From positions 1 through 43,089 of the forward strand of contig JAADIO010000031.1 in NCBI GenBank assembly GCA_013151235.1: 43,089 nucleotides of DNA, given 5' to 3'. Positions 1-43,089 of this stretch are shown here, piece by piece (positions within the stretch are counted from its first letter, which is position 1; the number at the start of each line of letters is the position of its first letter). The translations under genes and the position numbers were made by a program. Source of the stretch: Deltaproteobacteria bacterium (GTDB taxonomy: Bacteria; CG2-30-53-67). The notes beneath the pieces were generated by a model. The model was not told the DNA's origin, did not search any database, and saw nothing but the letters and a program-made list of their open reading frames with translations.

Positions 1-70
1 TTTATAGTTATGCGATATTGCCGTCTCTTTTGAGGTCACACTAGTAGTAGTCGATGTTTTCGTCTGAGTA

Positions 71-706
71 CTACTCATCGTCGTCCCCCTCTAATTTTAG
101 GTTGAACATTGAATTAAGAAGTTCTTTGGTTAATGTAATCATCCCTGATGACCGACTAAGCCATGTAGTTAGTTCTTCGACCTTGGTTGATGAACGATGA
201 AAATTGAAGAGCAGGAATCCAGAAATGTCTTCACTTTGATGGATTTCAATATTTAGAATTCCTTCATTCCATGTGATTGAGCGCTTCATCACTTTACCAA
301 CTATACTATAGTTGGCATCTGAAAGTTTCTCATCGAGCGACATAGTTAATAACTCAAGCAGTTCTTCTGGTAATGAATCAATTTTGAACCGTAAATTTAT
401 TCCGGCTGCATTCATGGGTGTTTCGGGTAATGATTGTATTCCTTGAATACAAATGGACGCAGCCTTGTCGAGTCCATCCGGGGTTGGATCATTGGGCGCA
501 ATAACAAGACGACTGTTTGAAGGTACAACTGTTATGTCATTGTAAACAACGCGGATCGGAGCCTGTTGTTCGAGAGGTACCTGTATCTCGACAAGTTTAT
601 TCGATTCGAGTTGGAACAGGCGTTTTGCAATCCCCTCAGGAGTAAGGATTGCGATATTCCATGCCCCTGGAACCACTACATTCCAATCTACCGGAACTAT
701 AGACAT
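71..706 (-). CDS. hypothetical protein in AT-rich segment
   Basis: I do not recognise this 211-residue protein. It has no signal peptide or membrane segment that I can see, and it ends in an acidic tail (GDDDE). The ATG at 706 was chosen because AGGGGA lies about 8 bases upstream; the frame stays open to a TTG at 730 that has no ribosome-binding site. Base composition is visibly more AT-rich than in the rest of the window. The gene lies beyond the 3' end of the tRNA-Met gene, a usual place for integrated DNA, so it may be acquired. Its reality is supported by length and ribosome-binding site only. Confidence 0.6.
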   Translation of the reverse strand: MSIVPVDWNVVVPGAWNIAILTPEGIAKRLFQLESNKLVEIQVPLEQQAPIRVVYNDITVVPSNSRLVIAPNDPTPDGLDKAASICIQGIQSLPETPMNAAGINLRFKIDSLPEELLELLTMSLDEKLSDANYSIVGKVMKRSITWNEGILNIEIHQSEDISGFLLFNFHRSSTKVEELTTWLSRSSGMITLTKELLNSMFNLKLEGDDDE

Positions 707-1260
707 TCTTGACTTCCCCTTTGCGGGCAATCTTTTCGTTTTTAACTATGCGGCATAACACCTAACTACACGAAGGTGATCCTCAGCCGCAACCAATTCA
801 CTGCGGCATAGATCCAGTTCTCATAGTAACATTTCAGTGCATATTCGCGATGTACTTTTTGAAGTACGTCGAAATTTACTCCAATATCACATTCACGTCA
901 ACACGAATATTGCAGTGACGACTCGTGATTGGCCAAAATAATATTGTGCCATATATCATTAAGATGCAAAGCTGAGAGTTCAGACAATGATGTTGGAATG
1001 AGTATTCAAAAAAGACCAGAATAGGGTGTGCAATGTAGACCGGGATAAGTAGCCCCACCCACAGGCCGCCTTTTTTATCGCGCCAGAAAGTCACCAGCCA
1101 CCACCCAGCATTTGCAAGGCTTTGCGACAGGGGTGGTACACCACTGACCAACATTTTATGACAACACGTAAGTCATTGAAAAGGCAGGTGTGACACACCG
1201 GTGACACACCGTTTGGGGGGTGGCGATTGGAGTTAAGTGTTTGATTTATTTATGATTTTA
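707..1260. other. 554-base AT-rich spacer without a convincing gene
   Basis: This stretch between the hypothetical gene and tRNA-Met holds no gene I can support. A 92-codon open frame on the minus strand (876-1154) lacks a ribosome-binding site and resembles nothing I know. A 10-base direct repeat, TGACACACCG, occurs at 1191-1200 and 1202-1211, about 50 bases from the tRNA 3' end. Its position would suit a former attachment site, but no integrase gene is visible. Confidence 0.5.
1191..1211. repeat. tandem direct repeat TGACACACCG x2
   Basis: Two exact 10-base copies are separated by one base, 50 bases beyond the CCA end of tRNA-Met. Short repeats of this kind can be protein-binding sites near attachment sites, but nothing else here proves that role. 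Confidence 0.6.
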
Positions 1261-1337
1261 TGGTGGCGGTGGCTGGACTCGAACCAGCGACGCTACGGAT
1301 ATGAGCCGTATGCTCTGACCGACTGAGCTACACCGCC
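1261..1337 (-). tRNA. tRNA-Met (CAT anticodon)
   Basis: A complete 77-base cloverleaf on the minus strand. The acceptor stem GGCGGTG pairs with CACCGCC, the anticodon loop is CTCATAT (anticodon CAT), the T-arm contains GGTTCGAGTCC, and CCA is encoded at the 3' end. The unpaired 5' end of an initiator tRNA is absent, so this is the elongator Met type; a tRNA-Ile2 (lysidine-modified CAT) cannot be fully excluded from sequence alone. It has its own promoter at 1357-1385. Confidence 0.93.
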
Positions 1338-1356
1338 GTACCGGATGGAGATGGGT

Positions 1357-1385
1357 AAGCTAATGGATTCTTTCGGGAATGTCAA
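1357..1385 (-). promoter_or_regulatory. promoter of tRNA-Met
   Basis: A perfect -35 TTGACA (1380-1385), a 17-base spacer and a weak -10 TAGCTT (1357-1362) lie 20 bases upstream of the mature tRNA. The segment GAATCCATTAG at the -10 edge is repeated exactly in the tRNA-Val promoter. Confidence 0.55.
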
Positions 1386-1420
1386 GATTTTTCGGTCCTG
1401 TGTGTTGCACCGGCGTGCTA

Positions 1421-2347
1421 CTACTGGATGTTTTTACGGATATCCTCGCCGAGAAGATTGAGCAGGGCATCAAGCTTTTGCCGGATCAACTGGCGGACCA
1501 TGAAAGGTGAAGCGGTCCTTTTTATCATCAATTCACCCTCCCGGATGCCTAACAGTGCGGCATCGCTGGATCGAATCGCCCGGACCCAGATTTTGACGGA
1601 GAAATCTTCTTCAAAGGCCGGCATCTCCGACTCTTTGGCCGTGCGGATCTCGACAAGTCCCAGCACCACGGCATCGGCACTCAGGCGCCTCCCCTGAAGC
1701 GCTGTCAAACGGTTATTCACTCGCAGTTTCTCAAAACTGTTGGGGCTTTCTTCGCTCGCAACGGGATCCCGGATAATCTCAAATCCTCTCGTCCGGTACT
1801 GCTGAGCGGCAAAGCGGGTGAAATCTTCTTTATTTCCCATCAGGCGGTTAGGCACACCTTGGTCGATTCGTGTCTGAATAAAGAGCGCCAGGGCAAGGGT
1901 TTTGCCTTCATAGCGGATCAAGCCGACTTCCGCAAGCTTCCGTTTAATCTTCTCTTCGGAAACTCCGGCTTCGACTTCAACCTTGTAAAGATTATCCTCC
2001 CGCCGGTCGAAAAGAATTCGGTAGCGGTCTATGTACTCCATTGGATCGTGTGAAAGGATCTCCTTCAGGGCATCGTTGTAACGGGAGAGGGTCGAAAAAT
2101 AGAAGAGTCCGGCCACGGTTTCTTCCACAGCGCCGGAAAAGGCCTTCTTGAGGGCTTGATCTCTTGCGGCATTGACATCCTTTTGCAGGATGACGCCGAT
2201 CCCGGTACTTTGTACGGTCTTGAGGGCTGATGCCGATTGAGGGAACACAAAAAAAAGAAGAACAAAGAGGCATACGCACCCGAAAGAAACCCCGTTCTTT
2301 CTTTTACCCCGGAGGATGGCGCAAGATTTTTTAAAAGGTTCAACCAT
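1421..2347 (-). CDS. exported protein with FlgT-like N-terminal domain
   Basis: A 308-residue protein with a signal peptide: a basic start, a hydrophobic stretch at residues 20-36 and an ASA cleavage site at about 39-41. The mature part begins with TGIGVILQKDVNAARDQALK, which resembles the N-terminal domain of FlgT and related envelope proteins (residues ~45-150). The rest is unassigned; a periplasmic or outer-membrane-associated role is inferred. No flagellar gene is nearby, so a flagellar role is unproven. The start ATG lies exactly at the edge of a palindromic insertion and has no ribosome-binding site in front of it. The frame stays open through the insertion, which could mislead gene callers into a 350-residue product. 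Before insertion it probably overlapped the end of the upstream gene. Confidence 0.8.
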   Translation of the reverse strand: MVEPFKKSCAILRGKRKNGVSFGCVCLFVLLFFVFPQSASALKTVQSTGIGVILQKDVNAARDQALKKAFSGAVEETVAGLFYFSTLSRYNDALKEILSHDPMEYIDRYRILFDRREDNLYKVEVEAGVSEEKIKRKLAEVGLIRYEGKTLALALFIQTRIDQGVPNRLMGNKEDFTRFAAQQYRTRGFEIIRDPVASEESPNSFEKLRVNNRLTALQGRRLSADAVVLGLVEIRTAKESEMPAFEEDFSVKIWVRAIRSSDAALLGIREGELMIKRTASPFMVRQLIRQKLDALLNLLGEDIRKNIQ

Positions 2348-2510
2348 GATGGTGTCGTAAAAAGTCACGAAGCCCTTCGACCCTTCGACCAGCTCAGGAC
2401 AGGCGTGCTCAGGGCGAACGGTGTAAGTGATTGATATTTTGATATTCCGTTCGTGGTGAGCCTGTCGAACCATGAACGGAATCCGGAAAACGACTTTTTA
2501 CGACTTCATC
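2348..2510. mobile_element. MITE-like palindromic element, copy 1
   Basis: A 163-base element with terminal inverted repeats (left GATGGTGTCGTAAAAAGTC; right end is its complement with two mismatches). The inner arms are also inverted: each contains a TTCGAC...CTCA...GAACGG motif. AACCAT occurs on both sides (2342-2347 and 2511-2516), as expected of a target duplication. It carries no transposase. A second copy lies at 24282-24452. The element supplies the TGA stop of the upstream gene and abuts the ATG of the downstream gene. Confidence 0.85.
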
Positions 2511-3528
2511 AACCATTAAGCATCTCCACGAAGGCTTCGAGCCGAATCCGGGTCCGCTGGTCCAGTCCCCCCGGTTTATCCCCCTCCAGCGTCAGGACCG
2601 GCACTTCCAGCCGTTTCCGGAAGAGGATATCCTCAATCTGCCGGAAGCAGAAGGCCTGGGCATAATGAATGATCCCGTGAATCTTCCTCTGTCGAATCTG
2701 TCCCTGCACATCCTCCAGCCGCCCATAGATACTGTAGGGATAGGTATAGATGAGATACTGCTCAACGAGATCCGCCGCTTCAAAAGGCATGGCAAACTGC
2801 CTCTGCACTTCGTTATAGACAACCCGTCCTCCCATCTCCTCGATCGCCTCATAGAGTCCGTTGATAATCGGAGGAACACCAATGAACCCGATTCGGGGTC
2901 CATCGGGAAAGGGCTTTCGCTGCGCCACTTCCGCAAGAAAGCGGTCGAGCTCAGATTCGTAGGTCACTGGGTCTCCACGAAAGTCACTGGCGCAGACCTG
3001 GTAGTAATGATTTTCCTGCCCGGTGACCCGGTTTCCTTCCCAGGTTTCCCGATCGATCTTTCGGATCTTTCCCCGGAGGGACAAAAGCTTTTTCCGGACC
3101 GATTCCGCGGCCTCCAGGGTGGTCCCAAAATGTCCGGCCGTCTTCTCCATTTGCAGACGGAGCAGGTCCGGGTCCCGGTCGTAGGGATAGGCAAAGGGGA
3201 AGATGCGGATCCCCTCTTCTTCAAAGATCTCCATGAGGGCATGGGTGTTGCTGCAATCCCCTTGGGTAACGGCGATGACTTCCTCAAGTCCTTCTTTGCG
3301 GGCCGCCGAATAGATCCCCTTGATCCACCCGCAGGTGTTTCGAGGAAACCCGCGTTCCTCCGCCTCTTCCACACGGCTGCAAGGATCGGGATCCTCGATA
3401 AAAATATTGTTCAGGTCCACCGGCGTCCGGCCTGCGGCCAGAAGAATCTCCACGGGGATGCTTGTCGTAAACCCGACCGGTTCGTTTTGCATGAAGGTTA
3501 AATTACATGAACCATAAGAAGCTGTCAA
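2509..3528 (-). CDS. 2-hydroxyacyl-CoA dehydratase family protein (HgdB-like)
   Basis: About 339 residues resembling the D-component (HgdB/FldC-type) of 2-hydroxyacyl-CoA dehydratases, which hold a [4Fe-4S] cluster. The N-terminal GFTTSIPVEILLAAGRTPVDL pattern and cysteines at 50, 66 (NTCGW) and 92 (GDCSNT) fit cluster ligands. Such enzymes normally need a partner subunit and the ATPase activator HgdC. Neither is next to it, so this may be an orphan paralogue with another role. The start is uncertain: TTG at 3528 has a strong AAGGAG only 4 bases away, while ATG at 3492 (327 residues) has none. The last codons and the stop lie in the target site of the palindromic element. Confidence 0.8.
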   Translation of the reverse strand: MTASYGSCNLTFMQNEPVGFTTSIPVEILLAAGRTPVDLNNIFIEDPDPCSRVEEAEERGFPRNTCGWIKGIYSAARKEGLEEVIAVTQGDCSNTHALMEIFEEEGIRIFPFAYPYDRDPDLLRLQMEKTAGHFGTTLEAAESVRKKLLSLRGKIRKIDRETWEGNRVTGQENHYYQVCASDFRGDPVTYESELDRFLAEVAQRKPFPDGPRIGFIGVPPIINGLYEAIEEMGGRVVYNEVQRQFAMPFEAADLVEQYLIYTYPYSIYGRLEDVQGQIRQRKIHGIIHYAQAFCFRQIEDILFRKRLEVPVLTLEGDKPGGLDQRTRIRLEAFVEMLNG

Positions 3529-3611
3529 CTTTCTCCTTACGTCTGATTAAAAGAGCAAGATCTTTCTCTCCGCCGACACCCATCGGGTGATCAGACATCA
3601 TCCCTTGTCAA

Positions 3612-4124
3612 TCACCGCCCGGTTCCTCTACTGTCGCATGAATGATCCGGAGAGAAGAGGGTATGCTGCCGGATCATTTCGTAGGAAACAATGGCGACGG
3701 CATTTGAAAGGTTTAAAGATCTCATCCGACCGGTCATGGGGATGGTAATCGTATGGTCGGCGTTCGCCCGGAGCAAGTCCTCGGGAAGCCCTTTCGTCTC
3801 CTTTCCAAAGACCAGGAAATCCCCTTCCCGATAGGTAACGTCGGTATAGTACCGTTTTCCCTTTCGGGAGGCATAGAAGAAGCGTCCTTCGGGATAGGCC
3901 TCCTGCAACTCGGTCAGAGAATCATGGTAATGAAGATCGAGGTATTCCCAGTAATCAAGCCCGGCCCGGCGCAGGTGCTTTTCATCGGTCCGGAACCCGA
4001 GTTTCCCCACAAGATGAAGGGTGGCCCCCACGCCGACGGAGAGACGGGCGATATTGCCCGTATTGGGGGGGATCTCCGGTTCCACCAGAACGATATGAAA
4101 ACGGGGCAGTCTCAGAGTCGTCAT
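3612..4124 (-). CDS. trmL: tRNA (cytidine(34)-2'-O)-methyltransferase TrmL
   Basis: A 170-residue SPOUT methyltransferase that 2'-O-methylates the wobble base of tRNA-Leu isoacceptors using S-adenosylmethionine. All three family blocks are visible: VEPEIPPNTGNIARL near the N-terminus, FGKETKGLP around residue 105-113, and PMTGRMRSLNLSNAVAI near 130-145, which form the trefoil knot. The length is usual. It has its own promoter and points away from the HD-GYP gene. Its stop is ~80 bases from the dehydratase-like gene on the same strand, so the two may be co-transcribed. Confidence 0.93.
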   Translation of the reverse strand: MTTLRLPRFHIVLVEPEIPPNTGNIARLSVGVGATLHLVGKLGFRTDEKHLRRAGLDYWEYLDLHYHDSLTELQEAYPEGRFFYASRKGKRYYTDVTYREGDFLVFGKETKGLPEDLLRANADHTITIPMTGRMRSLNLSNAVAIVSYEMIRQHTLFSPDHSCDSRGTGR

Positions 4125-4169
4125 ATGCAGATTCTTTCCCTCCGGTCAGGCAGATAAATATGGACGAAA

Positions 4170-4199
4170 ATTATAGCCGGGCCGTGCGGGAAAAAACAA
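4170..4199 (-). promoter_or_regulatory. promoter of trmL
   Basis: A perfect -10 TATAAT (4170-4175) preceded by TTGTTT (4194-4199) at an 18-base spacing, about 45 bases upstream of the trmL start. Confidence 0.55.
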
Positions 4200-4271
4200 G
4201 GAAAAAGGAAGACCGCACAGAGACAAGGCGGAAAATATGCGCTCTCGGTGATCGCTTTTGCAAGAGAAACA

Positions 4272-4300
4272 TTGACGGATTTGAGGTGATGGGGTTAAAA
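4272..4300 (+). promoter_or_regulatory. possible promoter of HD-GYP gene
   Basis: TTGACG (4272-4277), a 17-base spacer and TTAAAA (4295-4300), in the right place before the GTG start at 4334. The -10 is weak. Confidence 0.35.
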
Positions 4301-4333
4301 TTTTAATAGGAGCCGGAAAAAAAGGAGAATATC

Positions 4334-5293
4334 GTGCTGGATTTGAGTACTCCCTTTGTCATGCGGGAAGATTTATATGCCTGTGACGGGACCTTGATTT
4401 TGCGTCAGGGCGAGATCCTCACCAAGCGGGTAATCAATGAAATACAAAAGAGCGCCAAAATGAGAACCCCGGAGGCATCCCCGGTAAAGAACTCAGAGGT
4501 TCTTGACGATTACCGGGCTGTTATGGAAGAAGAGAATTATCACGTCATCTTTTCGAATGATGCCGTCAAGGAGGAAGTGCTCGGTATCGTAGGTGAAATC
4601 TCTTTGATCCGGGAAGTCTATCAGGAACTGGAACTCTGCAAGGTCATGGATCACTATACCTACCGGCATATCCTGATCACATCGCTTCTCACAACCCTGC
4701 TGGCAAAAGACTCTTTCTCCGACCTGCAAGAGGTTCTCCAGGCGGGATCAGCCGCGCTGACCCACGATTTCGGCAAATCCCGTATCCCCATTGAGGTTCT
4801 TCAATCCGCCCGGAAGTTGGATTACGACGAATTCCTCTATATCCTGGAACACCCCTGGATCAGTTTTCTTCTTTTAACCTACTATACGGGAGAAGCGGAA
4901 GCGCTCCACTCGCTGGTGGCCTTCAATCATCATGAAAAGATCGACGGTTCCGGTTATCCACGCGGAATCAAGATCGAAGATCCGATCATTCGTCTGGTGA
5001 CAATATGCGACATGTTCGATGCCCTCATCTCCCCCCGGACCTACCGTGTCGATCCCTTCAATGTACGTGGAGCACTCGATTTTCTCTATGAGGAGGCCAC
5101 TTTCGGACGTCTCGATATGACCTTCGTAAAATTCCTGATTTCCCACAACCGTAATGTCAAAATGCCGGTCGATTCGTTGATCATCTCCCAGGACAATACC
5201 GGCTACCGCCCTCCCTCTGAAAAGAACAATTACAGTTGCCACCAGGATTACGAGGAGCCGGACTGGGAAGATGGATCCGCCAATACCGCCTAA
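4334..5293 (+). CDS. HD-GYP domain protein (probable c-di-GMP phosphodiesterase)
   Basis: A 319-residue protein starting at GTG with AAAGGAG six bases upstream. The catalytic HD-GYP domain spans ~105-280: H112, HDFGK at 144-148, H173, the signature HHEKIDGSGYPRG at 199-211, then CDMFDALISPRTYR at 225-238. These metal and GYP residues are all present, so hydrolysis of cyclic di-GMP is likely. The N-terminal ~85 residues are not a receiver domain; they look like the short DUF3391-type lead-in of some HD-GYP proteins, though I am unsure. The acidic tail (residues 295-319) is low in complexity. It is convergent with the Slp gene, six bases from its stop, with no terminator between them. Confidence 0.9.
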   Translation: MLDLSTPFVMREDLYACDGTLILRQGEILTKRVINEIQKSAKMRTPEASPVKNSEVLDDYRAVMEEENYHVIFSNDAVKEEVLGIVGEISLIREVYQELELCKVMDHYTYRHILITSLLTTLLAKDSFSDLQEVLQAGSAALTHDFGKSRIPIEVLQSARKLDYDEFLYILEHPWISFLLLTYYTGEAEALHSLVAFNHHEKIDGSGYPRGIKIEDPIIRLVTICDMFDALISPRTYRVDPFNVRGALDFLYEEATFGRLDMTFVKFLISHNRNVKMPVDSLIISQDNTGYRPPSEKNNYSCHQDYEEPDWEDGSANTA

Positions 5294-5298
5294 CCCCA

Positions 5299-5853
5299 TC
5301 AGGGCCAGTAAGGATAGTAAGGAAAATAGTAGGGGTAACGATAATAATAGGGGCCGTAGAAATAAGGATCGTACCACCCGTAAGGAGGATAGGAACTCTC
5401 CTCTTGCACCGGCCAGAGGCGAATCTTGGTCACCGTGATGACCGGATAGCCGTAACGGATCTCACCTAAAGCACGTTCCTCTTTCCCACTCACAACTCCC
5501 AGCACCGTCACACGACGGTCTTTGCTGTACACCTTTGTTTCCAGATATCCCTTATACAGTGCAATGAATCGTCCGTACGATTCATCCACCTCCCGAGGCT
5601 CGTCTCCTCGATCCAGAGGCTTCTGGAGAATTGTAATCTCCGTTCCCTGTGGCCGGTTCACAGCGGAGAGGATGACGCCTCCCAGAACGACCAAGGTCCC
5701 CCGGTAGTATTCCGGGTTCTGCACCAGTTGCGAAAAAGAGACACTGCGGTTTACCCGCCCCCGGAGTTCCGGAGGTACGACAGGAGCGGCACATCCCGCT
5801 GCGTAGATTATCAGGGCAAAAAAAGGAAACAGACGAGAGAGACAACGCTTCAT
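5299..5853 (-). CDS. Slp-family outer-membrane lipoprotein
   Basis: A 184-residue lipoprotein with lipobox AAGC (Cys21). The body (residues ~35-140) matches the Slp/YeaY family of starvation-inducible outer-membrane lipoproteins: FSQLVQNPEYYRG, GTEITILQKPLD, and a segment giving YKGYLETKVYSKDRRVTVLG. Function is unknown even in the family. The last ~35 residues form an unusual Tyr/Pro-rich tail (repeats of PYYY, YYFPYYPYWP) not expected in the core family. It lies 36 bases downstream of the bacterioferritin-like gene on the same strand, so the two probably share a transcript. Confidence 0.85.
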   Translation of the reverse strand: MKRCLSRLFPFFALIIYAAGCAAPVVPPELRGRVNRSVSFSQLVQNPEYYRGTLVVLGGVILSAVNRPQGTEITILQKPLDRGDEPREVDESYGRFIALYKGYLETKVYSKDRRVTVLGVVSGKEERALGEIRYGYPVITVTKIRLWPVQEESSYPPYGWYDPYFYGPYYYRYPYYFPYYPYWP

Positions 5854-5888
5854 GACCCCTCCTCCTTCCCGGGGAAACCGGAATATCC

Positions 5889-6296
5889 CTACGGCAACAG
5901 AGCCCGGAATTCATCCAGGTCCTTGACTTCATCGAGGAGAATCTTGTTGATCGTATCGTACATGTACTCATGCTCGCTGAGCAACGGCAGCAGCTCCCGG
6001 TAGATGCCGATGGCCTGCTCTTCTCTTACGATATTGTTGCGGATCATCTCATCCGGAGTCCGCCCGACCTCAACCGGCTCCACGCTTTCCGCCGGGTCTC
6101 CTCCCAGATTAACGACCATCTCCGCCAGCAGTTTTGCATGCCCCAATTCCACATCGGCCTCGGCAGCCAGGAACTGACTCAAGGCAAGGGTGCTGTAGCC
6201 CCGTACCTTCAGGGATTGATAAAAATACTGGATAAACGCCTGATACTCCAACGCCACAGCCTTGTTCATCAGAGTAATCACTCGCTCGGTCTCCAT
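5889..6296 (-). CDS. bacterioferritin-like diiron protein
   Basis: A 135-residue ferritin-fold protein. The start ATG at 6296 follows AGGAGGT at 5-base spacing; a GTG at 6302 lies inside that ribosome-binding site and is rejected. The ligands of a bacterioferritin ferroxidase centre can be placed: E17, E50, H53, E93 and E123, with D126 where bacterioferritin has histidine. The protein is shorter than bacterioferritin (~155 residues) and lacks the heme-binding methionine context I would expect, so a small ferritin-like oxidase or iron-storage protein is as likely. It has its own promoter and precedes the Slp lipoprotein gene. Confidence 0.85.
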   Translation of the reverse strand: METERVITLMNKAVALEYQAFIQYFYQSLKVRGYSTLALSQFLAAEADVELGHAKLLAEMVVNLGGDPAESVEPVEVGRTPDEMIRNNIVREEQAIGIYRELLPLLSEHEYMYDTINKILLDEVKDLDEFRALLP

Positions 6297-6335
6297 CTCC
6301 ACCTCCTTTTATTACAGTCCAATACGGATAAAAAC

Positions 6336-6365
6336 AATATACCGAAGGTCCCCGATTTTGTCCAA
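6336..6365 (-). promoter_or_regulatory. promoter of bacterioferritin-like gene
   Basis: TTGGAC (6360-6365), an 18-base spacer and TATATT (6336-6341), about 40 bases before the ATG. Confidence 0.55.
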
Positions 6366-6409
6366 TCGATACAGGATTACTGCGTATGTGGAATAATCAG
6401 GTTACGTTG

Positions 6410-6438
6410 TTGTAGGAATCAAAAAAAAGTGCTATAGT
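6410..6438 (+). promoter_or_regulatory. promoter of kinase/regulator pair
   Basis: TTGTAG (6410-6415), a 17-base spacer rich in A, and TATAGT (6433-6438), ~80 bases upstream of the kinase-like gene and divergent from the bacterioferritin promoter. Confidence 0.5.
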
Positions 6439-6519
6439 TCTTGAAATCAAACGCCCGTTGCGGTACTGTTACACAAAAGCAACATCCACTGTGGTATTTG
6501 GCAGCGGGGCTGATGCAAG

Positions 6520-7308
6520 TTGAAGGATGACGTGAAAAGATCATGTAATGTGAAAGAGGATTTCGACAAAAACAGGTCGTCGGAAACCGCTTCATTCATG
6601 GAATTTGATCGGGCGAAGTTGCCGGAAATGGATGCCGTGATTTCCGCGCTCTCTCATGATCTCCGGTCTCCGTTGAACACGATTATCGGGTTCTCCGAGA
6701 TCCTGTTAAGCAAGCGGATCGGTAAACTGAACGCAAAGCAACAGAAACAGATCGGAATCATTCTGAGACGAGGGAACCTTCTTCTTTCGATGCTTGATCA
6801 ACTGATCGACTACACGAAAGTAATCCGCCGGGAGCAGCCGCTTCGACCGGCATCACTGGCATTAAATGTTTTGCTGACCTCTATCGTAGAGCAAATCCGA
6901 ACGAACCGGCCGCCCGAGGCGCCCCCTCTTGTCTATCGGCCGGCGAAAGGCTCTTATCGAATCAAAGGCGATGAACGAAAATTGCATAGAACCCTGATGC
7001 AGATCATCCGGGAGGGTGATGAGTTCTTTCAACCTCGGGAAATCCGCATCTCTCTTGGCAAGATCCGGAACGATGGGAAGAAGTCGACACGAGAGAATTT
7101 TCGAATCCGTATCCAATTCCTCGGCCGGGACATGATGGACATCCGGGAGTTACCGCCATTCAATGACAACCGCAAGATCCCAGGGAAAACAAAGTTTGCA
7201 TGGCACCTGGCTGATTTCTATATAGGATTAATGAAAGGGAAACTGGGGATTTCCCGGAAAAGAGGCTCCATTGACTTTACTGTAGACTTTTGTGAGGAAG
7301 AAAAATGA
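6520..7308 (+). CDS. histidine-kinase-like protein with degenerate ATPase domain
   Basis: A 262-residue soluble protein. Residues ~38-105 are a good HisKA dimerisation domain with H46 in the box ALSHDLRSPLNTIIGFSEIL. The region where the ATPase should be (130-262) is recognisable only in outline: the N-box asparagine is missing (IIREGDEFF), and no DxGxG or GxGLGL box is visible. It may therefore be unable to autophosphorylate and may act as a phosphotransfer or scaffold partner. The ATGA overlap with the next gene shows translational coupling to the response regulator. The start is uncertain: TTG at 6520 has no clear ribosome-binding site, while GTG at 6532 follows AAGGA. Confidence 0.75.
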   Translation: MKDDVKRSCNVKEDFDKNRSSETASFMEFDRAKLPEMDAVISALSHDLRSPLNTIIGFSEILLSKRIGKLNAKQQKQIGIILRRGNLLLSMLDQLIDYTKVIRREQPLRPASLALNVLLTSIVEQIRTNRPPEAPPLVYRPAKGSYRIKGDERKLHRTLMQIIREGDEFFQPREIRISLGKIRNDGKKSTRENFRIRIQFLGRDMMDIRELPPFNDNRKIPGKTKFAWHLADFYIGLMKGKLGISRKRGSIDFTVDFCEEEK

Positions 7309-8288
7309 ATGAGATCTTGGTAGTGGACGATATTCAGGACAACCTGCTCCTTTCCAAAACCATTCTGGAATTGAACGGTTATTACGTACACGCAACACAG
7401 AACCCGAAGGATACAAACAAGATCCTGAAGAGGAACAATGTCGATCTGATCATTCTCGATGTGAATATGCCTGAAGTCAATGGAATCGAACTGTGCAAGC
7501 GGCTCAAGAAAAATCCGAAGACGGCTCATATTCCGGTAATTCTTTTTACAGCGGAGCGGACCTCAACGGAGGACATTGTCTCCGGTCTGAACGGAGGAGC
7601 AGACAAGTACCTCACCCGTCCGATCCAGGAGGAAGAACTGCTGGCCTGGGTGCGAGCCTCGATTCGGGACAAAATGGCCTATGATGATGCCTTCCGTCAG
7701 ATGAAAGAAGAGCGGCTGGTCTTTGAACAGGCCTGCAATGAAGCGCCTCCGGCCATGATCCTCTTTGACTCCGAAGGCACACCGGTTTTCCTGAACCCCG
7801 GAGCCCAGGCGATCTTTTCCCGCTACAGCACAAAAACCCGGACCCGGACGAAACCGCCCTATGGACTGCATCCCTCGGTCATCAAACTGCTCAAGAACCT
7901 CTATGCAACAACTCTGGTGGCACGGAGGCGGAAACGATCCAATCGGGCCGATACGGAGTGGACACTGCCGGACGGACATACCCTGCAGATGTTGATCATG
8001 TCGCTCGAAAGTGATCCGAAAGATTCCCGTGGAAATGACTACACCCTGGTCATGACCCAGGTGCCGCTGAAGAATCTTCCCTTCGATCCCGATACCTTCG
8101 CCATCCGTCACGGTCTTTCCAAGCGGGAGAAGGAACTGGTAACCCTGATCTTCCAGGGCTACAGTAACATGGAAATCGGGGAGCGGATGTTCATCAGTGA
8201 ACACACAGTGAAGGTCCACCTGAAGCACATCTTCGACAAGGTCGGCGTCAAGAACCGGACCTCTCTGATCCGGAAACTTTTCGTCTGA
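7305..8288 (+). CDS. response regulator: receiver, PAS-like, LuxR-type HTH
   Basis: A 327-residue DNA-binding regulator. The receiver domain (1-118) has D8/D9, phospho-acceptor D52 (LDVNMP) and T82, but the conserved lysine before the cis-proline is arginine (LTRP, R105). Residues ~130-255 look like a PAS fold (LFDSEGTPVFLNPGAQAIF). The C-terminal ~60 residues are a LuxR/NarL HTH (LSKREKELVTLIFQGYSNMEIG...ISEHTVKVHL). Coupled by ATGA to the upstream kinase-like gene and closed by a strong terminator, so the two form a two-gene operon. Targets are unknown. Confidence 0.9.
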   Translation: MNEILVVDDIQDNLLLSKTILELNGYYVHATQNPKDTNKILKRNNVDLIILDVNMPEVNGIELCKRLKKNPKTAHIPVILFTAERTSTEDIVSGLNGGADKYLTRPIQEEELLAWVRASIRDKMAYDDAFRQMKEERLVFEQACNEAPPAMILFDSEGTPVFLNPGAQAIFSRYSTKTRTRTKPPYGLHPSVIKLLKNLYATTLVARRRKRSNRADTEWTLPDGHTLQMLIMSLESDPKDSRGNDYTLVMTQVPLKNLPFDPDTFAIRHGLSKREKELVTLIFQGYSNMEIGERMFISEHTVKVHLKHIFDKVGVKNRTSLIRKLFV

Positions 8289-8331
8289 GGTGTCCCACAA
8301 CGAAATGTTTCAAAGCACTTTGAAAACATGG

Positions 8332-8364
8332 AACCGCCCTCCCGCAAAGAGGGCGGTTTTTCTT
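8332..8364 (+). terminator. rho-independent terminator after response regulator
   Basis: A 10-bp perfect stem AACCGCCCTC/GAGGGCGGTT (8332-8341 with 8349-8358), a 7-base loop, then TTTTTCTTT. Confidence 0.93.
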
Positions 8365-8569
8365 TACCCTCTTTGATCCCTTTTATTCCTTACCCACATC
8401 CTGGCCTGCTGTCTTTTGCCACCCGGCGGAGGCGGGAAAACCGTGTCCGTTAGATGCCGTGAACTGGGGAAGTCGAAAGCTGTGAGTGGCGGTCATCCGA
8501 GTAGGTTACGAAGACCTTCTCCCTGAGATTTCCTTCTTCAATAGTGTTCATTTTTTTACAGAAAGGTAC
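8365..8569. other. unexplained spacer before merR gene
   Basis: About 200 bases between the terminator and the merR promoter. No protein gene is supportable; a 60-codon minus-strand frame (8450-8632) overlaps the merR promoter and lacks a ribosome-binding site. The segment has local self-complementarity (GCCAC near 8420 with GTGGC near 8485; CCCG...CGGG near 8422-8435). I do not match it to a riboswitch family. It could be a remnant of a mobile element. Confidence 0.4.
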
Positions 8570-8598
8570 TTGATAATACAGTAACGTTACTGTATTAT
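8570..8598 (+). promoter_or_regulatory. merR promoter with perfect palindromic operator
   Basis: TTGATA (8570-8575), a 17-base spacer and TATTAT (8593-8598). A 26-base perfect palindrome (half-site ATAATACAGTAAC, then its exact complement, 8573-8598) fills the spacer and most of both hexamers. This is the arrangement of a MerR-family operator, though the classic activated MerR promoter has a longer 19-20 base spacer. With 17 bases, autorepression is more likely than twist-dependent activation. Confidence 0.8.
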
Positions 8599-8632
8599 AT
8601 AGGCGCCTTGCAATACCAAAAGGAGAACACAA

Positions 8633-9106
8633 ATGAAACCAGCGGAAAAACTGTTACAGATCGGTGAGGTAGCCAAACGATCAGGGACAACGATCCGGAC
8701 CGTCAGATACTACCTGGAGGAAGGATTCATCGAAGCCGGCAACCGCAGTCCGGGGGGGTTCTATCTCTTCAATGCGGATGTCGTCGAAAAGGTCCTCTTT
8801 ATTCAGAAACTCAAAAAACTGGGCCTGCCGCTCAAAGAAATAAAATCGCTCTACAGCATCCGCCGGGAACAAAAGACCGGCGCCCAGGCCTGCTTGCTGG
8901 TCCGGGGAAAACTTCAAAGAGGACGAGAACGGACGACGGCAAAGATTGTGGACTACAGGAATCTTCTGAAAGAACTGGATGAAGCGATCGAACTTGTTTC
9001 CGAATGTGAAGGATGCCGGAAACGTCCGGCCAAAGAGAATTGTCTTGCCTGCGAAGTGGTCAAGAAAAGGGACCATATCCCTTTGCCCTTCGGAGCGATT
9101 CTATAG
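8633..9106 (+). CDS. MerR-family transcriptional regulator
   Basis: A 157-residue regulator with ribosome-binding site AAAAGGAG. The winged HTH is at 8-75 (IGEVAKRSGTTIRTVRYYLEEGFI, then FYLFNADVVEKVLFIQKLKKLGLPLKEI), followed by a coiled-coil helix to ~120. Five cysteines follow: C87, and C125, C128, C137 and C140 in a CxxC-x8-CxxC pattern. That suggests a bound zinc or iron-sulfur cluster as sensor or structural site. It is not a clear CueR, MerR or SoxR; the signal is unknown. It sits behind a palindromic operator it probably binds itself. The TusA-like gene follows 109 bases on, possibly in the same transcript. Confidence 0.88.
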   Translation: MKPAEKLLQIGEVAKRSGTTIRTVRYYLEEGFIEAGNRSPGGFYLFNADVVEKVLFIQKLKKLGLPLKEIKSLYSIRREQKTGAQACLLVRGKLQRGRERTTAKIVDYRNLLKELDEAIELVSECEGCRKRPAKENCLACEVVKKRDHIPLPFGAIL

Positions 9107-9215
9107 AAGAGTGATTTCATCGACGGACTCGAATCTGTCGGGGCTTCGAGTTATCCGGATATTGCCGGCAACACAAAGATCAATCTTTCCATATGATGCA
9201 AAGGCGGTCCCCGAT

Positions 9216-9647
9216 ATGGACATCAAGGCAATTGCACGATTCATAAAACACCGTGTCATCACTGACCCGCGGTGTGAACCCCGTGTTGCCCCGGAATTGG
9301 ATCTGGAGGCGCCCCTGATGGTGCCGAAGGCGGTTGTGGTCCGCGCGCTTCTCGACCGGATGATGCCGGGCCGGGAGATCATTCTCAGAAGCCGGGACCT
9401 CGAGGTCCCATGGGAAATCGAGCATCTCTGCAACCGGCTGGGCCATGAACTCGTGAAGGTTGAAAGAGAGGGGGCTACCTGCTGGTTTACGCTGAGAGCA
9501 AGAGAAACGGAATGCCGGCTTGCCTTTCAGGACCCCTTCGGCCTGGAGCTGACCCCGCAGGTCCCCGTCACGACAATCGACGTTCCCCGCAGGAACAAAT
9601 TGAAGGGGCCGGGAAGAGGGATATCATCCGCAAGCGGAGCCGGGTGA
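9216..9647 (+). CDS. TusA-like fold protein lacking the catalytic cysteine
   Basis: About 143 residues from the ATG at 9216; the frame is open further upstream, and GTG at 9111 would add 35 residues. Residues ~27-95 follow the pattern of TusA/SirA sulfurtransferases: LDLEAP, then MMPGREIIL, then WEIEHLCNRLGHELVKVEREG. TusA has CPxP after LD; here LMVP stands in its place, so persulfide transfer by that cysteine is not possible. A structural or ligand-binding role is inferred. The basic tail (NKLKGPGRG) is poorly conserved-looking. It is convergent with mtnA, 10 bases from its stop. The lack of a good ribosome-binding site keeps the start uncertain. Confidence 0.65.
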   Translation: MDIKAIARFIKHRVITDPRCEPRVAPELDLEAPLMVPKAVVVRALLDRMMPGREIILRSRDLEVPWEIEHLCNRLGHELVKVEREGATCWFTLRARETECRLAFQDPFGLELTPQVPVTTIDVPRRNKLKGPGRGISSASGAG

Positions 9648-9657
9648 CGGGGATCCC

Positions 9658-10734
9658 TTATTTGGGCTCAGGCCCCTTCAGCCGGACCTCATCGAGGTCC
9701 GCCTTCGGGTCGTTGAGGAAGTGAAGATCCTCGGGCCGGAAGGCCCCCTTCTCCGTGATGATGGCCGTGATGTAGCGGGCAGGGGTTACATCAAAGGCGG
9801 GGCTTTCGACTTTCACCCCTTCGGGAGCGATTTCGAGCTGGTTGCAGATCCGGGTGACCTCTTCGGGGTCCCGTTCCTCGATGGGAATCCCCTCCCCCGT
9901 CGGAATGGAAAAATCGATCGTGGAGGTCGGAGCGGCCACGTAGAACGGGATCCCATGCTCTCCGGCAAGGACGGCGACGGAATAGGTCCCGATCTTGTTG
10001 GCCACATCGCCGTTGGCCACGGTCCGGTCCGTCCCGACCACGACCAGGTCGATCCTTCCCTCCTTCATGAAGTGACCGGCCATGTTGTCGGTAATGAGGG
10101 TCACGTCCACCCCTTCCTCCATCAGTTCCCAGGCGGTAAGCCGGGCACCCTGGAGGATCGGACGCGTTTCATCGGCAAAGACGCTGACCTTCTTCCCCTG
10201 CTCGCGGGCGGCATAGATCACCCCCAGGGCCGTGCCGTAAGCGGCCGTGGCAAGAGAGCCCGCGTTGCAATGCGTCAGGATCGTCGCACCGTCCGGAACG
10301 AACTCCGCGCCATATCTCCCCATGGCCCGGTTGACCGCGATGTCCTCCTCACGCATCCGGTCGGCCTCGTCGATGAGCGCCTGTTTCAATTCAGGAACGG
10401 AGAGTCCCTCCTGCCCGGCGGCGAATCTCCGCATCCGCTCGATGGCCCAGAACAGGTTGACGGCCGTTGGACGGGCCGAGGCCAGGTGATCGCAGACCGG
10501 CTGGAGGCGCCTCAAAAACTCTTCCCGCTCCTCCGTGTCTATACCCTGCGCCCCCAGGGCCACCCCCATGGCCGCCGTTACACCGATGGCGGGCGCTCCC
10601 CGGACCACGAGATCCCGGATTGCAGCGGTCACCTCCCGGTAATCGCTATAGTCGATGTAGACCACTTCCCTCGGAAGTTTTGTCTGGTCGATCAGCCGGA
10701 CCTTTCCGGCCTTCCATTCAACGGTGGGAATCAT
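9658..10734 (-). CDS. mtnA: S-methyl-5-thioribose-1-phosphate isomerase
   Basis: A 358-residue enzyme of the methionine salvage pathway that isomerises methylthioribose-1-phosphate to methylthioribulose-1-phosphate. Both catalytic residues are visible: C156 in THCNAG and D236 in GTDR, plus RGAPAIGV at 45-52 and NKIGTY after the aspartate. The start ATG has GGAG seven bases upstream. It lies 32 bases behind pheT on the same strand, so it may be the last gene of the thrS-pheT operon. No other salvage gene is in the window. Confidence 0.95.
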
Positions 10735-10766
10735 TCATTTTCTCCGGTCCGGTTGCGGACCCGTAT

Positions 10767-13172
10767 CTAATCACGCAGGGTCGCATCAAATTCATTCTCC
10801 AGTTTTTTCACGATACCGTCCCGTACATCGTTGACCTCGCTGTCCGTCAGGGTCCGGTCTTCCGCCTGGAAACGTATGGAGAAAGCGAGACTCTTCCTGC
10901 CTTCCGGGATCGGTTTCCCCCGATAGAGGTCAAAGAGCCGGACGTCCCGGATCAGCCCGGGCGCAGATTCCCGGATCGCTTTGTCGATCGATCCGGCCGG
11001 AACGGTGTCGGGGAGAACCAGCGCAATATCCCGTTCCACGGCGGGAAAGCGGATTGCAGGACGGTATATAATCTTTCCGGACGCCGCCCGGAAAAGGGCC
11101 TCAAGATCGATGTCGAAACAGAGGACCCGCTGCGGCAGTTCAAAACGCTTCATCGCTTCCGGGTGCAATTCGCCGAGGTACCCGAGAGAGGTTTCGCCAT
11201 TTCGGATCAATGCGCTTTTCCCCGGGTGAAGAAAAGGAACCGTCTCCAGCGCCGTCCATTCCGTGGAAGAGATCCCGAGTCCGCGGAAAAGCCTTTCCAG
11301 GACGGATTTGAGGTCGAAGAAATCGACCTCTCTCTCCTGACGGTCCCATCCCGGAAGGACTTCCGCTCCGGCGGCGACTCCGGCAAGGCGTTCTTTTTCC
11401 AGCGCCGGGGCATCGGCGCTTTTCTCAAAGGTCCGCCCCACCTCGAAAAGACGCAGGCCGGACCGTGAACGTTTCAGGTTCCGCCGGAGATTGTGAAGCA
11501 GGGCGGGAAGCAGGGTTGTCCGCATGACGCTCTGATCCCGGCTGAGGGGGTTTCGAATCTCGATGAACCGCCGCAGGGGGTCATCCGGGGCCAGGCCGAG
11601 CCGGTCGAGATCATCGGGGTTATGGAAACTGTAGTGGATGGTTTCGAAGAAACCTTCCGCCGCCAGAGCCCGGCGGATCCGCATCGACAACTGCCGGTTG
11701 CGGGTGGTGCCGCCCGGTTCCAGGGTTGCCCTTGTGCGTGTGCTTGGAATGCGGTTGTAACCGTATATTCGGGCGATTTCCTCGATGAGGTCGATTTCAC
11801 GTTCCAGGTCGACGCGGAAGGGCGGAATAGCAACGTGGAGGGTTTCCCGATCCCCCTCTTCCACAGTCAGCTGAAGACGTTCCAGGATCAGGCGGATCTC
11901 CCCTGCGGGAAGAGAAATGCCGAGCAGGTCCCGGACCTTTGCAGCACGGAGAGGAATGACCCCTTCCCGGAAGGGCGCCGGGTAGATGTCGATCCGTCCC
12001 TTCGCCACGCGCCCGCCAGCCAGCGCAGCAATAAGGGAGGCGGCGCGGTCCAGAGCGGTAGCCAGACCTTCAATGTCCGTTCCCCGCTCGAAACGGTGGG
12101 AAGACTCGGAATGAAGACCCAGCCGTTTCGCCGTCCTCCGGATCGAGGCCGGCTGAAAACAGGCCGCTTCGAGCAGGACCCGCCGCGTTCCGTTTCCGAC
12201 TTCACTGTTGCCTCCCCCCATGACCCCGGCCACGGCGACCGGTTTCTTACCGTCGCAAATCAGCAGCATCCCCTCGTCGAGGGTACGTTCCACCTCGTCG
12301 AGGGTACGGATCTTTTCTCCCTCCCCTGCCCGGCGGACTTCGATCCGGTTCCCCTTAAGCAGATCGAAGTCAAAGGCATGGAGAGGATGACCCAGTTCCA
12401 TGAGCAGATAGTTCGTGACATCGACGACATTATTGATCGGCCTAAGACCGACGGCACGGAGCCGTTCCTGCATCCAGGGTGGAGAGGGAGCAATCGTCAC
12501 ATTCTCGATGACACGGCAGGCATAACGTGGGCAAAGATCCGGTTCGCGGACATTCACGTCGATCAGGGTCGAAATCTCCGGGCCCTTTTCTTCAACTACG
12601 GCTGCGGGCTCTTTCAGGGCGTTCCCCGTCCACGCGGCAATCTCCCGCGCCACGCCGAAATGGCTGAGACAATCGGGGCGGTTCGGGGTCAGGTCGATCT
12701 CGAAAACGGTATCGTTCCGTCCCAGAATTTCCGCAGCGGGGGTCCCGGGAACGGCATCCCCCGGAAGGATCATAACCCCCTCCGATGTATCGGAGAGGCC
12801 CATCTCCTTTTCGGAGCAGATCATCCCGAAGGATTCCACTCCCCGGATCCCGGCCGGAACGATTTCCATTCCGTTGGGAAGACGGGCGCCCGGAAGGGCC
12901 ACGACGACCTTGTCACCCTGCCGGTGATTCGCGGCGCCGCAGATGATCTGAACCTCGTCCTTCCCCACATCGACCCGGCAGAGGGTCAGGTGGTCGGAAT
13001 CGGGATGGGGGTCCTTCCTGAGTATATGTCCGACCACCAGCCGATCGAATCCTTCCGCAAGATCCCGTACCGATTCCACCTCCAGGCCGGCCATGGTCAA
13101 CCGCCCGGACAGTTCGTCGGGGGACTCGTCAATGGAAATAAATTCTTTCAACCAGTTGAGACTGATCAGCAT
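10767..13172 (-). CDS. pheT: phenylalanyl-tRNA synthetase beta subunit
   Basis: A full-length 801-residue beta chain of the heterotetrameric synthetase that charges tRNA-Phe. The domain order is typical: N-terminal tRNA-binding (EMAP-like) domain at ~40-150 (VGHILRKDPHPDSDHLTLCRVDVG), B3/B4 editing core at ~210-380, B5 at ~405-475, a catalytic-like domain to ~690, and the anticodon-binding FDX-ACB domain at the C-terminus (FPAVERDIALVLPD...). It follows pheS by 35 bases. Confidence 0.96.
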   Translation of the reverse strand: MLISLNWLKEFISIDESPDELSGRLTMAGLEVESVRDLAEGFDRLVVGHILRKDPHPDSDHLTLCRVDVGKDEVQIICGAANHRQGDKVVVALPGARLPNGMEIVPAGIRGVESFGMICSEKEMGLSDTSEGVMILPGDAVPGTPAAEILGRNDTVFEIDLTPNRPDCLSHFGVAREIAAWTGNALKEPAAVVEEKGPEISTLIDVNVREPDLCPRYACRVIENVTIAPSPPWMQERLRAVGLRPINNVVDVTNYLLMELGHPLHAFDFDLLKGNRIEVRRAGEGEKIRTLDEVERTLDEGMLLICDGKKPVAVAGVMGGGNSEVGNGTRRVLLEAACFQPASIRRTAKRLGLHSESSHRFERGTDIEGLATALDRAASLIAALAGGRVAKGRIDIYPAPFREGVIPLRAAKVRDLLGISLPAGEIRLILERLQLTVEEGDRETLHVAIPPFRVDLEREIDLIEEIARIYGYNRIPSTRTRATLEPGGTTRNRQLSMRIRRALAAEGFFETIHYSFHNPDDLDRLGLAPDDPLRRFIEIRNPLSRDQSVMRTTLLPALLHNLRRNLKRSRSGLRLFEVGRTFEKSADAPALEKERLAGVAAGAEVLPGWDRQEREVDFFDLKSVLERLFRGLGISSTEWTALETVPFLHPGKSALIRNGETSLGYLGELHPEAMKRFELPQRVLCFDIDLEALFRAASGKIIYRPAIRFPAVERDIALVLPDTVPAGSIDKAIRESAPGLIRDVRLFDLYRGKPIPEGRKSLAFSIRFQAEDRTLTDSEVNDVRDGIVKKLENEFDATLRD

Positions 13173-13207
13173 GGATAACTCTCATCAAGAAGGCGCCGCG
13201 GTCCCTT

Positions 13208-14233
13208 TCAGAATTGCGACAGGAAGTGCGGATCATTTTCGAAAAAACGCCGGATATCATCGATCCGGTAACGGAGCATGGCAATCCGTTCCACCCCCAC
13301 GCCGAAGGCAAATCCCGAAACCTCCTCCGGGTCGTAGCCGACCCTGAGGAAGACCTCGGGGTCGACCATACCGGCCCCGAGAATCTCCAGCCATCCGGAA
13401 TGTTTGCAGACGCGGCATCCCTTCCCGTTACAGATCACGCAGGCGATATCGACTTCTGCCGATGGTTCCGTGAAGGGGAAAAAACTCGGCCGGAAACGGA
13501 TTCCCACATCTTTTCCGAAGAGCCTGTGCAGGAAGATCTCCAGGATCCCCTTGAGGTCACCGAAACGGATACCCCGGTCCACCATCAGCCCTTCCACCTG
13601 GTGGAACATGGGGGTATGGGAGACGTCGGCATCACAGCGGTAGACCTTGCCCGGGGCGATGATCCGAACGGGGGGAGGCTGTTTTTTCATGATACGGATC
13701 TGAACGGGCGAGGTATGGGTCCGCAGGAGTATGTCCCCGGAGATATAGAAGGTATCCTGCATGTCCCGCGCGGGATGGTCCCTGGGAATGTTCAGGGCTT
13801 CGAAATTGTAAAAGTCTTCTTCAATCTCAGGTCCTTCGGCTACCCGGAAACCGAGTCCGGTGAAGACCGATTCGATCTCCCGGAAGGTCCGGGTAATCGG
13901 GTGGAGCGTCCCCCGCCGGCGGGGCCGTCCGGGGAGAGTGATGTCGATACGTTCTTCACGGAGCCGCCGCTGCAGTTCCTGATCTTCAATTTCTTCACTT
14001 CGCCGGGCAAAAGAACGGTTCAGCCTCTGCTTGACCTCGTTGACCGCTTTCCCGACGACCGGACGTTCAGCGGGGGACAAATCCTTCATCCCGGCAAGAA
14101 GTTTCGTCAGTTCGCCCTTCTTGCCAAGGATGCAGACCTTGCAGTCTTGAACCTCGGTTAAGGTCGATGCCTTCCGGATTCGTGCATCCGTTTCCGACTC
14201 GATGGCTTTCAGTTTTTCAATCAGTTCAGACAT
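13208..14233 (-). CDS. pheS: phenylalanyl-tRNA synthetase alpha subunit
   Basis: A 341-residue catalytic subunit. The N-terminal coiled-coil arm (residues 1-85) binds tRNA; class II motifs follow, including RTHTSPVQIR (motif 2 region), FHQVEGLMVD and FGVGVERIAMLRYRIDDIR (motif 3) near the end. The ATG at 14233 gives the usual family length (~340); an upstream extension of 20 codons is possible in frame but lies in the rplT-pheS gap and reads as non-homologous. It starts 10 bases after the rplT stop. Confidence 0.95.
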   Translation of the reverse strand: MSELIEKLKAIESETDARIRKASTLTEVQDCKVCILGKKGELTKLLAGMKDLSPAERPVVGKAVNEVKQRLNRSFARRSEEIEDQELQRRLREERIDITLPGRPRRRGTLHPITRTFREIESVFTGLGFRVAEGPEIEEDFYNFEALNIPRDHPARDMQDTFYISGDILLRTHTSPVQIRIMKKQPPPVRIIAPGKVYRCDADVSHTPMFHQVEGLMVDRGIRFGDLKGILEIFLHRLFGKDVGIRFRPSFFPFTEPSAEVDIACVICNGKGCRVCKHSGWLEILGAGMVDPEVFLRVGYDPEEVSGFAFGVGVERIAMLRYRIDDIRRFFENDPHFLSQF

Positions 14234-14243
14234 ATCACCATCA

Positions 14244-14609
14244 TCAGGATTGGGGTGCAAGACTGCTCTTGGCAATCTCCGCCAATTGCGCAAAATCCTG
14301 AGGATGGTGAACCGCCAGTTCCGCCATCATCTTCCGGTTGATCCCAACCTGTGCATTTTTCAGTCCCCGGATCAGGCGGCTGTAAGAAAGTCCCTGTTCC
14401 CTAGCCGCGGCATTGATCCGCACGATCCAAAGCGATCGAAAATCCCGCTTCCGGAGTTTCCGCCCGATATAGGCCTCCTGCATCGATCGATCCACCGCTT
14501 CAATCGCTGTGCGAAACAGGTTTTTGCGGGCTCCATAAAACCCCTTGGCCTGTTTTAAAATTTTCTTCCTGCGGGTAAGACGTCGATTACCCCCTTTTAC
14601 TCTCGGCAT
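14244..14609 (-). CDS. rplT: 50S ribosomal protein L20
   Basis: A 121-residue protein beginning [20 protein letters not shown], with [19 protein letters not shown] and [16 protein letters not shown], the universal L20 blocks. AGGAGG precedes the start. It is part of the infC-rpmI-rplT cluster; in other bacteria L20 represses this operon, and no such RNA structure was established here. Confidence 0.98.
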
Positions 14610-14668
14610 AACTGCTTCCTCCTGCTACGATCGAACTGTTGTTTACCACAATGTCAGGGAACAAGGAC

Positions 14669-14866
14669 TCACGCGTAGGGAATGAGTATCCGGATCGCTT
14701 TAAGATTGGTACTATCGGCCGTCGTAGATTTCCTCAATCCCCGTTTCCGTTTCCGCGATTTCGTTGTCAGGATATGACTCGCATAAGCCTTGTTCCGTTT
14801 GATCTTCCCCGATGCGGTTTTCTTGAAACGCTTTGCCGCACCACGGTGTGTCTTGATTTTCGGCAT
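14669..14866 (-). CDS. rpmI: 50S ribosomal protein L35
   Basis: A 65-residue protein, [23 protein letters not shown] at the start, the family signature. The ribosome-binding site AAGGAG lies directly before the ATG, with a second AAAGGAG just upstream. It sits between infC and rplT as in most bacteria. Confidence 0.98.
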
Positions 14867-14892
14867 CTCCTTCTACTCCTTTATCTTAAGAA

Positions 14893-15513
14893 TTATGAAT
14901 CGGCTGCAGGCGGATTCTCCTGCACCGGTTTCTTGTCGGCGGCCGCAGCCGGTTTCTTTTTTCCGGCGCCGGCAGCCGGGCCCGAGGGCGCCAGAATCAT
15001 TACAACCGTTCGTCCCTCCCGTTTCGGCATCAATTCTATGACGCTGATTTCGGAAAGACGCTTCGCAAAGTCCATCAGCATCTGCTTGCTTCGTTCGGCA
15101 TACATCATTTCCCGGCCACGAAAACGAACGGTAATCTTGGCCTTGTTCCCATCCTTGAGAAATCGCTCGGCATGCTGTAACTTGAAGGCGAAATCATGCT
15201 CCTCCGTGTTGGGTCTCAGCTTGACCTCCTTGACATGGATAATTTGCTGCTTCTTCCGTGCGAGGTTCGCCTTCTTGCTCTTCTGGTACTGAAACTTTCC
15301 GTAATCCATAATACGGCAGACCGGCGGCTTTGCTGTGGCCGCAACTTCTACAAGATCCAGTCCTTGGTCCTCGGCAATCCGGAGGGCCTCCTGCGTCGCA
15401 AGAATTCCAAGTTGTGACCCGTCTTCATCCACGACCCGGACCTCCGGAATACGGATCTCATGATTGATCCGTTCCTTTCGTTCCTGTCTGCCCTTGGGGC
15501 TTCTTCGTTTTAT
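14893..15513 (-). CDS. infC: translation initiation factor IF-3, probable ATA start
   Basis: 206 residues from the ATA at 15513. The N-domain (~15-85) contains VRVVDEDGSQLGI and VCRIMDYGKFQYQ; the C-domain (~90-180) has VKEVKLRP...DFAFKL and KITVRFRGREM. The Ala/Pro/Lys-rich tail (~182-206) is an extension. Start choice: an in-frame ATG at 15528 overlaps the ribosome-binding site itself (ATGGGAGGTGG) and has none of its own, whereas GGAGG lies 7 bases before ATA. Known infC genes often use rare starts (ATT, ATC, ATA), which IF3 itself discriminates against, giving autoregulation. The ATA reading is an inference. Confidence 0.9.
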   Translation of the reverse strand: MKRRSPKGRQERKERINHEIRIPEVRVVDEDGSQLGILATQEALRIAEDQGLDLVEVAATAKPPVCRIMDYGKFQYQKSKKANLARKKQQIIHVKEVKLRPNTEEHDFAFKLQHAERFLKDGNKAKITVRFRGREMMYAERSKQMLMDFAKRLSEISVIELMPKREGRTVVMILAPSGPAAGAGKKKPAAAADKKPVQENPPAADS

Positions 15514-15562
15514 AGAACCACCTCCCATTCGATTGCGCCGGGATTACACTCCCGGCGGATTG

Positions 15563-17512
15563 TCATCTGCCGCCTTCAGTTGTCCCGCTCCCGTCCCGTT
15601 TTTCCTCGATTTCAGAGCGGATCATCCGCAGGGTTTCTTCAACACTGCAATCCCCGAGATCTCCACGGTCCCGTGAACGAAGGGAAAGGCGGGACGACTC
15701 CACCTCCCGGTCGCCGATAATGATCATGTAGGGAACCTTCTGCATTTGTGCTTCCCGAATCTTGTACCCCATCTTTTCCTTCCGGTCGTCCAACACCGTC
15801 CGAATCCCGGCGACATCGAATTGTTCCTTCACCTTTCCGGCGTAAGAAAGCTGGGCATCCGTAATATTGATAATAACCGCCTGCGTCGGGGCCAGCCAGG
15901 TGGGGAATTTCCCGGCATGATGTTCAATGAGAACCGCCATGAACCGTTCCAGGGAACCGAGGATGACCCGGTGGAGCATGACCGGCCGGTGTTCGGCACC
16001 GTCGGAACCGACATAGGTAAGCTGAAAACGTTCCGGCAGGGTAAAATCGCATTGAATGGTCGCACACTGCCAACTCCGCCCGATCGCATCCCGGATTTTG
16101 ACATCTATCTTCGGTCCGTAAAAAGCGCCGTCTCCTTCATTGATCTCATAGGAAAGGTGATGGGTTGCAAGGGCATCCTGCAGCGCCTTCGTCGCCCGTT
16201 CCCAATCCTCATCGGAGCCGATCGACTTTTCAGGTCGGGTGCTGATCTCCAGGGAATAGGCGAAACCAAAGACCTTCATCACATCTTTGATAAAGTCGAT
16301 GACTCCGATGATCTCGCCGGTCAACTGCTCCGGCAGACAAAAGATATGGGCGTCGTCCTGGGTAAATCCCCGGACCCGGAGAAGACCGTGGAGAACACCG
16401 GTCTTTTCATGGCGGTGTACCGTGCCTAATTCAAAGAACCGGATCGGAAGGTCCCGGTAGCTGCGGGTCTTCGACTTGAAGATCATCATATGAGCCGGAC
16501 AGTTCATCGGCTTGATGCCGTATTCCTTCCCTTCGATCTCGGTAAAATACATATTTTCTTTATAATAGTCGTAATGACCGGAGATCCGCCAGGTATCACT
16601 CTTCAAGATCTGCGGACCGATGACCGGCTGATACCCCCGCTTGAGATGTTCCTGCTTTTCAAAATCTTCCAGAATCCAGCGGAGCATCGCTCCTTTGGGG
16701 TGATAGAGGATCAGGCCGCCGCCGACGGTCTCGTTAATCTCGAAGAGTTCCAGTTGACGACCCAATTTCCGGTGATCCCGTTTTTTGGCCTCCTCCAGCA
16801 TTTGGAGATATTGCTTGAGATCTTCCTTCCGGGCAAAGGCCGTTCCGTAGATCCGCTGAAGCATCGCATTCTTCTCGTCCCCCCGCCAATAGGCTCCGGC
16901 AACACTGAGGAGCTTGAAATGACGCAACAGGGAGGTCCGGGGAAGGTGCGGCCCGCGGCAGAGATCAACATAATCCCCCTGCGTATAGAGAGAGACCGTC
17001 GGTTCATCGGTCAGATCGTTAATCAGCTCCACCTTGTAATCTTCATGACGTTCCGCGAAGAAGGCCAGGGCCTCCTCCCGGCTCATTTGACTCCGGACAA
17101 TGGGGAGATTCCGCTTGATGATCTCACGCATCCGTTTGGTGATCTTCTCCAGGTCCTCCGGTGTGAAGGGACGTTCCGTATCGAAATCGTAATAGAACCC
17201 TTTTTCAATGGTCGGTCCGATGGCCACCCGGGTGCCGGGAAAGAGTTCCTGGACTGCCTGAGCCATGATGTGCGCCGCCGTATGACGGAGAATATCCTCC
17301 CCCTCTTCGGACTCCGGAAGGATCCCCGCCAGTTCGGCAGATTCATTCACAGGAAAAGCCAGATCCACGGCCTTCCCGTTCAATCTGGCACCAATAAAAC
17401 GTTTTTGATCGTCCGGCATCAGGACCGAGAAAACCGAAGCAATGTTCGCCCCCGCATCAAATTCACCGGCAGGACCATCTGTAACCCGTATTTTGATCTT
17501 TTCCACACCCAT
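15563..17512 (-). CDS. thrS: threonyl-tRNA synthetase
   Basis: A 649-residue class II synthetase. The N-terminal TGS domain is at ~5-65, the second additional (editing) domain at ~70-230 ([24 protein letters not shown]), then the catalytic core, with zinc ligand Cys in MNCPAHM and His in VHRHEKTG and MLHRVILGS, and the anticodon-binding domain from ~545. The ATG at 17512 follows GGTGAG; a TTG five codons earlier is inside that site. It is the first gene of thrS-infC-rpmI-rplT-pheS-pheT(-mtnA). A terminator hairpin lies only ~50 bases upstream, suggesting that expression depends on read-through. Confidence 0.96.
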
Positions 17513-17560
17513 AAAAAACTCACCCAAAAACGGTTTTCCGTACCGCCATCAAGGATGTTC

Positions 17561-17605
17561 AAAAACAAAAAGGGCATCACATCCATGAAAAGTGTTGTGA
17601 TGCCC
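17561..17605 (-). terminator. terminator between tRNA-Val and thrS
   Basis: A 10-bp stem GGGCATCACA/TGTGATGCCC (17572-17581 with 17596-17605), a 14-base loop, then TTTTTGTTTTT on the minus strand. It ends tRNA-Val transcription, and because thrS begins 48 bases later it may also act as a thrS attenuator. Confidence 0.88.
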
Positions 17606-17660
17606 CCACAAACAACTCTGATTATTCCACAAATGTTCCCCAGCTATTCGATAATAAGGA

Positions 17661-17737
17661 TGGTAGGCGGTACTGGAGTTGAACCAGCGACCTCCACGAT
17701 GTCAACGTGGCGCTCTAACCAACTGAGCTAACCGCCT
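17661..17737 (-). tRNA. tRNA-Val (GAC anticodon)
   Basis: A complete 77-base cloverleaf on the minus strand. The acceptor stem AGGCGGT pairs with ACCGCCT, the anticodon stem is CCACG/CGTGG around loop TTGACAT (anticodon GAC), the T-arm has GGTTCAACTCC, and CCA is encoded. It has a promoter immediately upstream and a terminator downstream. Confidence 0.95.
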
Positions 17738-17758
17738 TTACCGGACAAATTCCGTATA

Positions 17759-17788
17759 AATCTAATGGATTCGGGCGGTTCATGTCAA
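17759..17788 (-). promoter_or_regulatory. promoter of tRNA-Val
   Basis: TTGACA (17783-17788), an 18-base spacer and TAGATT (17759-17764), 22 bases before the mature tRNA. It shares GAATCCATTAG with the tRNA-Met promoter. The -35 directly follows the U-tract of the HU terminator. Confidence 0.6.
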
Positions 17789-17790
17789 GA

Positions 17791-17826
17791 CAAAAATGAG
17801 GCAATGGAAAAGCTCCATTGCCTCAT
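17791..17826 (-). terminator. terminator of HU gene
   Basis: A perfect 13-bp stem ATGAGGCAATGGA with its complement (17796-17808 / 17814-17826), a 5-base loop and TTTTTG on the minus strand, 90 bases after the HU stop. Confidence 0.93.
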
Positions 17827-17916
17827 TCGGCCTGATTCACAGCATTGCAACCCTCCGAAATCTCCCGAGGCTTCAATTCCGGTCCCAATCTGTTCAATCT
17901 TTTCATTCCGTCTCTT

Positions 17917-18186
17917 TCAGAGAGCGGACCGGAGACCTTTACCCGGGGTGAACTTCGGCACCTTTTTGGCCTTGATCTTGATCGTTTCACCGGTCTTGGG
18001 GTTCCGGCCGGTCCGGGCCTTCCGTTTGACAACGGAGAAGCTTCCGAAACCGACCAGGGTGACCTTGTTGCCTTTCTTGAGGGTCTTGGTGACACTTTTG
18101 ATCATCGAGTCCAGGGCCTTGGCGGCAGAGGCCTTACTGATCTTTGCATCTGAAGCCATCGTTTCGATCAACTCTGCTTTCGTCAT
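17917..18186 (-). CDS. hup: HU-family nucleoid DNA-binding protein
   Basis: An 89-residue histone-like protein: MTKAELIETMA start, helical body, then VTLVGFGSFSVVKRKARTGRNPKTGETIKI, the beta-arm signature with the intercalating proline region (RNPKTG). It bends DNA non-specifically. The length and the lack of an extended alpha tail favour HU over IHF, although IHF genes often lie near pheT in related genomes. It has its own promoter, AGGAGG before the ATG at 18186, and a strong terminator, so it is monocistronic. Confidence 0.95.
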   Translation of the reverse strand: MTKAELIETMASDAKISKASAAKALDSMIKSVTKTLKKGNKVTLVGFGSFSVVKRKARTGRNPKTGETIKIKAKKVPKFTPGKGLRSAL

Positions 18187-18254
18187 CAAACGTCCTCCTC
18201 TGAAAGATGTTTATGTTGTGGGAAATGGTTGACTGACTTGTGTAGACAAAAACC

Positions 18255-18283
18255 AAAATAGCAACGGATTCCGGACTTGTCAA
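18255..18283 (-). promoter_or_regulatory. promoter of HU gene
   Basis: TTGACA (18278-18283), a 17-base spacer and TATTTT (18255-18260). It contains GAATCCGTT, close to the GAATCCATT of both tRNA promoters. Confidence 0.65.
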
Positions 18284-18331
18284 GGAGAAAAGTGCCTTCA
18301 AGCCTTTATTTTTCAGGTCCCGGACGTTTTT

Positions 18332-19783
18332 TTATTTCGGGATCGACCGGAATGATTTGGGGTCGATATGGTATTCCCGGATTTTTTTCCGCAGGGTATT
18401 TCGATTAATCCCGAGAAGGTAAGCGGCTTTAATCTGGTTCCCGCCGACCTCTTTCATGACCATCTCAATCAGGGGGGCCTCAATTCGATCAAGAAGAAGT
18501 TTCCGGATATCCCGGGCACCCGCCAGGACCATTCGCTGCACGAATTCAGCGAGATTGTTGCGCAGGAGGAGGTCGAAATTGTTTTTCCCGGCTTTCTCCG
18601 TTGTGGTGCCATCCTGAAGGATCGTGCAGATATATTCCGATGTCAGGTTCGGGCCCCGTGACATCACAACCGCCCGTTTAACAAGGTTTTCCAGTTCCCG
18701 GACATTTCCCGGCCAGAAGTATTGCAACAGGCAGTCAAGCGTGGCCTCCGTATAACCGGTGACCTCCGTACCGAGTTCATGGCGGGACTTCTCCAGGAAA
18801 AACTTCAGAAGCAGCGGAATATCCTCTTTTCGCTCCCGGAGCGGCGGAATCCGGATCGGTACGACATTGAGGCGGAAAAAAAGATCGTCCCGGAAACGAC
18901 CCTCCCGGACCTCCTTCTGAAGATCACTATTGGTCGCAGCAAGGATACGCACATCCACGGGGATCGGTCCCGTTCCGCCGACCCGCTCAACCTCCCTTTC
19001 CTGGAGTACGCGAAGCAACTTGGTCTGGAGGTTCATTTTCAGATCGCCCACCTCATCGAGGAAAAGCGTTCCCCCATTCGCCTGTTCGAATTTCCCGATC
19101 TTCCGGGCCGTCGCCCCGGTGAAAGCTCCCTTTTCATGGCCGAAGAGTTCCGACTCCATCAGGTCATCCGGAATCGCCGCCAGGTTGACGGCCACAAAGG
19201 GTTTTCCGAAGCGCCGACTATGATAATGGATCGCCCGGGCCAGCACCTCTTTGCCGGTTCCGCTCTCCCCGGTCAGCAGGACCGTCACATCCCGAGCAGC
19301 GACCCGGCCGATCGTCTTGAAGATCTCCTGCATGACCGAACTCTCACCGACGACGGTATCGGCTTCAAACTTCTCGAGGATCTCTCCCTTCAGGGTCTTC
19401 ACCTCCTCGTTCAGCGCAAGGATCCGGAAGGCCTTGGCAACGAGAACCTTGAGCTCCTCCATATCGAACGGTTTGGTAAGATAGTCGAAGGCCCCCCACT
19501 TCATTGCATCAACGGCATTATTCATCGTGGCCTGTGCCGTCATTATGATCACCAGTACGGGATTTCCGTTCTCCTGCAGTTTCTTCAGGAATTCCAGACC
19601 GCTCATGCCGGGCATCCGGATATCGAGAATCAGCAGAGGCCAGGATTCCTCGTTCAGCCGCGACATTGCTGCTTCGGCGGAATCAAGTGTCAGTACCTGG
19701 TACTGCTCCTTTTCGAGAGCTTTGCTGATCACCCAACGCATGCTCTCATCGTCATCCACGACCATGACTTTTTTGCCGACCAT
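18332..19783 (-). CDS. ntrC: sigma-54-dependent response regulator NtrC
   Basis: A 483-residue activator: receiver domain 1-125 with phospho-acceptor D54 (LDIRMPG) and TKP; AAA+ domain ~145-370 with Walker A GESGTGKE (172-179), the sigma-54 contact loop GAFTGA (219-224) and Walker [11 protein letters not shown]; Fis-type HTH at the end ([21 protein letters not shown]). Phosphorylated NtrC hexamers remodel sigma-54 polymerase, classically at nitrogen-assimilation genes. It follows ntrB by 30 bases with ribosome-binding site GAGGG. The upstream cognate kinase supports the NtrC assignment over other enhancer-binding proteins. Confidence 0.93.
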
Positions 19784-19813
19784 AATTCCCTCAAAGATTT
19801 TTCCGTTGACGAA

Positions 19814-20944
19814 TCACAACTCCGTGGCGGCAGCCACCGGCAAAGATGTACGAACACAGGTTCCCTCATCGGGCCGGCTGACGACATCGATCTTCCCGCC
19901 ATGTTCCTCGATCATCCGGTGACACAGCGCTAACCCCAGGCCCACGCCGTCCGGTTTCCCGGTATAAAAAGGTAAGAAGATCTTCTTCAGATTTTCCGCA
20001 GGAATCCCGCAGCCCCGGTCTTTCACTTCCACGGAAATCATTCGGCGTTTGACGGAATCACCCCGACGAACCTGGTAGCCGGGCAGAATCCGGGTAGTCA
20101 ACGTTAATTCCCCCGCACCGCCCATTGCATCGATCCCGTTCCGGCAAAAGTTGAGAAAGACCTGGGTCAACGGGTCGGGATCACCCACTATTTCCGGCAG
20201 GCTCGGGTCGTATTCCCGAACGATGGAGATCGATCTCCCTCCATACTCCATCTTCACCAGTTCCGCCACATGGTCCAGTACCTGATGGACATTCATGGCC
20301 CTAAGATGAAGCGGCGCCGGTCTTGAAAAATCGAGCAGTCCTTCCACGATCTTGTTCAACCGGTCGACCTCCCGGATCATGACATCCGTGTATTCGATAC
20401 AGGAGGATTCCGACGATAGTTCCTCCCGGAGCAGTTGTGCGGCCCCGCGGATTCCCCCGAGGGGGTTTTTGATCTCATGGGCCATGCCGGCAGCGAGAAC
20501 CCCGAGGGAGGCAAGACGCTCCCCCTGACGGACCCGCTCCTCCAGGGATTTCATCCGGGTCAGGTCCCGAAAGACGATCACGACCCCCGAAGGGTTTCCA
20601 TCCCGGTCCAGCAGGGGGGAAGTGGTCAGACCGAGAGAGCGATGTTCTCTCCGGAAGGTCTTGAAGGAAAAGCTGGAATCGGTATGGCCCCTCCCCGTGG
20701 TCAGGGTCTTTTCGACAAGGTGATGGAGTTTCTTCTCTCCGGCGAAAACATCCGTCATCGTCCGATCCTGTACGTTCTGCGCCTTGAGGCCGGTCATCTG
20801 TTCGGCGGAGGCGCTGAAGATCATGATCCGTAATGCAGCGTCCACCACAACAATCCCGTCCACCAATCCCGCCAGGATATTATGGTAATAATCCCGGACC
20901 TCCTCCAGAGAAGGAGGGGCTTTCTCTCCGTCGGGCACACTCAT
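19814..20944 (-). CDS. ntrB: nitrogen-regulation sensor kinase NtrB
   Basis: About 376 residues with no membrane segment. A PAS domain (~18-130) contains LVDGIVVVDAALRIMIFSASAEQMTG; HisKA has H156 in MAHEIKNPLGGIRGAAQLL; the ATPase domain has the N-box NFCRNGIDAM, DRGCGIP and GVGLGLAL, all intact. A soluble PAS kinase next to ntrC fits NtrB. The start is ambiguous: ATG at 20944 lies 4 bases after the dusB stop, while ATG at 20965 would overlap dusB by 17 bases. Either way it is tightly coupled to dusB. Confidence 0.92.
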   Translation of the reverse strand: MSVPDGEKAPPSLEEVRDYYHNILAGLVDGIVVVDAALRIMIFSASAEQMTGLKAQNVQDRTMTDVFAGEKKLHHLVEKTLTTGRGHTDSSFSFKTFRREHRSLGLTTSPLLDRDGNPSGVVIVFRDLTRMKSLEERVRQGERLASLGVLAAGMAHEIKNPLGGIRGAAQLLREELSSESSCIEYTDVMIREVDRLNKIVEGLLDFSRPAPLHLRAMNVHQVLDHVAELVKMEYGGRSISIVREYDPSLPEIVGDPDPLTQVFLNFCRNGIDAMGGAGELTLTTRILPGYQVRRGDSVKRRMISVEVKDRGCGIPAENLKKIFLPFYTGKPDGVGLGLALCHRMIEEHGGKIDVVSRPDEGTCVRTSLPVAAATEL

Positions 20945-20948
20945 GGAT

Positions 20949-21956
20949 TCACGTTCCGATTTCATAGGCCAAGCCCGCCGCCTTCGGGGAAGGCCCCTTT
21001 TGCAGGAAAAAGGATTCCATCTCACAGAGGAAATCCTCGCAGGTCAGCACATGGTTAATCCGGTCCCGGAAAGCCGTAGATGCCGGCAGCCCCCGGGAAT
21101 ACCAGGAAGCGAATTTCCGCATCCTGAAAACGGCACGGGTTTTGCCGGAAAGCTCAACTTCACAAATGAGCTGATCCCGCAGAACGGAATAAATTTCCCG
21201 GGGCGACGGACGGGAAGGAATTTCACCGGTCAGCAGATAGGTACGGATCCGCTCGAAAATCCACGGGTCGCCCAATGCCGCACGGCCGATCATCATCCCG
21301 TCGCAACCGGTCCGACGGAGCATGTCGGCGGCATCCCCAGGCGTCCGGATATCTCCGTTTCCGATGACCGGGATCTTCACGGTCTCCTTGACCTTCCGGA
21401 TCTCTTCCCACTCCGACCGGCCGCCGAACCCCTGGGTCTTCGTGCGGGGATGGAGGATCACGGCAGCGGCCCCCTCGCCCTCCGCCATTCGGGCCACCTC
21501 CGCTGCACAGAGGCTCTCATGATCCCAACCGGAACGAAACTTCACAGTCACCGGCAGCGGTGTTGCACGAACCACACTCCGCACGATACGGGCGGCGTGG
21601 TCGAGGTTCCGGAGCAGCGCAGCCCCGGAACCGGAGCGGACCACCTTCTTTACGGGACATCCCATATTGATATCGATCAGATCCGGATCTCTTTCCGTCA
21701 AGAGTGCCGCGGCCTTTTCCATCTCCTCCGGTTCGGCACCGAAGAGCTGGGCGGAGATCGGACGGGGATCGAGAGGATGGGGCATGTAAGGTTCACAAAC
21801 CTTCGGATTGCGGGAGAGCGCCGCCGCCGAAATCATCTCGGTACAGACCAGGTCGGCGCCGAGACGGCGGGTAATCCTGCGAAAAGGGGAACCGGTCACA
21901 CCGGCCATCGGCGCCATCACCAGTCCCATTCCAAGTTCAAGGGAACCGATTTTCAT
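20949..21956 (-). CDS. dusB: tRNA-dihydrouridine synthase (DusB-like)
   Basis: A 335-residue flavoprotein that reduces uridines in the tRNA D-loop. The TIM-barrel start is LVMAPMAGVTGSPFR, catalytic C100 lies in NMGCPVKKVVRSGSGAALL, and the FMN site is GCDGMMIGRAALGDPWIF. The ATG at 21956 overlaps the tsaD stop (ATGA). A dus gene directly before ntrB-ntrC is the same order as nifR3-ntrBC of alphaproteobacteria. Confidence 0.94.
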   Translation of the reverse strand: MKIGSLELGMGLVMAPMAGVTGSPFRRITRRLGADLVCTEMISAAALSRNPKVCEPYMPHPLDPRPISAQLFGAEPEEMEKAAALLTERDPDLIDINMGCPVKKVVRSGSGAALLRNLDHAARIVRSVVRATPLPVTVKFRSGWDHESLCAAEVARMAEGEGAAAVILHPRTKTQGFGGRSEWEEIRKVKETVKIPVIGNGDIRTPGDAADMLRRTGCDGMMIGRAALGDPWIFERIRTYLLTGEIPSRPSPREIYSVLRDQLICEVELSGKTRAVFRMRKFASWYSRGLPASTAFRDRINHVLTCEDFLCEMESFFLQKGPSPKAAGLAYEIGT

Positions 21957-23032
21957 GATGACGAGTCCTCTTCTTTCTTCTCCCTGTCTCTGTTCGCACG
22001 AGAGAAATGGTGTCCCAGGCGAAGCGCCGCCGAAGCATTGAGGGAGAGATCGTCCACGATGCCCCGTGCATGATAGCGGGAAGCAACGGCGGCAATCATG
22101 GCGGCATTGTCCGTACAAAGGATGGAAGACGGCAGGGAACAGACAGCCCCTTCCTTTTCAGCGGCCTGGGCCAGCCGTCTTCTCAGCATCCCGTTGGCGG
22201 CAACCCCCCCCCCCAGCGTGACACGCGCCAACCCTTCCCGGTGCAGTGCCGTCATCGTCTTTGTGATCAGGACTTCCATGACGGCCTCCTGAAAGGAGGC
22301 GGCAACATCACTCAAATGTTCCCGCAACCCCTCTGCCCCCTCCCCTTCCGGACCCCAGCCATTCCGTAACAGAAAATTCAGGACGGCCGTTTTCAGCCCG
22401 CTGAAACTGAAATCGAGAGAGTCGTTCTTCAGCATGGAGCGGGGGAATCGTACAAAACAGGGATTTCCCTGATGCGCCAATCGATCGATGACGGGTCCGC
22501 CGGGATATCCCAATCCCATCATCTTGGCAACCTTGTCGTAGGCCTCCCCGACGGCGTCGTCCCGGGTTTTTCCCAGCACCCGGTACTCTCCGAAAGCCCG
22601 CACATGGATCAACGCCGTATGCCCGCCGGAGACCACGAGACAGAGGTAGGGGGTGGGGACTTCCCGCTCCAGGGTGACGGCATGGATATGCCCCTCGATA
22701 TGATGGACCCCGACGAAGGGGATGCCTCCGGCAAAAGCCAGGGCCTTGGCGTAAGAGAGCCCGACCAGCAAGGCGCCGATCAGACCGGGTCCGCAGGTTG
22801 CACCGATCAGGTCAATCTGCTGGAGGGAGACCCCGGCGTCCATGAGCGCCGCATCCACGACCTGGGTCACCTGTTCCACATGATGCCGGGATGCAAGTTC
22901 CGGAACCACCCCGCCATACTTACTGTGTATCTCCACCTGCGAGGAGATAATATTGGAACGGATCTCCCGGCCGTCTTCCACGACCGAGGCCGAGGTCTCA
23001 TCACAGGAGGTTTCAATCCCTAAACAAAGCAT
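21953..23032 (-). CDS. tsaD: tRNA N6-threonylcarbamoyladenosine transferase TsaD
   Basis: A 359-residue ASKHA-fold enzyme that puts threonylcarbamoyl on A37 of ANN-decoding tRNAs, working with TsaB, TsaC and TsaE (tsaE lies at 35822-36289). It begins MLCLGIETSCDETSASVV; the metal ligands H111 and H115 lie in VHHIEGHIH, and the nucleotide loop is SGGHTAL. The C-terminal ~20 residues (NRDREKKEEDSSS end) are a charged extension. The ATG at 23032 has AGG 10 bases upstream; the open frame further upstream does not match the family. It overlaps dusB by four bases. Confidence 0.96.
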   Translation of the reverse strand: MLCLGIETSCDETSASVVEDGREIRSNIISSQVEIHSKYGGVVPELASRHHVEQVTQVVDAALMDAGVSLQQIDLIGATCGPGLIGALLVGLSYAKALAFAGGIPFVGVHHIEGHIHAVTLEREVPTPYLCLVVSGGHTALIHVRAFGEYRVLGKTRDDAVGEAYDKVAKMMGLGYPGGPVIDRLAHQGNPCFVRFPRSMLKNDSLDFSFSGLKTAVLNFLLRNGWGPEGEGAEGLREHLSDVAASFQEAVMEVLITKTMTALHREGLARVTLGGGVAANGMLRRRLAQAAEKEGAVCSLPSSILCTDNAAMIAAVASRYHARGIVDDLSLNASAALRLGHHFSRANRDREKKEEDSSS

Positions 23033-23048
23033 GCTATAACCTAACGGA

Positions 23049-24269
23049 TTACGACCGATCAAGCAACTCCGAAACGGGTACAATCCTGATTCCCGCGGCA
23101 CGAAATCGTCCCAGTGCATCCCGGAGTGCCTCCAGGGTAACGGCATGGGGGTGGCAGATGGCAATCGCAAAGCCCTTTTCCTGTGCCCGTTCAATCAAAC
23201 GCCCAATCTGTTTTTCCACAGCATCAGGATGGATCACATCATCGAGAAATATATCCCGCCGGGCCGCAGGAACTCCCAACCGCCTCGCCTCCTCATACGC
23301 AACGGAACGGCTTGTCGTCAGACTGTCCACAAAGAAGAGGTCCCGTTTTTTGATTTCCTCCAGGACCACCGCCATCCGGTCCCGATCCTGCGTAAACCGC
23401 GATCCCATATGGTTGTTCACACCGGCGATCCGGGGATAAAGATCGAGTAATCGCCGGACCCGCTCCCGGATCTCCTTTTCCCCCATCTTCACCAGGAGAG
23501 CGTCCGACCCGGGCCGGTGTTCTAAAGAATCGATCGGCTCCATCGGCAGATGAAGCATCAATTCCCGGTGGTGATCAACAATCTCCCGAACGGCGTCTTT
23601 CGAATGGCGCAAGTCCGGCAAAACGGAAAAAGTGATCGCAACATTCAGAGCGATCAGGCTGTTGAGCGGAGCAAGGCCTGCGCCGATGTCGTCCACAATA
23701 ATGGCCACGCGCGGCCCCGAAGGTTTTTCCCCGGCACCTGCCGCCGGAACAAGAGAAACGAGAACGACGCTCCGTACAATCGTACTCCCCACATACAGAC
23801 TCAGGATCGTCCGCTCTTTTTTCCCCGCAAGCTCATGACGTGTCCGGAGAAAAACACCGGGGAATTGACGGACATACCGATTCAGTTTCATCTCAAACAG
23901 GGAAAGCGTCTCCCTCCGGGAAAGATCCACTTCCACCCGTTTGGAGATAAATGTGCCCTTCGGACCCTTCCTGCGTGTTCTGTGTACCCGGATATTTCTC
24001 CGGGCGACATGGGCATCTTTCAGTAACCCGTCCAGATACCGGTCGAATCGTTTCAGCACGAGATCGTATTCCACCGATGAGATTTTCCTCTCGGCATGTT
24101 TTTTGCCGGCCCCGACCCATTCGGAAAAACGTTCGCGGTGAACTTCAAAATAGAGAAGAATCGAGACAGCGGCGGCCAGAAAGAAGAGTACGGAACCGAT
24201 CGTGAACCAGAGAGAACGATTGTTTTTCCGCCCCATTTTTCGGGACCGCCGTTTTTTATTTTTTTTCAT
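23049..24269 (-). CDS. divergent polysaccharide deacetylase family protein (YibQ-like)
   Basis: A 406-residue membrane-anchored protein: a very basic cytoplasmic start (KKNKKRRSRK), one membrane segment at ~20-41, a coiled region to ~180, then the DUF610/YibQ domain (VAIIVDDIGAG, MLHLPMEP, GVNNHMGSRFTQD, FFVDSLTT, ICHPH), related to NodB-type deacetylases. The substrate is unknown; a periplasmic envelope role is inferred and fits murJ upstream. AAGGATT, 5 bases before ATGA, is the ribosome-binding site, and it lies inside the target duplication of the palindromic element. Confidence 0.88.
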   Translation of the reverse strand: MKKNKKRRSRKMGRKNNRSLWFTIGSVLFFLAAAVSILLYFEVHRERFSEWVGAGKKHAERKISSVEYDLVLKRFDRYLDGLLKDAHVARRNIRVHRTRRKGPKGTFISKRVEVDLSRRETLSLFEMKLNRYVRQFPGVFLRTRHELAGKKERTILSLYVGSTIVRSVVLVSLVPAAGAGEKPSGPRVAIIVDDIGAGLAPLNSLIALNVAITFSVLPDLRHSKDAVREIVDHHRELMLHLPMEPIDSLEHRPGSDALLVKMGEKEIRERVRRLLDLYPRIAGVNNHMGSRFTQDRDRMAVVLEEIKKRDLFFVDSLTTSRSVAYEEARRLGVPAARRDIFLDDVIHPDAVEKQIGRLIERAQEKGFAIAICHPHAVTLEALRDALGRFRAAGIRIVPVSELLDRS

Positions 24270-24281
24270 TCATCAATCCTT

Positions 24282-24452
24282 GATGGTGTCGTAAAAAGTC
24301 ACGAAGCCCTTCGACCCTTCGGCCGGCTCAGGACAGGCGTACTCAGGGCGAACGGTGTAAGTGATTGATATTCCGTTCGTGTGGTTCGACCATGCTCGGA
24401 AGCTTGTCGAACCATGAACGGAATCCGGAAAACGACTTTTTACGACTTCATC
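24282..24452. mobile_element. MITE-like palindromic element, copy 2
   Basis: 171 bases, closely matching copy 1 at both ends (GATGGTGTCGTAAAAAGTC at the left; complement with two changes at the right) and differing by indels in the centre. AATCCTT flanks it on both sides (24275-24281 and 24453-24459), a 7-base target duplication. It lies exactly between murJ and the deacetylase gene, overlapping neither coding region; the duplicate covers the last two bases of the murJ stop. Confidence 0.85.
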
Positions 24453-24457
24453 AATCC

Positions 24458-26032
24458 TTAACGATGGGGACTCCCGGAACGCCTCAAAAGCCAGTCCCGG
24501 ACCATCCGGACCTCTTCGACACGAAAAAGGAGACACATCACCGTATAGCCGCCGCCCCCCAAAAGGATCCCCCAGCCCAGCCTATAAAATTTTTCCAGCG
24601 TATGTCCATGAAGTTTCCAGAGAGCCGTTCCCGCCCCGTAGTACGCACAAAATCCGAGGATCGCCGAAGCGGGAAGAATTTTCAGCAGAAGACGGAGAAA
24701 GGCCGTCCCCCCGAGGGGACCGACCCGTTTTCTGAGAATCCAGACCAACAGGGAAACGTTCAGCATGGAGGAGAGAGAATTGGCCAGGGCCAGTCCCCCA
24801 TGCTTCAGAGGCCCCATGAGAACCAGGCTCAGCACGACGTTGGCCAGAACGGCCGTGGCGCCGATCTTCATCGGCGTCCAGGTATCCTGCAGAGCATAAT
24901 AAACCTGAGCGACCACGCGTACTTCCGCAAAGGCCCACAGCCCCAGGGAATAATAGAGAAGGGCCTGCGCCGTGGCAACGGTCGCGGAATAGCTGAAATT
25001 TCCCCGCTGGAAGAGTGCACTGACGATGGGAACGCTCAATACGGACAGCCCCACCAGGGAAGGAAGCATGAGAAAAATGACTAATCGCATGGTCCGGCCA
25101 AGGGTCTCCACCATCCCCGGGAGATTCTTTTCGGCGGCGTGCTGTGACAGCGTGGGCAACATCGCCGTGGCGGCGGAGATACCAAAGACTCCCAGAGGAA
25201 ACTGCACCAGCCGATCGGCAAAAAAGAGAAAGGAAATACTCCCCGTGGGGAGGAAGGAGGCCAGAATATTTCCGATGAAGATGTTGATCTGGAGTACGCT
25301 CTGGCCGATGATACCGGGGACCATCAGACGGACGACACGCTGAAACCCAGGATGACGCGGCTGAAACCGGAATCGAAAACGGAAGCCTCTTTTCCATAAA
25401 AAGGGAACCTGCACGAGAAGCTGAAAGATCCCTCCCAACAGGATGCCGATGGAAAGACTCAGGATCGGCACGGACAGATGGGGCGATAGAAACAGGGCAC
25501 AGAGAATCATCATAATGTTCAGAATGGCCGGGGCCAGGGCGGGGGCGCCGAAGTGTTTCAGGGAATTCAAGACCCCCATCACCGCTGCGGAGATCCCGAT
25601 AAAGACGGCAAAAGGGAAAGTGACCCGCGTCAGCAAAACGGCCAGTGCAAACTGTTCAGGATTGTCGGAGAACCCGGGGGCCAGGCCCCGCACGACCCAG
25701 GGAGCAAAGAAGATCCCGAGAAGAGTCAATAACGTTACCAGCGCTGAAATGGAAGTCATGACCACGTTGGCCAGTTCCCATGCTTCGCTTTTGGACCGGC
25801 GGGTCAGATATTCCGAGAAAACCGGGACCAGGGACGCGTTCAAGGTCCCTTCTCCGAAGAGTCTGCGCAGGTAGTTGGGAATCCGGCTGGCGACGATAAA
25901 GGCATCCGTGGCCAAACCGGCGCCGAAGAGATTGGCCACGATGACATCTCTCAGATATCCCAAAATCCGGCTCAGGAAGGTGGCACTGCCGATGATACCG
26001 GCAGCCTTCGCAATCTCCTGATTCTTGCCCAT
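24458..26032 (-). CDS. murJ: lipid II flippase MurJ
   Basis: A 524-residue polytopic membrane protein of the MOP superfamily with ~14 hydrophobic segments. It flips the peptidoglycan precursor lipid II across the inner membrane. Signatures: GIIGSATFLSRILGYLRDVIVANLFGAG at 11-38 and RIPNYLRRLFGEGTLNASLVPVFSEY at 50-75 with the conserved arginines. It has its own promoter and heads the run murJ-deacetylase-tsaD-dusB-ntrBC. Confidence 0.96.
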   Translation of the reverse strand: MGKNQEIAKAAGIIGSATFLSRILGYLRDVIVANLFGAGLATDAFIVASRIPNYLRRLFGEGTLNASLVPVFSEYLTRRSKSEAWELANVVMTSISALVTLLTLLGIFFAPWVVRGLAPGFSDNPEQFALAVLLTRVTFPFAVFIGISAAVMGVLNSLKHFGAPALAPAILNIMMILCALFLSPHLSVPILSLSIGILLGGIFQLLVQVPFLWKRGFRFRFRFQPRHPGFQRVVRLMVPGIIGQSVLQINIFIGNILASFLPTGSISFLFFADRLVQFPLGVFGISAATAMLPTLSQHAAEKNLPGMVETLGRTMRLVIFLMLPSLVGLSVLSVPIVSALFQRGNFSYSATVATAQALLYYSLGLWAFAEVRVVAQVYYALQDTWTPMKIGATAVLANVVLSLVLMGPLKHGGLALANSLSSMLNVSLLVWILRKRVGPLGGTAFLRLLLKILPASAILGFCAYYGAGTALWKLHGHTLEKFYRLGWGILLGGGGYTVMCLLFRVEEVRMVRDWLLRRSGSPHR

Positions 26033-26134
26033 GTTTCCTCTGTTTCAGATCAATGCGGAACGGCTTTGAAGGATCCCTTCCGCGCAGCCCGGAAGGCGGA
26101 CCTCAACAAATTCAGGACGGGAAAATTGCCGGGT

Positions 26135-26163
26135 AATATAGCATACCCCCTGAATATGGACAA
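26135..26163 (-). promoter_or_regulatory. promoter of murJ
   Basis: TTGTCC (26158-26163), a 17-base spacer and TATATT (26135-26140) with an extended TATGC before it. About 100 bases of leader follow, containing a GC-rich inverted repeat (GCCTTCCGGG.. region). Confidence 0.6.
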
Positions 26164-26251
26164 TCGCAAAAGACCGTACCTCTATAATCTTTTGAAAGGA
26201 CTTCGGAAATTCCCGAGGCATGGCGAGTTTGATCCCGACAGAAAATGGAGA

Positions 26252-27778
26252 TCAGGCCTCGACCTTTTCGGCTGTGTCTTCTTTTTCGGCGGCGGGGATC
26301 TTTTCTTCGATGACCTCTTTGCCGTCAAAACCGATCCGCGTCGCTTCATCGTTCACGACGGTTTCGATAAAGACCGGGCGCCGCCAGATGGTCTGGATGT
26401 TCTTGAGGGTATCCCGGGCGTAATCCTGCTTGAGACCGATTCCTTCGTACTGGTGTTTGAGGAGCAATTCACCCCGGTTCCTGTAGTTCCCGTCGATAAC
26501 CGTGATGAGGGGCTGTCCGAAGTTGGTCAGTCCGAAAAGGAGTTGGGCCTTGATCTTCCGATAGTCCCGATCGGCAATCTCATACATTCCCGTTTGACGA
26601 TTGAACTTGTAGGTGAAAAGCTTGTGCTTGTCGCAGAATTCCTGGGTCAGGAAGGTATCAATAAAGGTAATGTCGTTATGGATCTTCCGGACTTCGAAGA
26701 TCTTTTCCCTGCCGAGTCCGAGTTGCTTATCCCAGGCCTTTTTCTCGGCGACATTTTCACATTCTTCGAATTCCTTCCCGAACCGTCCCCTGTTCCAGCG
26801 GTCTTCGATATCCCGGAAGAGTTCGATCCCCACCTTGTACGGGTTGATTACGCCGGGCCGGGTCCCCATCGTCCCGGAATGATGGTCGGCGTAGTCGATC
26901 AGTTCGGAGTCCTGAAGGATCTTCTGCGTCATGATCGTCGAGTGCCAGTAGCTGGCCCACCCTTCGTTCATGATCTTGGTCTGCCCCTGGGGCGCGAAGT
27001 AGTAACTCTCTTCCCGAATGATCGAGAGGATATCCCGCTCCCAGTTCTCCAGGGGTGAATATTCGATCAGAAATTGCAGGACATCTTTCTGCGGCGATTC
27101 GGGGAAGGCCTTCTTTCTCTCCATCGACTCCCGGGCCTTCTCCAACTGCGCTTCGATATATTCCCGGGGATTGATGAAATCGTTCATGTACTCTTTGCTT
27201 TTAAACTTTCGGGTGCTGGGAGCTTGATTCTCTTCTTCGTCAAGCGTACGGCCGGTCGGCTTTTTCCTGCGCTGAACAAAAGGAGCATGATAGTCGATCA
27301 GGTGTTCCAGTGAGAGGCAGGCGTCAAGAAAGGTTTCCACCTTCTCCATTCCGTACTTCTCCATGTGGCGCCGGACCCGGACCCCGTGATTTGCCATTTC
27401 ATCGAGCATCTTTCGGTTCGTTTTTGAAAACCAGTCGTTATTCTTGAAAAAATCGACGTGACCGTAAACATGGGCCATGACGATCTTCTGGTCCACCAGG
27501 TTATTGACGTTCAGCAGATAGGCATGGGCGGGATCATTGTTGATGACCATTTCATAGATCTTCTGCAGTCCGTAGGCATAACCCTTGCTCAGCCGGTCGT
27601 ATTCCATTCCGAACCGCCAGTGGGGATAGCGGGTCGGGAACCCGCCGTAGGCCGCGACCTGGTTGATGCCCGCAAAATCAAGCAAGTGGAAGAATACCTC
27701 GTAAAAATCAAGACCGTACCCCAGGGCAACGTCCCGGATCCGCATCTTGATTTCGGCCATTTCCGGTGGAAGCAGCAT
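26252..27778 (-). CDS. SpoVR/YcgB family protein
   Basis: A 508-residue soluble protein of the SpoVR family (YcgB in enterics, ~510 residues). Typical blocks: [42 protein letters not shown] near the start, [13 protein letters not shown], and [12 protein letters not shown] around residue 285. The molecular function is unknown; in Bacillus it affects the spore cortex, and in most proteobacteria it is linked to PrkA and YeaH. Its ATG overlaps the yeaH stop (TGATG), so translation is coupled. Last gene of prkA-yeaH-spoVR. Confidence 0.95.
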
Positions 27779-28884
27779 CAGCGCCCCTTTCCCAGGAAGT
27801 CCTTGATCGATTGCAGAATGTCATCCCGGCTGTTGATTTCGGAGGCGACCATCTTCTCCTCGTCGGAGAGGTGCTGCCGCAGGTCCTTGATGAACTGTCC
27901 ACTGCCGTAATGGCTCTTGACCTGGCCGTAGGAGAACTGGTTGCTCACGGGAAGGAGTTCATCTTTCAGAAGCTTCAGGCACCGCGCCGTGTCGCCCCCG
28001 CTCCAGTTGTCGCCGTCGGAAAAATGGAAGGGGTAGATATTCCACTCATCCGGGTTGTATTCCTGTTTCAGGATCTTCCGGCAGAGTTCGTAGGCCGAGG
28101 AGATCACCGTCCCGCCGCTTTCCTTTGTCCGGTAAAAGGTCTCCGAATCGACCTCCCGGGCGGTGGCGTCGTGAACGATGTAACGGATCTGCAATCCTTC
28201 GTACTGCGAGTGAAGCCAGGTCTCGATCCAGAAACTTTCGATCCGGACCAGTTCCTTCTGCTCCTCCCCCATGGAGCCGGAGACATCCATCATGTAGAGG
28301 ATGACGGCAGAGCTTTCCGGTTTCACCTGTTCTTTCCAGGATCGGTACCGCCTGTCTTCCCGGATGGGGATGAGGATCGGGCGGTCGGGATTGTAGGTTC
28401 CGGAGATAATCTGCCGTTTCAGGGCTTCTCGATAGGTCCGTTTGAAGTGGCGGAGCGATTCCGGCCCCACCCGGCGGATGCCGGTGTAGCGACCTTTGCG
28501 GGAAATGATGTTCTTCCTGCCCTTCGGTTCGATCCGGGGCAGTTCCAGCTCTTCCCCCAGGATCTCCGCTAATTCTTCGATGCTGATTTCCGCTTCGAGG
28601 AGGTGTTCACCCGGCTGGTCCCCGGCCTGTCCCGTCCCCTCTCCCGGATCCCCCTGCCCGATCGGCGTGCCCGGCTCTCCCTCCCCCTGCCCGACACCGC
28701 CGACCTCTTCGTGACCGTACTTGAAATGGGGAAGATCGATCTGGGGCACGGGGATGCTCACAAGGTCCTTCCCCTTCCGCCCGATCATCTCGGAATGGCT
28801 GATATACTTTTTGAGATTTTTCCGGATCGTCCCCTTCACGATCTGACGGAAACGGCTGTAATCCTTTTCAATCCTCGCGGCCAT
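27778..28884 (-). CDS. yeaH: YeaH/YhbH family protein (DUF444)
   Basis: 368 residues. The C-terminal half is a von Willebrand A-like domain with a metal site in MDVSGSMG (D200, S202, S204). The N-terminal part (1-55) is basic and contains a conserved [14 protein letters not shown]; a Gly/Pro/Gln-rich linker covers ~61-92. It is the partner of PrkA and SpoVR; the family is tied to stress and stationary phase, but the biochemical role is unknown. It starts 42 bases after prkA. Confidence 0.95.
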
Positions 28885-28926
28885 GGGTATCCCTCTTCCA
28901 TCTCAGAAGTGATCCCGGCAATGGCG

Positions 28927-30993
28927 TTAACTCTTCACATCGCCCCGGGCAAAGATACTCGCCACAAAATGCAGGACATCGCCGGCGCAGATATCGCAGT
29001 AACCGTAGTTCCGGATCAGGCGGCTTTTGACCACATCGATCTTCTCCTGCGTCTTGTCGTCCACCACCGCCGAGGAGACGAGACTGGTCAGCTTGATGCT
29101 GTCCTTCTGATCCTCAAAGAGCTTCAGTTCCAGCGCCTTCTGAAGCCGTTCGTTGGTTTTGTAGTCGAACTTCTTCCCATCCACGGCGAGGGCGCCGATG
29201 TAATTCATGATCTCACTTCGGAAGTCATCTTTGCGGCTGTCCGGGATATCGATCTTCTCTTCGATGGAGCGCATCATCCGCTCATCCGGTTCCTCATCTT
29301 CACCGGTATATTTGTTCCGGACCTTTTCCTTCTGGGTATAGGCCTTGACGTTATCAATGTAGTTCGCACAGAGCTTGGCGATCGACTCCTCGTCGGCCGA
29401 GATGGCCCGCTGCACATCGTTCTTGACGACATTCTCATATTCCTCCCGGACCACGGCGAGGAGTTCCTTGTACCGTTTCCGCATCTCATCCGAACTGATC
29501 AGGGAATGATGGGCCACCCCTCCCTCCAGTTCTTTCAGCACCATGAAGGGATTGATGCACCCTTCATGTTTGTCGCTCACAAGGGCATTGGAGATCTTGT
29601 CCTGAATATAACGGGGGGAGATCCCTTCCATCCCTTCCTTCTTCCCTTCCCGGCGAAGTTCGAGAACGTTGTCCTCGGTGAAACCGGGGAGCGACTGCCC
29701 GTTGTAGAGTTTCAGTTTCTGCATCAGGGTGAGCTGCGCCTTTTTCGGTTCCTCGAGGCGGGTCAGGATCGCCCACATGGCCGCCGTCTGGATCGTATGG
29801 GGAGCGATATGGATATGGGGGATCTTTTCGGAATTGAAATCCTTTTCGTAGATCTTGATCTCGTCGTCGAGCCGGGTAATGTAGGGAATGTCGATCTTGA
29901 CCGTCCGGTCCCGGAGGGCCTCCATGAACTCATTGTTCTGGAGTTTGCGGTATTCCGGCGCGTTCGTATGACCGATAATCACCTCGTCGATATCGGTCTG
30001 GGGAAACTTCTTCGGTTTGATCTTGTGTTCCTGCGACGCCCCCAACAGGTCATAGAGAAATGCGACATCAAGTTTGAGGACTTCAATAAACTCGACCAGT
30101 CCCCGGTTGGCCACGTTGAACTCCCCGTCGAAATTGAAGGCACGGGGATCCGAATCGGAACCGTACTCGGCAATCTTCCGGTAATTGATATCTCCAGTCA
30201 ACTCCGTAGAATCCTGATTCTTCTCATCCTTGGGCTGAAAAGTTCCGATCCCGACCCGGTCCTTTTCGGAAAGAATGACCCGACGGACCCGTATGTGGTT
30301 CAACACCTGTGTCCAGTCGCCCCGGTAGCGGGAGATCAGTTCCTTGTACATCTGACGGCAGCAGGGACACAGTTCTCCTTCAATATGAACCCGCTCTTCC
30401 GGAGGCCGCCCTGCATTAAGTTCTTCGAGAACCTTCGCCCGCCAGTCCAGGGGAATCAGGTGGAGCGGCTCCTCATGCATGGGACAGATCATCTCGTCGC
30501 TGAGACGATTATGGCTGTCCCCTCCGTCTTTCCCGGCAGAGGTCCAGGCAATCGTGTACAAGGCCCCCGCATCGGTCCGGGAATAAACCTCCAGCCCCCG
30601 CTTCATCAGGCGGACGATGGTGCTTTTCGCACACCCGACCGGCCCATGGAGCAGCAAGACCCGTTTTTCCGTCCCATACCGACGGGCGGCGGACTTAAAG
30701 ACATTCACCATCCGCATCAAGGGCCGTTCCAGACCGAAGACAGCGTCCCGCCCATCGGCCGTAGGATCATCAAAAAACTTGTACCGGACAAGATGTTGTT
30801 TGTTGTCCTCGAACGCCTCCGTACCGTAACTGAGGATCATATCATAGATCCTCTCGAAAGCGCTTCGAGTCACCCTGGGATCTTCCTTTACAATATTGAG
30901 GTAGTCTTCGAATGAACCTTGCCAGTGGAGAGTCTGGAAATTGTCCGTGTTCTGGAGTTCCTGGATATGGTGGATGATACTGTTTTCGCTCAT
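28927..30993 (-). CDS. prkA: PrkA (YeaG) serine protein kinase family AAA+ protein
   Basis: 688 residues. The PrkA AAA domain has Walker [10 protein letters not shown] at ~117-125, a conserved zinc-like site [12 protein letters not shown] (~170) with CPCC (~209-212), then NRGLVEFIE; the C-terminal third is the kinase-like PrkA domain. Start ATG at 30993 with GGGAGGAG before it; a GTG two codons earlier lies in that site. Known homologues are autophosphorylating stress kinases (E. coli YeaG; Bacillus PrkA may act as a Lon-like protease). First gene of prkA-yeaH-spoVR. Confidence 0.95.
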
Positions 30994-31067
30994 GATCACT
31001 CCTCCCCTGATGGGTCCTCTTCAGTTGCAGAGTCAAGATCAGAACTGTATTGTATTTGAACATCTTC

Positions 31068-31097
31068 AATGTATCATACGAAACATTCAAAGTCAAT
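31068..31097 (-). promoter_or_regulatory. possible promoter of prkA operon
   Basis: TTGACT (31092-31097), an 18-base spacer and TACATT (31068-31073). The ~75-base leader has CCTGATGG, close to the start codon, complementary to CCATCAGG upstream of the -35. Confidence 0.35.
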
Positions 31098-31149
31098 TTA
31101 ACCATCAGGAAATATTGACGTTTTTGCATATCCGGAAAGACCTTTTCCC

Positions 31150-31178
31150 TTGATTTTTAATCAGAGTGCCGTTATCTT
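31150..31178 (+). promoter_or_regulatory. possible promoter of metallo-hydrolase gene
   Basis: TTGATT (31150-31155), a 17-base spacer and TATCTT (31173-31178), 74 bases before the ATG, divergent from prkA. Confidence 0.45.
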
Positions 31179-31251
31179 GGTTTCTTCTTACTACCGCAGG
31201 AGATACGGACCGGAAAAGATCGACAGAAAAGGGAAAAGAGGAAACGGAAGA

Positions 31252-31890
31252 ATGATTTTAAAAAGCCTGGTCGTCGGTCCCCTCGAAGTCAACTGTTACA
31301 TCCTCGCTCCGGAATCCGGGACAAAGGCCGTTGTCATTGACCCCGGCGATGAGGGAGAGAAGATCCTCAACGTCTTGAAAAACGAACGGTTGACCCTGGC
31401 CGCCATTCTGAACACCCACGGTCATTTTGATCATATCGGCGCCAACCGGTTGCTGAAAGAAAAAACAGGCGCCCCCATTATGATCCATGAAAAAGATGCC
31501 CCCCTGCTGCCGGCCGCCGGGGAACATGCCCGGCTCTTCGGAATGGAGGGAATCCCCTCCCCTGGGGCGGACCGTTTCGTCATGGACGGGGAAGTCCTGA
31601 CGATCGGGGAAATGACCTTTGAGGTCTATCACACGCCGGGCCATTCCGAAGGAGGCGTCTGTTACCGAAGCGGCGATCTTCTCTTCACCGGGGACACCCT
31701 TTTTGCGGATTCCATCGGGCGGAGCGATCTGCCCGGCGGCTCCTTTCGGGACCTCATGGTCTCCATCCAGAACCGGATCCTGCCGCTCGGTGACGGAATC
31801 GCCATCCACCCCGGGCATGGGCCGGCATCGACCATCGGTCGGGAAAAACGGACCAATCCCTTCCTGACGGACTTCAAACATCCCTATTGA
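31252..31890 (+). CDS. metallo-beta-lactamase fold hydrolase (glyoxalase II-like)
   Basis: A 212-residue enzyme with the metal motif THGHFDH (H56, H58, D60, H61), TPGHSEGG, FTGDTLFADSIGRSDLPGGS and HPGHG, as in hydroxyacylglutathione hydrolase-like thioesterases (YcbL type). It lacks the C-terminal substrate domain of true GloB (~250 residues), so the thioester substrate is uncertain. The ATG at 31252 was chosen because homology starts there (MILKSLVVGPLEVNCYIL); the longer frame upstream is not family-like. Confidence 0.9.
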   Translation: MILKSLVVGPLEVNCYILAPESGTKAVVIDPGDEGEKILNVLKNERLTLAAILNTHGHFDHIGANRLLKEKTGAPIMIHEKDAPLLPAAGEHARLFGMEGIPSPGADRFVMDGEVLTIGEMTFEVYHTPGHSEGGVCYRSGDLLFTGDTLFADSIGRSDLPGGSFRDLMVSIQNRILPLGDGIAIHPGHGPASTIGREKRTNPFLTDFKHPY

Positions 31891-31924
31891 TAGAAAAAAC
31901 GTTTCAATTTGCGTCAAATTTTTC

Positions 31925-31953
31925 TTGACATCAGCCCCTAACTTCTTTATAAA
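31925..31953 (+). promoter_or_regulatory. promoter of rplM-rpsI
   Basis: TTGACA (31925-31930), a 17-base spacer and TATAAA (31948-31953), a near-consensus promoter. An inverted repeat AACTTC/GAAGTT brackets the -10, which might bind a repressor or be chance. Confidence 0.8.
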
Positions 31954-31989
31954 TATGAAGTTCTGTAAAAATACTCGAAGGAGCATTGG

Positions 31990-32424
31990 ATGAAAACCTT
32001 TATGGCAAAAAAAGAAGACACGGAACGCGGCTGGTATGTCATTGATGCCGAAGGCGCTACGCTGGGACGCCTTGCAGCAAAGATCGCCGTCCTGCTGACC
32101 GGGAAAAACAAACCGACCTATACGCCGCATGTCGATACGGGGTCTTTCGTGATCATCGTCAATGCGGAAAAGGTCCGGCTGACGGGACGAAAATTAGATC
32201 AAAAAAACTACTATCATTACAGCGGCTATCAGGGAGGTCTGAAACAGATCACGGCAGGGAAGCTTCTGGAAAAACATCCCGACCGTCTGATTCGTTTTGC
32301 CGTACGGGGGATGCTGCCGAAGAACCGCCTGGGTCGGGCCATGCTGAAAAAACTGAAAATCTATGCCGGACCGGAACACAAACACACCGCGCAGAAACCG
32401 GAATCATATTCGGTGACATCATAA
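31990..32424 (+). CDS. rplM: 50S ribosomal protein L13
   Basis: A 144-residue ribosomal protein: [38 protein letters not shown], and [31 protein letters not shown] lies 6 bases before the ATG. The usual pairing with rpsI follows after 19 bases. Confidence 0.98.
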
Positions 32425-32443
32425 ACGAGGGAGGCCAAGCAGA

Positions 32444-32839
32444 ATGAATCAGGAGCGTATCTACGCCACGGGAAAAAGAAAGAATGCCGCCGCGAGGGTC
32501 TATCTTTCGGAAGGTACGGGGCGGATGATCATCAATCGTAAAGAAATGAAGGAATACCTCGGAGGGCGTGAGACGCTCCACATGATGGTCCAGCAGCCCT
32601 TTGAATTGACCGAGACCGTCGGTAAATTTGATGTACTGGTCAATGTAACCGGCGGGGGAATTTCCGGACAGGCCGGCGCCATCCGTCACGGGATTTCCCG
32701 GGCACTTTCTCTTCAGGACGGTTCCAACCGGGCCGTGCTGAAAAAAGCCGGACTGATCTCCCGGGATCCGCGGAAGAAAGAACGGAAAAAACCGGGACAG
32801 CCGAAAGCAAGGAAAAAGTTCCAGTTCTCGAAACGTTAA
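32444..32839 (+). CDS. rpsI: 30S ribosomal protein S9
   Basis: A 131-residue protein: [19 protein letters not shown] at the N-terminus, [19 protein letters not shown] in the middle, and the basic tail [11 protein letters not shown] that reaches the ribosomal P-site tRNA. GGAGG precedes the ATG. Followed by a terminator. Confidence 0.98.
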
Positions 32840-32842
32840 AAC

Positions 32843-32870
32843 AAAAAAAGGCCTTCGGGCCTTTTTTTTT
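32843..32870 (+). terminator. terminator after rpsI
   Basis: AAAAAAAGGCC, TTCG loop, GGCCTTTTTTTTT. The A- and T-tracts extend the stem and make it work on both strands. The argC ribosome-binding site (GAGGT) begins at the very next base. Confidence 0.9.
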
Positions 32871-32882
32871 GAGGTCTTCGCC

Positions 32883-33923
32883 ATGATCAAGATCGCCATT
32901 GCCGGCGCCACGGGATATACGGGATCGGAACTCCTCCGGATCCTCCATCATCATCCGGAAGCCTCGGTTATCAGGATCACATCGGAACGGAGCGCCGGCT
33001 GCCATATCACGGAAATTTTTCCACAATTTCAGGATCTCTACGACCTGACTTTTGAGTCACTGCAGGAAGACACCTTTTTACAGGACGTCGATCTTCTCTT
33101 TACGGCACTCCCCCATGGAGAATCGATGAAGGTCATGCAGCGGATCACGAACAATTCCGTCCGGATCATCGATCTCAGCGCAGACTTCCGGCTCCATGAC
33201 CGGAATCTTTATCCCCAGTGGTATCATTATGAACATACCGCCCCGGATCTTCCGGACCGGTGGATCTACGGATTGCCGGAACTGCACCGGGAGCGGATCG
33301 TGAACGCAAAACGGATCGCGAATCCCGGCTGTTACCCGACCGGCGCCATTCTGGGAATCACTCCCCTGATCCGGGAGGAGAAGGTTAATCTTCAGGGAAT
33401 GATCTTTGATGCCAAGTCCGGCGTCACCGGTGCAGGAAAATCCCCGAAGGCCCATCTCCACTTTCCCGAAGTCAACGAATCGCTCACGGCCTACCGGATC
33501 GGGGAACACCAGCACACACCGGAGATCGAGCAGGAAATTTCTCTGTCGGCAGGGGAAAAGGTTACCATCAACTTCACACCGCACCTGATCCCGATGAACC
33601 GGGGAGTCTACAACACCATCTATGCAACCCTCTTAGAACAGGTTTCCACCCGGGATCTGTTAGGGATCTATCAGAACTTCTATCAAGGAGAACCCTTCGT
33701 CAGGGTCCTCCCTGAAGGAGTTCTTCCGAACACAAAACAGGTGCGGGGTACCAACTTCTGCGATATCGGCCTGAAGGCCGATCCGCGGACCGGCAGGGTG
33801 ATTATCACATCGGCCATCGACAACCTCGTCAAGGGAGCCGCCGGTCAGGCCGTACAGAACATGAATCTCATGATGGGATTTGAAGAAACGGCCGGTCTGC
33901 AGTTTCCAGCGCTGAGCCCATAG
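32883..33923 (+). CDS. argC: N-acetyl-gamma-glutamyl-phosphate reductase
   Basis: A 346-residue arginine-biosynthesis enzyme that reduces N-acetylglutamyl phosphate with NADPH. The dinucleotide loop is GATGYTGSELLR (8-19), the catalytic C150 lies in NPGCYPTG, and LSADFRL and VRGTNFCDIG are family blocks. It is a 'type 1' short form. GAGGT lies 8 bases before the ATG, directly behind the rpsI terminator. argJ follows after 9 bases. Confidence 0.96.
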   Translation: MIKIAIAGATGYTGSELLRILHHHPEASVIRITSERSAGCHITEIFPQFQDLYDLTFESLQEDTFLQDVDLLFTALPHGESMKVMQRITNNSVRIIDLSADFRLHDRNLYPQWYHYEHTAPDLPDRWIYGLPELHRERIVNAKRIANPGCYPTGAILGITPLIREEKVNLQGMIFDAKSGVTGAGKSPKAHLHFPEVNESLTAYRIGEHQHTPEIEQEISLSAGEKVTINFTPHLIPMNRGVYNTIYATLLEQVSTRDLLGIYQNFYQGEPFVRVLPEGVLPNTKQVRGTNFCDIGLKADPRTGRVIITSAIDNLVKGAAGQAVQNMNLMMGFEETAGLQFPALSP

Positions 33924-33932
33924 GACATTCCA

Positions 33933-35147
33933 ATGACTGCGACAATCCGGTCCATCACGGGCGGTGTCACTGCGCCTGCGGGATTCCAGGCTGCAGGTCT
34001 TGCCTGCGGAATCAAGAAAGACAACACCCCGGACCTGGCTCTCCTCTTCTCCGACCGGGACGCCGCCGCCGCAGGCGTCTTCACCCGGAACCGGGTCGTT
34101 GCAGCACCCGTCGTCTGGACACGAAAAATCCTCCGAAAGGAAAAACTTCGGGCGGTCATCGTCAACAGCGGGAATGCCAATGCCTGCACAGGCCGACGCG
34201 GGAAGGACGACACAACGGCCATGGCGGCGGAGACGGCACGCTGTTTCAACCTCTGCGCGCAGGATATCGCCGTCGCTTCAACCGGCGTAATCGGGCAGCC
34301 CCTGCCGATGGAAAAGATCCTTCCTGCAATCCCGCTCGTGGCAGCAAAACTTTCCGGGCGGGGAAACGCACAAGCCGCCCGGGCCATCCTGACGACCGAT
34401 ACCTTCCCCAAATCGAAGGCGGTTGAAATCCGGGAAAAGACCGGCCGCTTCAGGATCGGGGGGATTGCCAAAGGTTCCGGAATGATTCACCCCGACATGG
34501 CCACCATGCTCGCATTTTTTACAACCGACGCAGCGATTGCTCCCGCCCTGCTGAAGAAGGCGCTCCGTACTGCGGTGGACCGATCCTTTCACCGGATCAC
34601 CGTCGATGGGGACACGAGCACCAACGACACGGTTCTGATCCTGGCAAACGGCGCATCCGGAATCCGGATTGAGGAAGGAGAACTAATCTCCTCCGGTTTT
34701 CAGAAAGCACTGAACGGGATCTGTCTCGAACTGGCACAGGAGATCGTCAAAGACGGGGAAGGCGCAACAAAGTTCATCACCCTTCGGGTGATCCACGGAA
34801 GAAAAACGCAGGAGTGCCTGAAAATAGCCAAGGCCATCGCCACCTCCAGCCTTGTCAAGACGGCCCTGTTCGGGGAAGATGCCAACTGGGGCAGGATCTT
34901 GTCGTCCGCCGGGACGGCCGGCGTTCCTTTTCGACCGGAATCGGTCGACATCTATTTCGGCGATATCCAGATCGTGAAAGGGGGCTGCCCTTCCGGGGCG
35001 GCAGAGGAAAAAGAAGCCGCACGGCTCCTCAAGAAAAGGAAGATTCAGATTACCGTCGACCTGAATCTCGGCACAGCCGAAACCGAGGTCTATACCTCGG
35101 ACCTGAGCTATGACTATGTCCGGATCAATGCCGAGTACCGCTCCTGA
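33933..35147 (+). CDS. argJ: bifunctional glutamate N-acetyltransferase / amino-acid acetyltransferase
   Basis: A 404-residue enzyme moving the acetyl group between N-acetylornithine and glutamate, the cyclic arginine route. It self-cleaves before T191 in KGSGMIHPDMATMLAF to form the active two-chain enzyme; STGVIGQPLP and TVDGDTSTNDT are also present. Whether it also accepts acetyl-CoA cannot be told from sequence. It is co-transcribed with argC and convergent with the DUF507 genes; I see no clear terminator in the 23-base gap. Confidence 0.96.
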   Translation: MTATIRSITGGVTAPAGFQAAGLACGIKKDNTPDLALLFSDRDAAAAGVFTRNRVVAAPVVWTRKILRKEKLRAVIVNSGNANACTGRRGKDDTTAMAAETARCFNLCAQDIAVASTGVIGQPLPMEKILPAIPLVAAKLSGRGNAQAARAILTTDTFPKSKAVEIREKTGRFRIGGIAKGSGMIHPDMATMLAFFTTDAAIAPALLKKALRTAVDRSFHRITVDGDTSTNDTVLILANGASGIRIEEGELISSGFQKALNGICLELAQEIVKDGEGATKFITLRVIHGRKTQECLKIAKAIATSSLVKTALFGEDANWGRILSSAGTAGVPFRPESVDIYFGDIQIVKGGCPSGAAEEKEAARLLKKRKIQITVDLNLGTAETEVYTSDLSYDYVRINAEYRS

Positions 35148-35170
35148 AAGTCATTCTTTCCACAAACCGG

Positions 35171-35452
35171 CTACCGCGATCCACTCTTTCCCTTCTCCTC
35201 ATTGTAAAATCGTTGATACAGGATATCCCATTCGCTGCTCCCCTCCGGGATATCCCTTCGATAGGATGCAATTTTTTTCCGGACACGGTCATCGAGTTCA
35301 TCTTCTTTGCTCAGTTCGCCGAGAAAGACCGTTTTAATCTTCCGGCGCAGCGCCGGTTCCTCAAGCTCGGAGACAAAGAGGAACCCCTTGTTGAGAAGCT
35401 GATCGAGAATCAGATGCGAAAGATGGGAGATCCGTTCTTCACTTAACCGCAC
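35171..35452 (-). CDS. DUF507 family protein (second copy)
   Basis: A 93-residue helical protein, start GTG at 35452 with GGAGG five bases upstream, giving MRLSEERISHLSHLILDQL; a TTG at 35464 lies on the ribosome-binding site. Later blocks DRVRKKIASYRRDIPEGSSEWDILYQRFY complete the family. The function is unknown. It is the paralogue of the gene just upstream (35512-35787). The two occur as tandem pairs in related bacteria. A REP-like hairpin lies between the two. Confidence 0.88.
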   Translation of the reverse strand: MRLSEERISHLSHLILDQLLNKGFLFVSELEEPALRRKIKTVFLGELSKEDELDDRVRKKIASYRRDIPEGSSEWDILYQRFYNEEKGKSGSR

Positions 35453-35466
35453 AAGAACCTCCAAAA

Positions 35467-35490
35467 GGGGTCAAGTCTGCTCTTGACTTT
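35467..35490. repeat. REP-like hairpin GTCAAG-TCTGCT-CTTGAC
   Basis: A 6-bp inverted repeat GTCAAG/CTTGAC (35470-35475 and 35482-35487) with flanking GGGG and TTTT. From memory, the phrase GGGGTCAAGTCTGCTCTTGA recurs in many bacterial genomes beside REP-type elements. Only one copy is seen here. Confidence 0.55.
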
Positions 35491-35511
35491 TCTTGCACCA
35501 CACCGGCCCTC

Positions 35512-35787
35512 TTACAGGATAAAACCCTTTTCCTTGACCAACTTTTTCTTGATCATCAGAAACATCCTGTGGGGGTCCACACTTCCCCGATCGATCTCCC
35601 GGGCATATTGATCCATGATTCGGTCACATTCGTCGTTAATCCGCCGTTCTTCCGCCATGTTGCGAGAGAGGACGGCAATGATCTCCTGAACGATTTCCTC
35701 CTTCGTCCGGTGAAGATCAACTTCTTCGCTATCAAAGGTATTGGTAATCCGCTCTGCAATCCGCTGTATCTGTCCGTCAGTCAGCAT
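35512..35787 (-). CDS. DUF507 family protein (first copy)
   Basis: A 91-residue helical protein from the ATG at 35787 (MLTDGQIQRIAERI), with AAGGA nine bases upstream; an in-frame extension to 35820 runs up to the end of tsaE and is rejected. The end KKKLVKEKGFIL is conserved-looking. The function is unknown. It probably shares the transcript of tsaE. Confidence 0.85.
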   Translation of the reverse strand: MLTDGQIQRIAERITNTFDSEEVDLHRTKEEIVQEIIAVLSRNMAEERRINDECDRIMDQYAREIDRGSVDPHRMFLMIKKKLVKEKGFIL

Positions 35788-35821
35788 GGAACAGGTCCTT
35801 CTGAAAATAGCCGAAAACACT

Positions 35822-36289
35822 TTACGGATCTTCCCGGAGTGCCCTGATTAAACCCTGGAAACGATCTCCCCGGGAGCGAAACTCCAATTCACGCCCCTCT
35901 TCCGAAAACCGTCTCAGTTCCAACAGCAGATAAGGCTCCGGAAGCCATTCAAAAAAGCGGTCCGGCCACTCGATCACCGTAACGGCATCCTTTTCAAAGG
36001 CATCATAAAAACCGATATTCTCAAGGTCATCAGGATCTTCAAGCCGGTAGAGATCAATGTGGAACAACCGCAAAGGACCTTCAATCTCGCGAATCAGAGT
36101 ATAGGTCGGGCTGACCACATCTTCTTCATCAATCCCCATCCCCCGGGCAATCCCTTTCACCAGACAGGTCTTGCCGGCACCCAGATTGCCCTGCAGGGCC
36201 AGGATCTCCCCTCCGACAAGTCTTCTCCCGATCCGTTCTCCCCATGCCCGCGTCTGCTTTTCGGAATAAGACCGTATGCAATCCCGCAT
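35822..36289 (-). CDS. tsaE: tRNA t6A biosynthesis ATPase TsaE
   Basis: A 155-residue P-loop ATPase with Walker A GNLGAGKT at 34-41, the switch-like SPTYTLIREI and FHIDLYRLEDPDDLENIGFYD, and VIEWPDRF. It drives the TsaB-TsaD complex that makes t6A; tsaD is 13 kb away in this window. Two bases separate it from the upstream CBS gene, so it is likely translated by coupling; no ribosome-binding site is visible. Confidence 0.95.
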   Translation of the reverse strand: MRDCIRSYSEKQTRAWGERIGRRLVGGEILALQGNLGAGKTCLVKGIARGMGIDEEDVVSPTYTLIREIEGPLRLFHIDLYRLEDPDDLENIGFYDAFEKDAVTVIEWPDRFFEWLPEPYLLLELRRFSEEGRELEFRSRGDRFQGLIRALREDP

Positions 36290-36291
36290 GG

Positions 36292-36741
36292 TTATTCAAT
36301 CATCGACCTGACCACATCGGCCTTCCCCACAATTCCAACCATCTCCCCCTCCCGAAGTACAGGAAGGAGATCCTTCCCCTGGTCTGCGATCAAGGTTGCG
36401 ATTTCCCGAAGGGTAGTCTCTTCCGAAATCGTCTCCACCTCGGAGACCATAATGTCTTCCACGGTCGAGGCAGCCAATTTCTTCAAGTCCTCTTTGAAGT
36501 GTTTCTCGCTTTCCAGGTAGATCACGGCATCAAAGAGGGTCACCACCGTAGGAAGATGCAGTTTTTTATCACGGGAAATCAGGTCCTTTTCCGTCACAAT
36601 CCCGCAGAGCGTTCCATCGGCCTCGACAACGGGAACACCGCTGATATTCTTCTTTATCAGAAGTCGCGCCAGATCTTTCACCGATGTCTGTTTCTCAACA
36701 GTGATGACCTCCCGGGTCATAATGTCTTTCGCCTGAAGCAT
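36292..36741 (-). CDS. CBS-domain pair protein
   Basis: A 149-residue protein made of two CBS motifs (~7-58 and ~85-140): MTREVITVEKQTSVKDLARLL, GVPVVEADGTLCGIVTEKDLI, then DIMVSEVETISEETTLREIATLI and LPVLREGEMVGIVGKADVVRSM. Such pairs bind adenosine nucleotides as energy sensors, often regulating a partner. No catalytic domain is attached. It lies in the nnr-tsaE row. Confidence 0.93.
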   Translation of the reverse strand: MLQAKDIMTREVITVEKQTSVKDLARLLIKKNISGVPVVEADGTLCGIVTEKDLISRDKKLHLPTVVTLFDAVIYLESEKHFKEDLKKLAASTVEDIMVSEVETISEETTLREIATLIADQGKDLLPVLREGEMVGIVGKADVVRSMIE

Positions 36742-36772
36742 CTTCTATATTCTCCGGAAAGTTCGAGCGTTA

Positions 36773-37519
36773 TTAAAATCGGAGTGTTGCCGAAACGGAG
36801 GGGCCTTCCAGCTTTACGTTGGCACGATCACCGTTATCGGAGATATCAAAATGAATCGCGCGATACCCGAGGGCAAACGACAGATTGTTAATCGGTCGGT
36901 AAGACAGCTCCACGTTCCCATCCCAGAAGCCGCTCCCCTTCCACCAGAGACCCGTCAACTGCCCCGTGAGTTCCACTTTGTTTTGCAGGAACCCGGCGCC
37001 GAGACGGATCCCCGGCATGGGCAGGACCAGGTTCGCCTTGTTATCCGTCGAAGTCATGGAAGATTTTAATTTGGCATAGATGGAATAATAGTTTACATTC
37101 AGGATAAAACCTGCCCGAAAACTCTCAGACTGCAACAGGTCGAAGGCATATCCGGCCCCCAGAGCATCAAGATCCAGCGTGGTGGATACCTTTGTCCCTA
37201 CGGAAAATGTTTCCCCATTAAACCGGACCTTGGTCTTCAGGTTCTGATTGTGGTTATCATACCCGACGGACCAGTAGGAAAGCAGAAAATGCTGGCTCCG
37301 GCCGAGTTTAAGATCAACCGTAATCCCGGGAATAGACTCATTATCCAAACCGAGTTCATTGACGAAATCGACTTTTTCCCCGACCGAACTTTTCTGAATC
37401 TTTGCTTCGGCATTGAGATCCGGCTTCCAGTACATCGGCTTAACAGAAATTTCCGCTGCTGCAGCCACAGAGACCATCCAGAAGATCACGCACCCTGTCA
37501 TCAATAGAATTCTTTTCAT
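36773..37519 (-). CDS. outer-membrane beta-barrel-like protein
   Basis: 248 residues with a signal peptide (MKRILLMTGCVIFWMVSVAAAA, cleavage around residue 22). The mature part alternates hydrophobic and polar residues in strand-like runs and ends in aromatic phenylalanine (SATLRF), as outer-membrane barrels do. I recognise no specific family. The ATG at 37519 has AGGAGGAGG before it. It sits between nnr and the CBS gene, in the same direction and only 40 bases from nnr, an unexpected neighbour for metabolic-repair genes. Confidence 0.82.
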   Translation of the reverse strand: MKRILLMTGCVIFWMVSVAAAAEISVKPMYWKPDLNAEAKIQKSSVGEKVDFVNELGLDNESIPGITVDLKLGRSQHFLLSYWSVGYDNHNQNLKTKVRFNGETFSVGTKVSTTLDLDALGAGYAFDLLQSESFRAGFILNVNYYSIYAKLKSSMTSTDNKANLVLPMPGIRLGAGFLQNKVELTGQLTGLWWKGSGFWDGNVELSYRPINNLSFALGYRAIHFDISDNGDRANVKLEGPSVSATLRF

Positions 37520-37559
37520 CCCCTCCTCCTTTCGCCATTCCCAAGAAACATTACTGAGT

Positions 37560-39152
37560 TTAACCACACGCTTTTAAAACACAAGGGACCTCATGTAAAA
37601 GATCCCGGGCAATCAGACTCCGTTTTCCCAAACGACCGGCTGCTCGATCCCCGCACAGCCCATGGATATAAACACCGGCCTTCGACGCCGCCAGGGGATT
37701 CATTCCCTGTGCGACCAGCCCGGCAATCATCCCTGTGAGCAGGTCCCCCATCCCGGCGGTTCCCATGCCGGAATTCCCTGTCGTGTTGATCCAGCACCGC
37801 CCCCCGGGATCGGCAATCACGGTCCGGGCTCCCTTGAGAATGAGGATCACCCCGAACTCCCTTGCAAAAGAACGGGCCAGGTCAATCCGCAGCGTAGTCA
37901 GGACTTCTTTTGAGACCCCCGTTAACCGGGCCATCTCTCCCGGATGAGGCGTCAGGATCAGAGGGGCCTTCGCCTTCCGGAGGATCTCAGGATCCGCAGC
38001 AATCTGGTTAATCCCGTCGGCATCAAGAATCACGGGAATCCGGACCGTTTGTATGAGGGATCGTACCATTTCCCCCGTCTCCGGGTCAAGACCGATTCCG
38101 GGGCCGACAGCCACCACGTTTTTCCCTTTGGCGGCCTGTAAAATTGACCTCAGGGAGGCAGGCGTCAGATGGTCCCGGTCCGAATCATCGAGCGGGATGA
38201 CAATCCCTTCCATCAGCCGTTTCAGAAAGGTCCCCTCGATTGAAGACGGCAGGGCGGCATAGACCAGGCCGGTCCCCACTCGAAGAGCCGAAAGTGCCGT
38301 CATCACCGCCGCCCCCGGCATCCCCTTGGAGCCGGCAACCAAAAGAACCTTTCCGACACTCCCCTTGTGGGCATCCGCACGCCGTTTCGGAAGTAACCGG
38401 AGGATCTCGTCACCGATCCATTCCACAAGGATCCCGGCCTTCTCCACGCATTCCACGGGAAGGCTGATGTCGGCAATCACGACATGGCCTGCAACGGATA
38501 AAGAAGGATACTGAGTGAGGGAGATCTTCGACAGGCCGAAGGTAACCGTCAGATCGGCCTCCACCACCTCTCCCAGGACAGCGGAGGTATCGGCGGAAAG
38601 ACCGCTGGGAAGATCAACGGAAATCACCGGGCCGGCATAACGATTGATCCGCTTAATCACTTCGGCAATCATTCCCCGAACCGGCGGTTTGATCCCCGTC
38701 CCAAGGAGGGCATCAATGACCAGATCACATCGACTCAAATACGATGCCAGAGAACGCAATCCACTATTCGTGGTCACGGGAACCAGAGGGATCTTCATCA
38801 TCCGACAGATCCGCAGGTTGGTCGCAGCATCCCCCCGGAGAAGATTCGGATCCCCCGGAAGAAAGAGATGCACCCCGGCCCCCCGGTTTGAAAGATGACG
38901 GGCTACGGCAAAACCATCCCCTCCGTTGTTCCCCTTCCCGCAGATTACAACCACCTTTTTCCCACAGAGGTCCCCGTACCGTTCCTCCATAGCACGGACC
39001 ACCCCGAGAGCTGCGTTTTCCATCAGGACGATGCCGGGAATCCCGTATCGTTCAATGACCTCCCGGTCAAGAGCACGCATCTGCTCGGCAGTAGCGACCT
39101 TGTGCGAAGATGGAGCCGGATCAGATTTCTTCCTGTCCTTCATCTGTTTCAT
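37560..39152 (-). CDS. nnr: bifunctional NAD(P)HX epimerase / ADP-dependent dehydratase
   Basis: A 530-residue fusion: the YjeF-N epimerase domain (~18-225; GKGNNGGDGFAVARHL) followed by the kinase-like dehydratase domain (~240-525; VAVGPGIG, LTPHPGEMARL, GMGTAGMGDLLTGMIAG). It repairs hydrated NADH and NADPH. The ATG at 39152 lacks a clear ribosome-binding site; the real start could be a few codons later. In related genomes acpS usually lies between pdxJ and nnr; here it does not. Confidence 0.95.
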   Translation of the reverse strand: MKQMKDRKKSDPAPSSHKVATAEQMRALDREVIERYGIPGIVLMENAALGVVRAMEERYGDLCGKKVVVICGKGNNGGDGFAVARHLSNRGAGVHLFLPGDPNLLRGDAATNLRICRMMKIPLVPVTTNSGLRSLASYLSRCDLVIDALLGTGIKPPVRGMIAEVIKRINRYAGPVISVDLPSGLSADTSAVLGEVVEADLTVTFGLSKISLTQYPSLSVAGHVVIADISLPVECVEKAGILVEWIGDEILRLLPKRRADAHKGSVGKVLLVAGSKGMPGAAVMTALSALRVGTGLVYAALPSSIEGTFLKRLMEGIVIPLDDSDRDHLTPASLRSILQAAKGKNVVAVGPGIGLDPETGEMVRSLIQTVRIPVILDADGINQIAADPEILRKAKAPLILTPHPGEMARLTGVSKEVLTTLRIDLARSFAREFGVILILKGARTVIADPGGRCWINTTGNSGMGTAGMGDLLTGMIAGLVAQGMNPLAASKAGVYIHGLCGDRAAGRLGKRSLIARDLLHEVPCVLKACG

Positions 39153-39255
39153 AGCAAGATTGAGCTTTCAGTGTGCCTGTGTGCCTGAGACCCCTGCTCC
39201 CCAGGTCTATCCCCGTGTTCTCCGTGTTCCCCGTGGTTCATTGCTTTTGCTCTTA

Positions 39256-39969
39256 TCAGCCTACCAATGCCTTCATCTCCCGGACGGCCCGCTCCAGACC
39301 GATCAGGATCGCCCGGGCGATGATGCTGTGACCGATATTGAATTCCTCGATCGCGGCAATCTCCGCGACGGGCGCAACATTCCGATAGGTCAGTCCGTGT
39401 CCGGCATGAATGCCGACTCCCACATCACAGGCGATTTCCACGGCCCGGACAATCCGCTTCAGTTCCCGCTCACGGTCACGGGCGCTGCGTGCATTGGCAT
39501 ACAGTCCGGTATGAATTTCCACGGCATCCGCCGACAGCTCTTTGGCGGCAATCACCTGCCGGGGGTCCGGATCAACAAAAAGGCTGACTTCGATCTTTTT
39601 CTTTCGTAATTTCCGGATCGGCTCCTTCAGACCTTTCGCCAGGGAGACAACATCGAGTCCCCCTTCCGTGGTCAGTTCCTGCCTCTTCTCCGGAACCAGG
39701 CAGACGGCATCGGGCTGTTCCTTCAGGGCGATCTTCACCATCTCCGGGGTCGCCGCCATCTCCAGATTCAGCTTTGACTGCACCACCTGCCGGATCAGCG
39801 TGAGGTCCCGGTCCTGAATATGACGCCGGTCCTCCCGAAGATGGATGGTAATCCCGTCAGCCCCGGCCAGTTCCGCAAGGATTGCCGCCGCCACCGGATC
39901 CGGTTCCGTCGTCAGCCTTGCCTGACGAACCGTCGCCACATGATCGATATTGACACCCAGACGTGCCAA
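39256..39969 (-). CDS. pdxJ: pyridoxine 5'-phosphate synthase
   Basis: A 237-residue TIM-barrel enzyme closing the pyridoxine ring. It begins [20 protein letters not shown], with [19 protein letters not shown] and GHGLTYRNV, all conserved. The start is TTG at 39969 with AAAGGAG six bases upstream. It follows glmM by 30 bases in the same operon. The gap to nnr holds a phrase CTCCGTGTTCCCCGTGGTT that resembles a common intergenic repeat. Confidence 0.95.
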
Positions 39970-39999
39970 AGCATACTCCTTTCTTGGCAGAGAGAGACC

Positions 40000-41355
40000 T
40001 TATGCCCCGATCTGCCGTTGAATGACCTCGGCAATAGATCGGGCCATCTCGTCAATCGTATCCTGATCCGGTCCTTCAATCATGACCCGCGCCTTCGGTT
40101 CGGTACCGGAATAGCGGACCAGGACCCGCCCTTCTTCCCGGAGTTGTCCCTCCACCCGTTGAATCTCGGACCGGACCTCCGGAATCGCTTGTAATGGAAG
40201 TTTTTCCCGCACCATCACATTTAACAGGGTCTGCGGGTAGGTCGTCATCATCGAAGCCAATTCCGAAAGTTTCTTCCCGCTCCGCTTCATGAGGGAGAGG
40301 ACCTGCAGTGCGGAAAGGACACCATCTCCCGTCGTGTTGTAATCCATGAAAAGAATATGGCCGGACTGTTCCCCACCGAGATTGTAGCCGGAGCGGATCA
40401 TCTCTTCGGCCACGTAACGGTCCCCGACCTTCGTCCGAATCACCCGGATTCCCGCCTCTTTTAGAGCAACTTCCAACCCCATGTTACTCATCACCGTGGT
40501 CACCAGGGTGTTGCCCTGCAAGCCCCCCCGGTCTTTCATGTCAATGGCGGAAAAGACCATCACCGGGTCCCCGTTGACCTCCCTGCCTTCTTCATCGGAG
40601 AAAATGACCCGGTCGCCGTCCCCATCAATGGAAATTCCAATATCGGCCTGGTGTTCCCGCACGGCCTTGCAGATCACTTCCGGATGAAGGGAGCCGCACC
40701 CCTTGTTGATATTGCAACCGTCCGGCCGGTCTCCGAGAACAAGGACCTCCGCACCCAACTCCTGGAAAACGAGAGGAGCCGCCTTGTACGCCGCCCCATT
40801 GGCACAGTCGACCACGATCTTCATCCCCACGAGATCATATTCCTTGGGAAAGGCCGTCTTGATATAGGAGACATACCGCCCTTCGGCATCATCAATCCGG
40901 TAGGCCTTGCCGACCTCCCCGGCCGTCGGACGGATGGAGTCGATATCGTCGGAAAAGATCAGCGCCTCCATATTCGCCTCCATCTCATCGGGGAGTTTGG
41001 TCCCCTCGGCGGAAAAGAACTTGATTCCATTATCCTGATAAGGATTGTGAGAAGCGGAAATCACCACCCCGGCATCGGCCCGGAGGTTCTTTGTCAAAAA
41101 GGCAATGGCCGGTGTCGGGAGGGGACCTACGAGAAGGACGTCGACCCCCATGGAACAGATCCCGGACATGAGCGCGCTCTCCAGCATGTATCCGGAAAGA
41201 CGTGTGTCCTTTCCGATCATGATTTTATGCCGGCCCTCTTTGGATTTCTTGAAAATATGCGCCGCCGCCCGTCCCAGCTTGACCGCCGTTTCCACATTCA
41301 TGGGATAGACATTCGCCACGCCCCTGACCCCGTCCGTTCCAAAAAGTTTACCCAA
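40000..41355 (-). CDS. glmM: phosphoglucosamine mutase
   Basis: A 451-residue enzyme converting glucosamine-6-phosphate to glucosamine-1-phosphate for cell-wall precursors. The active S102 lies in [16 protein letters not shown], the metal loop is DGDGDR, and [12 protein letters not shown] is the phosphate site. I chose TTG at 41355, giving [15 protein letters not shown], the family N-terminus, with AGGAGG 9 bases upstream; an earlier TTG at 41376 lies before that site. Together with cdaA and cdaR it forms the conserved c-di-AMP/GlmM cluster. Confidence 0.95.
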
Positions 41356-41415
41356 TGGACTTTCCCTCCTGTTCAATAACTATTCTTAATTCTGATTGTA
41401 ATCCTCCCGGACCGC

Positions 41416-42372
41416 CTACTTTCCTTTGTGTCGCTTTTTCTCCGCAGGTGCTTTCTTCAACAGAATCCCGACATGGATGGTCTCCGGTATCATCTTGACC
41501 ATGTGAACCGACGGAGGAAGAACAACTTCAGGAGTCACATCAAAGGTCCCGCTCATTTGCGGTGCAGGAACAATCACCCGGATATTGCTCCCCGGAATCA
41601 ACTCCCGAATAATTTTCTCCGGACCGGAGAGGGTGAGACTGACCTTGTCCGGCTTCAGAACGATTTTTTGATAGGTCCCCCTCACCTGGACCGGTAGTGC
41701 CTTGAAGGTTCGTTCCAGAGTTTTAACGACAATCCCGACCTTCACCTTGACCTTGTGATCTCCCTTGATATGAACATTTCCATTCAGAGGTTTCAGATCA
41801 GCCTCCACGGTAAAAGATTGTTTCTTCCCGAAGAGTTCAATATGATGCGTCTCGATCTCTTCCTGCCCGAGCAGGGCCTCTTCTAATCCCAGCACGGGAA
41901 CCTTGGTCGGCGAAACCTCTATGCGGCCGAGTTTGTACCCTTGTGCCGGGGCGCCTAAAAAGGAGGGGACCACGAGAAGCCACTTTTCGGTCAGCCGGTC
42001 AAGTTGAATGGTAAATCGGGAGGGGCTGACCCGGACGACCGAGAGCCCTTCGGGAAGTTGAATCTCTTCCGGGAAGATCGTCATATTGTTCTCCCCTTCC
42101 CGTGCATCGGTCAGGTCGAGGATCACATGAATCTGCTTTGTGTCGAGGGATCGCAGTGCCCCCCGCCGGCCCCGAACCCGGACATTCACATAGTTGATCA
42201 CATCGTTACTGATGATCATATTTCCGGGGATGTTCGTGATGGTCAGCGGAACGACAAAAAACTCCTCGCCGCTCTCGCCTCCCACGATGGAAATCCAAAG
42301 GAAGACGGCAAAAACAAGGGAAAAAACCTTGATCCAGAAATCCTTCAGCACGGTATCCGTAATCCGTCCCAT
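41416..42372 (-). CDS. cdaR: CdaR/YbbR-like regulator of c-di-AMP cyclase
   Basis: A 318-residue protein with an N-terminal membrane segment (~14-30) and three to four YbbR repeats on the outer face (for example IPGNMIISNDVINYVNVRVRGRR; LSGPEKIIREL). CdaR binds and modulates CdaA. The ATG has GGAGG before it; cdaA ends 19 bases upstream. The basic end KKAPAEKKRHKGK is unusual for a periplasmic tail but not unique. Confidence 0.93.
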   Translation of the reverse strand: MGRITDTVLKDFWIKVFSLVFAVFLWISIVGGESGEEFFVVPLTITNIPGNMIISNDVINYVNVRVRGRRGALRSLDTKQIHVILDLTDAREGENNMTIFPEEIQLPEGLSVVRVSPSRFTIQLDRLTEKWLLVVPSFLGAPAQGYKLGRIEVSPTKVPVLGLEEALLGQEEIETHHIELFGKKQSFTVEADLKPLNGNVHIKGDHKVKVKVGIVVKTLERTFKALPVQVRGTYQKIVLKPDKVSLTLSGPEKIIRELIPGSNIRVIVPAPQMSGTFDVTPEVVLPPSVHMVKMIPETIHVGILLKKAPAEKKRHKGK

Positions 42373-42391
42373 CTCGTTCCTCCGAAATCCC

Positions 42392-43089
42392 TTATCCCAG
42401 AATCGGCCGTTTCGTCTGTTTCCGCTGGGGCTGTGTCAGATTTGTCAGGACGCGGCGCAGGGCCTGTGCATCCAGATCCCGGGTGATCTTCCCCCCGATC
42501 ACCACGGAGATGGTCCCCGTCTCTTCGGAGACGACCACCACAATGGCATCGGTTTCTTCCGTAATCCCCACTGCGGCACGATGCCGGGTCCCTAATTCCT
42601 TGCTCAGATTCAGGTTGAGCGTCAGGGGAAGAAAACAGCCGGCGGCCTTGATACGATTCTTTCGGACAATGACCGCTCCATCATGAATCGGCGAATAGGG
42701 AAGAAAAATGCTCAGGAGAATTTCTTTGCTCAATTTTGAATCGAGGATCGTTCCCATCTCGATCAACCCTTCGGTATTGTTCTCCCGTTCAATCAGGATC
42801 AGCGCCCCGATCTTCCGGCTCGCCATAGTCGTCGACGCCTTGACCAGCTCGTCAATGGTCTTCGCCTCCGCCTCCGGATTCAAAGTATAAAAAAGGGGGT
42901 TCCGACCCACATGGGCCAGCGCCCGGCGGATCTCGGGTTGGAAGATGATCAACACCCCCAAAGCCAGATAGGCCCAGAGATTGTTCAAAAGCCAACTAAT
43001 GGTATAGAATTTCGCCCATTTGAAGAGAAAAGAGGACATGACCAGAATGGTCAGCCCCAGGAGCATCTGCAGCGCCCGGGTCCCCTTGA
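42392..43089 (-). CDS. cdaA: diadenylate cyclase CdaA (N-terminus cut by window end)
   Basis: The frame runs off the window edge: KGTRALQM precedes the first internal methionine, so codons are missing at the 5' end, including the first membrane segment. Two membrane segments remain, then the DAC domain with DGAVIV and GTRHRAAVG, the two catalytic blocks that join two ATP into cyclic di-AMP. C-di-AMP controls potassium and wall homeostasis. The gene order cdaA-cdaR-glmM is the one known from Firmicutes and some other phyla. Confidence 0.94.
   Translation of the reverse strand, partial: KGTRALQMLLGLTILVMSSFLFKWAKFYTISWLLNNLWAYLALGVLIIFQPEIRRALAHVGRNPLFYTLNPEAEAKTIDELVKASTTMASRKIGALILIERENNTEGLIEMGTILDSKLSKEILLSIFLPYSPIHDGAVIVRKNRIKAAGCFLPLTLNLNLSKELGTRHRAAVGITEETDAIVVVVSEETGTISVVIGGKITRDLDAQALRRVLTNLTQPQRKQTKRPILG

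Follow-up and report, generated by a model that had tools for sequence, protein, structure and literature searches.

A MITE-like insertion between a Shine-Dalgarno sequence and the start codon of a putative small secreted-protein gene

MITEs that lie in operons, fuse in frame to genes or carry short open reading frames (ORFs) at their ends have already been described, as the accessible parts of three sources show (PMC10969869, PMC2229807, PMC6382973). The Chunjie MITE of Geobacter uraniireducens (Chen et al. 2008) is, like the element considered here, short, with terminal and direct repeats and dozens of copies of variable length, and the available text places these copies mostly in intergenic regions, with one in an operon, as here between co-oriented genes (PMC10969869). 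The likeness is one of description only, Chunjie being 235 bp (PMC10969869, accessible part) and the present element 163 bp, and the present copy sits exactly between a Shine-Dalgarno (SD) sequence and a start codon at a junction of overlapping genes. The Correia/NEMIS, ERIC, YPAL and RPE elements share with it a length of 100–200 bp, long RNA stem loops, insertion adjacent to genes and open frames able to form in-frame fusions with host genes, but their end repeats are different, and the accessible part of the source describes no separation of an SD from an overlapping start (PMC2229807). The ends of MITEAba12 likewise carry start codons with a few codons after them, and the element has stops in several frames, but it is 113 bp long, of other sequence and from another host (PMC6382973, accessible part).

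A precedent of another kind is the split initiation of T4 genes 25 and 38, in which a foldable sequence between SD and start narrows the gap, as it might here, the spacing being cut from 27 to 11 and from 22 to 5 nt (PMC3014915, accessible part). The T4 gaps are 22–27 nt with no competing, well-placed ATG, whereas the gap described below is 176 nt and includes such a competitor (PMC3014915, accessible part). Within the accessible texts of the open-licence literature no description was found of a MITE that parts an overlapping start from its SD; this does not prove that none exists. The element itself, and insertion events such as this one, are ordinary in kind.

Layout of the locus and the element-free junction

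The window, that is, the whole stretch of DNA analysed, is a complete contig of 43,089 bp (G000:C31) from a 2.62-Mb genome in 73 contigs. On its minus strand, a gene resembling the D-component of 2-hydroxyglutaryl-CoA dehydratase (2509–3528; Pfam PF06050, 119.1 bits, cut-off 28.4) precedes an intact gene of 308 codons (1421–2347). The latter is called FlgT-like here, a tentative name because its match to FlgT_N (PF16548), at 21.5 bits, lies under the cut-off of 28.8. By eye, the N-terminus of its product resembles a signal peptide, and the gene is taken here to encode a small, putatively secreted protein; comparison with solved structures returned no convincing relative (best E 0.17).

Between the two genes lies a MITE-like element of 163 bp (copy 1, 2348–2510, no strand assigned). 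Its ends, found by pattern and re-read letter by letter, are 19 bp terminal inverted repeats, GATGGTGTCGTAAAAAGTC (2348–2366, plus strand) and GATGAAGTCGTAAAAAGTC (2492–2510, minus strand), which match at 17 of 19 positions. Re-reading of the letters also showed the target duplication AACCAT on either side (plus strand). The copy at 2342–2347 contains the FlgT-like ATG (complement of 2345–2347), while the copy at 2511–2516 contains a duplicated ATG (complement of 2514–2516) and keeps the SD. This SD, GGAG (2524–2527, minus strand), is located within the 3′ end of the dehydratase-like gene and pairs with the canonical anti-SD CACCTCCTT, confirmed at the 16S 3′ end of this genome (locus L173, one of five loci). 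The MITE-type insertion is exactly at the FlgT-like start codon, and the whole element now lies between this codon and the SD.

As it stands, the minus strand reads GGAG, ATGCTTA, ATGGTT (2511–2516), the element (2510–2348), ATGGTT (2347–2342) and GAACC. Taking out the element and one AACCAT gives GGAG-ATGCTTA-ATGGTTGA, or in a longer reading GGAG-ATGCTTA-ATGGTTGAACC, and so reproduces from the re-read letters the empty site proposed by the sequence-only reading, in which GGAG and seven nucleotides precede a start that overlaps the dehydratase-like stop. GGAG is now 176 nt from the FlgT-like ATG, close to the earlier figure of about 170.

The other side of the insertion is preserved. At the upstream junction, ATGGTT/GATG (slash at the element edge), the SD and the 8-base ATGGTTGA overlap (2509–2516) are unchanged letter for letter because the element starts with GA. 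The dehydratase-like stop TGA (2509–2511) consists of one T of the target duplication and the GA of the element, so the gene keeps its exact frame and stop, its protein ending in ...EMLNG. An ORF of 35 codons, MVDEVVKSRFPDSVHGSTGSPRTEYQNINHLHRSP (2409–2516, minus strand, by ORF reading), opens at the duplicated ATG behind the original SD and ends at TGA 2409–2411, which is 40 nt ahead of GTG 2368 and 61 nt ahead of ATG 2347; the TGATG at the same junction also opens a three-codon ORF (MKS). The original initiation site persists but now reads into the element, and the earlier claim that the SD had been parted from its start needs amending: a duplicated ATG and a rebuilt TGA still follow the SD, which now drives the 35-codon ORF.

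Consensus sites resembling promoters or terminators were absent from 2200–2700, and the element as supplier of either was rejected on that ground. Across the 43,089-bp window, the only known RNA families found were two tRNAs.

FlgT-like sequences were searched for in 98 genomes, 18 of which had a match at E up to 0.001. The family compared here consists of the genome under study and five relatives (G001–G005), the remaining 12 matching genomes being distant and outside the junction comparison. In the genus-mate G001 (JAJRUP010000098.1, L149), whose FlgT-like homologue is 77% identical over residues 17–308, the site is without the element and reads GGAG-ATGCTCA-ATGGGTAA. The GGAG-7 nt-ATG spacing and the 8-base overlap are identical to those of the reconstructed empty site, as had been predicted for a relative lacking the element. 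The junctions of G003 and G005 are ATGA overlaps, and those of G002 and G004 read TGA-G-TTG behind GGAGGG. All five relatives are free of the element at this site and have the start overlapping the stop or one base from it, so the element-free relative with no such arrangement, which had been named as the counter-example to look for, did not appear among them. The native gene pair has the layout of translationally coupled genes, with an overlapping or abutting stop and start and the SD in the upstream gene. G001 has a second possible start farther in, ATGAAAAGGCG, preceded by an SD-like AGGGAAGGG; of these two candidates, the start at the overlap is the likely one. In the window gene, no ATG, GTG or TTG lies between ATG 2347 and the signal-peptide core.

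The element family and a candidate autonomous partner

Using the end-repeat pattern GATGNNNTCGTAAAAAGTC with up to 2 mismatches, and the same pattern read backwards as control, 177 matches (93 + 84) were found in the 2.62-Mb genome against 1 + 2 for the control, corresponding to roughly 90 copies, and G001 gave 71 + 100 against 2 + 1. The element is repeated beyond chance, given the 177 ends against 3 control matches and the target duplications. A DNA search with the element matched at least 48 places in its own genome (40 of 125 candidates scored), 33 places in G001 and 2 short stretches in G002, with no match in G003–G007.

From 80 fetched loci of the own genome, 58 pairs of ends were assembled, and an 80-bp pair with 4 mismatches (L124) was dropped as spurious before counting, leaving at least 57 complete copies; 22 single ends were looked at but kept outside this count, as were several copies at contig ends. 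Exact target duplications are of 6 bp in 41 of the 57 copies, 7 bp in 7 and 4 bp in 1, and 8 copies have none, one of these (L037) being cut off by a contig end before its flanks could be compared. Of the 48 duplications of 6 or 7 bp, 42 begin with A and 44 have T at position 6, the consensus being A-W-N-N-W-T. According to a crude gene caller based on codon usage, 4 of the 57 copies fall inside ORFs, and the others are intergenic or have no called neighbour. Copy 1 has the features of a MITE: it is short with inverted repeats, has a target duplication, dispersed copies and an empty site, and contains no transposase gene, the longest frames in its 163 bp being of 35 and 42 codons.

The core of the element is modular, with palindromes around TGAGCCTGTCGAACC and CTGAGC...GTCGAAGGG that vary in number, and copy lengths range from 104 to 329 bp. 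G001 has a version of its own, often found at contig ends, in which about 150 bp separate the ends GATGACCTCGTAAAAAGTC and GATGGCTTCGTAAGAAGTC (L158 and the pattern list). At contig ends of the genome under study, two different multi-copy sequences, one containing TTGACAACTGTCAACCATATCA and the other ACATAATGGCTGACAGTTGGCAAAAAAGTGCC, stop abruptly within the element's palindromic core (L091, L093, L095, L096 and L098, and L054, L099 and L142), as if insertion sequences used the palindrome as a target and thereby broke the assembly.

A search of the own genome for an autonomous element found none; it gave remnants interrupted by two in-frame TGA stops, together with a single frame of 27% identity. 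G001 encodes a 605-aa DDE transposase, IS1182-like, between two ends that resemble the repeats of the element, each with 1 mismatch to the repeat pattern. This IS1182-like element is a candidate for the autonomous partner. It resembles IS1182-like insertion sequences in its repeat ends, but its transposase scores 159 bits against NCBIfam IS1182, under the cut-off of 270, and a matching target duplication was not seen.

Translation of the FlgT-like gene after the insertion

The FlgT-like reading frame is open through the element, giving a 42-codon in-frame extension (2348–2473, minus strand, by ORF reading) from the ATG at 2471–2473. By sequence and pairing energy, the element also supplies a weak SD, AAGGG (2373–2377), and an in-frame GTG (2366–2368), together at 2366–2377 on the minus strand, which would add 7 residues. 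The calculated pairing with the anti-SD is −6.4 kcal/mol at the empty-site ATG and equally −6.4 at the duplicated ATG, compared with a best value of +0.4 in the −20 region of ATG 2347, in agreement with the earlier statement that this ATG has no SD. Pairing at GTG 2368 and ATG 2473 is −2.5 and −3.1 kcal/mol, respectively.

With 35 nt on each side, a simplified initiation-energy score gave the empty site 0.2 and the native G001 start 6.8, the values at ATG 2347, GTG 2368, ATG 2473 and ATG 2516 being 8.6, 6.6, 11.8 and 6.2, respectively; with 80/60 nt, the empty site scored 9.2 and ATG 2347 scored 11.2, a difference of only 2. The score separates the cases poorly. Because the native G001 start itself scores 6.8, and the gap with 80/60 nt is small, the argument rests on the loss of the SD and not on score totals.

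The insertion at the stop/start overlap has probably broken the coupling of the FlgT-like gene and lowered its translation, leaving a residual output by restarts. A non-autonomous MITE has entered the overlapping stop and start of two co-oriented genes and duplicated AACCAT. The old SD-ATG-stop unit has stayed upstream, where it now opens the 35-codon element ORF, and the FlgT-like gene has retained a copy of the ATG but lost the SD. Coupling would be broken and translation would drop. Residual FlgT-like product would most likely come from ribosomes that finish at the 35-codon ORF (2409) or at the dehydratase-like stop (2509) and restart at one of the starts supplied in frame by the element, GTG 2368 (AAGGG) and ATG 2473, or else at ATG 2347, which has no SD. 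The impairment foreseen in the sequence-only reading gains from the insertion, the native layout and the lost SD at ATG 2347, but as the element also offers in-frame starts (GTG 2368 and ATG 2473) and a stem that might bridge SD and ATG, impairment is likely rather than certain.

Translation without an SD is common among bacterial genes, which counts against impairment, and it is conceivable, if rather unlikely, that the insertion has no meaningful effect, with near-native translation from the bare ATG or from an element-supplied start. The open frame through the element would allow this, and in the simplified score the native G001 start (6.8) is no better than GTG 2368 (6.6). The FlgT-like gene is also intact and under overall purifying selection, its dN/dS against G001 being 0.146 (NG86) or 0.177 (YN00) over 289 gap-free codons, with 0.094 over 322 codons for the dehydratase-like gene. 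Unique changes on the window branch versus G001 were, for the FlgT-like gene with four outgroups, 11/6, 10/7, 13/13 and 13/11, no clear excess, and 10/9, 11/8 and 12/5 in the dehydratase-like gene (a rate control using G001, G002, G004 and G005, with G003 left out). There is no sign of decay in the FlgT-like gene, and substitution rates have no power to date the insertion. With the gene intact, a dN/dS of 0.146 and no branch excess, either the gene may remain in use or the insertion may be recent; as the rates give no insertion age, dN/dS neither proves nor excludes a loss of expression. What speaks against an absence of effect is that SD pairing is wholly lost at ATG 2347, and that overlap or abutment is conserved in all five relatives.

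There is a slim chance of a split ribosome-binding site, in which the inverted-repeat stem sets GGAG 13 nt from ATG 2347 and the FlgT-like gene goes on using the old SD. In the predicted fold, bridging by the stem reduces the gap from 176 to 13 nt, equal to the 7 native nucleotides plus the 6-nt duplication. The end-repeat stem has pairing probabilities of 0.94–1.0 except at two mismatched positions, the fold has a z-score of −2.38, with 2 of 200 shuffles folding as well, and T4 genes 25 and 38 offer precedents (PMC3014915, accessible part). Such a site calls for no better placed start between the SD and the stem, but the duplicated ATG 2516 lies there, perfectly spaced at 7 nt from the same SD and ahead of the stem, and should win. 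The SD is itself predicted to be paired in the filled transcript (0.60–0.84), as is part of the AUG (0.90, 0.63 and 0.13 at its three bases), which argues against an efficient site of this kind, and the 163-nt insert far exceeds the T4 lengths.

That the assembly mis-joined the element between the two genes is barely credible, for although it is a high-copy repeat, and several contigs terminate inside copies, the AACCAT duplication at the site is perfect, unique flanks lie on both sides within the 43-kb contig, and these flanks are continuous with the G001 empty site.

Junctions at other copies

Copy 2 of the window (24282–24452, no strand assigned) lies between target duplications AATCCTT at 24275–24281 and 24453–24459. 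Read on the minus strand, the duplication is AAGGATT and includes what is probably the SD of the gene that follows. This gene would thus keep its SD, and copy 2 represents, on this predicted site, the opposite outcome to copy 1. At G000:C14:428-581 (L115), where AACCAT is likewise duplicated, the element cuts a GGAAG-AACC-ATGA overlap as copy 1 does. Its neighbours are an upstream MBL-fold-like gene (named by eye) and a downstream, intact kinase-like ORF of 618 codons; the upstream ATG yields only MMKS, and the kinase-like frame has no start inside the element. No empty site was found for this copy: of five genomes, four gave a match, in each case a distant one (identities of 33, 30, 34 and 36%).

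In 5 of the 57 copies (L029, L031, L115, L117 and L137), the insertion point is directly after the T of the upstream stop. The GA that follows comes from the element, and none of the five upstream proteins has an altered C-terminus for this reason; at L137 the upstream stop changes from TAA to TGA, and at L117 the downstream flank itself starts with repeat-like sequence. The other end of the element carries an outward GAAGGGCTTYGTG in 33 of the 57 copies. The frame from this GTG reaches the end of the fetched flank in three of the 33 (L029, L133 and L042), and two more run into a contig end; as a generally used start the outward GTG was rejected, a long frame being present in only 3 of 33. At L133 (G000:C51:13450-14650), the copy is directly before the ATG of a lipoprotein-like ORF, VTFYDTI-KG-MVSLFLILMLPVAACTPRV, in frame with the outward GTG.

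A broader role for the element, as a portable translation boundary that rebuilds a stop, supplies an ATG and can enter overlaps without changing the upstream protein, is doubtful. The target rule A-W-N-N-W-T, together with the ends GATGNNNTCGTAA, would rebuild TGA after a host T, with an ATG on top of it (TGATG), and the outward GAAGGGCTTYGTG, where it shares the frame of the downstream gene as at copy 1, could provide a restart for that gene.

Copy 1 offers a clean experiment of nature in translational coupling, since its empty site is known and the old SD, ATG and stop have been handed as a unit to a short ORF, and L115 is a second cut of the same kind elsewhere in the genome. The locus bears on the dependence of coupled genes on an adjacent SD, and on mobile elements as suppliers of start codons.
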